64,000 nucleotides of DNA, from NCBI RefSeq assembly GCF_900113135.1, contig NZ_FOOH01000008.1, positions 1 through 64,000 of the forward strand, written 5' to 3'. The position numbers were made by a program, and so were the translations under genes. Origin of the DNA: Salegentibacter agarivorans. GTDB lineage: Bacteria > Bacteroidota > Bacteroidia > Flavobacteriales > Flavobacteriaceae. Shown one piece after another: positions 1 through 64,000 of this stretch (within the stretch, counting starts at the first letter, position 1; every line of letters starts with the position of its first letter). A model generated the notes under the pieces. That model was given only the letters and a program-made list of their open reading frames with translations, made no database searches and was not told the DNA's origin.

Positions 1-343
1 CAGCTGACCTCTCACAGTAAATCTTGTTTCAACCATAGGTTCATACGCTGTTTCGCCTATGTCTGTGAGATCTCCCGCGGTAAGACGTATCACTTTCATT
101 CCATATATCCGCATCATTTACACCCTGATCTCCGTATAGCTTTAGGATTTCGCTTTGTAGTGCAAGCTCATCCAGATCAGATATGCCTCATATGATGTTC
201 GTGTTCCTCGGACCGGAACTTTGCCGCCGGCTTCCTTCAGATTCCACCTCGCGGTGGACACCCTTGCCTTTGGCTAATGATAGGTAGCTATAAACCCTCA
301 TAACGGACTTGCACCGTCAAGTGATACGCCATGCACGGCGCAC
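1..343 (-). mobile_element. Group II intron, 5' part (domain I region), runs off left edge
   Basis: Read on the minus strand from 343 towards 1, the sequence begins GTGCGCC, matching the group II intron 5' consensus GUGYG, followed by GTGCATGGCG, the block GGTGCAAGTCCG, the segment CCGCGAGGTGGAATCTGAAG, then GGCAAAGTTCCGGTCCGAGG and AACACGAAC. These blocks are characteristic of bacterial group II intron ribozyme domain I. The segment near the left edge (GTGAGAGGTCAGC) resembles the stretch that usually lies shortly before the intron-encoded reverse transcriptase/maturase, so that gene would lie just outside the window. I cannot assign the intron class or tell whether it is intact. An alternative 5' boundary at 345 (GTGTG) is possible. 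It sits directly behind the DUF4293 terminator hairpin. Confidence 0.85.
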
Positions 344-346
344 ACT

Positions 347-376
347 AAAAAACCCGAAGCTTTCACTTCGGGTTTT
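347..376 (-). terminator. Rho-independent terminator of the DUF4293 gene
   Basis: The inverted repeat AACCCGAAG (351-359) / CTTCGGGTT (366-374) has a 6-base loop and is followed on the minus strand by a short T run ending in AGT, immediately before the group II intron start. It lies 30 bases downstream of the DUF4293 stop codon. Confidence 0.8.
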
Positions 377-405
377 CACGCACTAATACTACTAAGATGA
401 TAGGC

Positions 406-816
406 TTATCGTAATCGGTCCACAGATTTTACGAGATCTTCGTCCTTTTTAATGGCCTTATTGGCCAAAACAAGAAAAACGATAGAAATGATTGGAAGAA
501 ACATCCCAATACCCTTCTCTGAAATATCCATTTCTCCAGGTAAACTTAGCGACCAATAAACAAACACTCCTAGTAAAAAAAAGTTTAATAAGATATTTAG
601 ACGCCCCAATACAAATTGAAGCTTTCTATTTTTGAACATAAAAATACTCACCAAAGATAATAAAGCTGAAGCCAGAAATGCAATAAAAACCATAAGATAA
701 TCTTGTGCATACATAGCTACACCTTCACTATTTTCCCAAAGTGAAAATACGAAAATAAGTCCGCCGCTAATAATGGCAGCAATAAGTAAATATACTGTTT
801 GTATTCTTTGTAGCAT
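406..816 (-). CDS. DUF4293 family small membrane protein
   Basis: A 136-residue predicted inner-membrane protein of the DUF4293 family, which is found in Bacteroidota and often sits beside rho; its function is unknown. The start was placed at the internal Met that begins MLQRIQTVYLL, because family members start with M-x-QRIQT and because a TAnnTTTG -7 box (839-846) lies 23 bases upstream; the frame itself is open back to 924. About four hydrophobic segments are visible (roughly residues 8-26, 38-58, 72-92 and 105-120), followed by a short charged C-terminal tail. It is divergent from rho and ends before a strong hairpin terminator and a group II intron. Family assignment is from the conserved N-terminus and topology, without a profile search. 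Confidence 0.8.
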   Translation of the reverse strand: MLQRIQTVYLLIAAIISGGLIFVFSLWENSEGVAMYAQDYLMVFIAFLASALLSLVSIFMFKNRKLQFVLGRLNILLNFFLLGVFVYWSLSLPGEMDISEKGIGMFLPIISIVFLVLANKAIKKDEDLVKSVDRLR

Positions 817-838
817 AACTTCTGGTGGAATTCGCGAA

Positions 839-846
839 CAAAAATA
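839..846 (-). promoter_or_regulatory. -7 element of DUF4293 gene promoter
   Basis: The minus strand reads TATTTTTG, a full match to the Bacteroidota -7 consensus TAnnTTTG, 23 bases upstream of the chosen start codon. The -33 TTG is poorly conserved. It supports the shorter start of the DUF4293 gene. Confidence 0.45.
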
Positions 847-1013
847 AAGATTCTTTTTAGAAATGCTATTTAAAATATTAAAATAAAGTTGTATACTTGC
901 AGGAACATTTCGTAACCAATTCAAAACAGGTTACTTAAGTCTCCAAATTTTTTTCGATTCTTCCTCGAGAAGTTTAACAATCAACCCAAACACAAATTTA
1001 TTCTTAATTATTC

Positions 1014-2672
1014 ATGTTTGAAATTTCAGAATTAAAAGCTAAAAAGCTTCCTGAGCTGCAGGATATCGCTAAAACTTTAAATGTTCCCAAATTTAGAACT
1101 TTAAAAAAATTAGACCTGGTTTATCAAATCCTGGACTATCAGGCTGCAAATCCTAAAAAAGCTAAAGAAGCCTTAACCGACGATACTAAAAAGGAAGAAA
1201 CTCCTAAAAGTGACGATCGTAGTAAAACTTCAGAAAAGCCACAACCAAAAAAAGGTGGCAAAATAGGAAGTAATAAAAAACCACCACGGGCTGCTGCAAC
1301 CGCAGAAAACAAAGAGCCCCGCCCTGCAAGAAAGGAAAATTCTTCTCCTAAGAAAGAAGATGCGCCGGCAAAAGCCAGGGAACCAAAAAAGCAGGAACAA
1401 AAACCAAGGGAAGACAATAGTAATTCTTCTCAAGGTAAAAATAATCCTCGCGACCATAAAAAAGACACACGTAGCAATAATAGCAACAAAAACAATGGAG
1501 GCCGCGATTCTGGCAACCGTGACGGGCGAAACCGCTACCGCGAACCAGACTATGAGTTTGACGCGATTATAGAAAGTGAAGGTGTATTGGATATTATGCA
1601 GGATAACTATGGTTTCCTAAGATCTTCAGACTATAATTACCTTACTTCTCCAGATGATATTTATGTATCTCAATCTCAAATTCGCTTGTTCGGATTAAAA
1701 ACAGGGGATACCGTTTTAGGGCAAATAAGACCTCCAAAAGAAGGTGAAAAATATTTCCCTTTAATCAAGATCAACAAAATTAACGGATTAGACCCGCAGG
1801 TAGTGAGAGACCGTGTTTCTTTTGAACACTTAACTCCGCTTTTCCCAAAGGAAAAATTCAATATTGCTGAAAAGCAAAGCAGCATGTCTACCCGTATTAT
1901 GGACCTCTTTTCCCCTATTGGAAAAGGCCAGCGTGGTATGATTGTTTCCCAGCCTAAAACTGGTAAAACAATGTTGCTTAAAGATATTGCGAATGCAATT
2001 GCAGCAAACCATCCTGAAGTTTATCAAATAGTTCTACTAATTGATGAACGTCCTGAAGAGGTTACCGATATGCAACGTAATGTACGTGGGGAAGTGGTAG
2101 CTTCAACTTTTGATAAGGAAGCACACGAACATGTTAGAGTTGCTAATATCGTTTTAGAAAAAGCAAAACGTTTGGTAGAATGTGGTCATGATGTAGTGAT
2201 TCTTTTGGATTCTATTACACGTTTGGCCCGTGCTTACAACACCGTACAACCTGCCAGTGGTAAGGTTTTAAGTGGTGGTGTAGATGCCAACGCGCTGCAC
2301 AAACCAAAACGATTCTTTGGTGCTGCCCGTAATATTGAAAACGGGGGATCCCTTTCAATTATCGCTACCGCCCTAACCGATACCGGTTCTAAAATGGACG
2401 AAGTAATTTTTGAAGAATTTAAAGGAACTGGAAACATGGAGCTGCAATTAGACAGAAAAATTGCTAACCGTAGAATTTTCCCTGCAATAGATCTTACTTC
2501 GTCCAGTACACGTCGCGACGATCTTTTATTAGACGAGGCTACATTGCAAAGAATGTGGGTGCTGCGTAAATATCTTGCCGATATGAACCCAATTGAAGCT
2601 ATGGAATTTATAAACGATAGAATTAAGCAAACAAAAAACAACGAAGAGTTTTTGATCTCGATGAACGGATAA
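1014..2672 (+). CDS. rho: Transcription termination factor Rho
   Basis: ATP-dependent RNA helicase/translocase that terminates transcription. The 552-residue protein is longer than the E. coli form (419) because of a low-complexity insertion. Residues 1-45 form the Rho_N (SAP-like) domain. Residues about 48-180 are rich in Lys, Asn, Arg, Glu, Ser and Gly and look disordered. Residues about 185-260 are the cold-shock-type RNA-binding domain. The RecA-like ATPase follows, with Walker A SQPKTGKT (Lys318), Walker B around [16 protein letters not shown], the Q-loop region [16 protein letters not shown] and the R-loop region [18 protein letters not shown]. Start at ATG 1014. A bidirectional hairpin terminator follows. 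The long charged insertion is typical of Bacteroidota Rho; in Bacteroides thetaiotaomicron such a region is reported to drive phase separation. Confidence 0.98.
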
Positions 2673-2694
2673 AACCTTGTTAGTTATAAATTTA

Positions 2695-2727
2695 AAAATC
2701 CGGAAGCTTTTAGTTTCCGGATTTTTT
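2695..2727. terminator. Bidirectional terminator between rho and the TPP-regulated operon
   Basis: AAAATCCGGAA (2695-2705) pairs with TTCCGGATTTT (2715-2725) around a 9-base loop. A T run follows on the plus strand (after rho) and an ATTTTTAAATTT tail on the minus strand (after the Trm112-like gene), so it can serve both convergent units. Confidence 0.85.
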
Positions 2728-2739
2728 TATGCTGAAATA

Positions 2740-3036
2740 TTATTCTTTTAAACTATTCACATCTGAATCCTTCGCTACCAATCTAAAATTCTCAATTTTT
2801 TTACCCTTTAAATGCTTGCTCCATTTTTCCATAAGTGGAGCTTCCAGTTTAAATTCCCGGTATTCATCGGGATTCATAATTGGAATCCCTTTTATCATAG
2901 GGTAAATACGTTTGCATTTCTTACAACTTAAAAATCCCTCTATAATCTTCCCTTCCAAATCTTTTGAAATTGTTGTGAGTTCCAGGTCCTTTTTATCAAA
3001 AGGGCAGCATAATTTATCTATTGTTGAAGTTCTCAT
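2740..3036 (-). CDS. Trm112-like zinc-binding protein
   Basis: A 98-residue protein with the Trm112p-like fold signature: LCCPFDKKDLEL near the N-terminus and LSCKKCKRIYPMIKGIPIM at residues 36-54, the latter matching the family pattern L-x-C-x2-C-x3-YP-I-x-x-GIP-x-M. The second Cys pair is C38/C41; in the first the usual CPxC is CPFD (C11, D14), with an additional C10, so metal binding may be altered. Family members in eukaryotes and archaea activate methyltransferases (Trm9, Trm11, Mtq2, Bud23). It is the last gene of the TPP-riboswitch operon and overlaps the upstream ThiE-like gene by 23 bases. The operon also encodes a methyltransferase, which suggests, as an inference, a partner relationship. 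A longer C-terminal tail (residues 60-98) is unlike the short bacterial YcaR-type proteins. Confidence 0.75.
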   Translation of the reverse strand: MRTSTIDKLCCPFDKKDLELTTISKDLEGKIIEGFLSCKKCKRIYPMIKGIPIMNPDEYREFKLEAPLMEKWSKHLKGKKIENFRLVAKDSDVNSLKE

Positions 3037-3676
3037 TTTTTATTTTTTTAAATTCTGAATTATAATTTTCTGCTGAAATTGAAGGGTTTTCGGCACTCAT
3101 TATTCCTGAAATAACCGCTACGCCTTCAAAATCCAACTCTTTAAGCAAATGCATATTGGAAGGTTTAATTCCTCCCGCCAAAAAAATTGGCATTTCGGTA
3201 ATTTCCCGGGCTTTCTTAATGATCTCAAAATCTACTAAATCACAACTATTTGCGGTTGAGGAAGGAAAAATGGAACAAAAAGAAATATAGTCCATGTTAT
3301 TTCTATCGGCCCATTTTACAGTTTCCAGGTTGTTATTACAGGTTAATCCCAGTAAAGCTTTTGGCGGAATGTTATTTTTAATCTCTTTGAAATTATTGGG
3401 AATTTTATCAAAATGTATCCCGCTTGCTTCAGTTTGATTTAAAAGATCCCAATTATTATTCAGTAAAACAGGAACCTTATAGTTTTCACAAACTTTACAG
3501 ATTTCATTTATAAGGGAAATTTTATTCTCTGCATTTTTGAAATTATCCCATATTTGAACCGCGGCAATTTCACTTTTAGCCATAATCTGCTTCAGCTTAT
3601 TTATTAAAACAGTTTTCTGCATCTGCGGATCTACAACGAGGTACACCCCTTCTTTTATTTTCTTCTTTTTTATCAT
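3014..3676 (-). CDS. Divergent ThiE/TenI-like thiamine phosphate synthase family protein
   Basis: A 220-residue TIM-barrel protein of the thiamine phosphate synthase superfamily. Visible family traits are GVYLVVD at the first strand, GIHFD (family GVHLG), LLGLTC (family IGxS), DYISFCSIFPSST (family DYVGxGPIFPTxTK), FLAGGI and GVAVISGI. Several residues that bind phosphate and pyrophosphate in canonical ThiE are changed: the VQLREK motif is VQIWDN (residues 40-45), INDR is LNNN (72-75), and the Lys after FPTxT is missing. It therefore may not perform the standard HMP-PP plus thiazole-P coupling. It overlaps the upstream gene by 4 bases (ATGA) and the downstream one by 23. The TPP riboswitch of this operon ties it to thiamine. 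Alternatives are a TenI-like regulator or an enzyme for a modified thiamine intermediate. Confidence 0.75.
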   Translation of the reverse strand: MIKKKKIKEGVYLVVDPQMQKTVLINKLKQIMAKSEIAAVQIWDNFKNAENKISLINEICKVCENYKVPVLLNNNWDLLNQTEASGIHFDKIPNNFKEIKNNIPPKALLGLTCNNNLETVKWADRNNMDYISFCSIFPSSTANSCDLVDFEIIKKAREITEMPIFLAGGIKPSNMHLLKELDFEGVAVISGIMSAENPSISAENYNSEFKKIKNENFNNR

Positions 3677-4731
3677 TTCCAGCCAGATTTAATTGCGGTA
3701 AAAAAGGCTTTCCAGTAAGGATCTTCAGATTTATATTCTAAATCTTTAATTTCATCGTTTTTAGCTATTTTAATTCCTTCTTCTTCACTTTTAATCTCAC
3801 CAACCGCAGTACAGGCAATGTTTTCAGCATTTAAACGTGAAATTACCTGCTCTTCTTTTCCTTTTTCGCAAGATATTATCATTGAACCTGCCCCTATTAT
3901 CTCCCTGTAATCCAGTTGGAATAAATCACAAACTTCCTTTTGCCAGGAAGTTACCGGCAAAGCTTTATCATAAATAATAGCTCCTTTTCCTGACGCTTTA
4001 ACCATTTCATATATTGCCCCAAGCACACCGCCTTCAGTTACATCGTGCATAGCGTGAATTTCGGGAAATTTACTTCCTGTTCCTGCTGCTGTAAGTCCGT
4101 CTTTTAAAGACGAGGTTTGCCAAAACATTTCACGGCCTGCCGTATAAGTTCCTTTTCCCAGTTTATTCTTTATAGTTTCAGGAAAACTCAAGGTTAATAA
4201 GGCAGAAGATGATAAGGCACAGGTTTTGGTTACCAGAATTACATCATTTTCCTCTGCGGCTTTAGAAAGAATAATCTCTTTTTTGGGAGCCACACTAAAA
4301 AAAGTTCCTCCACCCGAAATTGTTGAATTCTGGCCTTCTACAAATCCGGTATGTCCGCCAGTTATAGCCACTCCAATTTCTTTACTGAATTGATGAATAT
4401 AATTCCAGTAAGTTTTAAAATCATTCCTCGAAAGTGATGCCGGAAGATTCAAAACCATTTGCGCATATTGTGGAGCAAACCCGGTAGTAGCCATATCGTT
4501 GGCCATTAGATGTACCGAAAGCCAGGCTGATTCTTCCAGGCCGAGCGTAGGAATAAGTGACAACGGATCACTTGTGGATATTAAGGCCAGCTCGTTGGGT
4601 AATTCTATTAATGAAACATCTACCCCAAACTTTGGTTTTGTGCTGACTTCCTTACGAGTATGCCCGCAATTTTCCAGGATAAATCCCTCTAATTCTGCTT
4701 CGGCTATTTTTCCTAGTTTCTCACTCATCAT
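3673..4731 (-). CDS. AIR synthase-like (PurM/HypE/ThiL fold) ATP-dependent enzyme
   Basis: A 352-residue protein of the PurM/SelD/HypE/ThiL superfamily. The N-terminal AIRS domain shows LALISTSDPLS (residues 48-58), HLMANDMATTGFAPQY (74-89, compare HypE VNDLAVSGARPxY) and AITGGHTG (122-129); the C-terminal domain shows MHDVTEGGVLGAIYEM, matching the family D-x-TEGG motif. It lacks the C-terminal PRxC tail required by HypE, and no hydrogenase genes are present, so it is not a hydrogenase maturase. ThiL, the thiamine monophosphate kinase, belongs to the same superfamily, and this gene sits in a TPP-regulated operon; a kinase or ATP-dependent role in thiamine processing is an inference. It overlaps the upstream methyltransferase gene by 4 bases (ATGA); a second Met directly follows the first. 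Confidence 0.8.
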   Translation of the reverse strand: MMSEKLGKIAEAELEGFILENCGHTRKEVSTKPKFGVDVSLIELPNELALISTSDPLSLIPTLGLEESAWLSVHLMANDMATTGFAPQYAQMVLNLPASLSRNDFKTYWNYIHQFSKEIGVAITGGHTGFVEGQNSTISGGGTFFSVAPKKEIILSKAAEENDVILVTKTCALSSSALLTLSFPETIKNKLGKGTYTAGREMFWQTSSLKDGLTAAGTGSKFPEIHAMHDVTEGGVLGAIYEMVKASGKGAIIYDKALPVTSWQKEVCDLFQLDYREIIGAGSMIISCEKGKEEQVISRLNAENIACTAVGEIKSEEEGIKIAKNDEIKDLEYKSEDPYWKAFFTAIKSGWK

Positions 4732-5453
4732 TTTACATCTTTAAATTCTACATACAATCCGAAAAAATCACCATAGGGTAATCCCCATTGCTGAACTGGG
4801 AACCATTTTGGTAAACCGGTGCAAGACCATTCTATACTGTATTCCCGCCCCTGCAAGGCTTCTTCTATAATTTTAGTAAGTTTTTTGGGTGTATAAAAAG
4901 TTGCGGTAAGATAAAATGGATTGGCACCAAAAATTTCCTGGACGCGGCGACGAACTACTTTGGTAGAATTCCTGTTCATCATTCCAAGGGCTATACCGTA
5001 TTTTCCAACCCTGGCTGCTTCCCGAATAACTTTTACGGGATCTTTATAATATTCAAAAGTGGTTATAAATGCGAGGGAATCAAAAGTATGATCTTTAAAT
5101 GGCATATGATGGGAATCTGCCATTACCAGATCTCCCTCAAATAAATGTACGGCTTGTGATAACATTAGTGGGGAAATATCACCACCGGTAGCCTCAATTC
5201 CTATTTCTTTCCACCACCTGGTAAAACGCGTGGTTCCACAACCAAACTCGAGTAGGGTTTTAACGCGTTTATCTTTAGAAACAAGTTGCTCCATCACCTT
5301 TTTCTGCCAGACTTCGGCCCGTTTATATCGCCCTTCGTACCACTGCTCGTAGGTGTCGGTGTGTTTTCGGTTAAAAAACCATTCTTCCCGATTTTGCCAA
5401 TTTTGATGATTTATGGGAAGTAATTCAAATCGACTGCTTTTCTCAATTTCCAT
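4728..5453 (-). CDS. Class I SAM-dependent methyltransferase under TPP riboswitch
   Basis: A 241-residue Rossmann-fold methyltransferase. Motif I is LLEFGCGTTRFTRWW (residues 67-81), motif II includes GGDISPLML (90-98), motif III is around LVMADSHHMPFKDHTFDSL, and FITTFEYYKDP takes the place of the usual post-III segment. The N-terminal 60 residues are rich in Trp, Tyr and Arg and may form a substrate lid. The C-terminus contains several Trp and Pro residues. The substrate is unknown. It is the first gene of the four-gene overlapping operon and starts 78 bases downstream of a TPP riboswitch aptamer and its terminator hairpin, so its expression should fall when thiamine pyrophosphate is plentiful. 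The last gene of the operon encodes a Trm112-like protein, a known type of methyltransferase activator. Confidence 0.85.
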   Translation of the reverse strand: MEIEKSSRFELLPINHQNWQNREEWFFNRKHTDTYEQWYEGRYKRAEVWQKKVMEQLVSKDKRVKTLLEFGCGTTRFTRWWKEIGIEATGGDISPLMLSQAVHLFEGDLVMADSHHMPFKDHTFDSLAFITTFEYYKDPVKVIREAARVGKYGIALGMMNRNSTKVVRRRVQEIFGANPFYLTATFYTPKKLTKIIEEALQGREYSIEWSCTGLPKWFPVQQWGLPYGDFFGLYVEFKDVK

Positions 5454-5464
5454 ATTTACTTTTT

Positions 5465-5513
5465 AAAAAAGAAAAACTCCACGCTACCCGGAAAATGCCA
5501 GAAAACATGGAGT
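5465..5513 (-). terminator. Expression-platform terminator of the TPP riboswitch
   Basis: On the minus strand, ACTCCA (5513-5508) pairs with TGGAGT (5481-5476) and is followed by TTTTTCTTTTTT just before the first start codon at 5453. The placement between aptamer and gene suggests control by premature termination; the anti-terminator partner was not worked out. Confidence 0.6.
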
Positions 5514-5530
5514 CTTAAAATGGAAATTTT

Positions 5531-5607
5531 AATCCTGCATCCCTACGTTGGCATTATCCAAATCAGGTTTTCGGGTGTTATCTCAGCCTTGCGGCACCCC
5601 GTGCGTG
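5531..5607 (-). promoter_or_regulatory. TPP riboswitch (THI element)
   Basis: On the minus strand the sequence reads GGGGTGCC, GCTGAGATAACACCC, ACCTGAT, GGATAATGCCAACGTAGGGA and GCAGGAT in order, which are the conserved blocks of the thiamine pyrophosphate aptamer. All conserved ligand-binding blocks, including CUGAGA and the GGAUAAUGCC-type helix, are present. It precedes the methyltransferase / AIRS-like / ThiE-like / Trm112-like operon. Confidence 0.96.
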
Positions 5608-5741
5608 AATTTATCTGTTTATACTAAATCTCTATTTATTAATTTTATCAGTTAATCGGGAGAAAAATACAAAATAAAGAAGGAAGTGGAAAGTTATTTC
5701 GGACTGAAAAATAATATATCAAATGTGTAATTACCCCTTTC

Positions 5742-5867
5742 TTCAGCAAAGCTGAATTCACTCCCAGTCCGCAGTACGGAGGAATTTAATTTCATCAAAC
5801 TGAACTTGTTTCAGTTTCTAACATGTTACTAATTTTCACAACTTAGATCCTGAAATAAATTCAGGAT
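5742..5867. repeat. Three small hairpins with a CTGAA/TTCAG core
   Basis: Three inverted repeats lie about 50 bases apart: TTCAGC/GCTGAA (5742-5756, 3-base loop), AAACTGAA/TTCAGTTT (5797-5817, 5-base loop) and ATCCTGAA/TTCAGGAT (5847-5867, 5-base loop). All share the CTGAA/TTCAG stem top but differ at the base. The last type, ATCCTGAA-n5-TTCAGGATGACG, looks like a dispersed palindromic element; its genome-wide copy number cannot be seen here. The rest of the interval between the riboswitch and the tRNA terminator shows no gene. Confidence 0.5.
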
Positions 5868-5956
5868 GACGTAAAAAATTATAAGGGACAGCCGGTTCAA
5901 GCTCTAATCGGGACAGGCTTCTCACCCGGTGGTATTCTTCTCTGATTCTTTTCCAT

Positions 5957-5988
5957 AAAAAAACCCCAACTTTTCTGTTGAGGTTTTT
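5957..5988 (-). terminator. Terminator downstream of tRNA-Gly
   Basis: AACCCCAAC (5962-5970) pairs with GTTGAGGTT (5977-5985) with one G-T wobble and a 6-base loop; on the minus strand it ends in TTTTTTTA, directly after the tRNA. Confidence 0.8.
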
Positions 5989-5993
5989 CTTTG

Positions 5994-6066
5994 AGCGGGA
6001 GACCGGGTTCGAACCGGCGACATTCAGCTTGGAAGGCTGACGCTCTACCAACTGAGCTACTCCCGC
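5994..6066 (-). tRNA. tRNA-Gly (anticodon UCC)
   Basis: The minus strand gives a complete 73-nt cloverleaf: acceptor GCGGGAG/CTCCCGC, D-arm AGCTCAGTTGGTAGAGC, anticodon stem CAGCC/GGCTG-type pairing around the loop CTTCCAA (anticodon TCC), and T-arm CCGGTTCGAACCCGG. CCA is not encoded. A promoter lies just upstream and a terminator just downstream, so it is a single-gene unit. Confidence 0.97.
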
Positions 6067-6074
6067 CTGCCCTG

Positions 6075-6106
6075 CAAATATAAAGTTTAAAGATTTCAAA
6101 TTCCAA
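6075..6106 (-). promoter_or_regulatory. Promoter of tRNA-Gly
   Basis: On the minus strand TTG (6106-6104) is followed after 21 bases by TATATTTG (6082-6075), a full match to the Bacteroidota TTG/TAnnTTTG promoter. The expected transcript start lies a few bases before the tRNA 5' end. Confidence 0.7.
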
Positions 6107-6272
6107 AGGAAAATTAAAATTTTTTGGGTGTAAAATGCTATCACCCTTGTATTCAGTAAAAAACCGGAGCTAAGCGATAAAATCTTGTTAAATGGGTAAT
6201 GAAAAAACAAGTGTTCCGACAAATAAATCTTATTTTTAATGCCTAACAGTATATATCTTAAAATAATTTTTT

Positions 6273-6824
6273 ATGAGCAATAAACCCGGTAAAACCCAGG
6301 ACCTAATAGACGCAAAATTCCTTAAAGAACGTAAAATTTTTCTTTGGGGTGAAGTAAATGATAAATCGGCCAAGCACGTTATTGACAGACTTTTATATCT
6401 TGATATGGAAGGCGATAAAGAAATCCAGTTTTTTATTAATAGTCCCGGTGGATACGTAACCGACGGATTTGCAATCTACGATACTATGCAGAGTTTAAAT
6501 AGCCCTGTTTCTACCATTTGCAGTGGTTTGGCTGCTTCAATGGGTTCTATCTTACTTTCAGGAGGAACCAAAGGCCGACGGTTTATACAAACCCACGGAA
6601 AAGTGATGATTCACCAACCTATGGGCGGTGCAAGAGGCCAGGCATCAAATATCGAAATTCAGGCGAACGAAATATTAAAAACAAGAGAATTAAGTGCTAA
6701 AATTCTTGCTGAAAACTGCGGACAAACCCCGGAAAAGGTACTCAAAGATTTTAACCGTGACTACTGGATGGATGCACAGGAATCTCAGGATTACGGAATT
6801 GTAGACGGTATTTTTAATAAATAG
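6273..6824 (+). CDS. clpP: ClpP-like serine protease
   Basis: A 183-residue member of the ClpP/crotonase-fold protease family, the degradation chamber that works with AAA+ unfoldases. The catalytic Ser89 lies in CSGLAASMGSILLSGG, His114 in MIHQPMGG, and the Asp is most likely Asp163 in NRDYWM. The oxyanion and substrate-strand motif INSPGGYVTDGFAIYD is typical. The length is slightly short compared with the usual 195-220 residues and there is no extended propeptide. It sits directly upstream (4 bases) of a GNAT gene rather than beside clpX, so it may be a second ClpP paralogue rather than the main one; whether another clpP with clpX exists lies outside the window. Confidence 0.9.
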   Translation: MSNKPGKTQDLIDAKFLKERKIFLWGEVNDKSAKHVIDRLLYLDMEGDKEIQFFINSPGGYVTDGFAIYDTMQSLNSPVSTICSGLAASMGSILLSGGTKGRRFIQTHGKVMIHQPMGGARGQASNIEIQANEILKTRELSAKILAENCGQTPEKVLKDFNRDYWMDAQESQDYGIVDGIFNK

Positions 6825-6828
6825 GACT

Positions 6829-7110
6829 ATGGATATTAAACACCGAGAAAACGATAGTCGCGGAATGTTTTTCGTGGAGGACGAAAAAGGTATCTATGCA
6901 GAACTAACCTATACTAAAAAACCGGGTGATGTTCTTACCATAGATCATACAGAGGTAAGACCGGAACTGGAAGGCCAGGGAATTGCCACAAAACTCCTGG
7001 CGCATAGTGTAGATTTTGCCCGTGAGCACAACTATAAAATAGATCCTTTATGCCCTTTTGCCGAAGTACAATTTGACCGAAATGAGTCTTACAAAGACGT
7101 AAGGGCATAA
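6829..7110 (+). CDS. Small GNAT-fold N-acetyltransferase (YjdJ-like)
   Basis: A 93-residue GCN5-related acetyltransferase of the short YjdJ type. The acetyl-CoA binding signature is VRPELEGQGIATKLLAHSVD (R/Q-x-x-G-x-G/A type loop), followed by AREHNYKIDPLCPFAEVQFD and a short tail. This mini-GNAT family lacks the N-terminal half of full GNATs, so the small size is normal. The substrate is unknown. It begins 4 bases after the clpP-like stop codon and is probably co-transcribed with it and perhaps with the following L,D-transpeptidase gene. Confidence 0.85.
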   Translation: MDIKHRENDSRGMFFVEDEKGIYAELTYTKKPGDVLTIDHTEVRPELEGQGIATKLLAHSVDFAREHNYKIDPLCPFAEVQFDRNESYKDVRA

Positions 7111-7135
7111 TTCCCCGTTTATCCCCAAAAGATCA

Positions 7136-8797
7136 ATGAACCTGCTTTTTCCTATGAAGTTTTTTAAATTTTTAATGCTCTTTTTTTTCGCGTTTTTAAT
7201 ATCCTGCGGGGACGATAAAAACAGGGAGCCTGGCATTGAAACCGCTAAAGAGGAAGAAGCAGAAGTCATTGAAAAACTGGCTTCAGCCGATTTAATTGCC
7301 AGGAAATTTCCAGAGATTTCAAATTCGGTTGGAAATATCGCATTACAGCACGCTAATTTGCTCGACTCCATTTATTCAAAAAGAGATTATACACCAATTT
7401 GGACCGATAGAGCATTGCGGGAAGATCTTTACAGAAGTATTGAAAGAAGCACAGAAGACGGCCTAGAACCTGAAGATTATCATTTAACCTATTTACAAAA
7501 CTCTTTAGCTAATTTATCGCAGTTAGATGATGAGGAACGCAGTCTAACCGAAATTATTCTTACCGATGCCTTTTTAGGACTTGCTTCCGACTATAATTCT
7601 GGTAAGCTGAATCCCAAAGAAATTTATAGTATCTGGGGAGTAGAAAGTAATAAAATTAATCTTCCCGGACTTTTGGAGTATGGAGTTCAACAAAATGATA
7701 TTCTTGCCGCCATAGATTCAGTGGTACCAAAACACGAAGTTTACAAAGGTTTAAAACGCTCTTTGAAACAATACCGAGAACTTGCTGAAAACGAAGAAAA
7801 TTCTACGATAATTTCCGAAGAAGGAGAAAACATTAAAGCCGATGAAAAAGATTCCCGCATTCCTAATATAAAACGTCGCTTAAAAGAACTGGGATATTGG
7901 GATAAAGAAATTATAGATACTGCTACAGTTTACGATGAAGCGCTTCAGAATGCAGTAAAGGAATACCAGGAGAAATATGGAATAGAAACCGATGGTGTGA
8001 TTGGCGGCGGCACCATAAAAACTTTAAATAAAACTTATCAGGATCGGCTGGAACAAATACTGGTAAACCTGGAACGTTGGCGCTGGTATCCCAAAGATTT
8101 GGGAGATCAACATATTGTAGTAAATATTGCCAATTACCGCTTACATTTTGTTAGAAATGGAGATACTGTTGCCACACATCGCACAATGGTGGGTACGGAA
8201 GCTAGAAAAACCCCGGTTTTCTCTGATGAAGTAGAACATATAGTCTACAACCCCACCTGGACAATCCCTCCTACTATTAAGAGTAAAGATGTAATTCCTT
8301 CAGCAAAAAAAGATCCCAATTATATTTCCCGAAAAAATTACAGCATTTTTAATCGCAGCGGACAGCGATTAGCTCCCAGCGAGGTAGACTGGTCTTCATC
8401 TGAGGTAAAAGCTTATACTTTTAGACAGGAAGCAGGACCGGCAAATCCGCTTGGTTTGGTTAAGATTATTTACCCTAATGAATATATGATCTATTTACAC
8501 GATACGCCTTCTAAATCGCTTTTCAACAAAAATTTACGGGCACAAAGTTCGGGGTGTGTTAGGGTACAGGATGTTTTAGAACTGGCAAAGATGCTATTAA
8601 GTGATCAACCAAAATATGATAATGAGAAGATTAAAGAAATTCTTGATTCAGGCAGAACCACTACAATTAAAGTTACCCAAAATGTGAAAGTGCACCATCT
8701 TTACTGGACGGCCTGGAACGAAAATGGCAGCACCCGTTTTGCAGAAGATATCTACAAAAGAGATGCTGCCATCTATAAATTACTTACTGCCAATTAA
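7136..8797 (+). CDS. L,D-transpeptidase (YcbB/LdtD type) lipoprotein
   Basis: A 553-residue murein L,D-transpeptidase of the YcbB type, which makes 3-3 crosslinks in peptidoglycan. The N-terminus is a lipoprotein signal with lipobox FLISC (Cys24), placing it on a periplasm-facing membrane. A peptidoglycan-binding-like helical segment is seen around residues 230-305 (IKRRLKELGYW, EYQEKYGIETDGVIGGGTI). The YkuD catalytic domain (about 330-500) contains MVGTEARKTPVFSD, LHDTP and the active-site SSGCVRV with Cys474. Met7 (7154) is an equally plausible start. The stop codon overlaps that of the convergent YkuD_2-type gene by 4 bases (TTAA). Confidence 0.93.
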   Translation: MNLLFPMKFFKFLMLFFFAFLISCGDDKNREPGIETAKEEEAEVIEKLASADLIARKFPEISNSVGNIALQHANLLDSIYSKRDYTPIWTDRALREDLYRSIERSTEDGLEPEDYHLTYLQNSLANLSQLDDEERSLTEIILTDAFLGLASDYNSGKLNPKEIYSIWGVESNKINLPGLLEYGVQQNDILAAIDSVVPKHEVYKGLKRSLKQYRELAENEENSTIISEEGENIKADEKDSRIPNIKRRLKELGYWDKEIIDTATVYDEALQNAVKEYQEKYGIETDGVIGGGTIKTLNKTYQDRLEQILVNLERWRWYPKDLGDQHIVVNIANYRLHFVRNGDTVATHRTMVGTEARKTPVFSDEVEHIVYNPTWTIPPTIKSKDVIPSAKKDPNYISRKNYSIFNRSGQRLAPSEVDWSSSEVKAYTFRQEAGPANPLGLVKIIYPNEYMIYLHDTPSKSLFNKNLRAQSSGCVRVQDVLELAKMLLSDQPKYDNEKIKEILDSGRTTTIKVTQNVKVHHLYWTAWNENGSTRFAEDIYKRDAAIYKLLTAN

Positions 8798-9534
8798 TTT
8801 AGCAGCGAAGAATTATTTAAATAATTATTATCGTTTTTGTGAATATATACTACAGATTCCTCTTTAATAGTATCTATTACATCTTTAGCGATAGTATTTG
8901 GCACTGCGGGACAACCGTAGCTTCTTCCCAATCTTCCCAATCTCTTTATAAAACTGGGTTCGGCATAATCGGCTCCGTGAATTACCACATAACGCTTACG
9001 GGCGTTGCTGTTAAAGCCTTTTTCCATCCCATCTATAAATAGAGACAGGCCGTTTTTCCCATAGTAAGTTTCAGCGGTAACGTAAAATCCAAGGGAACTT
9101 TGCAGGGAATTCACGGTATTAGAAAATTTGGTAGCAAACTCACCACCGGTATTTTTTCCGTGGGAAACATAGGTGTTAAACAATACTTCTTTAGTTTCCA
9201 TATTCATAATCCACATACGTTTTTTGGTAGAGGAAAGTCCGAAATCTATTACGGTAAGTATTTTTTTACCCACTTTACCAGTTTCGTCTAATTGTTCATA
9301 GCCTTTAATGGCCTTTTCGAACACAGGCATGGCAGGAACACTAATATTTTTGGTGGAAAATTCGCTATAAAGAGTAGCGACTTTACTTTCGAAATTTGAT
9401 TTATTATCTTCAGGAATTGAAGAAGCGATTGCTTTTATTTCTGAATTTTCAAGCTTAGGTTTTAAATTATCTGTAGTTGTAAATGCAAAGGAAAAAGTTA
9501 GTATTGCAAATACAGTCAGAATTCTATAAATCAT
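8794..9534 (-). CDS. Murein L,D-transpeptidase catalytic domain protein (YkuD_2 type)
   Basis: A 246-residue exported protein with an N-terminal signal peptide (residues 1-19). The C-terminal two thirds match the YkuD_2 family: ILTVIDFGLSSTKKRMWIMN, VSHGKNTG (123-130), YVVIHGADY with His186, and LGRSYGCPAVP with the putative catalytic Cys208. It is unrelated in detail to the neighbouring YcbB-type enzyme, although both have an H...GC core. The precise reaction is unproven; family members are annotated as L,D-transpeptidases acting on peptidoglycan. It is transcribed towards the neighbouring enzyme gene, with overlapping stop codons and no terminator between them. Confidence 0.87.
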   Translation of the reverse strand: MIYRILTVFAILTFSFAFTTTDNLKPKLENSEIKAIASSIPEDNKSNFESKVATLYSEFSTKNISVPAMPVFEKAIKGYEQLDETGKVGKKILTVIDFGLSSTKKRMWIMNMETKEVLFNTYVSHGKNTGGEFATKFSNTVNSLQSSLGFYVTAETYYGKNGLSLFIDGMEKGFNSNARKRYVVIHGADYAEPSFIKRLGRLGRSYGCPAVPNTIAKDVIDTIKEESVVYIHKNDNNYLNNSSLLN

Positions 9535-9926
9535 ACACGTTGTTTTAAATTAAATGTTCTGTTAATTTATTCCAAATGTGATGCCAACATACAAAATATT
9601 CTCGATAATTAGATTTTTTAAGCCTAAGAACGGAAAATTTAACATTTTTAGACTTATAAAGCTAAACTTCAGCATATTACCACATCAATTCGGTGCTTTT
9701 TAAGAACGTAGAATAAAAGAGAAAAGTATTCCAAAGTACAGTGAAGAATGTTAAAATTTTAGTTTTTTTCAGAAGTAAATTGATTTTATAAGTTTTACAG
9801 AATCATTTTATAAGTAAATTTCTTCTAAAACCGCTTCCTCAATCCATATTTAATAAAACATTAGCGGGTGTGCATTTAGCATACCGGCAATTTGTTTTTA
9901 TCTTTATGCCCAAATTAACTAATATT
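9535..9926. other. AT-rich divergent intergenic region upstream of gpmI
   Basis: This stretch separates the divergent YkuD_2-type gene and gpmI. I see no gene, RNA or strong hairpin in it. A likely gpmI promoter lies at its right end (TTT at 9875, TATCTTTA at 9899-9906). Confidence 0.5.
9875..9906 (+). promoter_or_regulatory. Putative gpmI promoter
   Basis: TTT (9875-9877) and TATCTTTA (9899-9906) fit the Bacteroidota promoter with spacer 21 and one or two mismatches. It overlaps the longest possible reading frame of gpmI and therefore supports the ATG at 9927. Confidence 0.4.
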
Positions 9927-11444
9927 ATGAATAAGAAAGTTCTACTAATGATTTTAGACGGTTGGGGAATTACGCAAAACCCCGACGTATCAGCTATTGC
10001 CAAAGCAAAAACCCCTTTTATGGACAGTATTCTGGAAAAATACCCGCACGCGGAATTACGTACCGACGGGATGCAGGTTGGCCTTCCGGAAGGACAAATG
10101 GGAAATAGTGAAGTAGGACATATGAATCTGGGCGCCGGCCGAATTGTTTACCAGGATTTGGTAAAAATAAATATGGCGGTAGAAAAGAACACTTTAAAAG
10201 ACGAACCTGTATTGGAAGAAGCTTTTAATTACGCAATAAAAAACAATAAACCTATACATTTTATGGGGCTTTTAAGTGATGGTGGAGTTCATTCTCACAT
10301 CAATCATTTAAAAGGACTACTTTCAGCTGCAGAAGAATTTGGTGTAAAAGAGAAATACGTACATGCTTTTACCGATGGCCGTGACGTAGACCCACATTCT
10401 GGGGAAGGTTTTATTAAAGAAATTGAAGAACACCTGGCAAAAACCAATGGTAAACTTGCATCGGTAATTGGGCGTTATTTCGCGATGGATCGTGATAAGC
10501 GCTGGGAAAGAGTGAAAAAAGCTTACGATCTTATTGTAAAAGGCGAAGGCACCAAAAGCACTAATGCTGCTGAAACCATTGCTAAAAGTTATAAAAACGA
10601 TATTAGTGACGAGTTTATTGAACCCATTGTAATGACCAATGAAGCCGGCGAGCCGGTTGCAACTTTAAAAGAGAAAGAAGTTGTAATCTTTTTCAACTTT
10701 AGAACCGATAGAGGAAGGCAGCTTACCCAGGCTTTAACCCAGGACGATTTTCCTGAATATAATATGAAGAAATTACCGCTATATTATGTAACGGTAACAA
10801 AGTATGACGATAGTTTTAAAGGTATAAATGTAGTTTTCAAAAAAGATAATATTAAATCTACACTGGGAGAAGTTCTGGAATATATGGGCAAAAAGCAAAT
10901 TAGAATTGCTGAAACCGAAAAGTATCCCCACGTTACCTTCTTCTTTAGTGGTGGTCGAGAAAAGCCATTTAAAGGGGAAAAGCGTTTAATGTGTAATTCG
11001 CCAAAAGTAGCTACTTATGATCTTCAGCCCGAAATGAGCGCTTTTGAAATTAGGGATAAAATTATTCCTGAACTTAAAGACGAGTCGGCAGATTTTATTT
11101 GTTTGAATTTCGCAAACCCTGATATGGTTGGCCATACCGGTGTTTTTGATGCTGCTGTAAAAGCTGTGGAAACCGTAGATTCTTGCGCTAAAGATGTAGC
11201 TGAAACTGCGCTAGAAAATGATTATTCGGTAATTATTATTGCAGATCACGGGAATAGCGAAATTATGATTAATGAAGATGGAAGCCCAAACACGGCCCAT
11301 ACAACCAGTCCTGTGCCATTAATTTTACTGGACAAAGACGTGAAATCTATTAAAAGTGGTAAGCTTGGAAACATCGCGCCGACTATCCTAAAGTTAATGG
11401 GAATAGACCAGCCGGAAATGATGACTGAAGACCCACTAATTTAA
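9927..11444 (+). CDS. gpmI: 2,3-bisphosphoglycerate-independent phosphoglycerate mutase
   Basis: Interconverts 3- and 2-phosphoglycerate in glycolysis and gluconeogenesis through a phosphoserine intermediate and two Mn2+ ions. The 505-residue protein has the usual family length. Asp11 lies in ILDGWG, the catalytic Ser61 in MGNSEVGHMNLGAGR, and further metal and substrate segments are HAFTDGRDVDP, GRYFAMDRDKRW, FFNFRTDRGRQL, NFANPDMVGHTG and IIADHGNSE. The start was set at ATG 9927 because the family begins with M-x-KKxLLMILDGWG and a promoter-like sequence lies upstream inside the longer open frame that starts at 9870. It is followed after 7 bases by the thioredoxin-like gene. Confidence 0.97.
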   Translation: MNKKVLLMILDGWGITQNPDVSAIAKAKTPFMDSILEKYPHAELRTDGMQVGLPEGQMGNSEVGHMNLGAGRIVYQDLVKINMAVEKNTLKDEPVLEEAFNYAIKNNKPIHFMGLLSDGGVHSHINHLKGLLSAAEEFGVKEKYVHAFTDGRDVDPHSGEGFIKEIEEHLAKTNGKLASVIGRYFAMDRDKRWERVKKAYDLIVKGEGTKSTNAAETIAKSYKNDISDEFIEPIVMTNEAGEPVATLKEKEVVIFFNFRTDRGRQLTQALTQDDFPEYNMKKLPLYYVTVTKYDDSFKGINVVFKKDNIKSTLGEVLEYMGKKQIRIAETEKYPHVTFFFSGGREKPFKGEKRLMCNSPKVATYDLQPEMSAFEIRDKIIPELKDESADFICLNFANPDMVGHTGVFDAAVKAVETVDSCAKDVAETALENDYSVIIIADHGNSEIMINEDGSPNTAHTTSPVPLILLDKDVKSIKSGKLGNIAPTILKLMGIDQPEMMTEDPLI

Positions 11445-11451
11445 TTGAAAA

Positions 11452-11985
11452 ATGATAAATAAGGTATTATTGCTTTTTTTGGGATTCTCCCTAATTTCAG
11501 GCGAGGTTTCCGATAAAGAAGTAAGTATAGAAAATAAAAATTCAGTAGAGATTCTTTTAGGTGAATTCACGCAGGCCGATTTAGAGAAAGCACCGCATTC
11601 TCGGTGGTTCACTCCCGCTTATGAAAATTACAAACCTAAAAAAGAAGCTTTAAAAACTATTAAAAAGAATATTCACGATTATGAAATTCTAATGTTTATG
11701 GGAACCTGGTGTGGCGATAGCCGTTACGAGGTACCAAAGTTTTTTAAGCTTTTAGATGAAGTTAATTTTGATAGAAAAAACCTTAAAAATATTGCTGTAA
11801 ACCGGGCTAAAAAAGCTCCCGGTGATCTAGATAAAGAATACAAAATTCATCGTGTTCCTACCATAATTTTTATGAAAGATGGAAAGGAAGTGAACCGTTT
11901 TGTAGAGTATTCTATAGAAAGCTTGGAAGAAGATATAGCCAAAATAGTGAAAGGGAAGAAATATACAGATCCTTATTCAGAATAA
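11452..11985 (+). CDS. Exported thioredoxin-fold protein with CGDS active site
   Basis: A 177-residue protein with a short N-terminal hydrophobic segment (residues 4-17; signal peptide or anchor) and a thioredoxin fold: EILMFMGTWCGDSRYEVP with Cys87 and, later, the cis-Pro motif HRVPTIIFM. The usual CxxC is CGDS, so only one active-site Cys remains, and it cannot act as a standard dithiol oxidoreductase; a monothiol or scaffold role is possible. It starts 7 bases after gpmI and is probably co-transcribed with it. No specific partner is evident from the neighbours. Confidence 0.8.
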   Translation: MINKVLLLFLGFSLISGEVSDKEVSIENKNSVEILLGEFTQADLEKAPHSRWFTPAYENYKPKKEALKTIKKNIHDYEILMFMGTWCGDSRYEVPKFFKLLDEVNFDRKNLKNIAVNRAKKAPGDLDKEYKIHRVPTIIFMKDGKEVNRFVEYSIESLEEDIAKIVKGKKYTDPYSE

Positions 11986-12001
11986 ACAGGCACTTCTGAA
12001 G

Positions 12002-12030
12002 TTAATATTCGGTAAATCTTACTAATTTTG
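12002..12030 (+). promoter_or_regulatory. Promoter of the HAD/map/HNH/methyltransferase unit
   Basis: TTA (12002-12004) is followed after 18 bases by TAATTTTG (12023-12030), a full -7 match. The ATG at 12035 is only 4 bases after the -7 box, so the transcript from this promoter would be leaderless or nearly so. Confidence 0.55.
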
Positions 12031-12034
12031 CGTT

Positions 12035-12442
12035 ATGCCCCATACCTTAACCATTGCAGTAGATTTTGATGGCACTATTGTAGAAAATAAATTTCCGGAG
12101 ATAGGGAAACCAAAGCTTTTTGCTTTTGAAACCCTTAAAAAGCTTCAGGAAGACGGGCACCGATTGATTTTATGGACGTACCGGGCAGAAGATAAACTGG
12201 AAGAAGCAGTTAAATTTTGCGAAAAAAGAGGTATTCAGTTTTACGCTATTAATAAAAGTTATCCTGAAGAGGTTTTTGAGGAAAACATAAGTCGTAAGAT
12301 CCTGGCCGATATTTTTATAGACGATCGCAATATAGGCGGAATGTGGGGTTGGGGAGAGATTTACCAGCGATTGAAAGACAGAGCTATAATTAGAGAAAAT
12401 AAAAAGCAAAAGAAGAGATTCGGTTTTTTAGGCCGATTTTAA
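12035..12442 (+). CDS. HAD-superfamily hydrolase (BT0820-like)
   Basis: A 135-residue minimal HAD phosphatase without a large cap domain. Motif I is IAVDFDGTIV with nucleophile Asp10 and general acid Asp12, motif II is LILWTYR, and motif IV is IFIDDRNIGG. The closest remembered family is the BT0820-type small hydrolase of Bacteroidota; the physiological substrate is not known to me. A basic tail (NKKQKKRFGFLGRF) ends the protein. It is preceded by a strong -7 element with almost no 5' leader and followed after 9 bases by map, so the two probably form one transcription unit. Confidence 0.85.
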   Translation: MPHTLTIAVDFDGTIVENKFPEIGKPKLFAFETLKKLQEDGHRLILWTYRAEDKLEEAVKFCEKRGIQFYAINKSYPEEVFEENISRKILADIFIDDRNIGGMWGWGEIYQRLKDRAIIRENKKQKKRFGFLGRF

Positions 12443-12451
12443 ATTCAGAAT

Positions 12452-13276
12452 ATGATAATTACCAAAAATCCTGAAGAAATAGAATTGATGCGTGAGAGCG
12501 CACTTATCGTGTCTAAAACCCTGGGAATGCTTGCGCCGCAAATTAAACCCGGAGTTACCACTTTGGAATTAGATAAAATGGCCGAAGAGTTTATTCGCGA
12601 TCACGGTGCAGAACCGGGTTTTTTGGGAATGTACGATTTTCCCAACTCGCTTTGCATGAGTCCTAACGCACAGGTAGTACACGGGATTCCTAACGATAAA
12701 CCTTTAGAAGAAGGCGATATTATCTCTATAGATTGTGGCGCTCTAAAAAACGGATTTTATGGTGACCACGCTTATACCTTTGAAGTTGGTGAGGTAAAAC
12801 CTGAAGTAAAGGAACTTTTAAAAGCCACAAAAGAATCCTTGTATGTTGGTATTAGGGAATTTAAAATTGGCAACCGTGTTGGTGATGTTGGTTATGCCAT
12901 TCAAAAATATACTGAAGACAGGGGCTATGGCGTAGTAAGAGAATTGGTAGGTCACGGCTTAGGTGCTGATATGCATGAAGATCCCGAAATGCCTAACTAT
13001 GGTAAACGCGGTCGCGGTAAGAAATTTATAGAGGGAATGGTTGTGGCTATTGAGCCAATGATAAACCTGGGAACCAGAAGAATTAAACAATTGCCAGACG
13101 GCTGGACCATCTTAACTGCAGATAATAAACCAAGCGCTCATTTTGAACATGATGTTGCACTTGTAGAAGGTAAACCACAATTATTATCTACCTTCGATTA
13201 TATTTATGAAGCTTTAGGAATTGAGAGTGATGAAGAAGATGAGTTTAAAGCCGAGGTATATGGTAAAGAAATTTAG
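12452..13276 (+). CDS. map: Methionine aminopeptidase, type I
   Basis: Removes the N-terminal Met from nascent proteins. The 274-residue protein carries all five dimetal ligands: Asp94 (SIDCGA), Asp105 (YGDHAYTF), His168 (LVGHGLG), Glu201 (AIEPM) and Glu232 (HFEHDVALVE); the substrate-binding His is in VVHGIP. The last 25 residues (after LLSTFDYIYEAL) are acidic. The 3' end overlaps the start of the NUMOD4/HNH gene by 17 bases in another frame, indicating translational coupling. Confidence 0.97.
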   Translation: MIITKNPEEIELMRESALIVSKTLGMLAPQIKPGVTTLELDKMAEEFIRDHGAEPGFLGMYDFPNSLCMSPNAQVVHGIPNDKPLEEGDIISIDCGALKNGFYGDHAYTFEVGEVKPEVKELLKATKESLYVGIREFKIGNRVGDVGYAIQKYTEDRGYGVVRELVGHGLGADMHEDPEMPNYGKRGRGKKFIEGMVVAIEPMINLGTRRIKQLPDGWTILTADNKPSAHFEHDVALVEGKPQLLSTFDYIYEALGIESDEEDEFKAEVYGKEI

Positions 13277-13823
13277 AGGCGAAATTTGGAAAAGACTTCA
13301 TAAAGAAGAATGGCAGGACCGTTTTGTTTATGATGTTTCCAACTATGGTAGGATCATTAGCTATGTGCAGAATCCTGATGGCGAATTAATAAATGGCGGA
13401 CGCACAAATGGTTACACCAGTTTTTCACCAAGACTTCAAAATGGTAAGCATAAAGCATATTACGTGCACCGCATTGTTGCTGAACTTTTTCTTGACAAAA
13501 AAGACGACGATAAATTCGTAATACATAAGAATTTTAAAAAAGACGATAATCGTCTAGAAAACCTTGCCTGGACCACCCAGGAAGAATGGGTAAAACACCA
13601 GCATAACAGTCCTGGTGTAAAAGAAAACAAACGGAAGCGAAAGTTAAGACGTGTTGTTACCTATTCAAAACTTACCTATGCACAAGCGGTAATATTAAAA
13701 AAGAAACTTTTAGACCCAAAAAGAAAAACCAGGATAAAGGTTTTAGCAAAACAATTTGGAGTTTCAGAAATGCAACTTTATCGTATTAAATCTGGTGAAA
13801 ACTGGGGCGATATAAAAGTCTGA
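13260..13823 (+). CDS. NUMOD4-HNH protein with C-terminal helix-turn-helix, possibly inactive as nuclease
   Basis: A 187-residue protein built like a free-standing HNH homing endonuclease. NUMOD4 at residues 8-35 (GEIWKRL, FVYDVSNYGRIIS), HNH_3-type core at 66-104 (YYVHRIVAELF, FVIHKNFKKDDNRLENLAW) and an HTH at about 158-184 (IKVLAKQFGVSEMQLYRIKS). His70, His89, Asn97 and Asn101 are retained, but the Asn/Asp that normally precedes the second His is Ile88, so metal binding and cleavage may be impaired. The start was placed at ATG 13260, where homology begins; upstream in-frame ATGs lie deep inside map. Its overlap with map, and absence of any intron or intein around it, suggest a resident gene with a DNA-binding role rather than an active mobile element. 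This is inference. Confidence 0.82.
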   Translation: MVKKFRGEIWKRLHKEEWQDRFVYDVSNYGRIISYVQNPDGELINGGRTNGYTSFSPRLQNGKHKAYYVHRIVAELFLDKKDDDKFVIHKNFKKDDNRLENLAWTTQEEWVKHQHNSPGVKENKRKRKLRRVVTYSKLTYAQAVILKKKLLDPKRKTRIKVLAKQFGVSEMQLYRIKSGENWGDIKV

Positions 13824-13842
13824 ATCGCGTTAGCAATTTTTA

Positions 13843-14607
13843 ATGAGCAAGCTTTTTAAAGTAGTTTTAAACACCGTTCCAAGACCTTTGCTTATCAGGT
13901 TAAGTTATTGGGTAAAACCCTTCTTTAAATATGCGCTTCGCGGAAGCAAATACACCGATCCTATAGACGGGAAAAGCTTTTCTAAATTTTTACCATACGG
14001 ATATATTAATCAGCGGGAAAATGTACTCTCCCCTTCTACCCTTTCCCTGGAACGCCATCGCCTACTTTGGCTTTATTTAAAAAATGAAACTGAATTTTTT
14101 AGTAAAAATCTTAAAGTATTACACTTCGCCCCAGAACAGGCTTTTTATAAACGCTTTAGAAAGCTGAAAAACCTGGATTACACCACTACCGACCTGAACT
14201 CTCCTTTAGCCGATGTTAAGGCTGATATTTGTAATTTGCCTTTTAAAGAAAATGAATTCGATTTTATTCTCTGCAACCACGTTTTAGAACATATCCCAAA
14301 TGATACTAAAGCAATGCAGGAACTTTACCGCATTTTAAAACCCGGCGGTACGGCTATTTTGCAAATTCCGCAGGATTTAAAGCGGAAAACTACGTTTGAA
14401 GATAATTCAATTACCGATAGAAAAGAACGAGAGGGAATTTTTGGCCAATATGACCACGTTAGAATCTACGGCAGGGATTATTTTGAAAAATTAAGAAGTA
14501 TTGGTTTTAAGGTAGAAGAAGTGGATTACACCAACCAATTATCTGTAGAACAAATCGATAAATACCGATTGGCAAAAGGGGAAGTTATTCCGGTTTGTTA
14601 TAAATGA
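13843..14607 (+). CDS. Class I SAM-dependent methyltransferase
   Basis: A 254-residue protein with a Methyltransferase_11-like core. Motif I is degenerate (VLHFAPEQAFYKRF rather than D-x-GxGxG), followed by YTTTDLNSPLADVKADICNLPF, FDFILCNHVLEHIPND and ELYRILKPGGTAILQIPQ. The N-terminal 80 residues are basic and hydrophobic and may interact with membrane or substrate. No substrate can be named. It starts 19 bases after the HNH gene, at the end of the likely HAD-map-HNH-methyltransferase unit. This organisation resembles proteins annotated as SAM-dependent methyltransferases near glycan or sugar genes, but no such genes are adjacent here. Confidence 0.82.
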   Translation: MSKLFKVVLNTVPRPLLIRLSYWVKPFFKYALRGSKYTDPIDGKSFSKFLPYGYINQRENVLSPSTLSLERHRLLWLYLKNETEFFSKNLKVLHFAPEQAFYKRFRKLKNLDYTTTDLNSPLADVKADICNLPFKENEFDFILCNHVLEHIPNDTKAMQELYRILKPGGTAILQIPQDLKRKTTFEDNSITDRKEREGIFGQYDHVRIYGRDYFEKLRSIGFKVEEVDYTNQLSVEQIDKYRLAKGEVIPVCYK

Positions 14608-14643
14608 AAAAATAAATTGCACTTCAAAAAAGGAAAACTTTTA

Positions 14644-16038
14644 TTAATCACTAAAGTTACCCTTGAGAACTTTTTCAATCGCTAAGTCTGAAAATTCATT
14701 ATTTGAATAGAAGCTTTTATAAAACATAAATCTTTTAGTGGGGTAATTTAACTCATAATCTACAGGAACTCCTTCTTTTTCGTAAGCACGCCCTTCCCTA
14801 TCCATATAAACTTCATTGGAGAGACTATATTCCCAGCCATTGGGAAGTTTTTTCCATAATATTTCTGAAAAGATTCCGGCACTTTTCGTACCCAAAATTT
14901 CGATATTAGAATAACTAAGGGCACCAAGCGCAAAAATTTCGGCAGCACTAGCTGTTACAGGACTTATTAATAAATAGATTTTCTTAGGATTCTGTGTTTC
15001 TGGTTGTAATGAAATTATTTGAGCAGGTGTAAATCCCTCTTTAGTTCTTGCCTTTATTTTTATAATCTCTTTGTCTTGAGCAACAAAATAGTTTAACAAC
15101 TCTAAGGCTACAGTTTCATATCCGCCGCCATTAAACCTAAGGTCTACTATCACTGGATCGTTATCTTTTAAATCACTGAGAACCTTTTTCATAATCCGGT
15201 TAACCCCGTTAATTTCTTCTTGAAACTGCCCCAAAGGCTCTGCAGCGTATTTTCTCAAATTATAAATACTATCAAATTTAATTGTCTTTTGATATTCCTT
15301 CGGGACGTAATTCGCAAAATCATTCATATCGCTTATTCTTATATAACCAATATTAGAATCTTGCACAGTACCCCATTTTATTACCCCGTTATTATAAGAA
15401 TTTATCTCTTTCAGGTAATTAGAATCTATATCTGATACTATGTCTTCCTGGGTAAATGAGTTTTCAACCGACTTAGATTGTGGCTTATTTTCCAAAATTG
15501 AATCTGGAATTTCAAGGTTTATATGTCCATCGTTGAATTTTCTTGTTATCTCCTTCAGCAGTAAAGCAAATTCGTGATTGGTTTGTACTTTTTGAACTTT
15601 TGGTAAATAATTATTATATACTTTTTGCCAGTCTAAATCTCTTTCTTCAAAAAACGCATAATTGTTATCGAAGGTTTCCCAGAATGCCTTGAAATTATCC
15701 TCGAAAGATTTCTCTTTTTTAGTGCTTCTCTTCGTGCATATTTCCGGTAGTTTTTCAGTTCTTTTAAACCTATAATCTACAATCCCACCCGGATTCAAAA
15801 TTAATTGATCGTCAGTACTATTTACAATTCTAAACCTTCCGGCAAATTTCCCATCTACCAAAGTTGCGCAATCGTATTTATCAATATTAAAATAAGAGTA
15901 AGTAGAATCTTCAATTTTTAAAATTCTGTCATAACCCTCTTGGGTCCATACTGTATTTTTTAAGCTCTCAGGGATTTGAGAATAGAAATTTATTCCGGAA
16001 AATATAAAAATAAGAACGTATAATCTTTTAAATAACAT
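14644..16038 (-). CDS. Secreted S41-family (tail-specific type) peptidase
   Basis: A 464-residue exported protein with a signal peptide ending near residue 20 (FYSQ). Residues 22-105 form a small N-terminal beta-rich domain, and residues 110-180 a helical region. The S41 core at about 225-450 has GYIRISDM, VIVDLRFNGGGYE (strand and turn before the active site) and LLISPVTASAAEIFALGAL with the probable nucleophile Ser364. I do not see a classical PDZ domain. Substrates are unknown. It is single, reading on the minus strand, followed at a distance by a second exported protein gene further upstream. The T9SS sorting domain is absent, so a periplasmic location is likely. Confidence 0.85.
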   Translation of the reverse strand: MLFKRLYVLIFIFSGINFYSQIPESLKNTVWTQEGYDRILKIEDSTYSYFNIDKYDCATLVDGKFAGRFRIVNSTDDQLILNPGGIVDYRFKRTEKLPEICTKRSTKKEKSFEDNFKAFWETFDNNYAFFEERDLDWQKVYNNYLPKVQKVQTNHEFALLLKEITRKFNDGHINLEIPDSILENKPQSKSVENSFTQEDIVSDIDSNYLKEINSYNNGVIKWGTVQDSNIGYIRISDMNDFANYVPKEYQKTIKFDSIYNLRKYAAEPLGQFQEEINGVNRIMKKVLSDLKDNDPVIVDLRFNGGGYETVALELLNYFVAQDKEIIKIKARTKEGFTPAQIISLQPETQNPKKIYLLISPVTASAAEIFALGALSYSNIEILGTKSAGIFSEILWKKLPNGWEYSLSNEVYMDREGRAYEKEGVPVDYELNYPTKRFMFYKSFYSNNEFSDLAIEKVLKGNFSD

Positions 16039-16105
16039 TAAAGAAGTTTTAATAAAGACAATTCAAATTATTATTTGTTACACCTATATCTAAATGTCAA
16101 AATAT

Positions 16106-16732
16106 TTAGTTGGTAAATTCTATTTCAACTAAATAATAATGTGGAATATTGAATTCTTTACCAAAATTATCAGGATCTATTTCTGATTGTGCGACTCTGC
16201 AATAGGACGCTGATCCGTCCGGGTTTCTATTTGGAGTAATTATTGCCAAAATGTAAAACGGATTATTTATATTTTTTTCCAGAACCGTTCTAGCTCCAAA
16301 GAAATCTTTGGCTACATAATTTCCATTATCCTCATCAATAGGAAAATATAATTTCTTACTCCCAAACCTATTGCCTCTAATCCAGGTTTTAAGATCTTCT
16401 CTCCCTATTTTACTAAGAAATTTAAATGATGTTTGGGTAGAATCTATTTTAAAGTAATCATTGCCGCTTTCATCAAATAAAGTGGTGGTATTTATTAAAT
16501 CGCCATTGGAAAATTCTTTCATTCTTATCACAAAATACTTCCCCTTAATTGATTCTCCCTGAAAAGAAAATTCAGAATAATTAATATTTTCAAAATCAAA
16601 TAAGGTTTGTAAATTTGAATCTTCCAGGCCGTTTTGTATGGAAACATTCACAACATCAGAATGCTCAATAGATTTTGCCTGAGCATTTGTGAGGATAGGA
16701 ATTAGAAAAATGAGGAGTAAGAGTTGGTTCAT
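16106..16732 (-). CDS. Exported protein of unknown function
   Basis: A 208-residue protein that I do not recognise. It has a clear signal peptide (residues 1-17, ending TNAQA). The mature part is mostly polar and beta-rich, with motifs such as GKYFVIRMKEF, TTLFDESGNDYF, KKLYFPIDEDNGNYVAKDFFGA and YCRVAQSEIDPDNFG; there is a single Cys in the mature part and no transmembrane segment. It lies 67 bases upstream of the S41 peptidase on the same strand, so the two could be co-transcribed, and the pair may act together in the periplasm. No function is proposed. Confidence 0.7.
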   Translation of the reverse strand: MNQLLLLIFLIPILTNAQAKSIEHSDVVNVSIQNGLEDSNLQTLFDFENINYSEFSFQGESIKGKYFVIRMKEFSNGDLINTTTLFDESGNDYFKIDSTQTSFKFLSKIGREDLKTWIRGNRFGSKKLYFPIDEDNGNYVAKDFFGARTVLEKNINNPFYILAIITPNRNPDGSASYCRVAQSEIDPDNFGKEFNIPHYYLVEIEFTN

Positions 16733-16889
16733 TATGTTAAAGTTCTTAATTCCTCACCAATATAAGTTTTTACCACTAAATTCTATGAAATTGACATAAG
16801 GTATAAACAAATAACTTTAAAAAACGGTAAAAATTTACCTGAACGTACAGTTATAAATAAGTGAATGGGAGAAAACGCCACAAGAGTAT

Positions 16890-17897
16890 CTAACGCAAAG
16901 CTTCCTCAAAACCGGTGGATGTAAAAACCCGAATACTTTCTTGCTTATCAACATAGATAAAATAAACATCTACATTATCCAGTTTTTCCAGCATCTCTAA
17001 GGATTTTTCATAACCTAAAGCCATAAAAGCGGTGGCATATCCATCGGCAAGAGTACAATTTTCAGCAAGGACAGATGCGCTGAGCAAATTGCTTTTTTCG
17101 GCTTTGCCGGTTAAAGGATTTATAGTGTGTACATAACGATTTCCAGTAATGCTGTCTATTCTGAATTTTCGGTAATTTCCCGAAGTTGCCATCGCACGAT
17201 TCTTCAGGGCAAGTACCGTTTGTAAAGTACGTTCTGCTTCAGTTTGCTGCGGATTATCTATTGCAACGTTCCAACTGGATTCACGTTCTAAATTTTTGCC
17301 TTTGGCTACCAATTCTCCCCCCAACTCTATCAGGTAGTTTTCAACTTTCTTAGAATCTAAATATTCCGCGATTACATCTATAGTGTAACCTTTGGCTATA
17401 GCATTAAAGTCGAGATAGATATTCGGGTTTTCTTTTTGAATAGTATTATCACTGGATAACCTGACTTTCTCAAATCCCACCAGTTGCTTTATAGAATCTA
17501 AAACAGCACCATCAGGTTCATTTAAAGGCTTATTAGGGCCAAATCCGTATGCATTGACCAAACTACCTACCGTGGGATCAAAATAACCATTGCTTTCCTT
17601 AAAAATCTGCTTGGAAAGCTGAAATACCTCTTGGAAATGAATATCCACCTTTATATCCTCATTTCGGGTATTAATTCGGGAAATATCAGAATCATCCTGG
17701 TAGGTGCTCATTGAAGTATTGATTACTTCAAAAATAGAATCTAAAGCCTTTTCAGTATTAAAGTTTTCCGAAGAAAAATATTTTATCTGGTAAGTAGTTC
17801 CTAATGCTTTCCCAGTCTCGGTATAGACCTGGGGATTATCATTTTTACAGGAAAAACTAAGAAAAATAAGAAGAAGTAAAACTGAGATTTTTTTCAT
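16890..17897 (-). CDS. apbE: FAD:protein FMN transferase (ApbE), lipoprotein
   Basis: Attaches FMN covalently to Thr residues of flavoproteins such as NqrB and NqrC. The 335-residue protein has a lipobox LSFSC (Cys17), so it is a periplasm-facing lipoprotein, as expected for the modification of Nqr subunits. ApbE signatures are GTTYQIKY, STYQDDSDISRIN, FDPTVGSLVNAYGFGP, FNAIAKGYTIDVIAEYL, LIELGGELVAKG and HTINPLTGKA. It is downstream of the nqr operon with one small gene in between (61 bases apart), which fits a dedicated role in maturation of the Na+-NQR. Confidence 0.96.
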   Translation of the reverse strand: MKKISVLLLLIFLSFSCKNDNPQVYTETGKALGTTYQIKYFSSENFNTEKALDSIFEVINTSMSTYQDDSDISRINTRNEDIKVDIHFQEVFQLSKQIFKESNGYFDPTVGSLVNAYGFGPNKPLNEPDGAVLDSIKQLVGFEKVRLSSDNTIQKENPNIYLDFNAIAKGYTIDVIAEYLDSKKVENYLIELGGELVAKGKNLERESSWNVAIDNPQQTEAERTLQTVLALKNRAMATSGNYRKFRIDSITGNRYVHTINPLTGKAEKSNLLSASVLAENCTLADGYATAFMALGYEKSLEMLEKLDNVDVYFIYVDKQESIRVFTSTGFEEALR

Positions 17898-17958
17898 CTA
17901 TATAAGATTAGCGGAAATTAATTAAACAGAAGTTGAACCCTGGCTGATACGGTAGGAA

Positions 17959-18315
17959 TTAAATTTCTTGCCAGCCTTCGTAATTTACTACATATTCTTC
18001 GCCGTGCATTACCGGTTTTTCATAATCGGAAGAATTGGCCAGACCTACCCCGGCGTAAAAAGTACGGGCTTTAAATTTAACGGCATGGTCTTTTATAGAT
18101 CTAAGAAACGTAAGATCATAATCTTTGGGATTATGCGGATATTCTATTGCCCTAACGATTACAAAATGCAGTTTCTTATCTCTTAATGCCACGAATTGCG
18201 GATCTTTTTTTAGCTCGCTATTAACTCCAAGAAATTCGTAACCCTGTGCTTCGAGCTCTTTTCCCACAATATTCATTGCAAGATTATGTAGTTCCTGATC
18301 GTTTAACTTTGCCAT
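17959..18315 (-). CDS. Small conserved-looking protein between nqrF and apbE
   Basis: A 118-residue soluble protein without signal peptide, membrane segment or Cys. Visible features are an N-terminal helix (NDQELHNLAMNIVGKELEAQG), FVALRDKKLHFVIVRAIEYPHNP and a C-terminal ARTFYAGVGLANSSDYE segment. Homologues in flavobacteria, as I recall, are often labelled Na(+)-translocating NADH-quinone reductase subunit F by position, but it has none of the NqrF domains. Its place between nqrF and apbE suggests an accessory role in NQR assembly or flavin insertion, which is inference. It follows a strong terminator after nqrF, and a -7-like sequence overlaps the terminator tail. Confidence 0.75.
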   Translation of the reverse strand: MAKLNDQELHNLAMNIVGKELEAQGYEFLGVNSELKKDPQFVALRDKKLHFVIVRAIEYPHNPKDYDLTFLRSIKDHAVKFKARTFYAGVGLANSSDYEKPVMHGEEYVVNYEGWQEI

Positions 18316-18319
18316 AGTG

Positions 18320-18327
18320 CAAAAATA
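18320..18327 (-). promoter_or_regulatory. Putative -7 element embedded in the nqrF terminator tail
   Basis: The minus strand reads TATTTTTG, a TAnnTTTG match, in the T-rich tail of the nqrF terminator and 4 bases before the start codon of the 118-residue gene. No clear -33 TTG is present, so it is tentative. Confidence 0.35.
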
Positions 18328-18354
18328 AAAAATCCCGCTTTAAAAAGCGGGATT
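18321..18354 (-). terminator. Terminator of the nqr operon
   Basis: AATCCCGCTTT and AAAGCGGGATT (arms within 18331-18354) form an 11-bp stem with a 2 to 3-base loop, followed on the minus strand by TTTTTATTTTT. It lies directly after the nqrF stop codon. Confidence 0.9.
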
Positions 18355-18363
18355 CTATTTTCA

Positions 18364-19650
18364 TTAACCTCCAAAATCATCGAACCTTATGTTTTCGGGC
18401 GGCATTCCAAAGTCTTCACCCATTTTCTGAACAGCTTTGTTCATTAATGGGGGTCCACAGAAATACAATTCAATGTCTTCCGGTTCTTCGTGATGACTTA
18501 AATAATTATCTATTACAACCTGGTGAATAAATCCAACAAAACCGTCCCCTTCATCGTCAAGGCTTTCCTTCACCTTCCAGTTATCTTCTTCCATTGGTTC
18601 AGAAAGCGCTAAGTAAAATTTAAAGTTAGGGAAATCTCTTTCCAAGGCTCTAAAGTGTTCTATATAGAATAATTCTCTTTTAGAACGACCTCCATACCAG
18701 TAAGTCACTTTTCTACCCGTTTTAAGCGTACGGAATAAGTGGTAAAGGTGAGAACGCATTGGCGCCATACCAGCTCCACCACCTACATAAAGCATTTCGG
18801 CTTCACTGTGATTAATAAAGAATTCACCGTAAGGTCCAGAGATGATTACTTTATCTCCTTTTTTCCTTGAGAAAATATAAGAAGAAGCAATACCAGGATT
18901 AACATCCATCCAGGTATCTTTTGCTCTATCCCATGGCGGAGTAGCTACACGTACATTAAGCATTATCTCACGCCCTTCTGCAGGGTAAGATGCCATAGAG
19001 TAGGCACGTTCTACAGTTTCTGGGTTCTTCATTACCAGTGGACGAAGTTTAAACTTATCCCACTCTGCTTCAAACATATCTGGAGTATCGTGTTCTTCAG
19101 GGTGAGCAGTGATATCCATATCTTCGAATTTCACTTCACACTTAGGAATCTCTATCTGGATATAACCCCCAGCTTTATAATCCATATCTTCAGGAATTTC
19201 AACTACAAATTCCTTGATAAATGAGGCAACGTTGTAATTTCTTACTACAGTAGCTTCCCATTTTTTAATTCCGAATACTTCTTCCGGAATAGTGATTTTC
19301 ATATCTTCTTTCACCTTCACCTGGCAACCTAATCGCCATCCCTGTGCAATTTCTTTACGGGTAAAGTGAGGCTCCTCTGTAGGAAGAATGGCACCGCCAC
19401 CTTCTTTTACAATACATTTACACTGTACACAGGTTCCACCACCACCACAGGCAGAAGGTAAAAAGAGTTTATTATCTCCCAGGGTTGAAAGTAAAGTTCC
19501 ACCGGAACCAACTTCCATATCCCTTTCCCCATTGACGTTTATGGTAACAGGACCAGAAGGCGCTAATTTTGCCTTTGCTCCCAGTAACACAGAAACCAAT
19601 ATAAGTATCAATGCTAAAAATACTACTATACTTGCTATAATAACTGTCAT
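18364..19650 (-). CDS. nqrF: Na+-translocating NADH:quinone reductase subunit F
   Basis: The electron input subunit: it oxidises NADH through FAD and a [2Fe-2S] cluster. The 428-residue protein has one N-terminal membrane helix (residues 3-23), a ferredoxin domain with cluster ligands Cys68, Cys74, Cys77 ([12 protein letters not shown]) and Cys109 (RLGC), then a ferredoxin-reductase-like domain with the FAD motif [16 protein letters not shown], the NAD motif [15 protein letters not shown], and the conserved C-terminus [11 protein letters not shown]...RFDDFGG. An insertion relative to proteobacterial NqrF around residues 175-205 is acidic. It is the last gene of nqrABCDEF and is followed by a strong terminator. 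Confidence 0.98.
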
Positions 19651-19666
19651 AATCTTTCTTTTGCGA

Positions 19667-20281
19667 TTATAATTTAATTCCCATAAAACTCATAAAACCT
19701 AATGCCATAAGTCCGGTGATAATAAATGTTATCCCTAAACCTTTTAATGGGGCTGGCACATTAGAGTATGCTATTTTTTCACGAATAGCTGCAATACCAA
19801 GAATTGCAAGGAACCATCCAATTCCACTACCAAACCCGTAGGTGATAGCTTCGGTTATAACTCCAAAATCTTTTTGTTGCATAAATAGCGCACCACCAAG
19901 AATAGCACAGTTTACAGCAATAAGCGGTAGGAAAATACCTAAAGCACCGTATAATGCAGGAGCAAATTTCTCAACGATCATCTCTACTAATTGTACCATA
20001 GATGCAATTACCGCAATAAACATTATAAAGCTTAGGAAGCTAAGGTCTACATCGGCAAATTCGGCACCAAGCCAGGATAAAGCTCCAGGTCTTAATAAGT
20101 AATTATCCAGCAAATAGTTAATAGGTACAGTAATGGTAAGTACAAAGATTACCGCCGCACCTAACCCAACAGCTGTTTTCACGGTTTTTGACACTGCTAA
20201 ATAGGAACACATTCCCAAGAAGTAGGCAAAAATCATATTTTCTATGAAAATACTTCTAACAAATAAATTTATAAAATCCAT
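19667..20281 (-). CDS. nqrE: Na+-translocating NADH:quinone reductase subunit E
   Basis: Integral membrane subunit of the Na+-NQR, homologous to RnfA. The 204-residue protein has six predicted helices; the N-terminal segment [20 protein letters not shown] and the ERK-less [17 protein letters not shown] segment match the family, including the conserved Cys residues that ligate the intramembrane iron-sulfur centre with NqrD (Cys25 near GMCSY and the Cys in VNCAILG). It lies 16 bases upstream of nqrF and 29 bases downstream of nqrD. Confidence 0.97.
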
Positions 20282-20310
20282 AATTTAGTTTTATTTAAGC
20301 TGTTGTGCTT

Positions 20311-21057
20311 TTAGTTCTCTTCTATCAGTTTACGGTTTCTGGCACGTTGCACCCAAATGAGCAAACCAACCACAATAAGTGCCATTGGCGAAAGCAACAT
20401 TAAACCGTTATTTTCATAACCTAAAGCATATAGACCAGTAGAATCTGCTACTGTTGCTGCTTTATGTCCTAAAACTTCAAATCCGAATAATTTTCCTGAT
20501 CCTAAAAGCTCACGGAAAAATGCAACGATTATAAGAATTAAACCATATCCTGCTGCGTTTCCTATTCCATCAAGGAAAGACTTGTAGACTCCGTTCCCTA
20601 AAGCAAAAGCTTCAAGACGTCCCATTACAATACAGTTGGTAATAATAAGACCAATAAATACCGAAAGCTGTTTACTTACATCGTAAGCGTAAGCCTTAAG
20701 AACCTGGTCTACTAAAGCCACAAGGGAGGCAACAACAACAAGCTGAACAATAATCCTGATTCTACTAGGAATCATATTACGCAGCATAGAAACAATAATG
20801 TTACTAAATGCCATTACAAATACAACGGCAATTGCCATAACCACTGCTGGTTCTAATTGTACCGTAATTGCCAGTGCCGAACATATACCCAGTACCTGTA
20901 CGGTAATTGGGTTGTTATCGTCTAAAGGATCTGACAATAATTTTCTATTGCCTTTAGAAAGGAAGTGTTCTTTTTCTTCTGAACTAGATAGAAAAAGGAT
21001 CATTTCTTTCTTTTTGGCTTCTTTCTCTTCTGAAATATTTTTTTTCTCTGTAGCCAT
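20311..21057 (-). CDS. nqrD: Na+-translocating NADH:quinone reductase subunit D
   Basis: Integral membrane subunit homologous to RnfE that pairs with NqrE. At 248 residues it is about 35-40 longer than proteobacterial NqrD (about 210), because of a charged N-terminal extension (residues 1-40, rich in Lys, Glu and Ser) before the conserved start around [24 protein letters not shown]. Six hydrophobic segments follow, with the conserved [16 protein letters not shown] motif. The extension lies within the same open frame; its start at ATG 21057 is only 2 bases after nqrC, supporting its use. Confidence 0.97.
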
Positions 21058-21059
21058 AA

Positions 21060-21803
21060 TTACTTTGTTGCAACTTTAATATCTGTTTGCTTTTTGAAGT
21101 AAGGCAGATAACGCTGAAGTCTTTCAGAAATCATATCAGAAACCCCGTCTCCGGTAATTGTAGCTCCCGATATTGCATCTACCTGGTTATCTTCTTTATC
21201 TGAAGGATCTATATCGCCTTTTACAACCGATACTCCTACAAGATTTCCGCTTCCATCAAAAATCTTTTCTTCGGCAAAACTTTCTTTAAACCATTCTTTG
21301 GTGATTTCTGCACCAAGACCAGGAGTTTCCCCAAGGTGATCAAAAGTAGCTCCTTTAATAGTATTCACATCATCTTTTAAAGATATGTAGCCAAAGATTG
21401 CATTCCATAATCCATTACCTCTTAAAGGAACTATGTAATATTTTTCTCCTTCATATTCGGCAATATAAAGTGGGAAATTCTGCTCTTCATCTTCCCTCTT
21501 AATTTCCTTGGCCAAATCTACCGTAAAGGCATCAACATCTTCTCTTTCTTCTCCCTGGTAATCAAGAGTAACTGCTTCTGTAATATAACGGTTGTAAAGC
21601 TCTTCAGCTCCTGCCCTGTCGGTTTCAACACCAATAGTAGCAAGAATACTCTGCATCTTTTCCTGGCGTACGTTTTCTCTTTGAATAGGCTGAAGTGATG
21701 TTGCTGTAAAAGCCAATACTGAGGCCACAACAATCACCATAATCACCGCAAAAAGAAACGTATAGCCGTTACTATTTGTTTTATTTACTGATTTCTCTTC
21801 CAT
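21060..21803 (-). CDS. nqrC: Na+-translocating NADH:quinone reductase subunit C (FMN-carrying)
   Basis: Periplasmic-facing flavoprotein subunit with one N-terminal membrane helix (residues 13-33). The 247-residue protein ends its FMN-binding domain with [17 protein letters not shown]; Thr215 in the SGAT motif is the site to which ApbE attaches [15 protein letters not shown] and [15 protein letters not shown] are family motifs. The start lies 2 bases after nqrB and the stop 2 bases before nqrD, so translation is tightly coupled. Confidence 0.97.
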
Positions 21804-21805
21804 AA

Positions 21806-22987
21806 CTAAACTGTTGTTTTCACCTGTGCGGTGGCGGATTGAATTCTTTTCTTTCTACGCTTAATATTCGATTGAATTACATAGTGATCTATCGTAGGCG
21901 CAAAAACGTTCATAAGTAAGATTGCAAGCATTACCCCTTCTGGATATGCCGGGTTAAACACCCTAATCATTACCGATAGAAAACCTATTAAAAATCCGTA
22001 GATCCACTTTCCTTTCAATGTTTGTGCTGCCGATACAGGATCTGTAGCCATAAACACAATACCAAACGCAAGTCCTCCTATTATTAGGTGCCCGTACCAT
22101 GGGAAGTTTGTAAGTTCGTTGCCGGTAACTCCCATTGCAGGTAAAGCGTTAAAAATAAGCGCCATTGCAGCGGCTCCTATAAATGCACTTAACATTATTC
22201 TCCAGCTTCCTACTTTTGTTAGAATTAAAAGTAAGGCTCCTACAAGTATTAAAAGCGTTGAAGTTTCGGAAACCGAACCTGGAATAATTCCGTAGAACAT
22301 ATCCATCATTCCATAACTTACATTATCTCCTGCTGCCAGAGAACCAAGAATTGTTTCTCCAGAGATTGCATCTACATTACTTGCCTCACTAACCCAAACC
22401 TGGTTACCAGACATATAAGTAGGATAAGCAAAAAAGGCGAATGCCCTTGCTGTAAGCGCCGGGTTAAGAATATTCATTCCTGTTCCTCCAAAAGCTTCTT
22501 TACCAATAAGTACAGCAAATACTACAGATAATGCCAACATCCAAAGTGGAAGGTCTATAGGCATAATCATAGGAATTAATAAACCTGTTACCAGGTAACC
22601 TTCGTTAACCTCGTGCCCTCTAAAGATGGCAAAGGCAAACTCAATTCCCAGTCCTACTGCATAAGAAACCACGATCATTGGAATAAATTTCAATGCCCCG
22701 TGGCCAAGTGCTTCCCAAAAGGTAAATGCTTCACCTAATTGAGAAAAGTGCTGGTAACCTGCATTCCACATCCCGAAAAGTAAAGCCGGAACAAGTGCAA
22801 GCACCACTGTTATCATCGTACGCTTTAAATCTACTGCGTCACGAATATGAGCTCCCTTTTGCGTGGTATGATTTGGGGTAAATAGGAAAGTATCTATTGC
22901 GTTAACCGCAGGCGCATACTTTTCATATTTTTTTCCCGGTGCAAAGGGCTCCTTTATTTTGTCTAATCTTTGTCTAATCCATTCCAT
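21806..22987 (-). CDS. nqrB: Na+-translocating NADH:quinone reductase subunit B
   Basis: Large membrane subunit that carries one covalent FMN and riboflavin and is tied to Na+ translocation and quinone reduction. The 393-residue protein has about ten hydrophobic segments and conserved motifs FTPNHTTQKGAHIRDAVDLKR (split here by family numbering), EVNEGYLVTGLLIPMIMP, EAFGGTGMNILNPALTARAF and FMATDPVSAAQT. The FMN-attachment motif is DAISGET (206-212) rather than the usual SGAT, with Thr212 retained. It begins 14 bases after nqrA. Confidence 0.97.
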   Translation of the reverse strand: MEWIRQRLDKIKEPFAPGKKYEKYAPAVNAIDTFLFTPNHTTQKGAHIRDAVDLKRTMITVVLALVPALLFGMWNAGYQHFSQLGEAFTFWEALGHGALKFIPMIVVSYAVGLGIEFAFAIFRGHEVNEGYLVTGLLIPMIMPIDLPLWMLALSVVFAVLIGKEAFGGTGMNILNPALTARAFAFFAYPTYMSGNQVWVSEASNVDAISGETILGSLAAGDNVSYGMMDMFYGIIPGSVSETSTLLILVGALLLILTKVGSWRIMLSAFIGAAAMALIFNALPAMGVTGNELTNFPWYGHLIIGGLAFGIVFMATDPVSAAQTLKGKWIYGFLIGFLSVMIRVFNPAYPEGVMLAILLMNVFAPTIDHYVIQSNIKRRKKRIQSATAQVKTTV

Positions 22988-23001
22988 AATTCTACTGCTT
23001 T

Positions 23002-24345
23002 TTAACCTACTTCAGTAATCATTAAATCTAAACCAAGACGAATCACCTCCTGAATTTCAATCTTAGATGTATTCACATATTCTACCAAAGCAAAATCTTC
23101 AGGAGCTACTTCATAGATCCCAAGATTCTCCATTTTCTCAATATCCCCGGCCATACATGCTTTTATAAGCTGCATTGGGTAAACATCCATAGGTAAAACT
23201 TCTTCCATTTCGCCTGTAACTACAAGAGCCCGCTCTTCACCATTTAAATTTGTGGTAGGCTTAAACTTCTTGTTTGGAAACAAAAAGGATAATGAAGTTC
23301 TTGAGTTAGAGTGAATGTTATTATATGTAAATGGCAACCAACCAAATGCCCTGTAATTATTTCCTTCAGGAATTAGGGTTACTTCGTTAGAAAAGAAGCT
23401 TATGTGTTGATCGTAGGCTAATTTAAGTCCGGTAAGTACGTTTCCAGAAATGATACGTACATCTTCATCAACTTTATTGATGATATCTGCCACCTCAGCG
23501 CCAATTATAGTAGAGAAGTATTTACGGTTAGTGGCTTCACTTCCTGTTACGGCAACGGTTTTATCGGCTATAAATTTTCCGGTTAGGAAAACGTTACCAA
23601 TAATAGTTACATCTTCAGGATTCACTGTCCAAACTCTATCTCCCTGATTAATAGGATCTATTTTATGAATTTGAATCCCAACATTTCCTGCCGGGTGCGG
23701 TCCTTTTACAGTATGAAGTTCTACGCCCTTAATATCTTTTAAATATTGTGCTGAACTTGCATCTACAGCCAGGTGAACTTTACCCGGAGTAAGTTTTTTA
23801 AGCGCATTTACTCCTTCTTGAAAAGCAGCTATCTTATCTTTTAAGATAAAGCCCCAATCTGGAGCTAAAGGCGCCGTACTTACTGCAGAAATAAAGATAG
23901 CCTTTGGCGTATCTTTAGGATCGGCTACAATATCGTAAGGACGTTGATTAATAAATGCACCGCAACCGCTTTCTAAAACGCGTTGTTTTACAGCTTCCGC
24001 ATCAGAAGAAGCAGCGTCCATTTTTCCAAAATCTCTGTAAGTGTCTTCAGGATCAGCCTCAATAATCACTTCCATGATTTTACGCTTCTCACCACGCTTA
24101 ATTGTCTTAAGCGTCCCGCTAACGGGGCTGGTAAAACGTAATTCATCAGTGTATTTTGAAAAGAAAAGTTCATCACCGGCAAGGACTTTAGCTCCTTCTT
24201 TTAAGACCATTTTTGGTACCAAAGCATGAAAATCTGGCGGTTTAATTGCGTAGGTTTTAGACCTTGGAGCTTTTACAAGCTCTTTTTCCGCCTCCCCTTC
24301 TAATTTTAGAGATAATCCTCTTTTAATTCGAATGTCTTTTGACAT
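23002..24345 (-). CDS. nqrA: Na+-translocating NADH:quinone reductase subunit A
   Basis: Cytoplasmic subunit of the sodium pump, without transmembrane segments. The 447-residue protein begins with IKRGLSLKLEGEAEKEL, matching the family N-terminus (I-x-x-GLDLPI-x-G-type), and has ALVPKMVLKEGAKVLAGDELFF, RFTSPVSGTLKTIKRGEKR (biotinyl-like domain), GPHPAGNVGIQIHKIDPIN and a C-terminal region with DVYPMQLIKACMAGDIEKME. It is the first gene of nqrABCDEF; a clear promoter lies 42 bases upstream. Confidence 0.98.
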   Translation of the reverse strand: MSKDIRIKRGLSLKLEGEAEKELVKAPRSKTYAIKPPDFHALVPKMVLKEGAKVLAGDELFFSKYTDELRFTSPVSGTLKTIKRGEKRKIMEVIIEADPEDTYRDFGKMDAASSDAEAVKQRVLESGCGAFINQRPYDIVADPKDTPKAIFISAVSTAPLAPDWGFILKDKIAAFQEGVNALKKLTPGKVHLAVDASSAQYLKDIKGVELHTVKGPHPAGNVGIQIHKIDPINQGDRVWTVNPEDVTIIGNVFLTGKFIADKTVAVTGSEATNRKYFSTIIGAEVADIINKVDEDVRIISGNVLTGLKLAYDQHISFFSNEVTLIPEGNNYRAFGWLPFTYNNIHSNSRTSLSFLFPNKKFKPTTNLNGEERALVVTGEMEEVLPMDVYPMQLIKACMAGDIEKMENLGIYEVAPEDFALVEYVNTSKIEIQEVIRLGLDLMITEVG

Positions 24346-24386
24346 AGGATGGAGTGTATGTTAAAAATATTATGTTTTAAGTCGTG

Positions 24387-24419
24387 CAAATTTAGGAATT
24401 TTAACTGCACTTCTCCCAA
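24387..24419 (-). promoter_or_regulatory. Promoter of the nqr operon
   Basis: On the minus strand TTG (24419-24417) and TAAATTTG (24394-24387) are separated by 22 bases, matching the Bacteroidota consensus. The start codon of nqrA lies about 42 bases downstream. Confidence 0.75.
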
Positions 24420-24470
24420 GAAAACAAAGAATTTTAAGCACTTAAAACTGTTAAAATGAAATGTTAAAAA

Positions 24471-24499
24471 TTGCGGAATAAGATTTGTAAGTACATTTG
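24471..24499 (+). promoter_or_regulatory. Promoter of the T9SS plug gene
   Basis: TTG (24471-24473) and TACATTTG (24492-24499) with an 18-base spacer fully match the Bacteroidota consensus. It lies back to back with the nqr promoter. A TTG in the same place could be misread as a start codon of the plug gene; the promoter argues for ATG 24516. Confidence 0.75.
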
Positions 24500-24515
24500 C
24501 GTAGATTCTGTTTTA

Positions 24516-25769
24516 ATGAAAAACTATTTTATATTCTTTTTTGTAACAATTTTCTCGCTAAACCTGGCTGCCCAGGTTGTAGAAGAAACACTTCCGCCCA
24601 GTTATATAAGAAGCGTTCAGCTCTCAGGAAACAGTCAAAGCAATATGGGAAATCCTATTTTGCAACTTGGAGAACAGCTTTCTCTAAAGTTTGACGATAT
24701 TATTGGTGACGAAGCCGATTATTATTATACCATAGAACATTATAATTACGATTGGACGCCTAACCAACTGGCAAAATCTGAATATTTAATTGGTTTTGAT
24801 GATATTAGGATTTTTAATTATTTGAATTCTTATAATACGCTTCAGCCCTTCTCGCATTACGAGCTCAAAATTCCCAATGAAGATACCGGCGGATTTAAAT
24901 TAAGCGGAAATTATATGATAAAAATCTTTAACGGGCAGAAAGAACTGGTTTTTTCTCGAAAATTCATGGTTTACGAAAATATTGCCCGGGTTAGGTTAAA
25001 CCTTAGACGTTCCAGGGATTTGAATTTTATAGATGAAAAACAAGTGGTGAATTTCAATATAGAATCTCCAGACTTGATACTTAAAAATCCTGATAATACG
25101 GTGAATGTTCTCATTACACAAAACCACAATTTAAAGACCGCAATTAAAAATATAAAACCACAGTACACAGTGGGGAACGACCTGGTTTACCGTTACGATT
25201 CTGAAACCGCTTTTTGGGGCGGCAACGAATATATTCAGTTTGACAATAAAGAATTAAGAGCCTCTTCTGCCGATATTAGTTCAGTTTCACTTAACGAACT
25301 TTATCATCATTATCTATTTCCAGATCGCACCCGTGCCAATGAACCTTACACATACAATCCCGATATTAACGGGCAGTTTGTAATAAGAAGCCTGCCTGCA
25401 GAAAATCCTTCAATTGAAGCTGAATATGTTTGGGTTCATTTTAAACTTCAAAATTATTCTGAATTAAATGGAGGCGAAGTACATATTTACGGAGGTTTTA
25501 ATAATTTTACTTTAGATAAAAGCACCCGACTTACTTATAATGAAGGAAACGATCTTTATGAGGGAGCCAGGTTATTTAAACAAGGATTTTATAATTATAA
25601 ATATGTTTTAAAACGGCCCGACGGAACTATTGATGAAGGCTTTTTTACCGGAAATTTTGACGAAACCGAAAACTCCTACCAGGTTTTGGTTTATTACCGA
25701 AGTCCGGGCGCAAGATACGACCGTTTAATTGGGGTGGGTTCAGGAAATTCTACCACGATTACCAATTAG
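24516..25769 (+). CDS. Type IX secretion system plug protein (DUF5103 family)
   Basis: A 417-residue exported protein of the DUF5103 / T9SS plug family. In Flavobacterium johnsoniae the homologue closes the periplasmic end of the SprA outer-membrane translocon when no substrate is engaged. The signal peptide is residues 1-19 (ending NLAAQ). The N-terminal plug domain shows IRSVQLSGNSQSNMGNPILQLGEQLSLKFDD in outline, and characteristic pieces such as YYYTIEHYNYDWTPNQL, EYLIGFDD and NSYNTLQPFSHYELKIPN follow; the C-terminal half includes VWVHFKL and GFYNYKYV. The start was set at ATG 24516, 16 bases behind the -7 box. Confidence 0.88.
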   Translation: MKNYFIFFFVTIFSLNLAAQVVEETLPPSYIRSVQLSGNSQSNMGNPILQLGEQLSLKFDDIIGDEADYYYTIEHYNYDWTPNQLAKSEYLIGFDDIRIFNYLNSYNTLQPFSHYELKIPNEDTGGFKLSGNYMIKIFNGQKELVFSRKFMVYENIARVRLNLRRSRDLNFIDEKQVVNFNIESPDLILKNPDNTVNVLITQNHNLKTAIKNIKPQYTVGNDLVYRYDSETAFWGGNEYIQFDNKELRASSADISSVSLNELYHHYLFPDRTRANEPYTYNPDINGQFVIRSLPAENPSIEAEYVWVHFKLQNYSELNGGEVHIYGGFNNFTLDKSTRLTYNEGNDLYEGARLFKQGFYNYKYVLKRPDGTIDEGFFTGNFDETENSYQVLVYYRSPGARYDRLIGVGSGNSTTITN

Positions 25770-25798
25770 ATTGAGAGACTAACCAACTCGTTACAAAA

Positions 25799-26875
25799 AT
25801 GGCAGGTAGCAGATACGATTTAAAGTACAGGGGCACCAAATGTCTTAACTGTGAACATCCGCTGGATAAGAGTGATAAATATTGCCCCAACTGTGGACAA
25901 TTAAACAGCACTAAAAAGTTAAAATTCGATGATTTTTTTACAGAATTTTTCTCCGGTATTTTTGCCTACGATTCCCGTTTTCACCGCACCATACGAGTTT
26001 TATTATTTTCTCCCGGGAAAATTTCTAAAGATTATATCCAGGGAAAAAGAATGCGGTATGCAAATCCCTTTAAATTTTACTTAAGCGCTTCAATTATCTT
26101 TTTTCTGATCTGGGGCTTTGGAAATTCTTTTGATATAGAACCCATAGTAAATGATGACGAAATTGAAGAATTAGTTCAGGATAGTATTACCGGTCCAAAT
26201 ATGATTCCTACGCCCGGCGGGAAAGAAATTAATCTCGACTCCTTAATTATAAATCAACAACGCAACGCCAAAAAACCTTACCGGGAATTTTACAAACCTC
26301 ACGAGGAGCTGGATACCATGAGTTACCTAGACGCCGGGAATTTAAAATTTGATCTTTACTCAAGGTTTTATAAAGAAACAACCATTAGAAATGCCGAAAC
26401 TGCCATGGACAGTCTTTCATATCCGCAAACCAGCTATAATCACTGGCTCTATAAAAAAGCGGTAGATTGGAATACTTTAAAGGAGAATCCTGGGTTGTTT
26501 TTAAATTATTTTATCAATAAACTTCCTTTTATCATCTTTTTCTATTTGCCGGTTTTCGCACTATTTATCTGGTTATTATATATTAGACGACCTTTTAATT
26601 ATATTGAGCATTTAGTTTTTACTTTTCACGTACAAACCACCTTTTTTATACTATTAAGCCTGGCGCTATTCGTAGATTACTTATTTCCGGGCAACTGGGC
26701 ATTTATACTTTTCAACTTTATTTTTGCTTTTTATTTATATAAAGCCTTACGTGGTTTCTATTGCCAGGGGCGTGTTAAAACGATTGTAAAGTTTATGCTC
26801 TTAAACTTTATATTTTTTATTTTAGCGGGAATCGCTACAATAATTTCAATTTTAGCATCTTTTGCCATATATTAA
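25799..26875 (+). CDS. DUF3667 zinc-ribbon membrane protein
   Basis: A 358-residue protein of the DUF3667 family. Residues 15-32 form a zinc ribbon (CLNC ... CPNC, Cys15/18/29/32), followed by a conserved soluble segment (FDDFFTEFFSGIFAYDSRFHRTI, LLFSPGKISKDYIQGKRMRYANPFKFY split over residues 42-96) and about four to five membrane helices, one near 98-108 and the others between about 230 and 358. The loop between them (110-225) is charged and probably extracytoplasmic. The function is unknown. It begins 29 bases after the plug gene and precedes apaG by 3 bases. Confidence 0.88.
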   Translation: MAGSRYDLKYRGTKCLNCEHPLDKSDKYCPNCGQLNSTKKLKFDDFFTEFFSGIFAYDSRFHRTIRVLLFSPGKISKDYIQGKRMRYANPFKFYLSASIIFFLIWGFGNSFDIEPIVNDDEIEELVQDSITGPNMIPTPGGKEINLDSLIINQQRNAKKPYREFYKPHEELDTMSYLDAGNLKFDLYSRFYKETTIRNAETAMDSLSYPQTSYNHWLYKKAVDWNTLKENPGLFLNYFINKLPFIIFFYLPVFALFIWLLYIRRPFNYIEHLVFTFHVQTTFFILLSLALFVDYLFPGNWAFILFNFIFAFYLYKALRGFYCQGRVKTIVKFMLLNFIFFILAGIATIISILASFAIY

Positions 26876-26878
26876 GAT

Positions 26879-27265
26879 ATGATTCAACAAGTTACAAGAG
26901 GCATAAAAATTTCGGTCCACACCAATTTTGAAGGTACTTTTTTAAAGAACCTTGGCTCTCGTTTTGCCTTTTCTTATCATATAACTATAGAAAATCAAAG
27001 TAACGATTCAGTACAATTAACTTCGCGTTTCTGGAAAATTAAAGATGCTTTACACAATACCGAGATTGTACAGGGTGAAGGCGTTATTGGACAAAAACCG
27101 GTTTTAAAACCCGGGGAATCCCATACTTACCAGAGTGGCTGTTTGCTTAGTTCTCCTTTTGGATCTATGAGTGGTTACTATAATATGGTAAGCTTTACCT
27201 CAACCCGAAAATTCAGGGTTAAGATTCCTACTTTTAAATTAAGCGCCCCATTTGCTTTAAATTAA
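26879..27265 (+). CDS. apaG: ApaG family protein
   Basis: A 128-residue ApaG-domain protein, of normal length. The beta-sandwich signatures are FAFSYHITIENQSNDSVQLTSRFWKI, GVIGQKPVLKPGESHTYQSG and GSMSGYYNMV. ApaG in enterobacteria is linked to Mg2+/Co2+ resistance and binds nucleotides; its role in flavobacteria is not established. It starts 3 bases after the DUF3667 gene, and its stop codon overlaps that of the convergent NRDE gene by 4 bases (TTAA). Confidence 0.95.
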   Translation: MIQQVTRGIKISVHTNFEGTFLKNLGSRFAFSYHITIENQSNDSVQLTSRFWKIKDALHNTEIVQGEGVIGQKPVLKPGESHTYQSGCLLSSPFGSMSGYYNMVSFTSTRKFRVKIPTFKLSAPFALN

Positions 27266-27978
27266 ATCCCGGTAAATTCTTTATTACTTATTTTTCCCTG
27301 TTCCAGGTCTTCATATTTAAAATTCAATTTTCCCGGTAAAAATTCTATCTGGGAAATACTCTTGGTTTTCAAAAAACCTCGATCAATTATCAAATCTTTC
27401 TCTTTATCACCTTCTCCTGCAGAATGATGAAATTCCCATAGATTTTCAGCAGAAAGATTTCTTTCTTTTTGAAACTTAGAAAACCATTCTTCCCGCAGTT
27501 TTTTCATGGCTGAAGTATATAAAGGAGAAGAAGACCATATTTGTGGCTGAAGCGGCAATTCTTTAAAATGTTTCTGCGCTCCATCCCAAACAAATTCAGC
27601 AAAAAATAATTCTGAGGACCAATCGGCTATCACTACTGTGAAGGGTTCTATGTTTTTGAGATTGTAGTTTTCAATTTCGGTTTTAATATCTTCAGCAATT
27701 AGCCAGTCTTTTAATACCACGCCCCTGCTTTTTCGATAAGAATCTTCGCGTTTATGAGCTTCAAAACCGCCATTCATCAAACATAAAACCCGTTGTTTTT
27801 CACTCACACCAATCCAGCTTCCACCGGCCACGGCATCTTCAGGAAAAAGTAATAAAGTATTTTTTTCGATTTTAAAATCAGGCGGATAGGTTTCCCGCTC
27901 CGTAGCTTCGTCTCTATTAGATGTTAAGATAAATCCGTTGGAATTTTTGAAATGAGGCGTGAGACTTATGGTGCACAT
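27262..27978 (-). CDS. NRDE (TANGO2-like) family protein
   Basis: A 238-residue member of the NRDE/TANGO2 family. It begins MCTISL with the conserved Cys2, carries SNRDE at residues 19-23, and shows GGSWIGVSEKQRVLCLMNGG, which is the second family signature. The fold is related to N-terminal nucleophile amidohydrolases, but no activity is established; the mammalian homologue is associated with coenzyme A or lipid homeostasis. It is divergent from pruA and convergent with apaG, with overlapping stop codons. Confidence 0.92.
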   Translation of the reverse strand: MCTISLTPHFKNSNGFILTSNRDEATERETYPPDFKIEKNTLLLFPEDAVAGGSWIGVSEKQRVLCLMNGGFEAHKREDSYRKSRGVVLKDWLIAEDIKTEIENYNLKNIEPFTVVIADWSSELFFAEFVWDGAQKHFKELPLQPQIWSSSPLYTSAMKKLREEWFSKFQKERNLSAENLWEFHHSAGEGDKEKDLIIDRGFLKTKSISQIEFLPGKLNFKYEDLEQGKISNKEFTGI

Positions 27979-28048
27979 AAAATTATCTTAATAAAAGTAT
28001 TGAATTTACAAAAATAGTTAAGCTTTCGTGAATGCGCCTTCATAAGGA

Positions 28049-28077
28049 TTCAAAATCACCTAAATTTTTTACCTTTA
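28049..28077 (+). promoter_or_regulatory. Putative pruA promoter
   Basis: TTC (28049-28051) and TACCTTTA (28070-28077) with an 18-base spacer resemble the Bacteroidota promoter with one mismatch in each box. It lies 40 bases upstream of the pruA start. Confidence 0.45.
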
Positions 28078-28117
28078 TACTCACAATAATTAAAAACCAA
28101 AAAAACATAAAATAACT

Positions 28118-29761
28118 ATGGGAAAAGGATTTTTTCACGTTCCACAGGCGGTTAACGAGCCGGTAAAAACTTATGCTCCGGGAACCCCGGAAAGGGAAGA
28201 AGTTTTACTCACTTATAAAGATCTCTACAATTCCAATATGGAAGTACCACTTTATATTGGATCTGAAGAAATAAAGACAGGAGATACTGCAGATATTCGT
28301 CCTCCTCATGATCATAAACATAAAGTAGGAACTTACCACCGCGCCAAGAAGAAGCACGTTCAACAAGCGATAGACGAGGCTTTAAAGGCCAGAGAAAAAT
28401 GGGCAAAACTGGAATGGGAACAACGTGCTGCGATTTTCTTAAAAGCAGCCGACTTAATTGCAGGGCCTTACAGATCAAGAATTAACGCTGCCACTATGAT
28501 TGGGCAGTCAAAAAATATATACCAGGCAGAAATTGATTCAGCTTGCGAACTTTGTGATTTTTTACGTTTTAACGTAGAATATATGTCAGATATGTACAAT
28601 GAGCAACCTGAATCTTCTGACGGAAACTGGAACCGAGTAGAATATAGACCATTGGAAGGTTTTGTATACGCAATTACACCTTTCAACTTTACCGCTATTT
28701 CTGGCAACCTTCCTTCAAGTGCAGCCCTTATGGGTAATGTAGCTGTTTGGAAACCCAGTGACAGCCAGATTTTCTCTGCGCAGGTGATTATGGAAGTATT
28801 CCAGGAAGCCGGTCTACCAGATGGTGTAATTAATATGGTTATGGGAGATCCTGAAATGATCACCAATACCGTGCTTGACAGTCCTGATTTCTCCGGAATT
28901 CACTTTACAGGAAGTACAGACGTATTTAAAGGAATTTGGGGTAAAATTGGTAACAACATCAATAAATATAAAACCTACCCAAGAATTGTAGGAGAAACTG
29001 GTGGTAAAGACTTTATTGTGGTTCACCCAACTTCTAACGCAAAAGAAGTAGCTACGGCAATTTCCCGTGGTGCTTTTGAATACCAGGGACAAAAATGTAG
29101 TGCCGCTTCAAGAGTTTACCTTCCAGAAAGTCTTTGGCCAGAGATTAAAGAATTTGTGAAAACAGATTTAGAATCTTTTAAAATGGGTTCTCCAGAAGAT
29201 ATGTCTAACTTTATTAATGCAGTTATCCACGAAGGAGCATTTGATAAACTGGCAGGCTATATAGACCGCGCCAAAAAAGACAAAAACGCTGAAGTAGTAA
29301 TTGGTGGAAATTATGATAAATCTGAAGGTTATTTTATTGAACCTACCGTTATTCTCACCTCAGATCCTCATTATACTACAATGGAAACCGAATTATTTGG
29401 CCCAGTGGTAACCATCTATGTATATGATGATAAAAACTACAGTGAAGAAAAGTGGAGAGACTTACTAAAAACTGTAGATAACACCAGTATTTACGGACTT
29501 ACTGGAGCAGTTTTCTCTGGAGACCGTTATATGGCGGCAATCGCTACCGACTTACTTCAAAATGCTGCAGGTAATTTCTATATAAACGATAAACCTACCG
29601 GCGCAGTAGTTGGACAGCAACCATTTGGTGGTGCCCGCGCCAGCGGTACTAATGATAAAGCCGGTTCTAAAATGAACTTACTAAGATGGGCTTCAGTTAG
29701 GCTGATTAAAGAAACTTTTGTACCAGCAAAAGATTACAGATATCCATTTTTGGGAGAATAA
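28118..29761 (+). CDS. pruA: L-glutamate gamma-semialdehyde (1-pyrroline-5-carboxylate) dehydrogenase
   Basis: Oxidises glutamate semialdehyde to glutamate with NAD+, the second step of proline breakdown. The 547-residue protein has the aldehyde dehydrogenase fold with VYAITPFNFTAISGNLPSS, the general-base region IVGETGGKDF and the catalytic Cys327 in EYQGQKCSAASRVYLP. It is the stand-alone, eukaryote-like form, without the proline dehydrogenase domain of PutA. It is followed by a strong terminator, and a proline dehydrogenase gene is not seen nearby. Confidence 0.97.
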   Translation: MGKGFFHVPQAVNEPVKTYAPGTPEREEVLLTYKDLYNSNMEVPLYIGSEEIKTGDTADIRPPHDHKHKVGTYHRAKKKHVQQAIDEALKAREKWAKLEWEQRAAIFLKAADLIAGPYRSRINAATMIGQSKNIYQAEIDSACELCDFLRFNVEYMSDMYNEQPESSDGNWNRVEYRPLEGFVYAITPFNFTAISGNLPSSAALMGNVAVWKPSDSQIFSAQVIMEVFQEAGLPDGVINMVMGDPEMITNTVLDSPDFSGIHFTGSTDVFKGIWGKIGNNINKYKTYPRIVGETGGKDFIVVHPTSNAKEVATAISRGAFEYQGQKCSAASRVYLPESLWPEIKEFVKTDLESFKMGSPEDMSNFINAVIHEGAFDKLAGYIDRAKKDKNAEVVIGGNYDKSEGYFIEPTVILTSDPHYTTMETELFGPVVTIYVYDDKNYSEEKWRDLLKTVDNTSIYGLTGAVFSGDRYMAAIATDLLQNAAGNFYINDKPTGAVVGQQPFGGARASGTNDKAGSKMNLLRWASVRLIKETFVPAKDYRYPFLGE

Positions 29762-29780
29762 TTCTGTAAAATATAATTTC

Positions 29781-29816
29781 AAAAAGCCACAGTTTAAAAG
29801 CTGTGGCTTTTTTATT
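29781..29816 (+). terminator. Terminator of pruA
   Basis: AAAAAGCCACAG (29781-29792) pairs with CTGTGGCTTTTT (29801-29812) around an 8-base loop, followed by TTTATTT. Confidence 0.92.
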
Positions 29817-30086
29817 TAATAATTTTTGAAAGTTAATTTTGTATTTCCTCCTGCTTTAAAATCCTTACAGACTACTAATTTTCAGTACTTCATTAATTTT
29901 AGTAGGAAAAATCGTAAAATCAGTAGTTAATCGAATAAAACTTCACTTCAACGATAATCACTTAGAACGATTTTTTAAAGTAGTATTTTTAATTGTTAAT
30001 CGACTTCACCCCAGGGACTTATCGTCTCAAGCCATTTAACCTTATACCCCTACGTATTTTTTTTAATCGGCTAATCCATTACAATT
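29817..30086. other. Intergenic region upstream of the first giant gene
   Basis: There is no gene here. An imperfect hairpin with 7-bp arms CTACTAA (29872-29878) and TTAGTAG (29899-29905) is present. A -7-like TATTTTTA (29984-29991) with TTA at 29962 could drive the giant gene with a leader of about 90 bases; the evidence is weak. Confidence 0.4.
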
Positions 30087-33000
30087 ATGGGAAAAATACT
30101 ACTCCTAATATTTATAATAGTTCCTTTAGGTATTTACGGGCAGGCCTGCCCCAACTCGCTAAGTATAAGTTCTAACAACGGCAGGGAAATTTGTGCGGGA
30201 GAAGAAGTCACTTTCAGCGCCACGGCAGATACTGGCAGTAATCTTAATTATCAATGGCAAATTAACAATACGAATACTGGCCCTAATGCCGCCGAATTTA
30301 CCACCAGTACTCTTTCACATAATGACCGCATAAAAGTTATTGTGACCAGTGATGATGATACAGAATGTAACCTTACCAGTGATTATATTCAGATGACAGT
30401 AAACCCCGTTAGAGTAGGAAGCGCGGTGATTGCAGCCAATTCAGAAGAAATTTGTCCCGGTGACCTCATCAGCTTTAATATAGCATCTTCTTCAAATACA
30501 GGAACCAACCCAGATTATCAATGGCAGGTGAATGGTGAAATTCAAGGTTCAGGCAATTCTTTTTCCGGAAACTTAGTTGAAGGAGATAACGTACAGCTTT
30601 TAGTAAGTTCCAGCTTACCCTGTACAGAAGATTTTTCCAGTAATGTTATTAGTATAAGCGAAAAAGACGGTCCACCGGCAAGTATTGGAAACATCCAGGG
30701 AGAAATAAGTATTTGTCCGGGCATAAGCACCACTTATAATATTTCAGCAGTAAATTTTGCTGATTCCTATATATGGGAATTACCTGAGGGTTGGGATGGT
30801 AGCAGCACCGGCACCAGTATAGAAGTGACCACAGGAAGCCAGGGAGGAGAAATTAGTGTAAGAGCTATTAATGATTGTGGGGAAACTGAGCAGACACTTT
30901 CTGTAAATGTGGAACCGGGTGCCCCTACTCAGCCGGGAGGAATTTCCGGCAATACTGAAGTATGTCCCGGCACCCCTGAAAGTTATTCAATAAGTGAAGT
31001 TCCAAATGCAGAGTCTTACCAATGGATTGTTCCTAGCGATTGGAGCGGCAGTAGTACCACTAATACAATTGACCTAACAACCGGGAATCCAGGCAATACG
31101 ATTTTAGAAGTAATCGCTATAAATACTTGTGGAGAGAGTATTGCACGTGAGTTAAACATCACTGTGCAAGCAGATATTCCTAATACCCCTGGTAACATTT
31201 CTGGCGTGAACCAGGTTTGTCCGGGTATTATAGAAACCTATTCCATTTCTCAGGTTCCAGATGCTGAAAGTTATAATTGGACAGTACCAGCAGGTTGGAC
31301 TATAAATGGCGATGCAAATTCAAATCAAATTAGCGTAACCACCGGGAATTATGATCAAAACGGAAACATTAGCGTTACAGCTGTAAATTCCTGTGGTGAA
31401 AGCGAAGCAAATAGTCTAGCAGTAAATGTAGACTATGGAACTCCTCCCCTTCCCGGTGAAATAAGCCTGCAAATAGCAGACGGATTTGAAGTGATTTGTC
31501 CTGAAAGTTCTTTAAGTTTTTCAATTTCTGAAATGAATGAAGCTGAGTCGTACACGTGGGACCTGCCCCAGGGCTGGACTATAGTTTCAGGTCAGGGTAC
31601 ACCACAAATTCAGGTTATCAGTGGGCAATATGGAGAGAGTGGAGAAGTTAGTGTTTCAGCAACTAATAACTGCGGTACAGGTAATTTACAAACCCTGGAG
31701 GTAAATATTGATCCACCTGCCCCAGTAATTGAGAATATCCAAATAACCGGGGAAGTTGAAGTTTGCGCAGATGCAACTCAATTGGAATATAGTATTCCCC
31801 AAATTAGCTACGCTGATTCTTATGAATGGTCATTACCCTCCGGCTGGGTAATTACTTCAGGAGAAAACACCAACAGTATTATTGTTAGTGCCTCTCCAAC
31901 TTCCGGAAACATTGAAGTGTTTGCCAAAAATGAGTGCGGTGAAAGTGAGATAATTAGTCTGGCAGTAACAGCCGTAAACGATGTGCCAAATCAACCCGGA
32001 ACTATCTCTACAGATTTGGGAATAGATGCCATTTGCCCACCTCGTAATGATATCTCTTTTAGTGTTCCTAATGATTCTGAAGTTGATTATTATCGTTGGA
32101 TTTTACCTTCGGGATGGGAAATAGTAAGTGGCGAGAATACCAATGCAATTCTTGTGAATGTTACTAATAGTGCTCCTTATTCAAATGAAATAGTAAAAGT
32201 AGTGGCTGGAAATATTTGCGGTGAGAGCACTGAAAGTCAATATTCAGAAATTACGGTTTCTGATTTTGTAATAACCGATCTTGGAGAAAACCAGGATCTA
32301 TGTTCTACCACTACGGCCGTTCCAATTGATGTAACTATTGAATTTGGAGGTTTCAAAAAATTTAAACCTGCATTTTCACATAATGGAGGGGGAAGCTTTA
32401 CAGATATTCCACCTATTACAAATAATTATCCTAATAATTTTACTATCCAATATATACCAACCTCAGCCGATTTTGGTCAGGAAATAACTATCACAGTGAA
32501 TGTGCCAGAACCAGAAACCAATAAGAACGATCCCGATGCTTGTGGAGATGGTTATGCTGAAGTTACTCTCTACTTTGCACCAAACCCTACGGCCAGTTTC
32601 CTAACAGAGAATCATGATATTTGTGAAAATTCAACTACAGGTATTACACTTTCAGGTACACCCAATACTCAAGTCACCTATACTGAAAACGGAACCACAA
32701 AAACCATAGATTTAAATGAGAATGGGGAAGCCGTTTTTAATTCCGGGAATCTCACAGAATCTACCACCTATGAATTAGTAAGTACATCATACCAGGAAGA
32801 ACCCACTTGCGTTCAAACGCTTTCCGAAAGCCTTGAAATAACCGTAAATCCGGTTCCTTCAGTAGAATTAGTATATGAAGAATCTATATTCTGTGAAGAT
32901 GATGACCAGGCTAAATCAGTGACTTTTGAAAATACCATCGGAGCTTATGAAAACGGAACTTTTAGCGCTGAACCCGGGCTTCAGATTGATCCCGGCACAG

Positions 33001-36000
33001 GAACAATAAGTCCTTCCAGTAGTGAACCCGGTGATTACAATATTACTTATACAATTCCGGCAAGTTTAGGTTGTGAACAGGTATTAATTACCACTACCAT
33101 CAGCATTAAAGAAATTCCTCAAGTAGACTTTAGCTATGAGACGCCAATGTGCTCGGCCGGTGATTCAACCAAAGAAGTAACTTTAACGGGTAGCGGAAAT
33201 TACCAAAATGGTTCATTTACGGCAGAAGCAGGCTTATCTATTGATGCTAATACGGGAACTATAAATCCATCTGATAGCACGCCAGGAACTTACACGGTAA
33301 CATATACTACTCCTGCTGCCGATGGGTGTAATGAATATGAATTTACAAGTGAGGTAGTAATTACTGAAATTCCAACTCCTGAAATCACATACGATTTCAA
33401 TGAATTTTGTAAGGGTGATTCCTCAACTTTCACTCCTGCGATTACCGGAGGTGGGGCAATAACCGGAGGTGCTTTTTCTTCGACCTCAGGTTTAGCGGTT
33501 AACGCAGAAACCGGTGAAATAAATCCGGCAAACAGTGATCCAGGCACTTATACAGTGACCTATGTCTTAGAAGCTTCAGCGGGATGCGAAATGATTTCTA
33601 CAGAAACTGAGATCCTAATTACAGAATTACCAACAGCAACTTTAAATTATGCCGGGCCTTTTTGTGCTTCAAATAATACACCTCAACAAATAAATTTTTC
33701 GGAAGTGAGTGGAACTATTGCCGGCGGAACTTTTTCAGCTTCTCCTGTGGGACTTTCAATTAATGAAAATTCCGGAGACATTCTCCCCGGCTCAAGTGAT
33801 CCGGGAGATTATACAGTCACATGTATTATAGCAGCTGCGGGAGGTTGCGAAGAAGTATTTTTAACCACTAATGTAAGTATTACCGAAGTTCCTTATGCGA
33901 GTATTTCTTACAATGCACCATTTTGCAGTTCAAATAGTGAAAACTTTCCTGTTAATTTTGAAGAAACACCAGAGCTTTATAAAACCGGAACTTTTTCTGG
34001 AAGTCCCGGTTTAGTTATAGATAGTGAAGGGAATATTAATCCTGCAGCAAGCGAACCCGGCGAACATACCATAACATATACACTTCCAGAAATTGATGCC
34101 TGTACTGCTTCAGAAGTTACCACCAACATCATAATTTATGAAGCTCCGGCAATTACCTCTCAACCATTTAGTGTAGGGATTTGCTCTACAGAACCCAGTG
34201 AACTTTCTGTAGTTGCAACTGGTGATGAACTTCAATATCAATGGTTCCGGGATGGAGAAGCAGTTTCAGGAGCTACCGAAACCACTTTATCTTTTAATAA
34301 TACCACTTCCCAAAACGCCGGCGAATATTTTGTTGAAGTTAGTGGACCGGCAGGTTGTTCACCGGTTATTTCAGAAACCGTTAGCTTAAACGTAGATGAA
34401 GATATAATTATAGAAGAACCTGTGACCGAAGTGCCGATTTGCGGAGACGGTTTTTCAGAAGTTACCATGAAGTTTATTGCCCATGCTAACGGTGCACCAT
34501 TAACTTTCACCTGGTATAAAGGAAATTCCATAGTAGATGATTCCGATGAAAATATTACAATCACTACTCAACCGGCCGATGAAAACGGCAGGTATGCTGG
34601 TACATTGGAGATAATAAATGTCACTACCAATTACAATGGCGACTATTATGTGGAAGTTCAGGGGCCGGCAGAATTCACTTGTTCTACCGCAGTGACTAAT
34701 CCTTTTCAATTACGTTTAAATGAAGTACCGGAACCACCTACGGTCGCAAATTTTGAATATTGTCAATATGAAGAAGCTCCTGCTTTAAGCGTTCTGGCAG
34801 GTGAAAATCTTACCTGGTACGCCACTGAAACCGGTGATGATGCTTTTCCTGAAACTCCGGTGCCGAGTACCGATGAACCGGGAGAAACCATTTATTGGGT
34901 TACCCAAACACCAGATGTTTGCGAAAGTGAACGTATAGCAGTAAGTGTAAATATTAAAGAAAAACCTGCAGTTCCCGAAACTACAATTGTTATAGAATAT
35001 TGTGAAGGCGAGACAGCCAATCCTCTTGAAGCTGTGGTAGCGGACTCGGCTAGTTTAAATTGGTATGATGCTGAGGAAAATCTGCTTTCAGAAGCGCCCC
35101 TGCCCAATACTGAAAGTATGGGAACGTTCCAATATTACGTTTCTCAAAGTCTAAATGATTGCGAAAGCGATAAAGTTGCTATTGAAGTCCTTATTCATGA
35201 GTTACCAGAAGTTACCATAACCTCTTCTGAAAACCTGGTGTGTGCCGCATCGTTGGTAACATTAACTGCGGAGGGAGCTGATACTTACGTTTGGTACAAT
35301 GAAGCCGATGAAGAAATTGGCACTACCGCTTCCCTGGAGGTGAATCCGGAAATAACTACTACTTACAAAGTGGTTGGTACAGGGACTGGAGAATGTTCTA
35401 CAGCCGCTGAAATTACCATTGAAGTAGATCAACCCAGCGATGCCGGAACCATATCTGGAGAAACCAATGTTTGTACTGGAAATAATTCGGGAGAAATTGC
35501 ATTGTCTGGTATTAATGGTGAAGTAATTCGTTGGGAATTCACAGAAGATAATGGTGAAACCTGGGAAACCATAGATTTAGAAGAATCGGAAATTTCTACA
35601 AGCTATACTTATCAAAACCTTATCACAACCACCGGCTTTAGAGCTGCGGTACAAAATGGAGTTTGTGAAGAAACTATTTCAGAAACAATATATATACAGG
35701 TAGATGAACGTCCAATTGGCGGCGAATTAAATTTTGCAGGTTTCGACCGATTATATACCACTTGTGAAGATCCAGAATTTTTAGAAGACCTGGTTCTTTC
35801 CGGCCATACCGGGCAGGTAGTTGCCTGGAAATACCGAACTGCATCACAGGCCTCTTTTCAAACTATACCAGGGGAAAACGGCAATGTCCTTTCTTCAGCA
35901 ATTATCACCGGGTTGGTTGGTAACGAAACATTAATTTTTCAGGCTGAAATAGTAAATGGTTCCTGTACTAATCCAGTGGTAAGCAGAACGGCTATTTTAA

Positions 36001-39000
36001 GTGTAATCTCTTCTAATATTGAACCTGCTCCCGTAACTGTGAGTGAGAATTTAATTTGTTTGGGAACCGATGTCACTTTAAGTGCCGAAACGGGTTATCA
36101 ATCTGGTGACGGAGTAAATGATAGTGGTAATTTTGATAACGCTTCAATAAATCAACAGGGTTGGAGAATTATAAATTCTAATGGAGTTGAAGAAAACTTT
36201 GAAACCAGCGCAAACAATACCGCGCCCAACGTTTGGCGCAGAGTGACGCCAAGGGAATTTATTACAGCAAACCTTACATCCCCGTACAACACCTCATATC
36301 AATTATTTGATCACAGTTTAGATGACGGAAATAAAGGTTTTTCCCTGGTTTCTGGCAATAACACCTCTACTATGGAGACCAATGTATTTGCTTTAGACGG
36401 AATGGACTCAGGTATTTTAACTTTTGATCAGGCCTACAACCTTACCGATGGAGCCTCTATTGAAGTTTTAATTTCAACAAACGGCGGCAGTACTTACACC
36501 TCATTATATAGTAATAACGGGGATCCTTCAAGTGGGAATTATAATAATTTTGCCTCGGGAACGCCTATTTCACGACCTGAAAATAAAATTGAAATTGATG
36601 TGGGCGATTATATTGGGCAAAACAACTTAAGAATAATGTTTAGTTATGTTGGAGCCAGACAGGGTGATGTATGGGCTATTGATAATATTATTTTACCCGA
36701 TGGACCACAAAATGTTGGTGTAGTTTGGGAAGACACTACAGATCCTGATACTCCGGTTATTATTGGTACAAATAATTCAGAAATCTGGGAACCTACTGAA
36801 ATTGGATGGAATGTCTCTGTAATTACCACAACTTTAGAATATACAGGCGGTTCTTGCGCTACTGCTACCAATAATGAAGAAATTAAAGTTTTTGTTTACG
36901 ACCAATATACTTCTACCGTCCAGGCTGAAACCGGGAGCTGCGGAGTTTATTCTGCACAATTATCTGCCACAGTAAGTAGCGAAGCTCAGGGCGAAATCAC
37001 TTCCTATCCTACCCTGGATGGATATATTGGAAAATGGGTAGTAGAAGGGCCCACAGGCTACGAATTTTCAAATATTGATCCGAACAATGAGAGCGATCCT
37101 ATAAACAACCCGAATGCTATTTTCACCTCGCAATCAGAAAGTCCGGAAAGCTATACTATTACCTGGGTTTTAGAATCAACTGAAACGGACGAGAATGGAA
37201 ATTTAATTGAAAATGAAGCTTGTTCACCAATTTATGAAACTGCGGAAGTTATTTTTGAAGATTGTATTGCCCTTGATTTTGATGGGTTAAACGACTATGT
37301 TGATTTAGGCGAAACCTATACAGGAAATTACAGTTTAGAGGCGTGGATTCGGCCTGAAGCTTCAACAGGAACTATTATTAGCGGGCCTAACTTCAAAATT
37401 AATTTAGAAAACTTACCGGCTGGAATTAATACAAATTCCCGTTGGTATCATATTGCTGTTTCTAATAATACTCTTTATATAGACGGAATTGAAAGCGGTA
37501 ATTTTAACCTCGGAAATGGTGGTGAAAGAACCCTTATAGGCGCTAGCTGGAATAATATCACTAGTAGTGCTGAAAATTATTTTACCGGCTGGATAGAAGA
37601 AGTCAGAATTTGGAATACTGCTATTACCGTAGAACAAATAAGGTTTATGATGAACCAACGTCTCTACAATAATGGTACTCAAATGGGAGTAGAAATTCCT
37701 ATGAATGTACCGCAAGGATTAGGTTTTGCTGACTTAGCGGGATACTATCAATTATTAGCTCAGGAGGAACTTGTAGCCGGAGGAACCACTCCCGATTTGG
37801 CACACAATGCCATCCCTGGCAAACTTAAAAATATGGAAACGCTCCAGGAAAATACGGCGCCCCTGCCCTACACTTCACGAATAGACGGGCAAACCTGGGC
37901 TACTAATAATACCTGGACGCATTTTGAAGTTTGGGATGCGCCAAACAGCACAGGAATAAATGGAGATCCAATTGAATGGAATATTGTTAGAACTTCTCAC
38001 AATGTTAATTCAGGAAATAAAGATATTAGCGTTTTGGGATTAATATGCGAAGAAAAAGAATTGGAAATTGCCGATCCCAGTGATGCGATGGATGAATATA
38101 ATAATGGAAAATTTCTGCGTATTACCCATTATTTGAAATTAGATGGAATAATAAATTTAATTGGCGAATCCCAACTTTTGCAGGATGAGGGTAGTATTTT
38201 GGAAGAGGCCAGTAGTGGTTACTTAGAGCGAGATCAACAGGGCACCCGTAACAGTTTTAACTATAATTACTGGAGTTCACCGGTTAGTGCACAAGGAAGT
38301 AGTAATAATTCGCCATATACCATTTCCACAATCTTGCGAGATGGCACAAACACACAGAATCCTTTAAATATAGATTTCAGAGGAGGTCATGCGGCAGCGG
38401 ACCAGGCCCGAACATCTCCTATTATAATAAGTGCCTACTGGCTACATGCTTTTAACGGCAGAGCAAACCAATATGGAGACTGGGAACATATTGGAGCTAA
38501 CGGGACCCTTAACACCGGCGAAGGGTTTACTATGAAAGGAAGCTCGGGTACGGCTTCAATTCTGGAGGAACAAAACTATGTTTTTACTGGTAAGCCGCAT
38601 AATGGCAGAATTGAATTAAACATTGGTCCAGATATGAATTACCTGGTAGGCAACCCATATCCGTCGGCACTAAATGCCAACGAATTTATCCTGGATAATC
38701 TAAAAGATGTTACCGACGGAAGAAATTCACAAAATGTTTTTAACGGGGTGGTTTATTTTTGGGATCATTTTGGAGCAGAAAATACTCATATACTTAGGGA
38801 ATATGTGGGTGGTTATGCAGCATATTCACTGGCTGGCGGGGTGCAGGCAATTTCAAATGATTATCGCATAAATGCTAATGATGCCAAGGGGACAAAAACC
38901 CCGCAACAATTTATTCCTGTAGGTCAGGGATTCTTCCTAAACACAAGGTTAGATGAAGAGAATTCAGGAAATATTACAATTGCAGGAGGTGATGTTATTT

Positions 39001-39788
39001 TTAAAAATTCCCAGCGCCAGGGTGTTAGAGAAAATGTGAGCAGTTCAATTTTTCTTCAACCTCTTGCCAAATCAAAAAATATAAAAGCTCAGGATAACGA
39101 TGAAAGAGCAAAAATTAGGCTTAAATTCCATTCTCCAAAAGGTTACCACCGGCAAATTTTAGTTACCCGAGATGTTAATACCAGCAATGGTTTTGACCTT
39201 GGTTATGACGCTCCTTTAATAGAAAATAACCAGGAAGATATGTACTGGCTTATAGATTCCTCGAAAGTTGTGATTCAGGGTGTTCCCAATTTTAACACAG
39301 ATCAGGTCTTACCTATTGGTGTAAAAATAGCCGGAGATGGGTATTTTAAAATTCATATAGATAGTCTTGAAAATTTCCCTGATGAAATTCCGGTTTATTT
39401 AAATGATAAATTACTGGATACCGTGCATGATCTTAAAGAAAAACCTTATGACGCTCTCTCTCCGCCGGGTAGAATTCACAACAGGTTTCAAATAATCTTT
39501 ACGAATATTAAAGCGATTCCCGAAATTCCAGAAAAACCTGATTTAAGTTCAACAATAGATTTTAAATATAATGACGAAACTTATGAACTTAGAATTGATA
39601 ATCCTGAACTGATTGAGATATCTGAGGTTCATGTATTTGATTTAAGCGGAAAACTTGTACAGACACATACTGATATTCCACTACAAAAACAGAACATTTT
39701 AACAATAAATCCCGTAGGCGCCAGTGTTTATATTGTAAAACTAATTACGGCCGATGGAAACAGAAATAAAAAGTTTATTATGAAATAA
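30087..39788 (+). CDS. Giant T9SS-secreted adhesin-like protein (PKD-like repeats, LamG, sorting domain)
   Basis: A 3233-residue predicted surface protein. Signal peptide 1-20 (ending GIYGQ). About six PKD-like units of 87-93 residues (200-730) each show the pattern CPG...YSIS...ESYxWxxPxGW...CGES. Five tandem units of about 86 residues (920-1350) with F/YCxxx...GTFS...G-x-INP...PGxYTVTY follow. Ig-like segments run to about 2000, then a jelly-roll or MAM-like domain (about 2020-2220, ending VWAIDNI), and a LamG/concanavalin-type domain near 2394-2520 (LDFDGLNDYVDLGETY, YSLEAWIRP, EEVRIWNTAIT). A long shared C-terminal region follows (SQLLQDEGS, YNYWSSPVS, YLVGNPYPSALNANEFILDN, VYFWDHFG). The last 80 residues form a type A T9SS sorting domain (VHVFDLSGKLV ... 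VYIVKLITADGNRNKKFIMK). A role in adhesion or glycan binding is inferred. Confidence 0.92.
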   Translation: MGKILLLIFIIVPLGIYGQACPNSLSISSNNGREICAGEEVTFSATADTGSNLNYQWQINNTNTGPNAAEFTTSTLSHNDRIKVIVTSDDDTECNLTSDYIQMTVNPVRVGSAVIAANSEEICPGDLISFNIASSSNTGTNPDYQWQVNGEIQGSGNSFSGNLVEGDNVQLLVSSSLPCTEDFSSNVISISEKDGPPASIGNIQGEISICPGISTTYNISAVNFADSYIWELPEGWDGSSTGTSIEVTTGSQGGEISVRAINDCGETEQTLSVNVEPGAPTQPGGISGNTEVCPGTPESYSISEVPNAESYQWIVPSDWSGSSTTNTIDLTTGNPGNTILEVIAINTCGESIARELNITVQADIPNTPGNISGVNQVCPGIIETYSISQVPDAESYNWTVPAGWTINGDANSNQISVTTGNYDQNGNISVTAVNSCGESEANSLAVNVDYGTPPLPGEISLQIADGFEVICPESSLSFSISEMNEAESYTWDLPQGWTIVSGQGTPQIQVISGQYGESGEVSVSATNNCGTGNLQTLEVNIDPPAPVIENIQITGEVEVCADATQLEYSIPQISYADSYEWSLPSGWVITSGENTNSIIVSASPTSGNIEVFAKNECGESEIISLAVTAVNDVPNQPGTISTDLGIDAICPPRNDISFSVPNDSEVDYYRWILPSGWEIVSGENTNAILVNVTNSAPYSNEIVKVVAGNICGESTESQYSEITVSDFVITDLGENQDLCSTTTAVPIDVTIEFGGFKKFKPAFSHNGGGSFTDIPPITNNYPNNFTIQYIPTSADFGQEITITVNVPEPETNKNDPDACGDGYAEVTLYFAPNPTASFLTENHDICENSTTGITLSGTPNTQVTYTENGTTKTIDLNENGEAVFNSGNLTESTTYELVSTSYQEEPTCVQTLSESLEITVNPVPSVELVYEESIFCEDDDQAKSVTFENTIGAYENGTFSAEPGLQIDPGTGTISPSSSEPGDYNITYTIPASLGCEQVLITTTISIKEIPQVDFSYETPMCSAGDSTKEVTLTGSGNYQNGSFTAEAGLSIDANTGTINPSDSTPGTYTVTYTTPAADGCNEYEFTSEVVITEIPTPEITYDFNEFCKGDSSTFTPAITGGGAITGGAFSSTSGLAVNAETGEINPANSDPGTYTVTYVLEASAGCEMISTETEILITELPTATLNYAGPFCASNNTPQQINFSEVSGTIAGGTFSASPVGLSINENSGDILPGSSDPGDYTVTCIIAAAGGCEEVFLTTNVSITEVPYASISYNAPFCSSNSENFPVNFEETPELYKTGTFSGSPGLVIDSEGNINPAASEPGEHTITYTLPEIDACTASEVTTNIIIYEAPAITSQPFSVGICSTEPSELSVVATGDELQYQWFRDGEAVSGATETTLSFNNTTSQNAGEYFVEVSGPAGCSPVISETVSLNVDEDIIIEEPVTEVPICGDGFSEVTMKFIAHANGAPLTFTWYKGNSIVDDSDENITITTQPADENGRYAGTLEIINVTTNYNGDYYVEVQGPAEFTCSTAVTNPFQLRLNEVPEPPTVANFEYCQYEEAPALSVLAGENLTWYATETGDDAFPETPVPSTDEPGETIYWVTQTPDVCESERIAVSVNIKEKPAVPETTIVIEYCEGETANPLEAVVADSASLNWYDAEENLLSEAPLPNTESMGTFQYYVSQSLNDCESDKVAIEVLIHELPEVTITSSENLVCAASLVTLTAEGADTYVWYNEADEEIGTTASLEVNPEITTTYKVVGTGTGECSTAAEITIEVDQPSDAGTISGETNVCTGNNSGEIALSGINGEVIRWEFTEDNGETWETIDLEESEISTSYTYQNLITTTGFRAAVQNGVCEETISETIYIQVDERPIGGELNFAGFDRLYTTCEDPEFLEDLVLSGHTGQVVAWKYRTASQASFQTIPGENGNVLSSAIITGLVGNETLIFQAEIVNGSCTNPVVSRTAILSVISSNIEPAPVTVSENLICLGTDVTLSAETGYQSGDGVNDSGNFDNASINQQGWRIINSNGVEENFETSANNTAPNVWRRVTPREFITANLTSPYNTSYQLFDHSLDDGNKGFSLVSGNNTSTMETNVFALDGMDSGILTFDQAYNLTDGASIEVLISTNGGSTYTSLYSNNGDPSSGNYNNFASGTPISRPENKIEIDVGDYIGQNNLRIMFSYVGARQGDVWAIDNIILPDGPQNVGVVWEDTTDPDTPVIIGTNNSEIWEPTEIGWNVSVITTTLEYTGGSCATATNNEEIKVFVYDQYTSTVQAETGSCGVYSAQLSATVSSEAQGEITSYPTLDGYIGKWVVEGPTGYEFSNIDPNNESDPINNPNAIFTSQSESPESYTITWVLESTETDENGNLIENEACSPIYETAEVIFEDCIALDFDGLNDYVDLGETYTGNYSLEAWIRPEASTGTIISGPNFKINLENLPAGINTNSRWYHIAVSNNTLYIDGIESGNFNLGNGGERTLIGASWNNITSSAENYFTGWIEEVRIWNTAITVEQIRFMMNQRLYNNGTQMGVEIPMNVPQGLGFADLAGYYQLLAQEELVAGGTTPDLAHNAIPGKLKNMETLQENTAPLPYTSRIDGQTWATNNTWTHFEVWDAPNSTGINGDPIEWNIVRTSHNVNSGNKDISVLGLICEEKELEIADPSDAMDEYNNGKFLRITHYLKLDGIINLIGESQLLQDEGSILEEASSGYLERDQQGTRNSFNYNYWSSPVSAQGSSNNSPYTISTILRDGTNTQNPLNIDFRGGHAAADQARTSPIIISAYWLHAFNGRANQYGDWEHIGANGTLNTGEGFTMKGSSGTASILEEQNYVFTGKPHNGRIELNIGPDMNYLVGNPYPSALNANEFILDNLKDVTDGRNSQNVFNGVVYFWDHFGAENTHILREYVGGYAAYSLAGGVQAISNDYRINANDAKGTKTPQQFIPVGQGFFLNTRLDEENSGNITIAGGDVIFKNSQRQGVRENVSSSIFLQPLAKSKNIKAQDNDERAKIRLKFHSPKGYHRQILVTRDVNTSNGFDLGYDAPLIENNQEDMYWLIDSSKVVIQGVPNFNTDQVLPIGVKIAGDGYFKIHIDSLENFPDEIPVYLNDKLLDTVHDLKEKPYDALSPPGRIHNRFQIIFTNIKAIPEIPEKPDLSSTIDFKYNDETYELRIDNPELIEISEVHVFDLSGKLVQTHTDIPLQKQNILTINPVGASVYIVKLITADGNRNKKFIMK

Positions 39789-39882
39789 GAAGGTCTTTTC
39801 TTACAATTAAAACCTTTCACCCTATTTAATTTGCATTTCATCTGATTTTTAGAGAATTAAGCTATGTTTCTGACTTAATTTC

Positions 39883-39914
39883 TTGTTAAAATAGTTTTTT
39901 TATATGTAATTTTA
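39883..39914 (+). promoter_or_regulatory. Promoter of the second giant gene (duplicated leader)
   Basis: TTG (39883-39885) and TAATTTTA (39907-39914) with a 21-base spacer. The same layout with the same surrounding sequence (GTTAAAATAG ... ATATGTAATTTTA ... GCCTATGGG) occurs upstream of the third giant gene at 49238-49269. Confidence 0.55.
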
Positions 39915-39938
39915 CCACTTGTAACATTTTAGTTGCCT

Positions 39939-42900
39939 ATGGGTAAAATTACTCTCCGGTTTTTATTAATAATGCTTATTTACGGCTTGTTCATACACGC
40001 CGTAAATCCGCTATTTTCTAATATTTCCTATGGGCCTGAAAAACCAGTTTTAAAAGATAAAAATTCTGAAAATTTCTTTTTTGTTGGTTTCTATTTAAAT
40101 GCAGCCCCCACTATTACCGCTCCTGGTGATAAGACAGTCAACAATAATTCTGGACAATGCTACGCTTCAAATGTAGAGTTTGGAGAACCTAGTATTTCAG
40201 GTACAACCAACTCCCCTGAAATTTCGGTAAATGGCAATAATATAAATCCTGCAACTTATGAATTTCCTGTAGGGAATACTACCATAACCTGGACCATAAC
40301 CAACGAAGAGGGAACAGATAGTGACACCCAGATAATTACTGTTATTGATAATGAAAACCCAACTGTCATTGCACCTGGAAATGTCACCAAAAATACGGAC
40401 AACAATGAATGTACAGCATCTAATGTAAGCCTGGGAACACCAAATACAAACGACAACTGCGGAATAAAAAATACTACAAATGATGCGCCTTCGGTTTTTC
40501 CTATTGGAGAAACTACCGTAACCTGGACGGTAATCGACAATTCCGATAATACTGCAACCGCCACACAAACAGTAACTGTAGTTGATAATCAAAATCCTAC
40601 AATTTCCGCCCCCGCGAATTTGAGCGTAAATACAGATAACAACGAGTGTACGGCCTCTAATGTAAGACTTGGAACACCAAATACAAACGACAACTGCGGA
40701 ATAAAAAACACTGCAAATGATGCGCCTTCGGTTTTTCCTATTGGGGAAACTACCGTAACCTGGACGATAACCGATAATTCCGATAATACTGCAACCGCCA
40801 CACAAACAGTAACTGTAGTTGATAAGCAAAATCCTACAATTTCCGCCCCTGCCGATGTTAGCGTAAATACAGATAACAATCAGTGTACAGCCTCTAATGT
40901 AAACCTGGGAGCACCAAATATAAACGACAACTGCGGAATAAAAAATACTACTAATGATGCGCCTTCGGTTTTTCCTATTGGGGAAACTACCGTAACCTGG
41001 ACGATAACCGATAATTCCGATAATACTGCAACCGCCACACAAACAGTAACTGTAGTTGATAAGCAAGCACCAGTTAAACCATCATTACCAGATATCAGTT
41101 GGACATGTGGTAAAGAAATTACGGATTTCCCAACAACTACCGATAATTGCGACACAGAAATTACTGGAACCACCGGTGATCCTCTTGAATTTGATTCTTA
41201 TGGAGAATATACTATAACCTGGACTTTTACTGATTCAGCAGAGAATTTTGTAACTGCGGAACAATTAATTTCTATCCCTGAACCTACTGTGGAAATTCCG
41301 GAAATTGATGGCAACGAATATTGTAATACAGAAGAAGTTCCCGGCGTAATTTTTACCGGAAATGACTTAGCAAATAAAAAATACGAATGGTTCTACGACA
41401 CCGATATTAATGCAAATATTGGCCTGGCTTCAAGCGGAAATGGCAATATTCCTGAATTTTCAGCAATTAATAATACTAGTAGTCCAATAGAAGTAAAATT
41501 CACTGTAATTCCATTTGGGGGAAATTGTGAAGGAGAAGAAAATTATTTTTTTATTACAATTAACCCTACTCCCTCTGTTACTACACCCAACGATATTGAA
41601 ATTTGTGAGGGCGAGACAGTTAATACTATCGATCTTTCCGGTTTTTCGGTAACGGGAAGTACCGTGGAATGGACTAACGATAATCCAAATATAGGTCTTG
41701 GTGCTTCGGGCACCGGGAATATCAACCCATTTACAGCAAATAATAATACCGACGAGCTGCAAATAGCGACTATTTCAATAGTACCATCGGCCAATAACTG
41801 TGTTGGCGAAATACAAACTTTTACTATAGAAGTTAAACCAAAACCTGAATTAGAAACGCCTGTAATCCCTGAACTATGTAACGCTGCGCCCACTGAAGCA
41901 ATACCTTTATTGGGTAATGTTACAGGTATTACTTATGATATTTCAGGAGGTTCTACTATAGGACTTTCCAACCGAACCAACGTTACAGAGATTCCTGTTT
42001 TTACCCCGGTAAATAATTCAAATATTCCACGAAATACTACTCTCACCATTACTCCAAAGGCTAACGGATGCATCGGAGAGCCGGTTGAAATTGCTGTAAC
42101 TGTAAAACCTAGTCCGGTGGTAGATGCTTCATTTACCAATCAAATTTGTTCAGGAGAAATAACAGATATTTCATTGGCAAGTGCTGTAGCCAACACAGGT
42201 TTTACCTGGACGGTTGATGCCCCGGCAGGTATTGAAGGCGCAATAAATGGAAGTTTAGCCGGAGAAGGAACAATTGAACATGAACTTACTAATAATACTT
42301 CCCAGCCCCAAAATGTTACTTACAGAATTAGCCCCGAAGCAGAAGGATGTACAGGATCAACAATTCCGGTTGTAATTACGGTAAACCCAACGCCGGAGTT
42401 TGAAATAAACCTACCTGAGTGTGTATCAGCAGTTGACTTTACAGATACTGCAATTAAAACCAATAACTCCTTAAATTATACCTACTGGGAAGATGCGGAA
42501 GCTACCATAGAAATAAGTAATCCCACTGAAGTTAGTTTGGGCACTTATTATATTAAAGGTGAGAGTACACAGAGCTGTTCAACAATAGAAGAGGTTATTA
42601 TTAGCCAGATTACTCCTGAACTAATAAGTTCAATTGCAATTAATGAAATATGTTCTGATGCTGCATTTTCTTATGAATTTGATAGTAATATTCCTGTTAA
42701 AAATTATTATTGGGTTCGAAGAGAAAGAGAAGGAATTAATGGAACTGAAAGCGGCGAAGGAAATATTGAAGATATATTGACTAACAATTCTGAGGTAACT
42801 ATTACCGTAGAATATGAAGTTATAATTGAGGCAGAGAATGGTTGTGTTATAGGAGAAGAAAATCCTATTATTCTTGAAGTCCCTGTAAGTCCCACTCCTA

Positions 42901-45900
42901 ATTTATTAGGTGATAAAAGCTTTGAAGTCTGCAGCGGTCAGGAGTTTACCACCAATAACAGTTTAAATATTTCCAACTCTTCAATTTCTTGGGAAATGGT
43001 ACCAAAAAGTGGTATAAGCGCTTCACGGTCTTCTGGTCAAGGTGTAATTAGCACAACCTTAACCAACTCCACTGAAAATAGAATAAATAGAGTTGAATTC
43101 GTATATAATTTCGCTTACGGAAATTGTAACCCCAAAACGGAAAGTGTCTTTATCGATGTAAAACCTGCTCCAAAAGTTGAGGCTGGGGTTTCTATGTCAA
43201 ATCAATCCGAAAATGATGCTGTACAGGAAATAGAAATCTGTTCCCCTTCAAGCCCTTCTGAAATTAATGATATAAAATTATATTCCAGTTCTACATTAAA
43301 TCAGGAAACGGCTGAGCCTATATCTTTAAATTATAGCTACGAAAATGGATTGCAAGGATGGTCAGGCTCAAATTGGATGAGAGGTTCAAATGGTTCATTG
43401 GCTTATGAGGATTGTTTTGTTTTCTGGGGCAATAGGTATTGTTTCAACCGTCAATTTTTTAACACACGAAATGGCAACAGATTCTTGTTATTAGACGCAA
43501 CCAATAATATTAACAACCGTTGGATCTCAAGCCCAGCTATTAACACAGTGGGCCAAAGTAACGTCCGATTAACCTTTGATCACTATTTTAGAAATTCCAA
43601 TGGTAGAGGTTTTATAGAATACTCTATAAATGGTGGAGGTAACTGGCAGCGTATTGAACAGAATCATAGTTATAATAATCCACAAGGTTCTCCAGGAAAC
43701 TTCACTTCTTCAGGGGAATTCGCTCTCCCCTCGGGGCATGAAAATCTAATACTGAGATTTCGTTATAATGGCGGTGGAGATTACAGAGATTATTGGGCGA
43801 TTGACAATTTAAATATTACGAGTGAATCAGCAACTAGTTCTTCTGTTCACTGGACACGTTCTGATGATCCCCAATGGCTTATTGAAGGTAAACCAAATTT
43901 ACTCCCTGAAGATATTGGTCAGCTGAGTGAAACTACAGTTTTCACTGCTACTTACACTTACGATATTGAAAATGAAAATATTTGTAATCAAGGGAGTAAT
44001 TCTGTAAAAGTAATTATAAAAGAACCCTTACAACCAACAATCGTAGCTGATTATTGTGTGTTCGAACAATCAAATAAAATAAGACTGTCTGCTGATCAGA
44101 ATTATGACAGCTACAGGTGGGAATCTGGAGGTGAAACAATATCCCATAATTCCTCCATAGATATTAGTTTAGCCCAAACTTACACTTTATACGTTACCAG
44201 GGATGGCTGCGAAGCCTCCACATCTCTAACTCCAAGTGAGAATTTAGTTACAAATGGAGATTTTGAAGATGGAAATACCGGCTTTAATACAGTTTATAGG
44301 TATGTTCCTCCGGGTGGGGATTTATACCCCGAAGGAGATTATGCTGTTGATGATAATGCCAGGGATTATCACAACGATTTCTACGGTTATGGACATGGGG
44401 GTTCCGGGAATTTCATGATCGTAAATGGAGATCCAAGCCAAGGTAGCGTAGTGTGGCAAACAGATCCTATAGCCATTTCTACTGACACAGACTATTATTT
44501 TAGTGCCTGGACTTCCAACTTAGTTGCCCGAGAAGAAGCAAGGTTAAGATTAATTATAACATTACCTGGACAAAACACCCCCCTAGCTGAAAGTAATTTG
44601 GGGGATCTTACTGGTTTAGCTCGAGGTGAATGGATTCAATTTTATAACCCCCAGGTATGGAATTCTGGTTCTAATACTCAAGTTGTACTCAAAATTGTTA
44701 ATGAAAATCCAGTAAGAGATGGTAACGACTTTGGGATAGATGATATTTCATTTTCTGCTTTTAGATCTTTTGATTTCGAATTTATCCCTGAAAATAATGG
44801 CCCCATTTGTGAAGATGAAACTATAGAATTGGCAGCAAACCTGGATGGCGGTAGGTTTCCTATAACATTTAACTGGACGGGACCAAACGGATTCACTAGA
44901 TCAAAAACTATAAATGAAGAAAGTGAGCGTGTAGCGGCAGATACAATTCAGATCCCGAACGCTACAGCTGAAATGGCAGGGGAATATTCCTTACAAATCA
45001 CCGATTTCTATGGCTGTAATTTAGAATCTAAAACTACTACGGTAGAAGTAGTTGAAAAAGCCGTGGTTTTTGCCGGAGAGGATATGGAAATTTGCTCCAA
45101 CGAACCGATTATAGATCTTTCTTCAGCTTCAATAATGCATCCAAGTATAAATTCAGGCTTCTGGAGCACGGCAGCGGGAGATAATTCACGATTTACCGAT
45201 CCTAATTTAATCAGCACTACTTACACCCCCAATGAAGAAGAAATTGCTTCGGGCGAAATAGAATTAATATTAACTTCTAATGAAGACGCCGGGGCGGTTT
45301 GTGAAACTGTAAGTGATACTATAAATATTATTTTCAATATTAGTCCGGAATCGGAACTTATTTCGCAAGATGTCAGCTGTTTTGAAGGAGATAATGGTGA
45401 AATAGAAATCAATATTATTGAAAATACCGGCACAGCGCCATTTACATTCCTCTGGAGTGATGGCCAAACGGGAAGAATTGCAGAAAACCTGGTGGCTGGA
45501 GATTATTATGCAGATGTAACCGATGCTAAAGGATGTACAGTAAGAACAGACACGATTACAATCCAGCAACCTGAAGAATTGATTGTAGGGGCTCCAATTG
45601 AATTGGAAGAAGCATCCTGTTTTGATGATTTTGGCGCTGTAGTTTCCATCCCTGTAAGCGGCGGACTTTTTGCTGAAGAAACGATTGATCCTGAAAATAT
45701 TCCTTACATACTTGACATACTAGATGCTGAAGGAAATCAAATTAATTTAGGGCAGGAACAGATAAGTTATGATATAGCGACAGAACGCTTTATAATTTCA
45801 GGACTGCAAGGCGGAAAAGGATATACCTTCCTGGTAAGTTCCAGCGAGAATTGCGCTGCTGAAGTTAAAACCTTCACAACCCTTACTCCTCCTGAAATAA

Positions 45901-48887
45901 ACGCCGGCGAAGTTCCTGAGATTTCCGAATGTGGAATAAAAACACTTTGGCTAGCTGCTTCTCCTATAGATCCTGAAATAGGCGCGGGCTCCTGGTCTTA
46001 TAATAATGGAGAGACTGCATTACTTGGAGATCCTAATAATCCGAATACCAGTTTTACGGGCCAGCCGGGACAAACCTATACGCTTACCTGGAGTGTTTCT
46101 TCTAATGCAAATGAAAGCTGTAGCGTGAGTGAAGAAATTGAGATCACCTTCCCTCCCTCCTGTAGTCAATTAAACTTTGATGGAATTGACGATTTTGTAG
46201 ATTTAGGAGACAACTATAATATTAATTCGAGTTTTTCTATTGAAGCCTGGGTAAAACCACATTCAATTTCAGGCACAAAAACTATTTTGTCTAAAAGGTC
46301 TGCAGACAATATGAATGCCGGCTATGATCTTTTTCTTAATAATGGCTCCCCAACATTCCGTGTTAATAATAAGAGTGTAGTTTCAGGAAAAAAAATAAAT
46401 ACAGATCGTTGGTTTCATATTGCTGCGGTTTATAATCAGGGTTCAGTTCTTAGAATTTATATTGATGGTATTGAAATTCAAACAAATACTACAAATATTC
46501 CTCAATCAATAGGAGCAACCGAAACCCCTGCGCTTATTGGTGCTGCTTTTACCGCAGATGAAACTATAGAAAGTAAAGATCACTTTGAAGGTTATATTGA
46601 AGAAGTTAGACTTTGGAATACAGCAATCTCAATCGAACAAATAAGATTCTTTATGAATCAACGTCTTGAAAAAGACGGTGCAAACGTGAGTGGTACTGTA
46701 CTCGGCAATAATTTAAACTTACCAAACGCCCCGGAAAATGTTCTATGGACCAATTTAGTAGGTTATTATCAGCTTCTTGCACAGAGTGATCTTATTAGCG
46801 ATGGATTTACCGATAACCTTGGTAGTGTAGGTGAATCAGCCCATGGATTATTGAAAAACATACAGGAAATGCAGGAAAACACCGCTCCGGTTCCATATAT
46901 CCTTTACACCAGTGGACAAGAATGGTTTAAGGAGACAACCTGGGACTTACCTACACAAATAGATGGTAAAAATATAACTAAAAGAGATGTCTGGGATCCA
47001 CCCAGCAGTCAGGGGATTGATAATAGCAGAATAACCTGGAATATCGTAAAGCTTTCTGAAGATATAGAAAACCCGGCTACTCAAAATAACCAAAATAATA
47101 TAAGCCTACTGGGTTTAATTTCTGAAAATGGAACGCTCAATATGAAAGGTGAAAATAATATGGGGGGAAGCCAAACCGGGTTCGGAACCGGAAATGCATT
47201 AACTATTACCCATTATCTGGAGCTAAACGGTTATATTGACCTTAATGGTGAATCTCAATTAATACAAACAGAAGGCAGTGAAATTAGTGGTTCCGGCGGC
47301 CTGGAACGGGATCAACAAGGTACCGCAAGTAGCTATAATTATAATTACTGGAGTCCTCCTGTTTTACCAACTTCTAATAGCCAAAACTATAAAATTAACC
47401 AGGTGATGAAAGACGGGTCTACCGTGGGCACAAAAGACTTCCAAAGTATCAATTTTAAATGGTCGCATACCCACGCCGATGGTCCAAAAGCAAGTCCAGA
47501 CCCCATTAAAATAAGTGATTATTGGATTAATGCCTTTAGAGCCAGGAAAGCCAACGAATATAGCCAATGGGAACAAATTGGAAGCTATACCGCTTTAAAA
47601 CCCGGCGAAGGCTATACTATGAAAGGGACAACGGGAGATGCAAGAATAATTGATATGCAAAATTATACTTTTAGTGGTTTTCCGAATAATGGAACTATTG
47701 AAGTTAGCGAAATTCAGCAGGGACAAAATTATCTAATTGGGAATCCTTATCCCTCTGCGATTAGTGTGGAAGAATTTATATTGGATAATATTAAAGATAG
47801 CGGAGGGCGTAATGAAAAAAATCTTTTAAATGGAGCCGTTTATTTCTGGGATCATTTTGGGGGCCACACCCATTACCTGTCACAGTACGTGGGCGGCTAC
47901 GCTGTAAGAAATTTAATAGATGGAGTTGCGGCTATTTCCAACGATGCCAGGATTAATGCTTCCGGCGCCCAAAGCACCAAAAAGGCCGGACCATATATTC
48001 CAGTAGGCCAGGGATTTTTTGTAAACACTACCCTGGATACCCAGGCTGAAGATATTGATGACTTTGGGTCGGGAAATATTGTTTTTAAAAATAGCCAACG
48101 TGCTTTTGTAATGGAGCGAGGGCAAAGTTCTTCTTTCTTTCTAAAACCACTCGATAATACTAAAACCAGTAAAAATACTGATGAAAAAAGTGCAGATAGC
48201 CGTTATAAAATAAGACTAAAGTTTCATTCTCCTACCGGCTATCACCGGGAAATTTTGGTGGGCGCAGATGCCAGAACCAGCCAGGGCTTCGATCTCGGTT
48301 TTGATGCCCCTTTAATAGATAAAGGCAAAGAAGATATGTATTGGGTAGTTGGGGAAGGCAATTATGTAATCCAGGGTGTACCTCATTTCAACCTCGACCA
48401 AAGGTTACCTTTGGGTATTAAAATTGCCGAAGAAAAAGAGTTCAGTATAGAAATTAGTGAATTACCTAACCTTCCAGATATTATAGAAATCTATTTGCGT
48501 AACAATAGTGACAGTACGTATCACGATTTACGAAAGGAAGCTTTTAAAGCTACTTTACCTGCAGGAGAATATAAAGATTTATATGAAATTGTTTTCCAGG
48601 ATTTAACCAGCACTCGAAAAGATAAAGAACCCGGGGAAGGACCTGTAGATTTTTATTATTCCATGGAGAACAGGGAATTTGTAATTAACAACCCTGAAAT
48701 TCATAAAATTGAGCATATAAATATTTACAATATTGCAGGCCAATTGGTAGATCAGCATTTTGGAATACCAGACATTAAAGAAATTTATATTCCGCAGAAA
48801 AAATCCTTGAGCACCGCCGTTTATATCGTAAAAATCTTTACTAATGCAGGAGATTATGCCAAAAAAGTAATTATTAGAAAAGACTAA
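39939..48887 (+). CDS. Giant T9SS-secreted protein with HYR repeats, LamG and sorting domain
   Basis: A 2982-residue predicted surface protein. The start ATG 39939 was chosen by comparison with the third giant gene (both MGKIT); a TTG two codons upstream is in frame. The signal peptide is followed by a leader, YGPEKPVLK...FFVGF, shared with that protein. Four HYR-type repeats cover about residues 60-378, the central three being 79-residue near-copies (see repeat 40356-41066). PKD/Ig-like segments follow to about 1110, then a jelly-roll domain (about 1125-1300, ending WAIDNLNI), a second carbohydrate-binding-like domain starting NLVTNGDFEDGNTGF (about 1435-1605), a SprB-type repeat (FEGDNGEIEINI ... 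DAKGCTVRTDTITI), a LamG domain (about 2077-2235, FDGIDDFVDLGDNY, IEAWVKPH), the shared C-terminal region and a type A T9SS sorting domain ending KKVIIRKD. Ligand unknown. Confidence 0.92.
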   Translation: MGKITLRFLLIMLIYGLFIHAVNPLFSNISYGPEKPVLKDKNSENFFFVGFYLNAAPTITAPGDKTVNNNSGQCYASNVEFGEPSISGTTNSPEISVNGNNINPATYEFPVGNTTITWTITNEEGTDSDTQIITVIDNENPTVIAPGNVTKNTDNNECTASNVSLGTPNTNDNCGIKNTTNDAPSVFPIGETTVTWTVIDNSDNTATATQTVTVVDNQNPTISAPANLSVNTDNNECTASNVRLGTPNTNDNCGIKNTANDAPSVFPIGETTVTWTITDNSDNTATATQTVTVVDKQNPTISAPADVSVNTDNNQCTASNVNLGAPNINDNCGIKNTTNDAPSVFPIGETTVTWTITDNSDNTATATQTVTVVDKQAPVKPSLPDISWTCGKEITDFPTTTDNCDTEITGTTGDPLEFDSYGEYTITWTFTDSAENFVTAEQLISIPEPTVEIPEIDGNEYCNTEEVPGVIFTGNDLANKKYEWFYDTDINANIGLASSGNGNIPEFSAINNTSSPIEVKFTVIPFGGNCEGEENYFFITINPTPSVTTPNDIEICEGETVNTIDLSGFSVTGSTVEWTNDNPNIGLGASGTGNINPFTANNNTDELQIATISIVPSANNCVGEIQTFTIEVKPKPELETPVIPELCNAAPTEAIPLLGNVTGITYDISGGSTIGLSNRTNVTEIPVFTPVNNSNIPRNTTLTITPKANGCIGEPVEIAVTVKPSPVVDASFTNQICSGEITDISLASAVANTGFTWTVDAPAGIEGAINGSLAGEGTIEHELTNNTSQPQNVTYRISPEAEGCTGSTIPVVITVNPTPEFEINLPECVSAVDFTDTAIKTNNSLNYTYWEDAEATIEISNPTEVSLGTYYIKGESTQSCSTIEEVIISQITPELISSIAINEICSDAAFSYEFDSNIPVKNYYWVRREREGINGTESGEGNIEDILTNNSEVTITVEYEVIIEAENGCVIGEENPIILEVPVSPTPNLLGDKSFEVCSGQEFTTNNSLNISNSSISWEMVPKSGISASRSSGQGVISTTLTNSTENRINRVEFVYNFAYGNCNPKTESVFIDVKPAPKVEAGVSMSNQSENDAVQEIEICSPSSPSEINDIKLYSSSTLNQETAEPISLNYSYENGLQGWSGSNWMRGSNGSLAYEDCFVFWGNRYCFNRQFFNTRNGNRFLLLDATNNINNRWISSPAINTVGQSNVRLTFDHYFRNSNGRGFIEYSINGGGNWQRIEQNHSYNNPQGSPGNFTSSGEFALPSGHENLILRFRYNGGGDYRDYWAIDNLNITSESATSSSVHWTRSDDPQWLIEGKPNLLPEDIGQLSETTVFTATYTYDIENENICNQGSNSVKVIIKEPLQPTIVADYCVFEQSNKIRLSADQNYDSYRWESGGETISHNSSIDISLAQTYTLYVTRDGCEASTSLTPSENLVTNGDFEDGNTGFNTVYRYVPPGGDLYPEGDYAVDDNARDYHNDFYGYGHGGSGNFMIVNGDPSQGSVVWQTDPIAISTDTDYYFSAWTSNLVAREEARLRLIITLPGQNTPLAESNLGDLTGLARGEWIQFYNPQVWNSGSNTQVVLKIVNENPVRDGNDFGIDDISFSAFRSFDFEFIPENNGPICEDETIELAANLDGGRFPITFNWTGPNGFTRSKTINEESERVAADTIQIPNATAEMAGEYSLQITDFYGCNLESKTTTVEVVEKAVVFAGEDMEICSNEPIIDLSSASIMHPSINSGFWSTAAGDNSRFTDPNLISTTYTPNEEEIASGEIELILTSNEDAGAVCETVSDTINIIFNISPESELISQDVSCFEGDNGEIEINIIENTGTAPFTFLWSDGQTGRIAENLVAGDYYADVTDAKGCTVRTDTITIQQPEELIVGAPIELEEASCFDDFGAVVSIPVSGGLFAEETIDPENIPYILDILDAEGNQINLGQEQISYDIATERFIISGLQGGKGYTFLVSSSENCAAEVKTFTTLTPPEINAGEVPEISECGIKTLWLAASPIDPEIGAGSWSYNNGETALLGDPNNPNTSFTGQPGQTYTLTWSVSSNANESCSVSEEIEITFPPSCSQLNFDGIDDFVDLGDNYNINSSFSIEAWVKPHSISGTKTILSKRSADNMNAGYDLFLNNGSPTFRVNNKSVVSGKKINTDRWFHIAAVYNQGSVLRIYIDGIEIQTNTTNIPQSIGATETPALIGAAFTADETIESKDHFEGYIEEVRLWNTAISIEQIRFFMNQRLEKDGANVSGTVLGNNLNLPNAPENVLWTNLVGYYQLLAQSDLISDGFTDNLGSVGESAHGLLKNIQEMQENTAPVPYILYTSGQEWFKETTWDLPTQIDGKNITKRDVWDPPSSQGIDNSRITWNIVKLSEDIENPATQNNQNNISLLGLISENGTLNMKGENNMGGSQTGFGTGNALTITHYLELNGYIDLNGESQLIQTEGSEISGSGGLERDQQGTASSYNYNYWSPPVLPTSNSQNYKINQVMKDGSTVGTKDFQSINFKWSHTHADGPKASPDPIKISDYWINAFRARKANEYSQWEQIGSYTALKPGEGYTMKGTTGDARIIDMQNYTFSGFPNNGTIEVSEIQQGQNYLIGNPYPSAISVEEFILDNIKDSGGRNEKNLLNGAVYFWDHFGGHTHYLSQYVGGYAVRNLIDGVAAISNDARINASGAQSTKKAGPYIPVGQGFFVNTTLDTQAEDIDDFGSGNIVFKNSQRAFVMERGQSSSFFLKPLDNTKTSKNTDEKSADSRYKIRLKFHSPTGYHREILVGADARTSQGFDLGFDAPLIDKGKEDMYWVVGEGNYVIQGVPHFNLDQRLPLGIKIAEEKEFSIEISELPNLPDIIEIYLRNNSDSTYHDLRKEAFKATLPAGEYKDLYEIVFQDLTSTRKDKEPGEGPVDFYYSMENREFVINNPEIHKIEHINIYNIAGQLVDQHFGIPDIKEIYIPQKKSLSTAVYIVKIFTNAGDYAKKVIIRKD
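40356..41066 (+). repeat. Three tandem 237-bp coding repeats (HYR domains)
   Basis: Three near-identical units start at 40356, 40593 and 40830; the block beginning AATCCTACAATTTCCGCC recurs exactly 237 bases apart. Each encodes a 79-residue HYR-type domain (VSVNTDNNxCTASNV...NDNCGIKN...FPIGETTVTWT). The first copy is the most divergent at its start. The unit length is a multiple of three, so copy-number change keeps the frame. Confidence 0.9.
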
Positions 48888-49021
48888 ATTTCTTATTAAT
48901 ATATTCCTGAACTACTTTTTTCTCATAGAGTAATCCTAAATTACTTATCGGTTTTTAGACGCTATTTTTTATCCTAAATCTGATTTAATTAAACATTTCC
49001 CACTTAAAAGAACAAAAATTG

Positions 49022-49057
49022 AGCTCTAAAGACGTTACTCTCTGAGAGCTTTTTTTA
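49022..49057 (+). terminator. Probable terminator after the second giant gene
   Basis: AGCTCT (49022-49027) and AGAGCT (49045-49050) flank a 17-base loop and are followed by TTTTTTT. The stem is short, so this is moderate evidence. Confidence 0.5.
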
Positions 49058-49237
49058 TTGAAGGTAGTAGCCTATCTACTTACTACTAAAATCAAATTTC
49101 AGAAATTAATTAATAGCTATAGATTGAAAATTATTTAAAAGAGAAAGATTTTTCCTACATTTAGATATTATTTATTCTTCCAAATGGTCTTTTGTCTGAT
49201 ATTAAAGGTTTTATATCTGTAATTTTGGCTTAAAATC

Positions 49238-49269
49238 CTGTTAAAATAGATTTATTATATGTAATTTTA
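49238..49269 (+). promoter_or_regulatory. Promoter of the third giant gene (duplicated leader)
   Basis: CTG (49238-49240) and TAATTTTA (49262-49269) occupy the same positions relative to the start codon as the TTG/TAATTTTA pair of the second giant gene, and the flanking bases are largely conserved. Confidence 0.5.
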
Positions 49270-49293
49270 TCCTCTGTAATAATACAGTCGCCT

Positions 49294-52200
49294 ATGGGTA
49301 AAATTACTCCCCGGTTTTTTTTTATAGTACTAATTTCTGGTTGGTTCCTACTCTCCGGAAATACGCTATTGGCTAATATTACATATGGGCCCGAGAAGCC
49401 TGTTTTAAAAGAAAAACAACAAAAGAATTTATTTTTCGTTGGCTTTTTATTAGAGCTTGCTCCCTCTATTACTTTAAGCGAAAATACTCCCGCAAATTGT
49501 AGCGATGCCCAGGACGGCGCATTAAATATTGATGTTTCCGGCGGAGTTTCTCCCTATTCGTATTCCTGGAGTGGACCGAATAATTTTTCGAGTACTAACC
49601 AGAGAATCTCCGGTCTTGCTCCCGGAAATTACACTGTAACGGTAACCGATAGTAATGAAGATACAGCTAATGCCAGTTTTACCGTCGAATTTGAAGACCT
49701 GGAAGCTCCTACCGTTAATTTGAGAAATATTGAAGTTGAATTAGATTCGAACGGTTCTGTTTCAATTCAGGCGAGTGATATTGATAATGGTTCTTCAGAT
49801 AACTGCGGAATTGATCAAATCGCCATAAGTAAAACAAATTTTAACTGTACTGATGTTGGAGATAATACGGTAAGCCTAAGCGTAACTGATATAAACGGAA
49901 ATACCGCTACAAAAGATGCTATCGTTACAGTAAAGGACAATATTGCTCCGAATGTTATCACGCAGAATATCACCGTTCAATTGGATGAAAACGGTACTGC
50001 GATTATAACCGCAGATCAAATAGACAATGGCTCTACTGATGCCTGCGGAATTCAATCAACTTCACTGGATATTTCCACATTTGATTGTACTGATATTGGT
50101 GCGAATACCGTTACTCTTTCGGTGACCGATAACAATAATAATACGGCAACAAAAAATGCCACCGTTACCGTTGAAGATAAAATTACTCCTCAGGTAATCA
50201 CACAAAATATCACCGTTCAACTTGATGAAAACGGCGCTGCCAGTATAACCGCAGATCAAATTGACAATGGTTCTACTGATGCCTGCGGAATAGAATCAAC
50301 TTCACTGGATATTTCCACATTTGATTGTACTGATATCGGCGCGAATCTTGTCACTCTTTCGGTAACCGACAACAATAATAATACGGCAACAAAAAATGCC
50401 ACCATCACCATTGCAGATAATATTACGCCTCAGGTAATCACACAAAATATCACCGTTCAACTTGATGAAAACGGTACTGCAAGTATCACTGCAGATCAAA
50501 TAGACAATGGTTCTACTGATGCCTGCGGAATAGAATCATCTGTCGTGGATATTTCCACATTTGATTGTACTGATATTGGTGAGAATACTGTCACTCTTTC
50601 GGTGACCGATATTCATAATAATACGGCTTCAAATACAGCTATAGTAACTGTAGAAGATAAGATAAAACCAGTTTTACCCACCTTGTATGACATTACCTGG
50701 GGTTGTGAATATACTGTGGAAACTCCTGTTGCAATTGATAATTGTGGAGGTGATATTACCGCTGAAGCTAACAGATCTACCACTTTTACTGAAACCGGTT
50801 CAATTATATGGACTTTTACTGATGCTTCAGGAAATTCAGCGAGTATAGAACAAAATATTACTATCAACCAAATAGAAGTAAATGTTCAGGTTGATGATAT
50901 TTTATGTAATGGGTTTGCATCGGGCGAAGCACAGGCCATTGTTACCGGTGGAGTTGGAGAAATTACTTATGATTGGGGAGAATTAGGAAATGGGGCAGTA
51001 AAAGATGGATTAAGCCCGGGTACCTATTCGGTTACAGCTACAGATGTAAATGGATGTTCTGCAACCAAAGACTTTACCATTACTGAGCCAGATAGTTTTA
51101 TTGAAATAACCAGTATCAGTATCAACAAAGGATGTTTTGAAGAAAATAACGCTTCAATTACTGTTGAAGCTCAGGGAGGAACGGGGCAATTAACTTACAA
51201 CTGGAGTAATGGACAGACTGGGGCTACGATTAGTAATGTAAACAATACAGCTTCTTCCAATAATCTTTCATTAACAATTACCGATGAAAATGGATGTTCT
51301 ATTGAAGAAACTATTACAGTCTACCCGCCAGAAGAATTAGTAATTACAAATATTGTTGATACTGAAACTAATACTTTTGGTTCTGCTACCGGAACTGCTA
51401 CTGCAATTATTGAAGGCGGAACAGCTAATTTCGAATTTCTATGGTCTGATGGGCAAACAGGGCAAACGGCAAGTAACCTGGCTGCCGGAACGTATAGCGT
51501 GATAGTAACTGATGCCAATGGATGTACCGATGAAGAAACGATTACCATAATAGACCCACTGGAAGCTAGTATGATTCCAACTTCCAAATGTTTAAGTGAT
51601 GAAGGCGGATTAAGAACTTCAACTTTTCAACTCGATTCTGTTCAGGGAGGAATTGCACCTTATACCTATAAATGGGATTTTGGAGGTGAAACTGCAGAAT
51701 TTAGTGATACCAACAATCAAACTGAAGGTCCCGGAGTACACGTAGTTAATTATTTAGAAAGTGCAGTCTATCCTGTTTCTCTTACAGTTACAGATTCAGT
51801 TGGGAATGAATACACTGAAGTATTTAACCATTACGTAGGTGAATGTTTTGAACCCTGTGGACAAACGGAGAATTTAGATTTCGAATTAGATACATTTTAT
51901 ATCGGGAAAGAGGACGGCAGCCCACTTACGGGTGCCGAATGTGCAAGTTACAGTGGAAAGCGCTATATATATCTTCGTATAGAAAAAAATGCGAATGCAT
52001 ATAATCCCTCAATTGAATTTATTTATTCAATATCACAGGGTGGAGAATTTATTTCTGAAGAAAGAATTACTGGTTGTATAGATATAGGGAATGATAAAAT
52101 ACCCTCACTTTTCAGAATTGGAGAAATAGAAAATTGGTCTTGTGGAAATGCTATTACTCTGGAAAGTTTTTATATGGATTGGACCAATAATGCTAATAAA

Positions 52201-55200
52201 AAATGTGGGGATGTTCGCCAAAGAATGTGCGTATCAACTAACGAAAACGATGAAATTCACTTTCCTTTATCGGCAAGAATAGAAAAAATTAAGAATTTTT
52301 GTTATGGAGATGAAAAAGGATCAATAGAAATCATACCAACCGGCGGTGTTGGCACCTACCATTACGAATTACAAAATACGCTAACCGGCGAAATTTATGG
52401 TCCTAAAGACACCCGAATTTTCCAAAATCTACCGGCCGGAACTTACAAAGCAATGGTTCATGACGATAATGAAACTTATACTGTAAATAATATTATCATT
52501 ACCCAACCCGAAAATGCACTTTTACTGGAAGAAATAGACCAGACACCCTTAGTATGTTTTGGAGGAAGTAATGCTACTGCGACGGTAGAAGCTTCTGGCG
52601 GTACCGCGCCATACACTATAGTTTGGGACCATATTAGTCAAACTTCAACAGAAACTACAGGTACCGCTAATAATCTTTCTGCTGGCACTTATGCAGTAAA
52701 CGTGGTTGATGCCAATGGTTGTGAATTTAGCACCGAAGTAACTATTGCCCAACCTGAGGAATTAATTGCCAATGCAGGAGAAGACAAGACTTTAGAATGT
52801 GGTGTAAATCAGGTAAAATTAGGGGCTATTTTTGAAGGCTACACTAATCCCAGAACGCAAGAGGAAGAATTTGGAACCTGGCGAATTATTAATGGCCCCA
52901 CGGGAGCGGTAATATCAGATCCAAACAATCCAGAAAGTCTTTTTACCATTACAACAACTGGAACCTATACCCTGGAATGGACTATCCCCTGTGGAAGTAC
53001 AGATAGAGTTAAAATAATTTTTAGTAATTGCAGCACTATAGATTTTGACGGAGTTGATGATTATATAGATTTTGGAAATAATCTTAATCTTACCTCAGGA
53101 TTTACCTTAGAAGCCTGGGTAAAACAAGATCAAAACGCTACCACTTCAATAAAAACTATACTTTCTAAAAGGGATAATGCCAATCTTAGTACGGGAGGAT
53201 ATGATTTAATTATTGAAAATAACACCCCTAAATTTAGATGGAATAATGAAGTTATTTCATCAACTCACCAAATTGATTCAGACCGCTGGTATCACATTGC
53301 GGTAATTCAGGGTGGAAATGATGCCGGAATATATATTGATGGTATTAAAACTGGTGAAAGTGCTCCCGGCATACCCAGCAGTATTGATAATAGGTTTCTA
53401 ATTGGAGCTATGAATGATAATACTTTAAAACCTCTTCCCTCTCACTTTTTCCACGGTTGGATTGAAGAAGTTAGAATTTGGAATACTTCTTTAAATCTGG
53501 AGCAGCTTAAATTCATGATGAACCAACGAATCAAGAATAATACGAATGTTAGAGGTGAAATAATACCTTTAGATGTCCCAAATAATTTAAAGTGGGAAAC
53601 TCTAAAAGGATATTACAGGCTTATAACCTCTGAAGCTACCAACGGTATTACCAAAAACAAAATACCAAATGGTATTGACGGCCGATTAAAAAATATCCAA
53701 AGTACACAGCAGAATACAGCGCCCCTTCCATATATTGCTACCGGTGGTGACTGGTGGAACATTAATTCGTGGAAACAACCCCAGGTATGGGATACTCCAA
53801 ACAGCACCGGTGTAAATGGGGAGCGAATTAACTGGAATATCGCCAGGTTAGACGGCAAGACCTTAACTAATGCCCCAACTACAGATAATTCAAATAGTAT
53901 AACTTTATTAGGGCTTTTAGTAGATGGAGGTTCATTAATTATGAATGGCACCAACCATACTTCGGGCAACGAATTATATATTAGTCGTTACCTCGAACTA
54001 AACGGGCATATAGATCTTAATGGCGAATCACAATTAGTACAACCCGAAAACAGCCAGATTAGTGGTTCCGGAAACCTGGAGCGCGATCAACAAGGTACTG
54101 CAAGTAGTTTTAATTATAATTACTGGAGTTCCCCGGTAATTTCAGATCCTACAAATACTACTTATAAAGTAAACCAGGTTATGAAAGATGGTTCTACCCT
54201 GGGAACAAATAAATTTCAGAATATCAACTTTAAATGGCCACACACTCATGCTGATGGACCAAAAGCCAATCCTATTAAAATAAGTGATTACTGGATTAAT
54301 GCTTTTAGAGCCAGGGCAGCCAATGAATATAGCCAGTGGGAACAAATTGGTAGCTACACCGCTTTAAAACCAGGCGAAGGCTACACCATGAAGGGAACCG
54401 AAAATATAGATATTGCTGAAGGAAAACTTCAAAATTATACTTTTAATGGTTTTCCAAATAATGGAATAATAGAAGTTAGCGAAATTAGATCGGGACAAAA
54501 TTACCTACTGGGTAATCCTTATCCATCTGCCATAAGTGTAGAAGAATTTATCCTGGACAATATTAGGGATGGTGAAGGCCGTAACGATAAAAACCTTTTA
54601 AATGGAGCTGTCTATTTCTGGGATCATTTTGCCGGTAAAACCCATTACCTGGCACAGTATGTTGGCGGCTACGCCGTACGCAATTTAATAGATGGAGTTC
54701 CTGCCGTTTCTACCGATTCCAGGATAAATGCTTCGGGTGATGAAAGCAACAAACGTCCTGGCGCCTATATCCCTGTAGCTCAAGGATTTTTCGTAAATAC
54801 TACACAAGACCCTCAAGCAGGAGGTTTTGGTAGTTTTGATACGGGAAATATCATCTTTAAAAACAGTCAACGTTATTACGAGACAGAACAGAGCCAAGAA
54901 ATTTCATTTTTTCTACAAGCTCGGGACAATTCAAAATCTAAGCAGGAGACAGAAGGAAAAAGCGAGGATGGACGATATAAAATAAGGTTGTTGTTCCGTT
55001 CTCCTACCGGTTATCACCGGGAACTTCTTGTTGGCGCAGACGCCAGAACCAGTCAGGGCTTTGATCTTGGCTTTGATGCCCCATTAATAGATAGAGGCCC
55101 TGAAGATATGTATTGGGTCGTAGGGGAAGGAAAATATGTTATACAGGGTGTGCCCCACTTTAATTTAGACCAGGTGCTGCCTTTAGGCTTTAAGATTGCC

Positions 55201-55659
55201 GAAGAAAAAGAATTCATTATAGAAATTGGAGAGCTTGAAAACCTACCGGAAATCACCGAAATTTATTTACGGGATAATAGCGATAGCACCTATCATGATT
55301 TACGGAAAGAGGCTTATAAAGCTACTTTACCTGCAGGGGAATACCAGGATTTATATGAAATTGTATTTCAGGACATCACCTCAACCCGGGAAGATAAAGA
55401 ACCCGGTGAAGGCCCTATTGACTACTTCTATTCAATGGATGAAAGAGAATTTGTGATTAGCAACCCCGAACTTCATGAAATTGAACATATCAATATATAC
55501 AATATCACAGGTCAATTAGTAGATCAACACTTTGGAATACCAGATATTAAAGAGATCCATATTCCGCAGAAAAAATCTTTAAGCTCGGGAGTTTATATTG
55601 TAAAGATTTACACGAGTGCAGGCGATTACGCTAAAAAGATAATTATTAGAAAAGACTAA
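49294..55659 (+). CDS. Giant T9SS-secreted protein with SprB repeats, LamG and sorting domain
   Basis: A 2121-residue predicted surface protein. Signal peptide and leader (YGPEKPVLKEK, NLFFVGF) are shared with the preceding giant protein. A SprB-type repeat (about 65-130) is followed by four 80-residue domains in perfect DNA register (150-469, see repeat 49741-50700), an HYR-like domain, SprB repeats (about 525-750; GTYSVTATDVNGCSATKDF type), a PKD domain (about 765-850), an unrecognised domain of about 145 residues with paired Cys (855-1000), further SprB repeats (1005-1165), a LamG domain (about 1248-1410; FDGVDDYIDFGNNL, LEAWVKQD), the shared C-terminal region and a type A T9SS sorting domain ending KKIIIRKD. 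SprB repeats are known from the gliding adhesin SprB, so a motility or surface-adhesion role is possible but unproven. The stop overlaps that of rsmG by 4 bases. Confidence 0.92.
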   Translation: MGKITPRFFFIVLISGWFLLSGNTLLANITYGPEKPVLKEKQQKNLFFVGFLLELAPSITLSENTPANCSDAQDGALNIDVSGGVSPYSYSWSGPNNFSSTNQRISGLAPGNYTVTVTDSNEDTANASFTVEFEDLEAPTVNLRNIEVELDSNGSVSIQASDIDNGSSDNCGIDQIAISKTNFNCTDVGDNTVSLSVTDINGNTATKDAIVTVKDNIAPNVITQNITVQLDENGTAIITADQIDNGSTDACGIQSTSLDISTFDCTDIGANTVTLSVTDNNNNTATKNATVTVEDKITPQVITQNITVQLDENGAASITADQIDNGSTDACGIESTSLDISTFDCTDIGANLVTLSVTDNNNNTATKNATITIADNITPQVITQNITVQLDENGTASITADQIDNGSTDACGIESSVVDISTFDCTDIGENTVTLSVTDIHNNTASNTAIVTVEDKIKPVLPTLYDITWGCEYTVETPVAIDNCGGDITAEANRSTTFTETGSIIWTFTDASGNSASIEQNITINQIEVNVQVDDILCNGFASGEAQAIVTGGVGEITYDWGELGNGAVKDGLSPGTYSVTATDVNGCSATKDFTITEPDSFIEITSISINKGCFEENNASITVEAQGGTGQLTYNWSNGQTGATISNVNNTASSNNLSLTITDENGCSIEETITVYPPEELVITNIVDTETNTFGSATGTATAIIEGGTANFEFLWSDGQTGQTASNLAAGTYSVIVTDANGCTDEETITIIDPLEASMIPTSKCLSDEGGLRTSTFQLDSVQGGIAPYTYKWDFGGETAEFSDTNNQTEGPGVHVVNYLESAVYPVSLTVTDSVGNEYTEVFNHYVGECFEPCGQTENLDFELDTFYIGKEDGSPLTGAECASYSGKRYIYLRIEKNANAYNPSIEFIYSISQGGEFISEERITGCIDIGNDKIPSLFRIGEIENWSCGNAITLESFYMDWTNNANKKCGDVRQRMCVSTNENDEIHFPLSARIEKIKNFCYGDEKGSIEIIPTGGVGTYHYELQNTLTGEIYGPKDTRIFQNLPAGTYKAMVHDDNETYTVNNIIITQPENALLLEEIDQTPLVCFGGSNATATVEASGGTAPYTIVWDHISQTSTETTGTANNLSAGTYAVNVVDANGCEFSTEVTIAQPEELIANAGEDKTLECGVNQVKLGAIFEGYTNPRTQEEEFGTWRIINGPTGAVISDPNNPESLFTITTTGTYTLEWTIPCGSTDRVKIIFSNCSTIDFDGVDDYIDFGNNLNLTSGFTLEAWVKQDQNATTSIKTILSKRDNANLSTGGYDLIIENNTPKFRWNNEVISSTHQIDSDRWYHIAVIQGGNDAGIYIDGIKTGESAPGIPSSIDNRFLIGAMNDNTLKPLPSHFFHGWIEEVRIWNTSLNLEQLKFMMNQRIKNNTNVRGEIIPLDVPNNLKWETLKGYYRLITSEATNGITKNKIPNGIDGRLKNIQSTQQNTAPLPYIATGGDWWNINSWKQPQVWDTPNSTGVNGERINWNIARLDGKTLTNAPTTDNSNSITLLGLLVDGGSLIMNGTNHTSGNELYISRYLELNGHIDLNGESQLVQPENSQISGSGNLERDQQGTASSFNYNYWSSPVISDPTNTTYKVNQVMKDGSTLGTNKFQNINFKWPHTHADGPKANPIKISDYWINAFRARAANEYSQWEQIGSYTALKPGEGYTMKGTENIDIAEGKLQNYTFNGFPNNGIIEVSEIRSGQNYLLGNPYPSAISVEEFILDNIRDGEGRNDKNLLNGAVYFWDHFAGKTHYLAQYVGGYAVRNLIDGVPAVSTDSRINASGDESNKRPGAYIPVAQGFFVNTTQDPQAGGFGSFDTGNIIFKNSQRYYETEQSQEISFFLQARDNSKSKQETEGKSEDGRYKIRLLFRSPTGYHRELLVGADARTSQGFDLGFDAPLIDRGPEDMYWVVGEGKYVIQGVPHFNLDQVLPLGFKIAEEKEFIIEIGELENLPEITEIYLRDNSDSTYHDLRKEAYKATLPAGEYQDLYEIVFQDITSTREDKEPGEGPIDYFYSMDEREFVISNPELHEIEHINIYNITGQLVDQHFGIPDIKEIHIPQKKSLSSGVYIVKIYTSAGDYAKKIIIRKD
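49741..50700 (+). repeat. Four tandem 240-bp coding repeats in exact register
   Basis: Units start at 49741, 49981, 50221 and 50461. The last three are near-identical, the first is diverged but in the same register. Each encodes an 80-residue beta domain with VQLDENGxAxITADQIDNGS, DACGI, STFDCTDIG and VTLSVTDNNNNTATKNA (quoted as separate pieces). The 240-bp length preserves the frame. Confidence 0.9.
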
Positions 55660-56294
55660 GGTTTATACTTTAAAGGAAGATAAACCACTTTTTTAGTGTC
55701 GTAGAATTCTTCCTCAAAATAATCACGGAGTTCATAAATTCTCGCCTTCGGATAATCGCGAAGTTCTACGGTGAGATCTCCGCCTTTAAGGTAAAGTATT
55801 CCGTTTTTGAGTTCGTGCTGACTTTTCTTCGCAATTTTTCCTTTAGTCCAATGCACAAAAGTAGGCATCGCTGCCACTGCCCTGCTTACTATAAAATCGT
55901 AGTTTCCTGAAATCTCCTCTACCCTGGCGTTAGTAGTTTTCACATTGGTAAGTTGTAAGCCTTCTACAACTTCGTTTACTACTTTCATCTTTTTTCCTAT
56001 AGAATCTACTAAATGGAAATTGGTTTCCGGAAATAATATAGCCAACGGAATTCCTGGAAATCCGCCGCCTGTGCCTACATCTAAAATATTTGCTCCCGGA
56101 TTAAATTGCTGAATTTTTGCAATTCCCAGAGAGTGTAAAACATGCCTGAGATAAATTTCATCTATATCCTTACGCGAGACCACGTTAATTTTAAGGTTCC
56201 AGTCTTTATAAAGCGATTCCATTTGCGCAAATTTCGCAGTTTGGTCATCGGTTAAATCGGGGAAGTATTTTTTTATTAAATCCAAAGTTTTCAC
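55656..56294 (-). CDS. rsmG: 16S rRNA (guanine527-N7)-methyltransferase RsmG
   Basis: Methylates N7 of G527 in 16S rRNA using SAM. The 212-residue protein has the usual length. The SAM motif is NILDVGTGGGFPGIPLAIL (starting at residue 69), preceded by VVSRKDIDEIYLRHVLHSLG, and followed by DSIGKKMKVV and FIVSRAVAAMPTF. It is convergent with the third giant gene, whose stop codon overlaps by 4 bases, and divergent from the desaturase. Confidence 0.97.
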   Translation of the reverse strand: MKTLDLIKKYFPDLTDDQTAKFAQMESLYKDWNLKINVVSRKDIDEIYLRHVLHSLGIAKIQQFNPGANILDVGTGGGFPGIPLAILFPETNFHLVDSIGKKMKVVNEVVEGLQLTNVKTTNARVEEISGNYDFIVSRAVAAMPTFVHWTKGKIAKKSQHELKNGILYLKGGDLTVELRDYPKARIYELRDYFEEEFYDTKKVVYLPLKYKP

Positions 56295-56380
56295 AATTTC
56301 CGCAAAAATACATAATTTGGTGCTGAATTTGCAGCCTATATTAATACGGTATAGATTATAGATTAACTATTTAAATATTT

Positions 56381-56388
56381 TACCTTTA
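56381..56388 (+). promoter_or_regulatory. -7 element of the desaturase promoter
   Basis: TACCTTTA matches TAnnTTTG with one mismatch, 17 bases before the start codon. A possible -33 TTA lies at 56356. Confidence 0.4.
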
Positions 56389-56405
56389 CCGCTTACAAAA
56401 ATTAC

Positions 56406-57509
56406 ATGGAAAACGTTCAAAATCATATTAAATTCTCTCGAAAGGATTCCACAAAATTCTTTAGAATCCTTAATAAAAGAGTAAACAGTTACTTTAAGGA
56501 TAATAACATTAGAAAAACAGGAAACTGGAAACTGCATTTAAAGGCAGTATTTATGTTTTCTTTGTTTTTAACCCCATACTTTTTAATTCTCACCCTTGAT
56601 ATTTCACAGTGGTGGATGCTGCTCCTTACCGTAGTAATGGGCGCCGGAATGGCAGGAGTAGGAATGAATATTATGCACGATGGTAACCACGGCTCCTATT
56701 CATCAAAAAAATGGGTAAATAAATTTATGGGTGGCACAATTTACGTGCTTGCCGGCAATGTTTATAACTGGCAGGTACAACACAATGTTTTACACCATAC
56801 TTACACCAATATTCACGGCCACGACGAAGATTTAGATGCCGGAAGAATTATTAGGTTTTCTGAACACGCTAAATGGTACAGTTTTCACCGTTTTCAGCAT
56901 TATTATTCTGTATTTTTATATGGGCTTTTAACTTTCAACTGGGCTTTAACCACAGATTTTAAACAGACTAAAAATTATCTAAAGCGAAAACTTTCTTACG
57001 GAAAAATGCCAAATCCGGTAACGCAGTGGAGCATTATCGCGATCACAAAACTTATTTATGTTTCTATTTGGATCGTAATTCCAATGCTTATTTTATCAAT
57101 TGCCTGGTGGAAAATATTAATAGGCTTTTTCGTAATGCATTATACGGCAGGATTAATTCTTAGTATTGTGTTTCAATTAGCCCACGTGGTTAAAGAAACC
57201 GAAATGCCTTTACCAGACGAAACCGGCTCTATGAAAAACACCTGGGCCATTCACCAGCTGTTTACTACGGTTAATTTTTCAACTAAAAACAGAATCGTAA
57301 ACTGGTTTACCGGCGGATTAAACCACCAGGTAGAACACCATATTTTTCCGAATATTAGTCATATTCATTATACTAACATCGCTAAAATAGTAAAGGAAAC
57401 TGCTGCAGAATGCAATCTTCCTTACCACGAATATAAAACCACACGCGCAGCAATAATTGCCCATTTTAAACATTTAAAACAAATGGGTGCGAAACCTGCA
57501 ATTTCGTAA
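56406..57509 (+). CDS. Membrane fatty acid (acyl-lipid) desaturase
   Basis: A 367-residue di-iron membrane desaturase. The three histidine boxes are HDGNH (91-95), HNVLHH (126-131) and HQVEHH (near 309), the last with Q as first-box variant common to acyl-lipid and front-end desaturases; EHHIFPNISHIHY is typical. Hydrophobic helices are seen at about 47-88 and 200-255. It would introduce double bases-free cis double bonds into membrane acyl chains with oxygen and an external electron donor; regiospecificity cannot be read from the sequence. It is monocistronic, with its own promoter. Confidence 0.93.
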   Translation: MENVQNHIKFSRKDSTKFFRILNKRVNSYFKDNNIRKTGNWKLHLKAVFMFSLFLTPYFLILTLDISQWWMLLLTVVMGAGMAGVGMNIMHDGNHGSYSSKKWVNKFMGGTIYVLAGNVYNWQVQHNVLHHTYTNIHGHDEDLDAGRIIRFSEHAKWYSFHRFQHYYSVFLYGLLTFNWALTTDFKQTKNYLKRKLSYGKMPNPVTQWSIIAITKLIYVSIWIVIPMLILSIAWWKILIGFFVMHYTAGLILSIVFQLAHVVKETEMPLPDETGSMKNTWAIHQLFTTVNFSTKNRIVNWFTGGLNHQVEHHIFPNISHIHYTNIAKIVKETAAECNLPYHEYKTTRAAIIAHFKHLKQMGAKPAIS

Positions 57510-57622
57510 ATTTTCTTAAGGGCCTGGTTCTTAAGATTGAGATTAGAAAAGTAAATTCGTATTCCAATGTGAACCTTTTCCGGTCTCATTAAGTGAGTAA
57601 TTAATTAGTAACCAATTAAAGA

Positions 57623-58816
57623 ATGCAAGAACAATTATCCAACCGAATTAACAACTTAGCAACTTCCCAAACTTTGGCTATGGCTGCAAAAGCGCGTGAA
57701 CTTAGAGCCGAAGGGAAAGACATTATTGGGTTAAGCCTGGGAGAACCAGATTTTAATACCCCAGATTTTATTAAAGAAGCCGCAATTCAGGCAATTAACG
57801 ACAATTACAATTCTTATACGCCAGTAGACGGTTATGTGGAATTGAAAGATGCCATAATCAAAAAGTTTAAGCGAGACAACGATCTTACTTACGAGCGTTC
57901 TCAAATTGTAGTTTCTACAGGTGCCAAACAATCTTTGGCAAATGTAGCAATGGTTTTATTAAACCCGGGAGATGAAGTTATTTTACCCTGTCCTTACTGG
58001 GTGAGCTATGCTGAAATAGTAAAACTTGCTGAAGGTGTACCGGTAGAAGTTCCAACTTCGGTTGAAACCGATTTTAAAATGACTCCCGAGCAACTTGAAG
58101 CTGCAATTACTCCAAAAACAAAAATGATTTGGTACAGCTCTCCCTGCAATCCCAGCGGAATGGTTTACAGCAAAGAAGAACTAAGAGGTCTTGCCGATGT
58201 GCTTAAAAAATATCCCGATATTGTTATTGTAAGTGATGAAATTTACGAACATATTAATTTTGTAGGGGGGCACGCTTCTATGGCCCAGTTTGAAGATATG
58301 TACGATCGTGTAGTTACTGTAAACGGTGTTTCTAAAGCATTTGCAATGACCGGTTGGAGAATTGGTTATATAGGCGCACCGGCCTGGATTGCCCGTGCTA
58401 CCAATAAAATGCAGGGCCAAATTACCAGTGGTGCTAACTGTATTGCCCAACGCGCAGTAATTACAGCTTTGGAAGCTCCCGTGAGCAAGATTAGCTATAT
58501 GGTAGACACCTTTAAATCAAGGAGAAAACTTATTATAGATCTTTTAAACGGAATTGAAGGTTTTGTGACTACAGAGCCCGAAGGCGCTTTTTACGTTTTC
58601 CCAAATGTTTCTCATTTCTTCGGAAAAACAATTAAAGGTCATAAGATTGAAAATGCTACAGATTTCTCCATGTTTTTACTGGAAGAAGCCCTTGTAGCCA
58701 CCGTAACCGGAGATGCTTTTGGGAATCCTGATTGTATTAGAATATCTTACGCGGCAAGTGAATCTCAAATTGAAGAAGCAATGAAACGAATTAAATCAGT
58801 ACTTTCTGAAGCATAA
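57623..58816 (+). CDS. Class I/II pyridoxal-phosphate aminotransferase (aspartate aminotransferase type)
   Basis: A 397-residue fold-type I aminotransferase of the Igamma aspartate aminotransferase group. Conserved elements include LSLGEPDFNTP, YTPVDGYVELKDAI, STGAKQSLANV, the YSSPCNPSGMVYS segment, VSDEIYEHINF, and VNGVSKAFAMTGWRIGY with the PLP-binding Lys238; the C-terminal Arg region is NPDCIRISYAAS. It probably transfers amino groups between aspartate and 2-oxoglutarate, although aromatic or prephenate substrates cannot be excluded. A terminator follows. Confidence 0.93.
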   Translation: MQEQLSNRINNLATSQTLAMAAKARELRAEGKDIIGLSLGEPDFNTPDFIKEAAIQAINDNYNSYTPVDGYVELKDAIIKKFKRDNDLTYERSQIVVSTGAKQSLANVAMVLLNPGDEVILPCPYWVSYAEIVKLAEGVPVEVPTSVETDFKMTPEQLEAAITPKTKMIWYSSPCNPSGMVYSKEELRGLADVLKKYPDIVIVSDEIYEHINFVGGHASMAQFEDMYDRVVTVNGVSKAFAMTGWRIGYIGAPAWIARATNKMQGQITSGANCIAQRAVITALEAPVSKISYMVDTFKSRRKLIIDLLNGIEGFVTTEPEGAFYVFPNVSHFFGKTIKGHKIENATDFSMFLLEEALVATVTGDAFGNPDCIRISYAASESQIEEAMKRIKSVLSEA

Positions 58817-58838
58817 TTTCATTTGAAGAACATATTAC

Positions 58839-58876
58839 AATCCTGATGCGGATAAAACCCATCAGGATTTTTTTAT
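58839..58876 (+). terminator. Terminator of the aminotransferase gene
   Basis: AATCCTGATG (58839-58848) pairs with CATCAGGATT (58860-58869) and is followed by TTTTTTATT. Confidence 0.9.
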
Positions 58877-58898
58877 TCTGAATCTTTAGAAATTTCAG

Positions 58899-60395
58899 CT
58901 ACCTATTTCTCCAGAAGAAAGGAGTTAACAAAATAAGGACGGTAAATAGTTCTAACCTTCCTATTAGCATTAAAAATGCGCACCACCATTTACCAATCGG
59001 CGGAAGAATATCAAAATTATTTACCGGGCCAAGTGCGCCAAAAGCAGGGCCAATATTCCCCAGGGAAGAAGCCGCGCCTCCAATAGCTGTTTCAAAATCG
59101 AGCCCTAATCCTCCTAAAACTACAGAACCGATAATAAAGGATAGCATATAAAGGATAAAGAAACCAAGTATATTAAAAGTTACTCCTTTTCCAATAGATT
59201 TTCCGTTAAATCGCACCGGAAGAATTGCGTTGGGATGTAACGCACGTTTAAATTCAATCCCACCATTTCTTATCATTATTATATGCCTCATTACCTTTAC
59301 TCCACCGGCGGTAGACCCTGCAGAACCTCCCAAAAAGAACATCCCAAAAAAGAGAATAGTAAGAAATGGTGTCCACATAGTATAATCGGCTGAAACAAAA
59401 CCGGTGGTGGTTATAATAGCTAAAACCTGAAAAAGCGCATGTCTAAAAGCACTCTCGGCTTCTCCCCAAACCATAGGATGATCTATTTGAGACAGAGCTA
59501 CATCGGCTTCAAAATAAATAAATGCCGAAGCCACTACTGTAAAAATACCTATAAAATAGAAATACCATTTAAACTCATCGTCATGCAAAACTTTTTGAAC
59601 CCTGCCTTTAAAACTATAATAGCTTAAAACAAAATTGCTCCCCGCCAAAAACATAAAGAGCATGATGATGTATTGAATAATTGGCCTGTCATTCCAATAG
59701 GCCACGCTAATATTTTTGGTTGAAAAGCCCCCGGTAGAAAGTGTGCTTAAAGAATGATTTACAGCATCAAAAAAGCTCATTCCTGCTACTTTTAGCAAAA
59801 TTGTTTCAGCAACCGTATAGCTCACATAGATTAACCATAGACGCTTGGCGGTATCGGTAATCCTGGGTTTTAACTTATCGGCACTTGGGCCTGGAGCTTC
59901 AGCAGCAAATAGCTGCATCCCTCCTATTCCCAGTAAAGGTAGAATTGCAATGGCTAAAACTATAATTCCCATTCCTCCAATCCAGTGGGTTAAACTTCGC
60001 CAGAAAAGAATTCCTTTGGGAATAGATTCAATATCATTTAAAACCGAAGCTCCCGTAGTGGTATAACCAGACATGGTTTCAAAAAAAGCATCGGTAAACG
60101 CAGGAATAGATTCGCTTAACACATAGGGTAGCGTTCCGCTTAGAGCCATAAAAATCCAACCAAAGGATACAATTATGTAACCTTCACGTTTTTTTACTTC
60201 TTTACGGTGGCCCCGGGTTGTAAACATTAGAAGCACCCCTAGGAAAAGGGTGATAAAAGCGGCTGCCAGAATATGTACTGTTACCCCATCTTCATAAAAC
60301 CAGCTCACTAAAACTGCCAAAAGCATAAAACCGCCGTTACATAAAAGCAGCAGTCCCATAACGTGCAGGATAATCTGGTGATTAAGTCTTGGCAT
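58899..60395 (-). CDS. trkH: Potassium uptake protein, TrkH family
   Basis: Membrane channel subunit of a Trk/Ktr K+ uptake system. The 498-residue protein has about ten to twelve hydrophobic segments and four degenerate selectivity-filter loops: TTTGASVL, STLSTGGFST, TTGFVSADY and LGNIGPAFG. The GGMGIIVLAIAILPLLGIGG stretch is characteristic of TrkH. Its start codon overlaps the trkA stop codon by one base (TAATG), so translation is coupled. Confidence 0.96.
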   Translation of the reverse strand: MPRLNHQIILHVMGLLLLCNGGFMLLAVLVSWFYEDGVTVHILAAAFITLFLGVLLMFTTRGHRKEVKKREGYIIVSFGWIFMALSGTLPYVLSESIPAFTDAFFETMSGYTTTGASVLNDIESIPKGILFWRSLTHWIGGMGIIVLAIAILPLLGIGGMQLFAAEAPGPSADKLKPRITDTAKRLWLIYVSYTVAETILLKVAGMSFFDAVNHSLSTLSTGGFSTKNISVAYWNDRPIIQYIIMLFMFLAGSNFVLSYYSFKGRVQKVLHDDEFKWYFYFIGIFTVVASAFIYFEADVALSQIDHPMVWGEAESAFRHALFQVLAIITTTGFVSADYTMWTPFLTILFFGMFFLGGSAGSTAGGVKVMRHIIMIRNGGIEFKRALHPNAILPVRFNGKSIGKGVTFNILGFFILYMLSFIIGSVVLGGLGLDFETAIGGAASSLGNIGPAFGALGPVNNFDILPPIGKWWCAFLMLIGRLELFTVLILLTPFFWRNR

Positions 60396-61744
60396 TAGAG
60401 AAAGAGTTTTTCAACCTTTTTAATAGATCTTGGCAAACAACACACTACAATACGGTCTCCCCGGGTAATCGTAAAATCTCCCAGCGCGATAATCCCTTCG
60501 CCATCTCTTATAATTCCTCCAATAATTGCCGACCGCGGGAAATCCAGATTCTTAATTTTCTTATTACAAACCTGCGAATTTGGTTTTACAATAAATTCAA
60601 GTAGTTCAGCATTCATGTTATTGATCTTGGTCATCGCTACCACTTCCCCTTTTCTAACATATCTAAAAATATTATTGGCGGCAAGAAGCTTTTTATTGAT
60701 CAAGGTATCAATCCCAATAGAATGACTTAACTGGTAGTAATCCATATTCTCTACCAGAGAGATGGTTTTTTTCACACTCTTAGATTTCGCAACCAGGCAA
60801 GACATAATATTGGTTTCAGAATTACCGGTAACGGCGATAAATGCATCCATATCGTGTACATTTTCTTCTTCCAGTAACTCTACGTTTCTACCATCGCCAT
60901 GAATAATTAGCGCATTGGGAAGTTCATCAGCAAGATCGTAAGCCTTCTCTTTATCGCTCTCTACCAGTTTAACGTGAAAGTTATTTCTGCATAAATCTTT
61001 AGCGGTTTTTTTACCAATTTTACTTCCGCCTAAAATCATTACATTTTTAATAGAATGTTTGGTTTTACCGGTAAGTTTATAAAGGTTTTCTACCCCGCGT
61101 TTTAGCGTGATAAAATTTACCTGGTCTCCTTCTTTAAATTGTGTATCTCCACGCGGAATAAGCGTATATTGAGTCCCATACCTCTGAATGGCGATAGGCA
61201 CAAAATTAAGATCTGGAAAAATATTAGCGGCTTCTTTTACCGTTTTGCCTACAAATAGCGCGTTTCGGGACAGGCTAAGACCTATCATGGTTAAAGCGCC
61301 ATTTTCAAACTCATAGCTATCATTAAATGCTGACTGATTCAGGAGCAAAGCAATTTCTCTTGCTGCAAGGGCTTCAGGAGAAATTAATTCATCTATCCCA
61401 AAACTGGTAAAACCAATTTCCTCTTTATTCTCAAGAAATTCGGTATTTGAAATACGGGCTATGGTTCTTTTGGCTCCCAATTGTTTAGCTAAAACACAAC
61501 AGGTAATATTAGTAGCTTCGCTGGAAGTTACGCTTATAAGCATATCTACATGCTTCACCTGTGCATCTTTTAAAATTGAGATTGAAGTTGCATCACCTTT
61601 TATTGTTCTAATATCTAAATGCGTATCAGCATAAGTGAGATTATCCCGGCTGGTATCAATAAGTGTGATATCCTGGGACTCAAAAGAAAGCAATTTTGCC
61701 AAATGAAAGCCGACTTCACCTGCTCCGGCAATAATTATCTTCAT
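60395..61744 (-). CDS. trkA: Trk system potassium transport regulatory protein TrkA
   Basis: Cytoplasmic gating ring subunit of the K+ channel TrkH. The 449-residue protein consists of two TrkA_N/TrkA_C tandem halves: the first nucleotide-binding motif is IIAGAGEVGFHLAKLL (residues 3-18), the second VMILGGSKIGKKTAKDL (about 225-241); both end in an acidic residue that binds ribose (TLIDTSRD, LVESDKEKA). The start was set at ATG 61744 (MKIIIAGAG), since the longer frame runs into the promoter. Confidence 0.96.
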   Translation of the reverse strand: MKIIIAGAGEVGFHLAKLLSFESQDITLIDTSRDNLTYADTHLDIRTIKGDATSISILKDAQVKHVDMLISVTSSEATNITCCVLAKQLGAKRTIARISNTEFLENKEEIGFTSFGIDELISPEALAAREIALLLNQSAFNDSYEFENGALTMIGLSLSRNALFVGKTVKEAANIFPDLNFVPIAIQRYGTQYTLIPRGDTQFKEGDQVNFITLKRGVENLYKLTGKTKHSIKNVMILGGSKIGKKTAKDLCRNNFHVKLVESDKEKAYDLADELPNALIIHGDGRNVELLEEENVHDMDAFIAVTGNSETNIMSCLVAKSKSVKKTISLVENMDYYQLSHSIGIDTLINKKLLAANNIFRYVRKGEVVAMTKINNMNAELLEFIVKPNSQVCNKKIKNLDFPRSAIIGGIIRDGEGIIALGDFTITRGDRIVVCCLPRSIKKVEKLFL

Positions 61745-61771
61745 ATAACAGCTTGAAATTGAAAAGAAGAA

Positions 61772-61799
61772 CAAAGGTACAGTATTTTAGACAAACCAA
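61772..61799 (-). promoter_or_regulatory. Promoter of trkAH
   Basis: On the minus strand TTG (61799-61797) and TACCTTTG (61779-61772) with a 17-base spacer match the Bacteroidota consensus. The ATG at 61744 lies 27 bases after the -7 box. Confidence 0.65.
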
Positions 61800-61858
61800 A
61801 AACCAAAGCATCTATCAACAAATTCTAAAAGTTTCAACCTCAATTATTTCATATCGTG

Positions 61859-61866
61859 TATCTTTG
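61859..61866 (+). promoter_or_regulatory. -7 element of the ubiE-porT promoter
   Basis: TATCTTTG is a full TAnnTTTG match, 16 bases upstream of the start codon. No good -33 TTG is visible at the expected distance. Confidence 0.5.
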
Positions 61867-61882
61867 ACCCAAAATTGTTATT

Positions 61883-62611
61883 ATGAGTAAAAAGGTTACT
61901 CCTTATCAGGATTCCGGTCTTAATAAGAAAAAACAGGTGGAACAGATGTTTGATAAAATATCTGGTAATTACGATGGGCTAAATCGGGTAATCTCTATGG
62001 GAACCGATGTAAAATGGCGCAAAAAGGTAATTGCACTGGTTAAAGCCCAGCAACCAAAGGCTGTTTTAGATATTGCTACGGGAACTGGAGACCTTGCCAT
62101 ACAAATGGCAGATATTAATGCTGAAAAAATTGTTGGCCTGGATCTTTCTGAAGGAATGCTGAAAGTAGGCCGAAAGAAAATTGCAGCCAAACAGTTAACC
62201 GATAAGATTGAAATGGTACAGGGAGACTCTGAAGCCTTACCTTTTGAAGATAACTCGTTTGATGCAATTACAGTTGCTTTTGGCGTTCGTAATTTTGAAA
62301 ATTTAGAAAAAGGATTATCTGAAATTCAAAGGGTTCTAAAACCCGGCGGAATTTTTGTAGTTTTGGAGACTTCTGTCCCTACCAGATTTCCGTTCAAACA
62401 AGGTTATAAATTATACTCCGGCTATATGTTGCCCCTCATTGGGCGGGTATTTTCTAAAGACCGTGAAGCTTACTCCTACTTAAGTAAAAGTGCCGCTGCA
62501 TTTCCTTATGGAGAAGCGTTCAACAATATTTTAAAGAAAACGGGGTTTATAAATGTAGAAGATAAACCACAAACTTTTGGGGTTGCAACCATTTATACTG
62601 CTTCAAAATAA
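61883..62611 (+). CDS. ubiE: Demethylmenaquinone methyltransferase (UbiE/MenG)
   Basis: Converts demethylmenaquinone to menaquinone with SAM; menaquinone is the likely quinone in this phylum and the substrate of the Na+-NQR. The 242-residue protein has the UbiE signature: [20 protein letters not shown], motif [17 protein letters not shown] (60-75), [31 protein letters not shown] and the C-terminal [15 protein letters not shown]. porT follows 4 bases later, an arrangement I recall from other flavobacteria. Confidence 0.96.
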
Positions 62612-62615
62612 AACT

Positions 62616-63278
62616 ATGAAGAAACTTTTTGTTATTGCCCTTCTTTTTTGCGTTCAGTTTGGTTACGCGCAAATTTTTGGAGGAGATAAAATTATAAACA
62701 ACGAGAACTTTGATAAGCAACGTTGGTCCTGGGGCTACTACCTGGGATTTAATACCTACGATTTTAAATTTAAATATAATGATGAAATAACCTCTAATGG
62801 TAATGATCTTATTATAGAAAAAACCATGGGGTTCAATGTTGGGCTCGTTGGTAATTTAAAATTGAATAATAACCTGGATTTACGCCTGGAACCTGGCGTT
62901 ACATTTAACACCCGTAACTTCAGGCCTCCATATAGCCAGGATATAGAAGAGGTTAACTCTACTTATGTCCATATCCCATTACTATTAAAGTTTTCGGCCG
63001 ATAGGCATAATAACTTCAAGCCTTTTGTAGTAGGAGGTTTATCTACTTCTATAAACCTTTCCAGTAATGAGAATAATCCAGATGTGGCTACGCGATTAAA
63101 AACCAACAATTATCATTATGAAGTGGGACTGGGAATAGACCTTTATCTTTATTATTTTAAATTCTCCCCCTCAATAAGAGGAGTTTTCACAATAAATAAT
63201 GAAATGGTAGAAACCCAGTATCAGGTAGTTGATGCAATGCGCTCCCAGGCTGTATTCCTCAACTTTACCTTTCAATAA
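62616..63278 (+). CDS. porT: PorT-like outer-membrane beta-barrel protein (type IX secretion)
   Basis: A 220-residue predicted outer-membrane beta-barrel of the PorT family, a component of type IX secretion. The signal peptide (residues 1-18, ending YAQ) is followed by alternating hydrophobic strands such as WSWGYYLGFNTYDFKF, GFNVGLVGNLKLNNNLDLRL and YEVGLGIDLYLYYFKFSP. The start was set at ATG 62616 (MKKLFVIALLF); the longer frame lies within ubiE. Assignment rests on length, barrel pattern and position after ubiE. Confidence 0.75.
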   Translation: MKKLFVIALLFCVQFGYAQIFGGDKIINNENFDKQRWSWGYYLGFNTYDFKFKYNDEITSNGNDLIIEKTMGFNVGLVGNLKLNNNLDLRLEPGVTFNTRNFRPPYSQDIEEVNSTYVHIPLLLKFSADRHNNFKPFVVGGLSTSINLSSNENNPDVATRLKTNNYHYEVGLGIDLYLYYFKFSPSIRGVFTINNEMVETQYQVVDAMRSQAVFLNFTFQ

Positions 63279-63288
63279 AACAGCTACA

Positions 63289-64000
63289 TTAATTTGTAAA
63301 ACTTTTTCGCTTAAATTCACTTAGTAGAATTGCAGTTGCGGTCGCCACGTTTAAGCTTTCAGTAACTTTAAGCTCACCAAAACGCGGGATACTTATTTTT
63401 CTTTGAATTAATTCTTCAATTTCAGCTGAAATCCCATTGGCTTCATTTCCCATAACCAGGATTGCTTTTTCTACGGTTTCGCTTTTATAAATATTATCCC
63501 CTTCCATAAACGCCCCATAAACCGGTAGTTCAGAATTTGTAAGAAAACTTTTTAAATCGCAATAAATAATATTCACCCTCGCCAAAGATCCCATTGTAGC
63601 CTGTACCACTTTAGGATTATAACAATCTACCGAATCCTGGGAACAAACCAAATTGGTTATCCCAAACCAATCGCAAAGCCTTATGACGGTCCCTAAATTG
63701 CCGGGATCGCGAATACCATCTAAAGCAAGAGTTAGGTTTTCTTCGGGAACGATTTTTTCTTCCGGAATTTCAAACAATGCCAAAGCAGTTTGCGGAGTTT
63801 TAAGAAAACTGATTTTCTTAAGATCGCGCTCCTCAATTTTCTGAATTTCCTCAGGTTTCAGTCCAAAATCTGCATTTAAAGTAAAGAGCCGGTTCAGCCT
63901 AAAATTAGAATTTATAAGCTCACTAATTGTTTTAAAACCTTCGGCTACAAAAAGTCCGTGTTTATAACGGTATTTTTTTTGTGCAAGACTGGTTATTAAC
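63289..64000 (-). CDS. SpoU/TrmH-family RNA 2'-O-methyltransferase (5' end outside window)
   Basis: A partial gene that is open to the right edge; the reading frame translates through the edge as LITSLAQKKYRYKHGLFVAEG, the typical SpoU substrate-binding N-terminus, so only about 8-10 N-terminal residues are missing. The conserved trefoil-knot motifs are LALDGIRDPGNLGTVIR (motif 1, with the catalytic Arg/Asn), LVMGNEANGIS (motif 2) and ISIPRFGELKVTESLNVATA (motif 3). The substrate is probably rRNA, but the site is not determined. A TTG codon at 63783 is internal and not the start. It is convergent with porT. Confidence 0.95.
   Translation of the reverse strand, partial: LITSLAQKKYRYKHGLFVAEGFKTISELINSNFRLNRLFTLNADFGLKPEEIQKIEERDLKKISFLKTPQTALALFEIPEEKIVPEENLTLALDGIRDPGNLGTVIRLCDWFGITNLVCSQDSVDCYNPKVVQATMGSLARVNIIYCDLKSFLTNSELPVYGAFMEGDNIYKSETVEKAILVMGNEANGISAEIEELIQRKISIPRFGELKVTESLNVATATAILLSEFKRKSFTN

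Follow-up and report, generated by a model that had tools for sequence, protein, structure and literature searches.

A four-gene cassette behind a TPP riboswitch

The window, a stretch of 64,000 nt from Salegentibacter agarivorans (contig NZ_FOOH01000008.1, positions 1 to 64,000), contains a four-gene cassette on its minus strand. The cassette begins with a TPP riboswitch aptamer (RF00059; 5523..5611), which scores 64.1 bits in Rfam against a gathering threshold of 54.3 (E 2.8e-10). Between the aptamer and the first gene (5464..5516, minus strand) lies a terminator-like hairpin (about 5516-5475, -20.9 kcal/mol) and then a T-rich run. A simple terminator scan did not list this hairpin, and a crude rule found comparable hairpins at 41 of 67 loci; it probably forms the expression platform of the riboswitch.

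The four genes, all on the minus strand, encode a class I SAM methyltransferase (4728..5453; 241 aa; Methyltransf_11, 61.8 bits), an ATP enzyme of the AIR-synthase superfamily (3673..4731; 352 aa; AIRS, 36.0 bits, and AIRS_C, 64.5 bits), a ThiE/TenI-like TIM barrel (3014..3676; 220 aa; TMP-TENI PF02581, 116.4 bits against a cut-off of 27), and a Trm112-like zinc-knuckle protein (2740..3036; 98 aa; Trm112p PF03966, 29.5 bits against a cut-off of 22). Successive genes overlap by 4, 4, and 23 bases. The first-pass annotation had described an aptamer and terminator ahead of four overlapping genes, had assigned the genes to these families, and had noted that none is a standard thiamine gene. All three points hold: all four proteins exceed their Pfam cut-offs, and none reaches the curated score for a thi gene.

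The thi operon of Bacteroides thetaiotaomicron, thiSEGCHF-tenI, is likewise controlled by a TPP riboswitch and likewise encodes TMP-TENI family proteins (PMC5613172). However, it includes ThiC, ThiG, ThiH, ThiF, and a true ThiE, unlike the cassette, and its gene list, as given in the accessible part of that paper, contains no Trm112, HypE-like, or methyltransferase gene.

Conservation and spread of the cassette

We found 199 related methyltransferase loci and analyzed the best 80. All 80 have the four genes in identical order and a TPP riboswitch upstream, detected by sequence motif at 67 loci and by Rfam at 12 plus 1. The gene order also recurs in three further genomes outside these 80 loci, and in one more genome the contig ends after the second cassette gene. 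These neighborhood and riboswitch checks support the earlier claim of a single co-conserved, TPP-linked operon. We found no description of the four-gene cassette in the literature searched, in agreement with the first-pass remark that no characterized operon of such composition was known.

The distribution of the operon is patchy (11 of the 296 genomes in our phylum sample), and the operon tree intermixes taxa, which suggests that the cassette has moved between species as one unit. The mixed tree, together with the pairing of a methyltransferase and a ThiE homolog, could also fit a cassette that makes a thiamine antimetabolite as a weapon under thiamine scarcity, and bacimethrin clusters provide a precedent for such a product. 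However, no other gene family occurs next to more than 9 of the 80 loci, so there is no constant gene for export or self-protection, and most carriers lack a source of HMP. We therefore consider an antimetabolite highly improbable.

The ThiE-like protein

The closest PDB relatives of the ThiE-like protein belong to the ThiE/TenI superfamily. It shares their barrel and retains the GGI and SGI phosphate loops, the Gln of QL, and the His of GVH. Compared with ThiE, however, QLRxK is replaced by QIWDN, ND by NN, GxxD by DxIP, and TKK by ANS. In Bacillus subtilis ThiE, we take R59, K61, D93, D112, and K159 to be the ligands of the HMP-PP diphosphate and Mg. All five positions are substituted in 83/83 ThiE-like sequences, including by Glu at D93 (5/83) and at D112 (1/83), which bears out the first-pass view that this homolog has lost its substrate ligands. 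The protein scores 109.7 bits with the curated thiE model TIGR00693, below the cut-off of 145.1, though the control ThiE, taken from the thi cluster of S. salinarum, is itself barely above it at 147.2 bits.

The protein falls short of TenI as well: it scores 62.2 bits with PRK07695 (TenI), for which the curated score is 251, and the S-x-H of TenI-like proteins is replaced by T-C-N. The His of this motif is presumably the catalytic residue of TenI thiazole tautomerase, and its position is occupied by Asn, Ser, Gly, Thr, or Gln in 83/83 sequences. Across the same 83 sequences, Trp43, Asp90, Cys134, and Cys145 are both invariant and new. Four new invariant pocket residues in a ThiE fold suggest new chemistry.

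The AIRS-fold protein

The nearest fold to the second protein is HypE, followed by SelD and ThiL, and the fold is shared across nearly the full chain; its earlier placement in the ThiL superfamily with a resemblance to HypE is thus upheld. Its scores are far below the curated ones for hypE (65.2 versus 251.6 bits), thiL (61.6 versus 184.15), and selD (49.1 versus 125). The protein terminates in SGWK and, unlike HypE, has no C-terminal Cys, which we take to be the carbamoyl-accepting residue of the HypE motif. A separate true ThiL is encoded in the same genome (310.5 bits). We also considered the AIRS-fold protein as the missing thiamine kinase of Flavobacteriaceae, but several ThiL-positive, TPK-negative relatives do not have the operon.

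The nearest plasmid-borne homologs of this protein are annotated as “AIR synthase family protein” in haloarchaea. Three Haloarcula homologs (26-28% identity) share GGHT, HDxTEGG, and DPxW and adjoin two genes, one for a thiamine-binding protein and the other for a thiamine transporter protein, an arrangement seen in one lineage only; the homologs of Halobacterium, Haloferax, and Acaryochloris have other neighbors. Unlike the cassette gene, the haloarchaeal homologs have no methyltransferase, ThiE, or Trm112 neighbors.

The methyltransferase and the Trm112-like protein

None of the other three proteins is as conserved as the methyltransferase, in which 135 of 241 positions show conservation of 97% or more across 83 sequences. 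Its predicted structure is of moderate confidence (mean pLDDT 68.4). This model and the Trm112 profile match two chains of one PDB entry, 6F5Z, the Hvo_0019-Trm112 complex of Haloferax volcanii, which is archaeal, unlike the cassette pair; the PDB matches of the Trm112-like protein are 6zxw_H and 6f5z_C. We presume that the Trm112-like protein is the partner of the methyltransferase.

Short archaeal Trm112 proteins have the zinc signature [C/D]PX[C/D]X19-36CX2C, according to a 2017 review (PMC5372719). The full signature is found in 78 of 83 operon proteins, including that of the window (CPFD...CKKC), and the four zinc-ligand positions are present in 83/83. With the archaeal Trm112 equivalog NF038101, the window protein scores 59.9 bits, below the threshold of 77. 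The same review describes the function of bacterial Trm112 orthologs as wholly unknown (PMC5372719). The cassette links a bacterial Trm112 to a methyltransferase and a vitamin, which makes the question of its function testable.

The known partners of eukaryotic Trm112 modify tRNA, rRNA, and a release factor, as stated in that review (PMC5372719). The cassette could accordingly be a response to low TPP that does not make thiamine. In this case, the methyltransferase and Trm112 would modify RNA or a protein, or the four genes together would make some other small molecule required under TPP shortage; the strong conservation of the methyltransferase would also fit. However, the ThiE homolog and the AIRS-fold protein are constantly linked to the pair in the 80 loci, and the patchy presence of the operon is unlike that of a core translation modification, so we regard this explanation as improbable.

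Thiamine genes in carriers and non-carriers

The cassette is found at no fewer than 80 loci in many genera, and most of the carriers tested do not have ThiC, which is absent from 43 of 49 named carriers, among them Chryseobacterium sp. Leaf394, and present in 6. Clusters were read for four of these six, and all four (4/4) also have ThiG. The cassette is thus not tied to auxotrophy. At E 1e-15, 43 of 45 ThiC-less carriers have no match to ThiD, one has a partial match, and one a clear match; the S. agarivorans genome itself has none at this threshold. A second TMP-TENI (ThiE) protein is absent from most ThiC-less carriers. Overall, most carriers seem unable to make vitamin B1.

The absence of ThiC or ThiD does not mark the carriers. 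In a control search, ThiD was also absent from 29 of 33 ThiC-less non-carriers, so that its absence limits the possible function of the cassette and is not associated with it; the absence of ThiC, too, is usual in non-carriers. ThiL does not track the operon, since it is present in 11/11 carriers of the phylum sample and in 224 of all 296 genomes. Of the first-pass proposal that thiC, thiE, or thiL might be missing from carriers, the part on ThiC and a second ThiE therefore stands as a usual condition, with that for ThiC shared by most non-carriers, and the part on ThiL does not.

We also considered whether the operon replaces ThiC. In the phylum sample, the 11 carriers and the 103 genomes with ThiC do not overlap (one-sided Fisher P 0.008), but a few genera dominate this sample, and with the operon in 8 and ThiC in 21 of 140 genera, zero overlap would often arise by chance. 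In the family sample (149 genomes), 4 carriers and 29 genomes with ThiC likewise share none, which is uninformative (P 0.42). The operon and ThiC also occur together in 6 of the 49 named carriers, and we do not propose that one excludes the other.

That most carriers have neither ThiC nor ThiD would agree with a de novo thiamine route that bypasses ThiC, ThiD, and ThiE and in which the methyltransferase installs one of the ring methyl groups. Biosynthesis also fits repression by TPP, and the gene set looks autonomous. However, four enzymes seem too few for two rings, the cassette is kept alongside ThiC and ThiG clusters in four carriers, and ThiC and ThiG are present in 21/21 thiamine-prototroph leaf isolates (PMC9666465), a count not split by operon carriage. 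Altogether, we consider a de novo route unlikely.

The cassette could instead serve the thiazole branch, with the TenI-like protein and the rest making or maturing thiazole phosphate for an ordinary ThiE. The retained phosphate loops are consistent with this, as is Gramella sp. AN32, which has ThiC, ThiD, and ThiE clustered and no ThiG by eye in 16 kb. In most ThiC-less carriers, however, thiazole phosphate would be useless without ThiD and a second TMP-TENI protein, and we give this explanation little credence. The same lack of HMP-PP supply, together with the replacement of five ligands, makes it very unlikely that the ThiE-like protein is a thiamine phosphate synthase. The first-pass annotation also raised another route to thiamine phosphate. 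If taken as a ThiE-type condensation, such a route is not supported, since 43 of 45 ThiC-less carriers have no ThiD match.

Proposed function

Salvage, repair, or modification is the class of function that we prefer. Specifically, the cassette may be a self-contained, TPP-repressed unit for the rescue or remodeling of a preformed thiamine-related compound, either imported or damaged, a reading to which we give about an even chance. At low TPP, the terminator would be released and the four genes made. Because the GGI and SGI loops are kept, the ThiE-like barrel would bind a phosphorylated thiazole-side substrate, and the new Trp, Asp, and Cys residues would occupy the positions where HMP-PP and metal otherwise bind. 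The AIRS-fold protein may spend ATP on phosphorylating the substrate or on activating it; in related enzymes, it is an amide, selenide, or a phosphate that is activated. The methyltransferase would act as a dimer with the Trm112-like protein and provide a SAM-dependent methyl step, and the output would be usable thiamine or thiamine phosphate. Counting against a rescue function, no thiamine vitamer known to us would require a methyltransferase for its rescue.

A bolder and rather doubtful proposal is that a methyltransferase/Trm112 holoenzyme, a HypE-like enzyme, and a Cys-bearing ThiE paralog form a four-protein SAM/ATP route that builds or rebuilds the thiamine skeleton without HMP-PP, as one riboswitch-controlled unit moving between Bacteroidota. 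If true, this would add a hitherto unknown branch to vitamin B1 chemistry and would give bacterial Trm112 its first function. As a match to the thiE family, the ThiE-like gene could be tallied as thiE, so the vitamin B1 supply of these Bacteroidota may be misread.

Operon structure and conservation

Our searches confirmed a TPP aptamer on the minus strand (5611-5523; 64.1 bits against a gathering score of 54.3) and, between it and the first gene, a hairpin with a T-rich run (about 5516-5464; -20.9 kcal/mol). The four genes behind it, also on the minus strand, all match Pfam families above cut-off: Methyltransf_11 (5453-4728), AIRS + AIRS_C (4731-3673), TMP-TENI (3676-3014), and Trm112p (3036-2740). 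These coordinates bear out the overlaps of 4, 4, and 23 bases reported in the first-pass annotation. Each operon protein falls short of the curated NCBIfam cut-off for the function that it resembles: the ThiE-like protein scores 109.7 bits for thiE (cut-off 145.1), the AIRS-fold protein 61.6 of 184.2 bits for thiL and 65.2 of 251.6 for hypE, and the Trm112-like protein 59.9 of 77 bits for archaeal Trm112. As a control, the ThiE from the thi cluster of S. salinarum reached 147.2 bits for thiE, barely above the cut-off. A group II intron domain (RF02001, 152.6 bits) lies at the extreme contig edge (window 84-258, minus strand).

We scanned one genome per bacterial or archaeal species with a methyltransferase alignment. 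Of the 199 related stretches that this yielded, we retained the 80 best; the remaining 119 may include other methyltransferases. These best 80 of 199 loci are all Bacteroidota by record title, the closest being S. salinarum (methyltransferase 99%). All 80 contain the four genes in identical order, and all 80 have an upstream TPP riboswitch (67 by sequence motif only, 13 by Rfam, as 12 + 1). Both the co-conserved neighborhood and its riboswitch link, which the first-pass annotation had put forward as points to check, hold throughout this set. Open-frame clustering of these loci recovered three of the operon families in all 80 and one in 71, a count lowered by the open-frame filter; without the filter, the four genes are in 80/80.

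In the family sample, an AIRS-fold orthologue (>50% identity) was present in four of 149 genomes, including the window's own. Two of the other three have the whole operon plus riboswitch, while the contig of the third stops after the second gene. Across the phylum sample, the methyltransferase was found in only 11 of 296 genomes, which makes the distribution of the operon patchy. All four genes and the riboswitch were recovered from G392, a genome of the same phylum from outside the class.

Thiamine genes in operon carriers

ThiC was found in six of 49 named carriers taken from the 80 loci and not found in 43. The four ThiC-positive carriers that were read (L120-L123) have ThiG within the same cluster. 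Gramella sp. AN32, another of the six, has ThiC, ThiD, and ThiE in one cluster; the 16 kb read there showed no ThiG on inspection by eye and contained no TPP-riboswitch match above the gathering score. The sixth is S. tibetensis. In the phylum sample, ThiC occurs in 103/296 genomes and 0/11 carriers. By genus, the tallies of 21/140 for ThiC and 8/140 for the operon give no evidence that the two exclude each other, and we dropped this idea.

ThiD was searched at E 1e-15 in 80 genomes (47 carriers and 33 ThiC-less non-carriers), with no match in 43 of 45 ThiC-less carriers. Among the ThiC-less carriers, G392 has a clear ThiD (296 bits) and G345 a partial match under the cut-off (59.7 bits). The search does detect the ThiD of this phylum, since the two ThiC-positive carriers scored 145 and 139 bits. 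ThiD is likewise missing from 29 of 33 ThiC-less non-carriers, and absence of ThiC/ThiD is no commoner in carriers than in these controls.

A TMP-TENI search of 52 carriers (46 of them ThiC-less) detected a second kind of member in G441, G442, and G468, and a borderline one in G443, with matches near 20 bits set aside. The first three score 108-126 bits for thiE, under the cut-off, and no ThiC, ThiD, or ThiG was seen beside them. Three loci from Arenibacter and Pedobacter chinensis (L133, L134, L135) have a lone ThiE homologue under the thiE cut-off, in which the ThiE arginine/lysine motif appears altered by eye. ThiL is present in 224 of 296 phylum-sample genomes and in 11/11 carriers; thiamine pyrophosphokinase is present in 148/296 and 10/11, the window's genome being the exception. 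The check proposed in the first-pass annotation, whether carriers lack thiC, thiE, and thiL, thus has a mixed outcome: ThiC (43/49) and a second ThiE are usually missing, whereas ThiL is present. Several Flavobacteriaceae, including the window's genome, have ThiL with no TPK_catalytic match and no ThiC.

TPP regulon of the window's genome

The window's genome (4.30 Mb, estimated 100% complete) yielded no ThiC, ThiD, or second TMP-TENI protein in whole-genome searches. It encodes three AIRS proteins: a true ThiL (310.5 bits), a PurM-like protein (115.2 bits for purM, under the cut-off of 236), and the operon member. Two of its four TPP-riboswitch matches exceed the gathering score, namely that of the operon and the genome's strongest (72.2 bits), on contig C20 (C20:61975-62061, minus; L005 13976-14062). 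The latter has no gene of at least 90 aa on its own strand for ~1.2 kb, with a gene on the opposite strand, and is either an orphan or the remnant of a lost operon. The two sub-gathering matches (44.8 and 33.4 bits) lie ahead of the genes for a TonB receptor (by Pfam) and for a transporter of the PnuC family (TIGR01528, 92.5 bits); thus, besides the operon, the visible TPP regulon is one of uptake. An acyl-CoA dehydrogenase/HsaA-type flavoprotein (L007 12110-13123, minus), an odd neighbor for a thiamine transporter, follows the PnuC-family gene after this weak match.

Possible function of the operon

The first-pass annotation had raised an alternative route to thiamine phosphate. As a ThiE-type condensation this is very unlikely, since the known route to HMP-PP is closed to most carriers (ThiD is missing in 43 of the 45 without ThiC) and the HMP-PP site of the ThiE-like protein is lost. 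A de novo bypass to thiamine also seems improbable. Leaf isolates, taken irrespective of operon carriage, provide outside evidence against prototrophy without ThiC: ThiC and ThiG occurred in all 21 thiamine prototrophs, and ThiC in 7% of 14 auxotrophs (PMC9666465). Two leaf strains do have the operon, Chryseobacterium sp. Leaf394 and Pedobacter sp. Leaf176; ThiC was not found in Leaf394, the sole one of the two searched. The reading that we prefer is that the cassette rescues or remodels a preformed thiamine compound, which fits its TPP control, the uptake regulon of the window's genome, its patchiness, and the fact that four carriers keep it alongside ThiC/ThiG clusters.

Probable transfer of the cassette

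Pairwise distances among the four proteins of 83 operons are correlated (r 0.52-0.78; attained in 0 of 500 permutations). The joint four-protein tree mixes taxa, placing Ferruginibacter next to Pedobacter chinensis and Algoriphagus alkaliphilus next to Arenibacter, with Rufibacter and Parapedobacter each at several positions. From these sequence comparisons, the whole cassette appears to have been repeatedly transferred; the correlated distances alone could reflect common descent. The next commonest neighbor families occur in at most nine of the 80 loci, those in nine being all Cyclobacterium, and two regulator-like families are common to two genera. Arenibacter arenosicollis and Arenibacter sp. 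F26102 have two cassette copies each (L043 and L046; L044 and L138), and those of F26102 lie ~32 kb apart on one contig, with the riboswitch motif at both.
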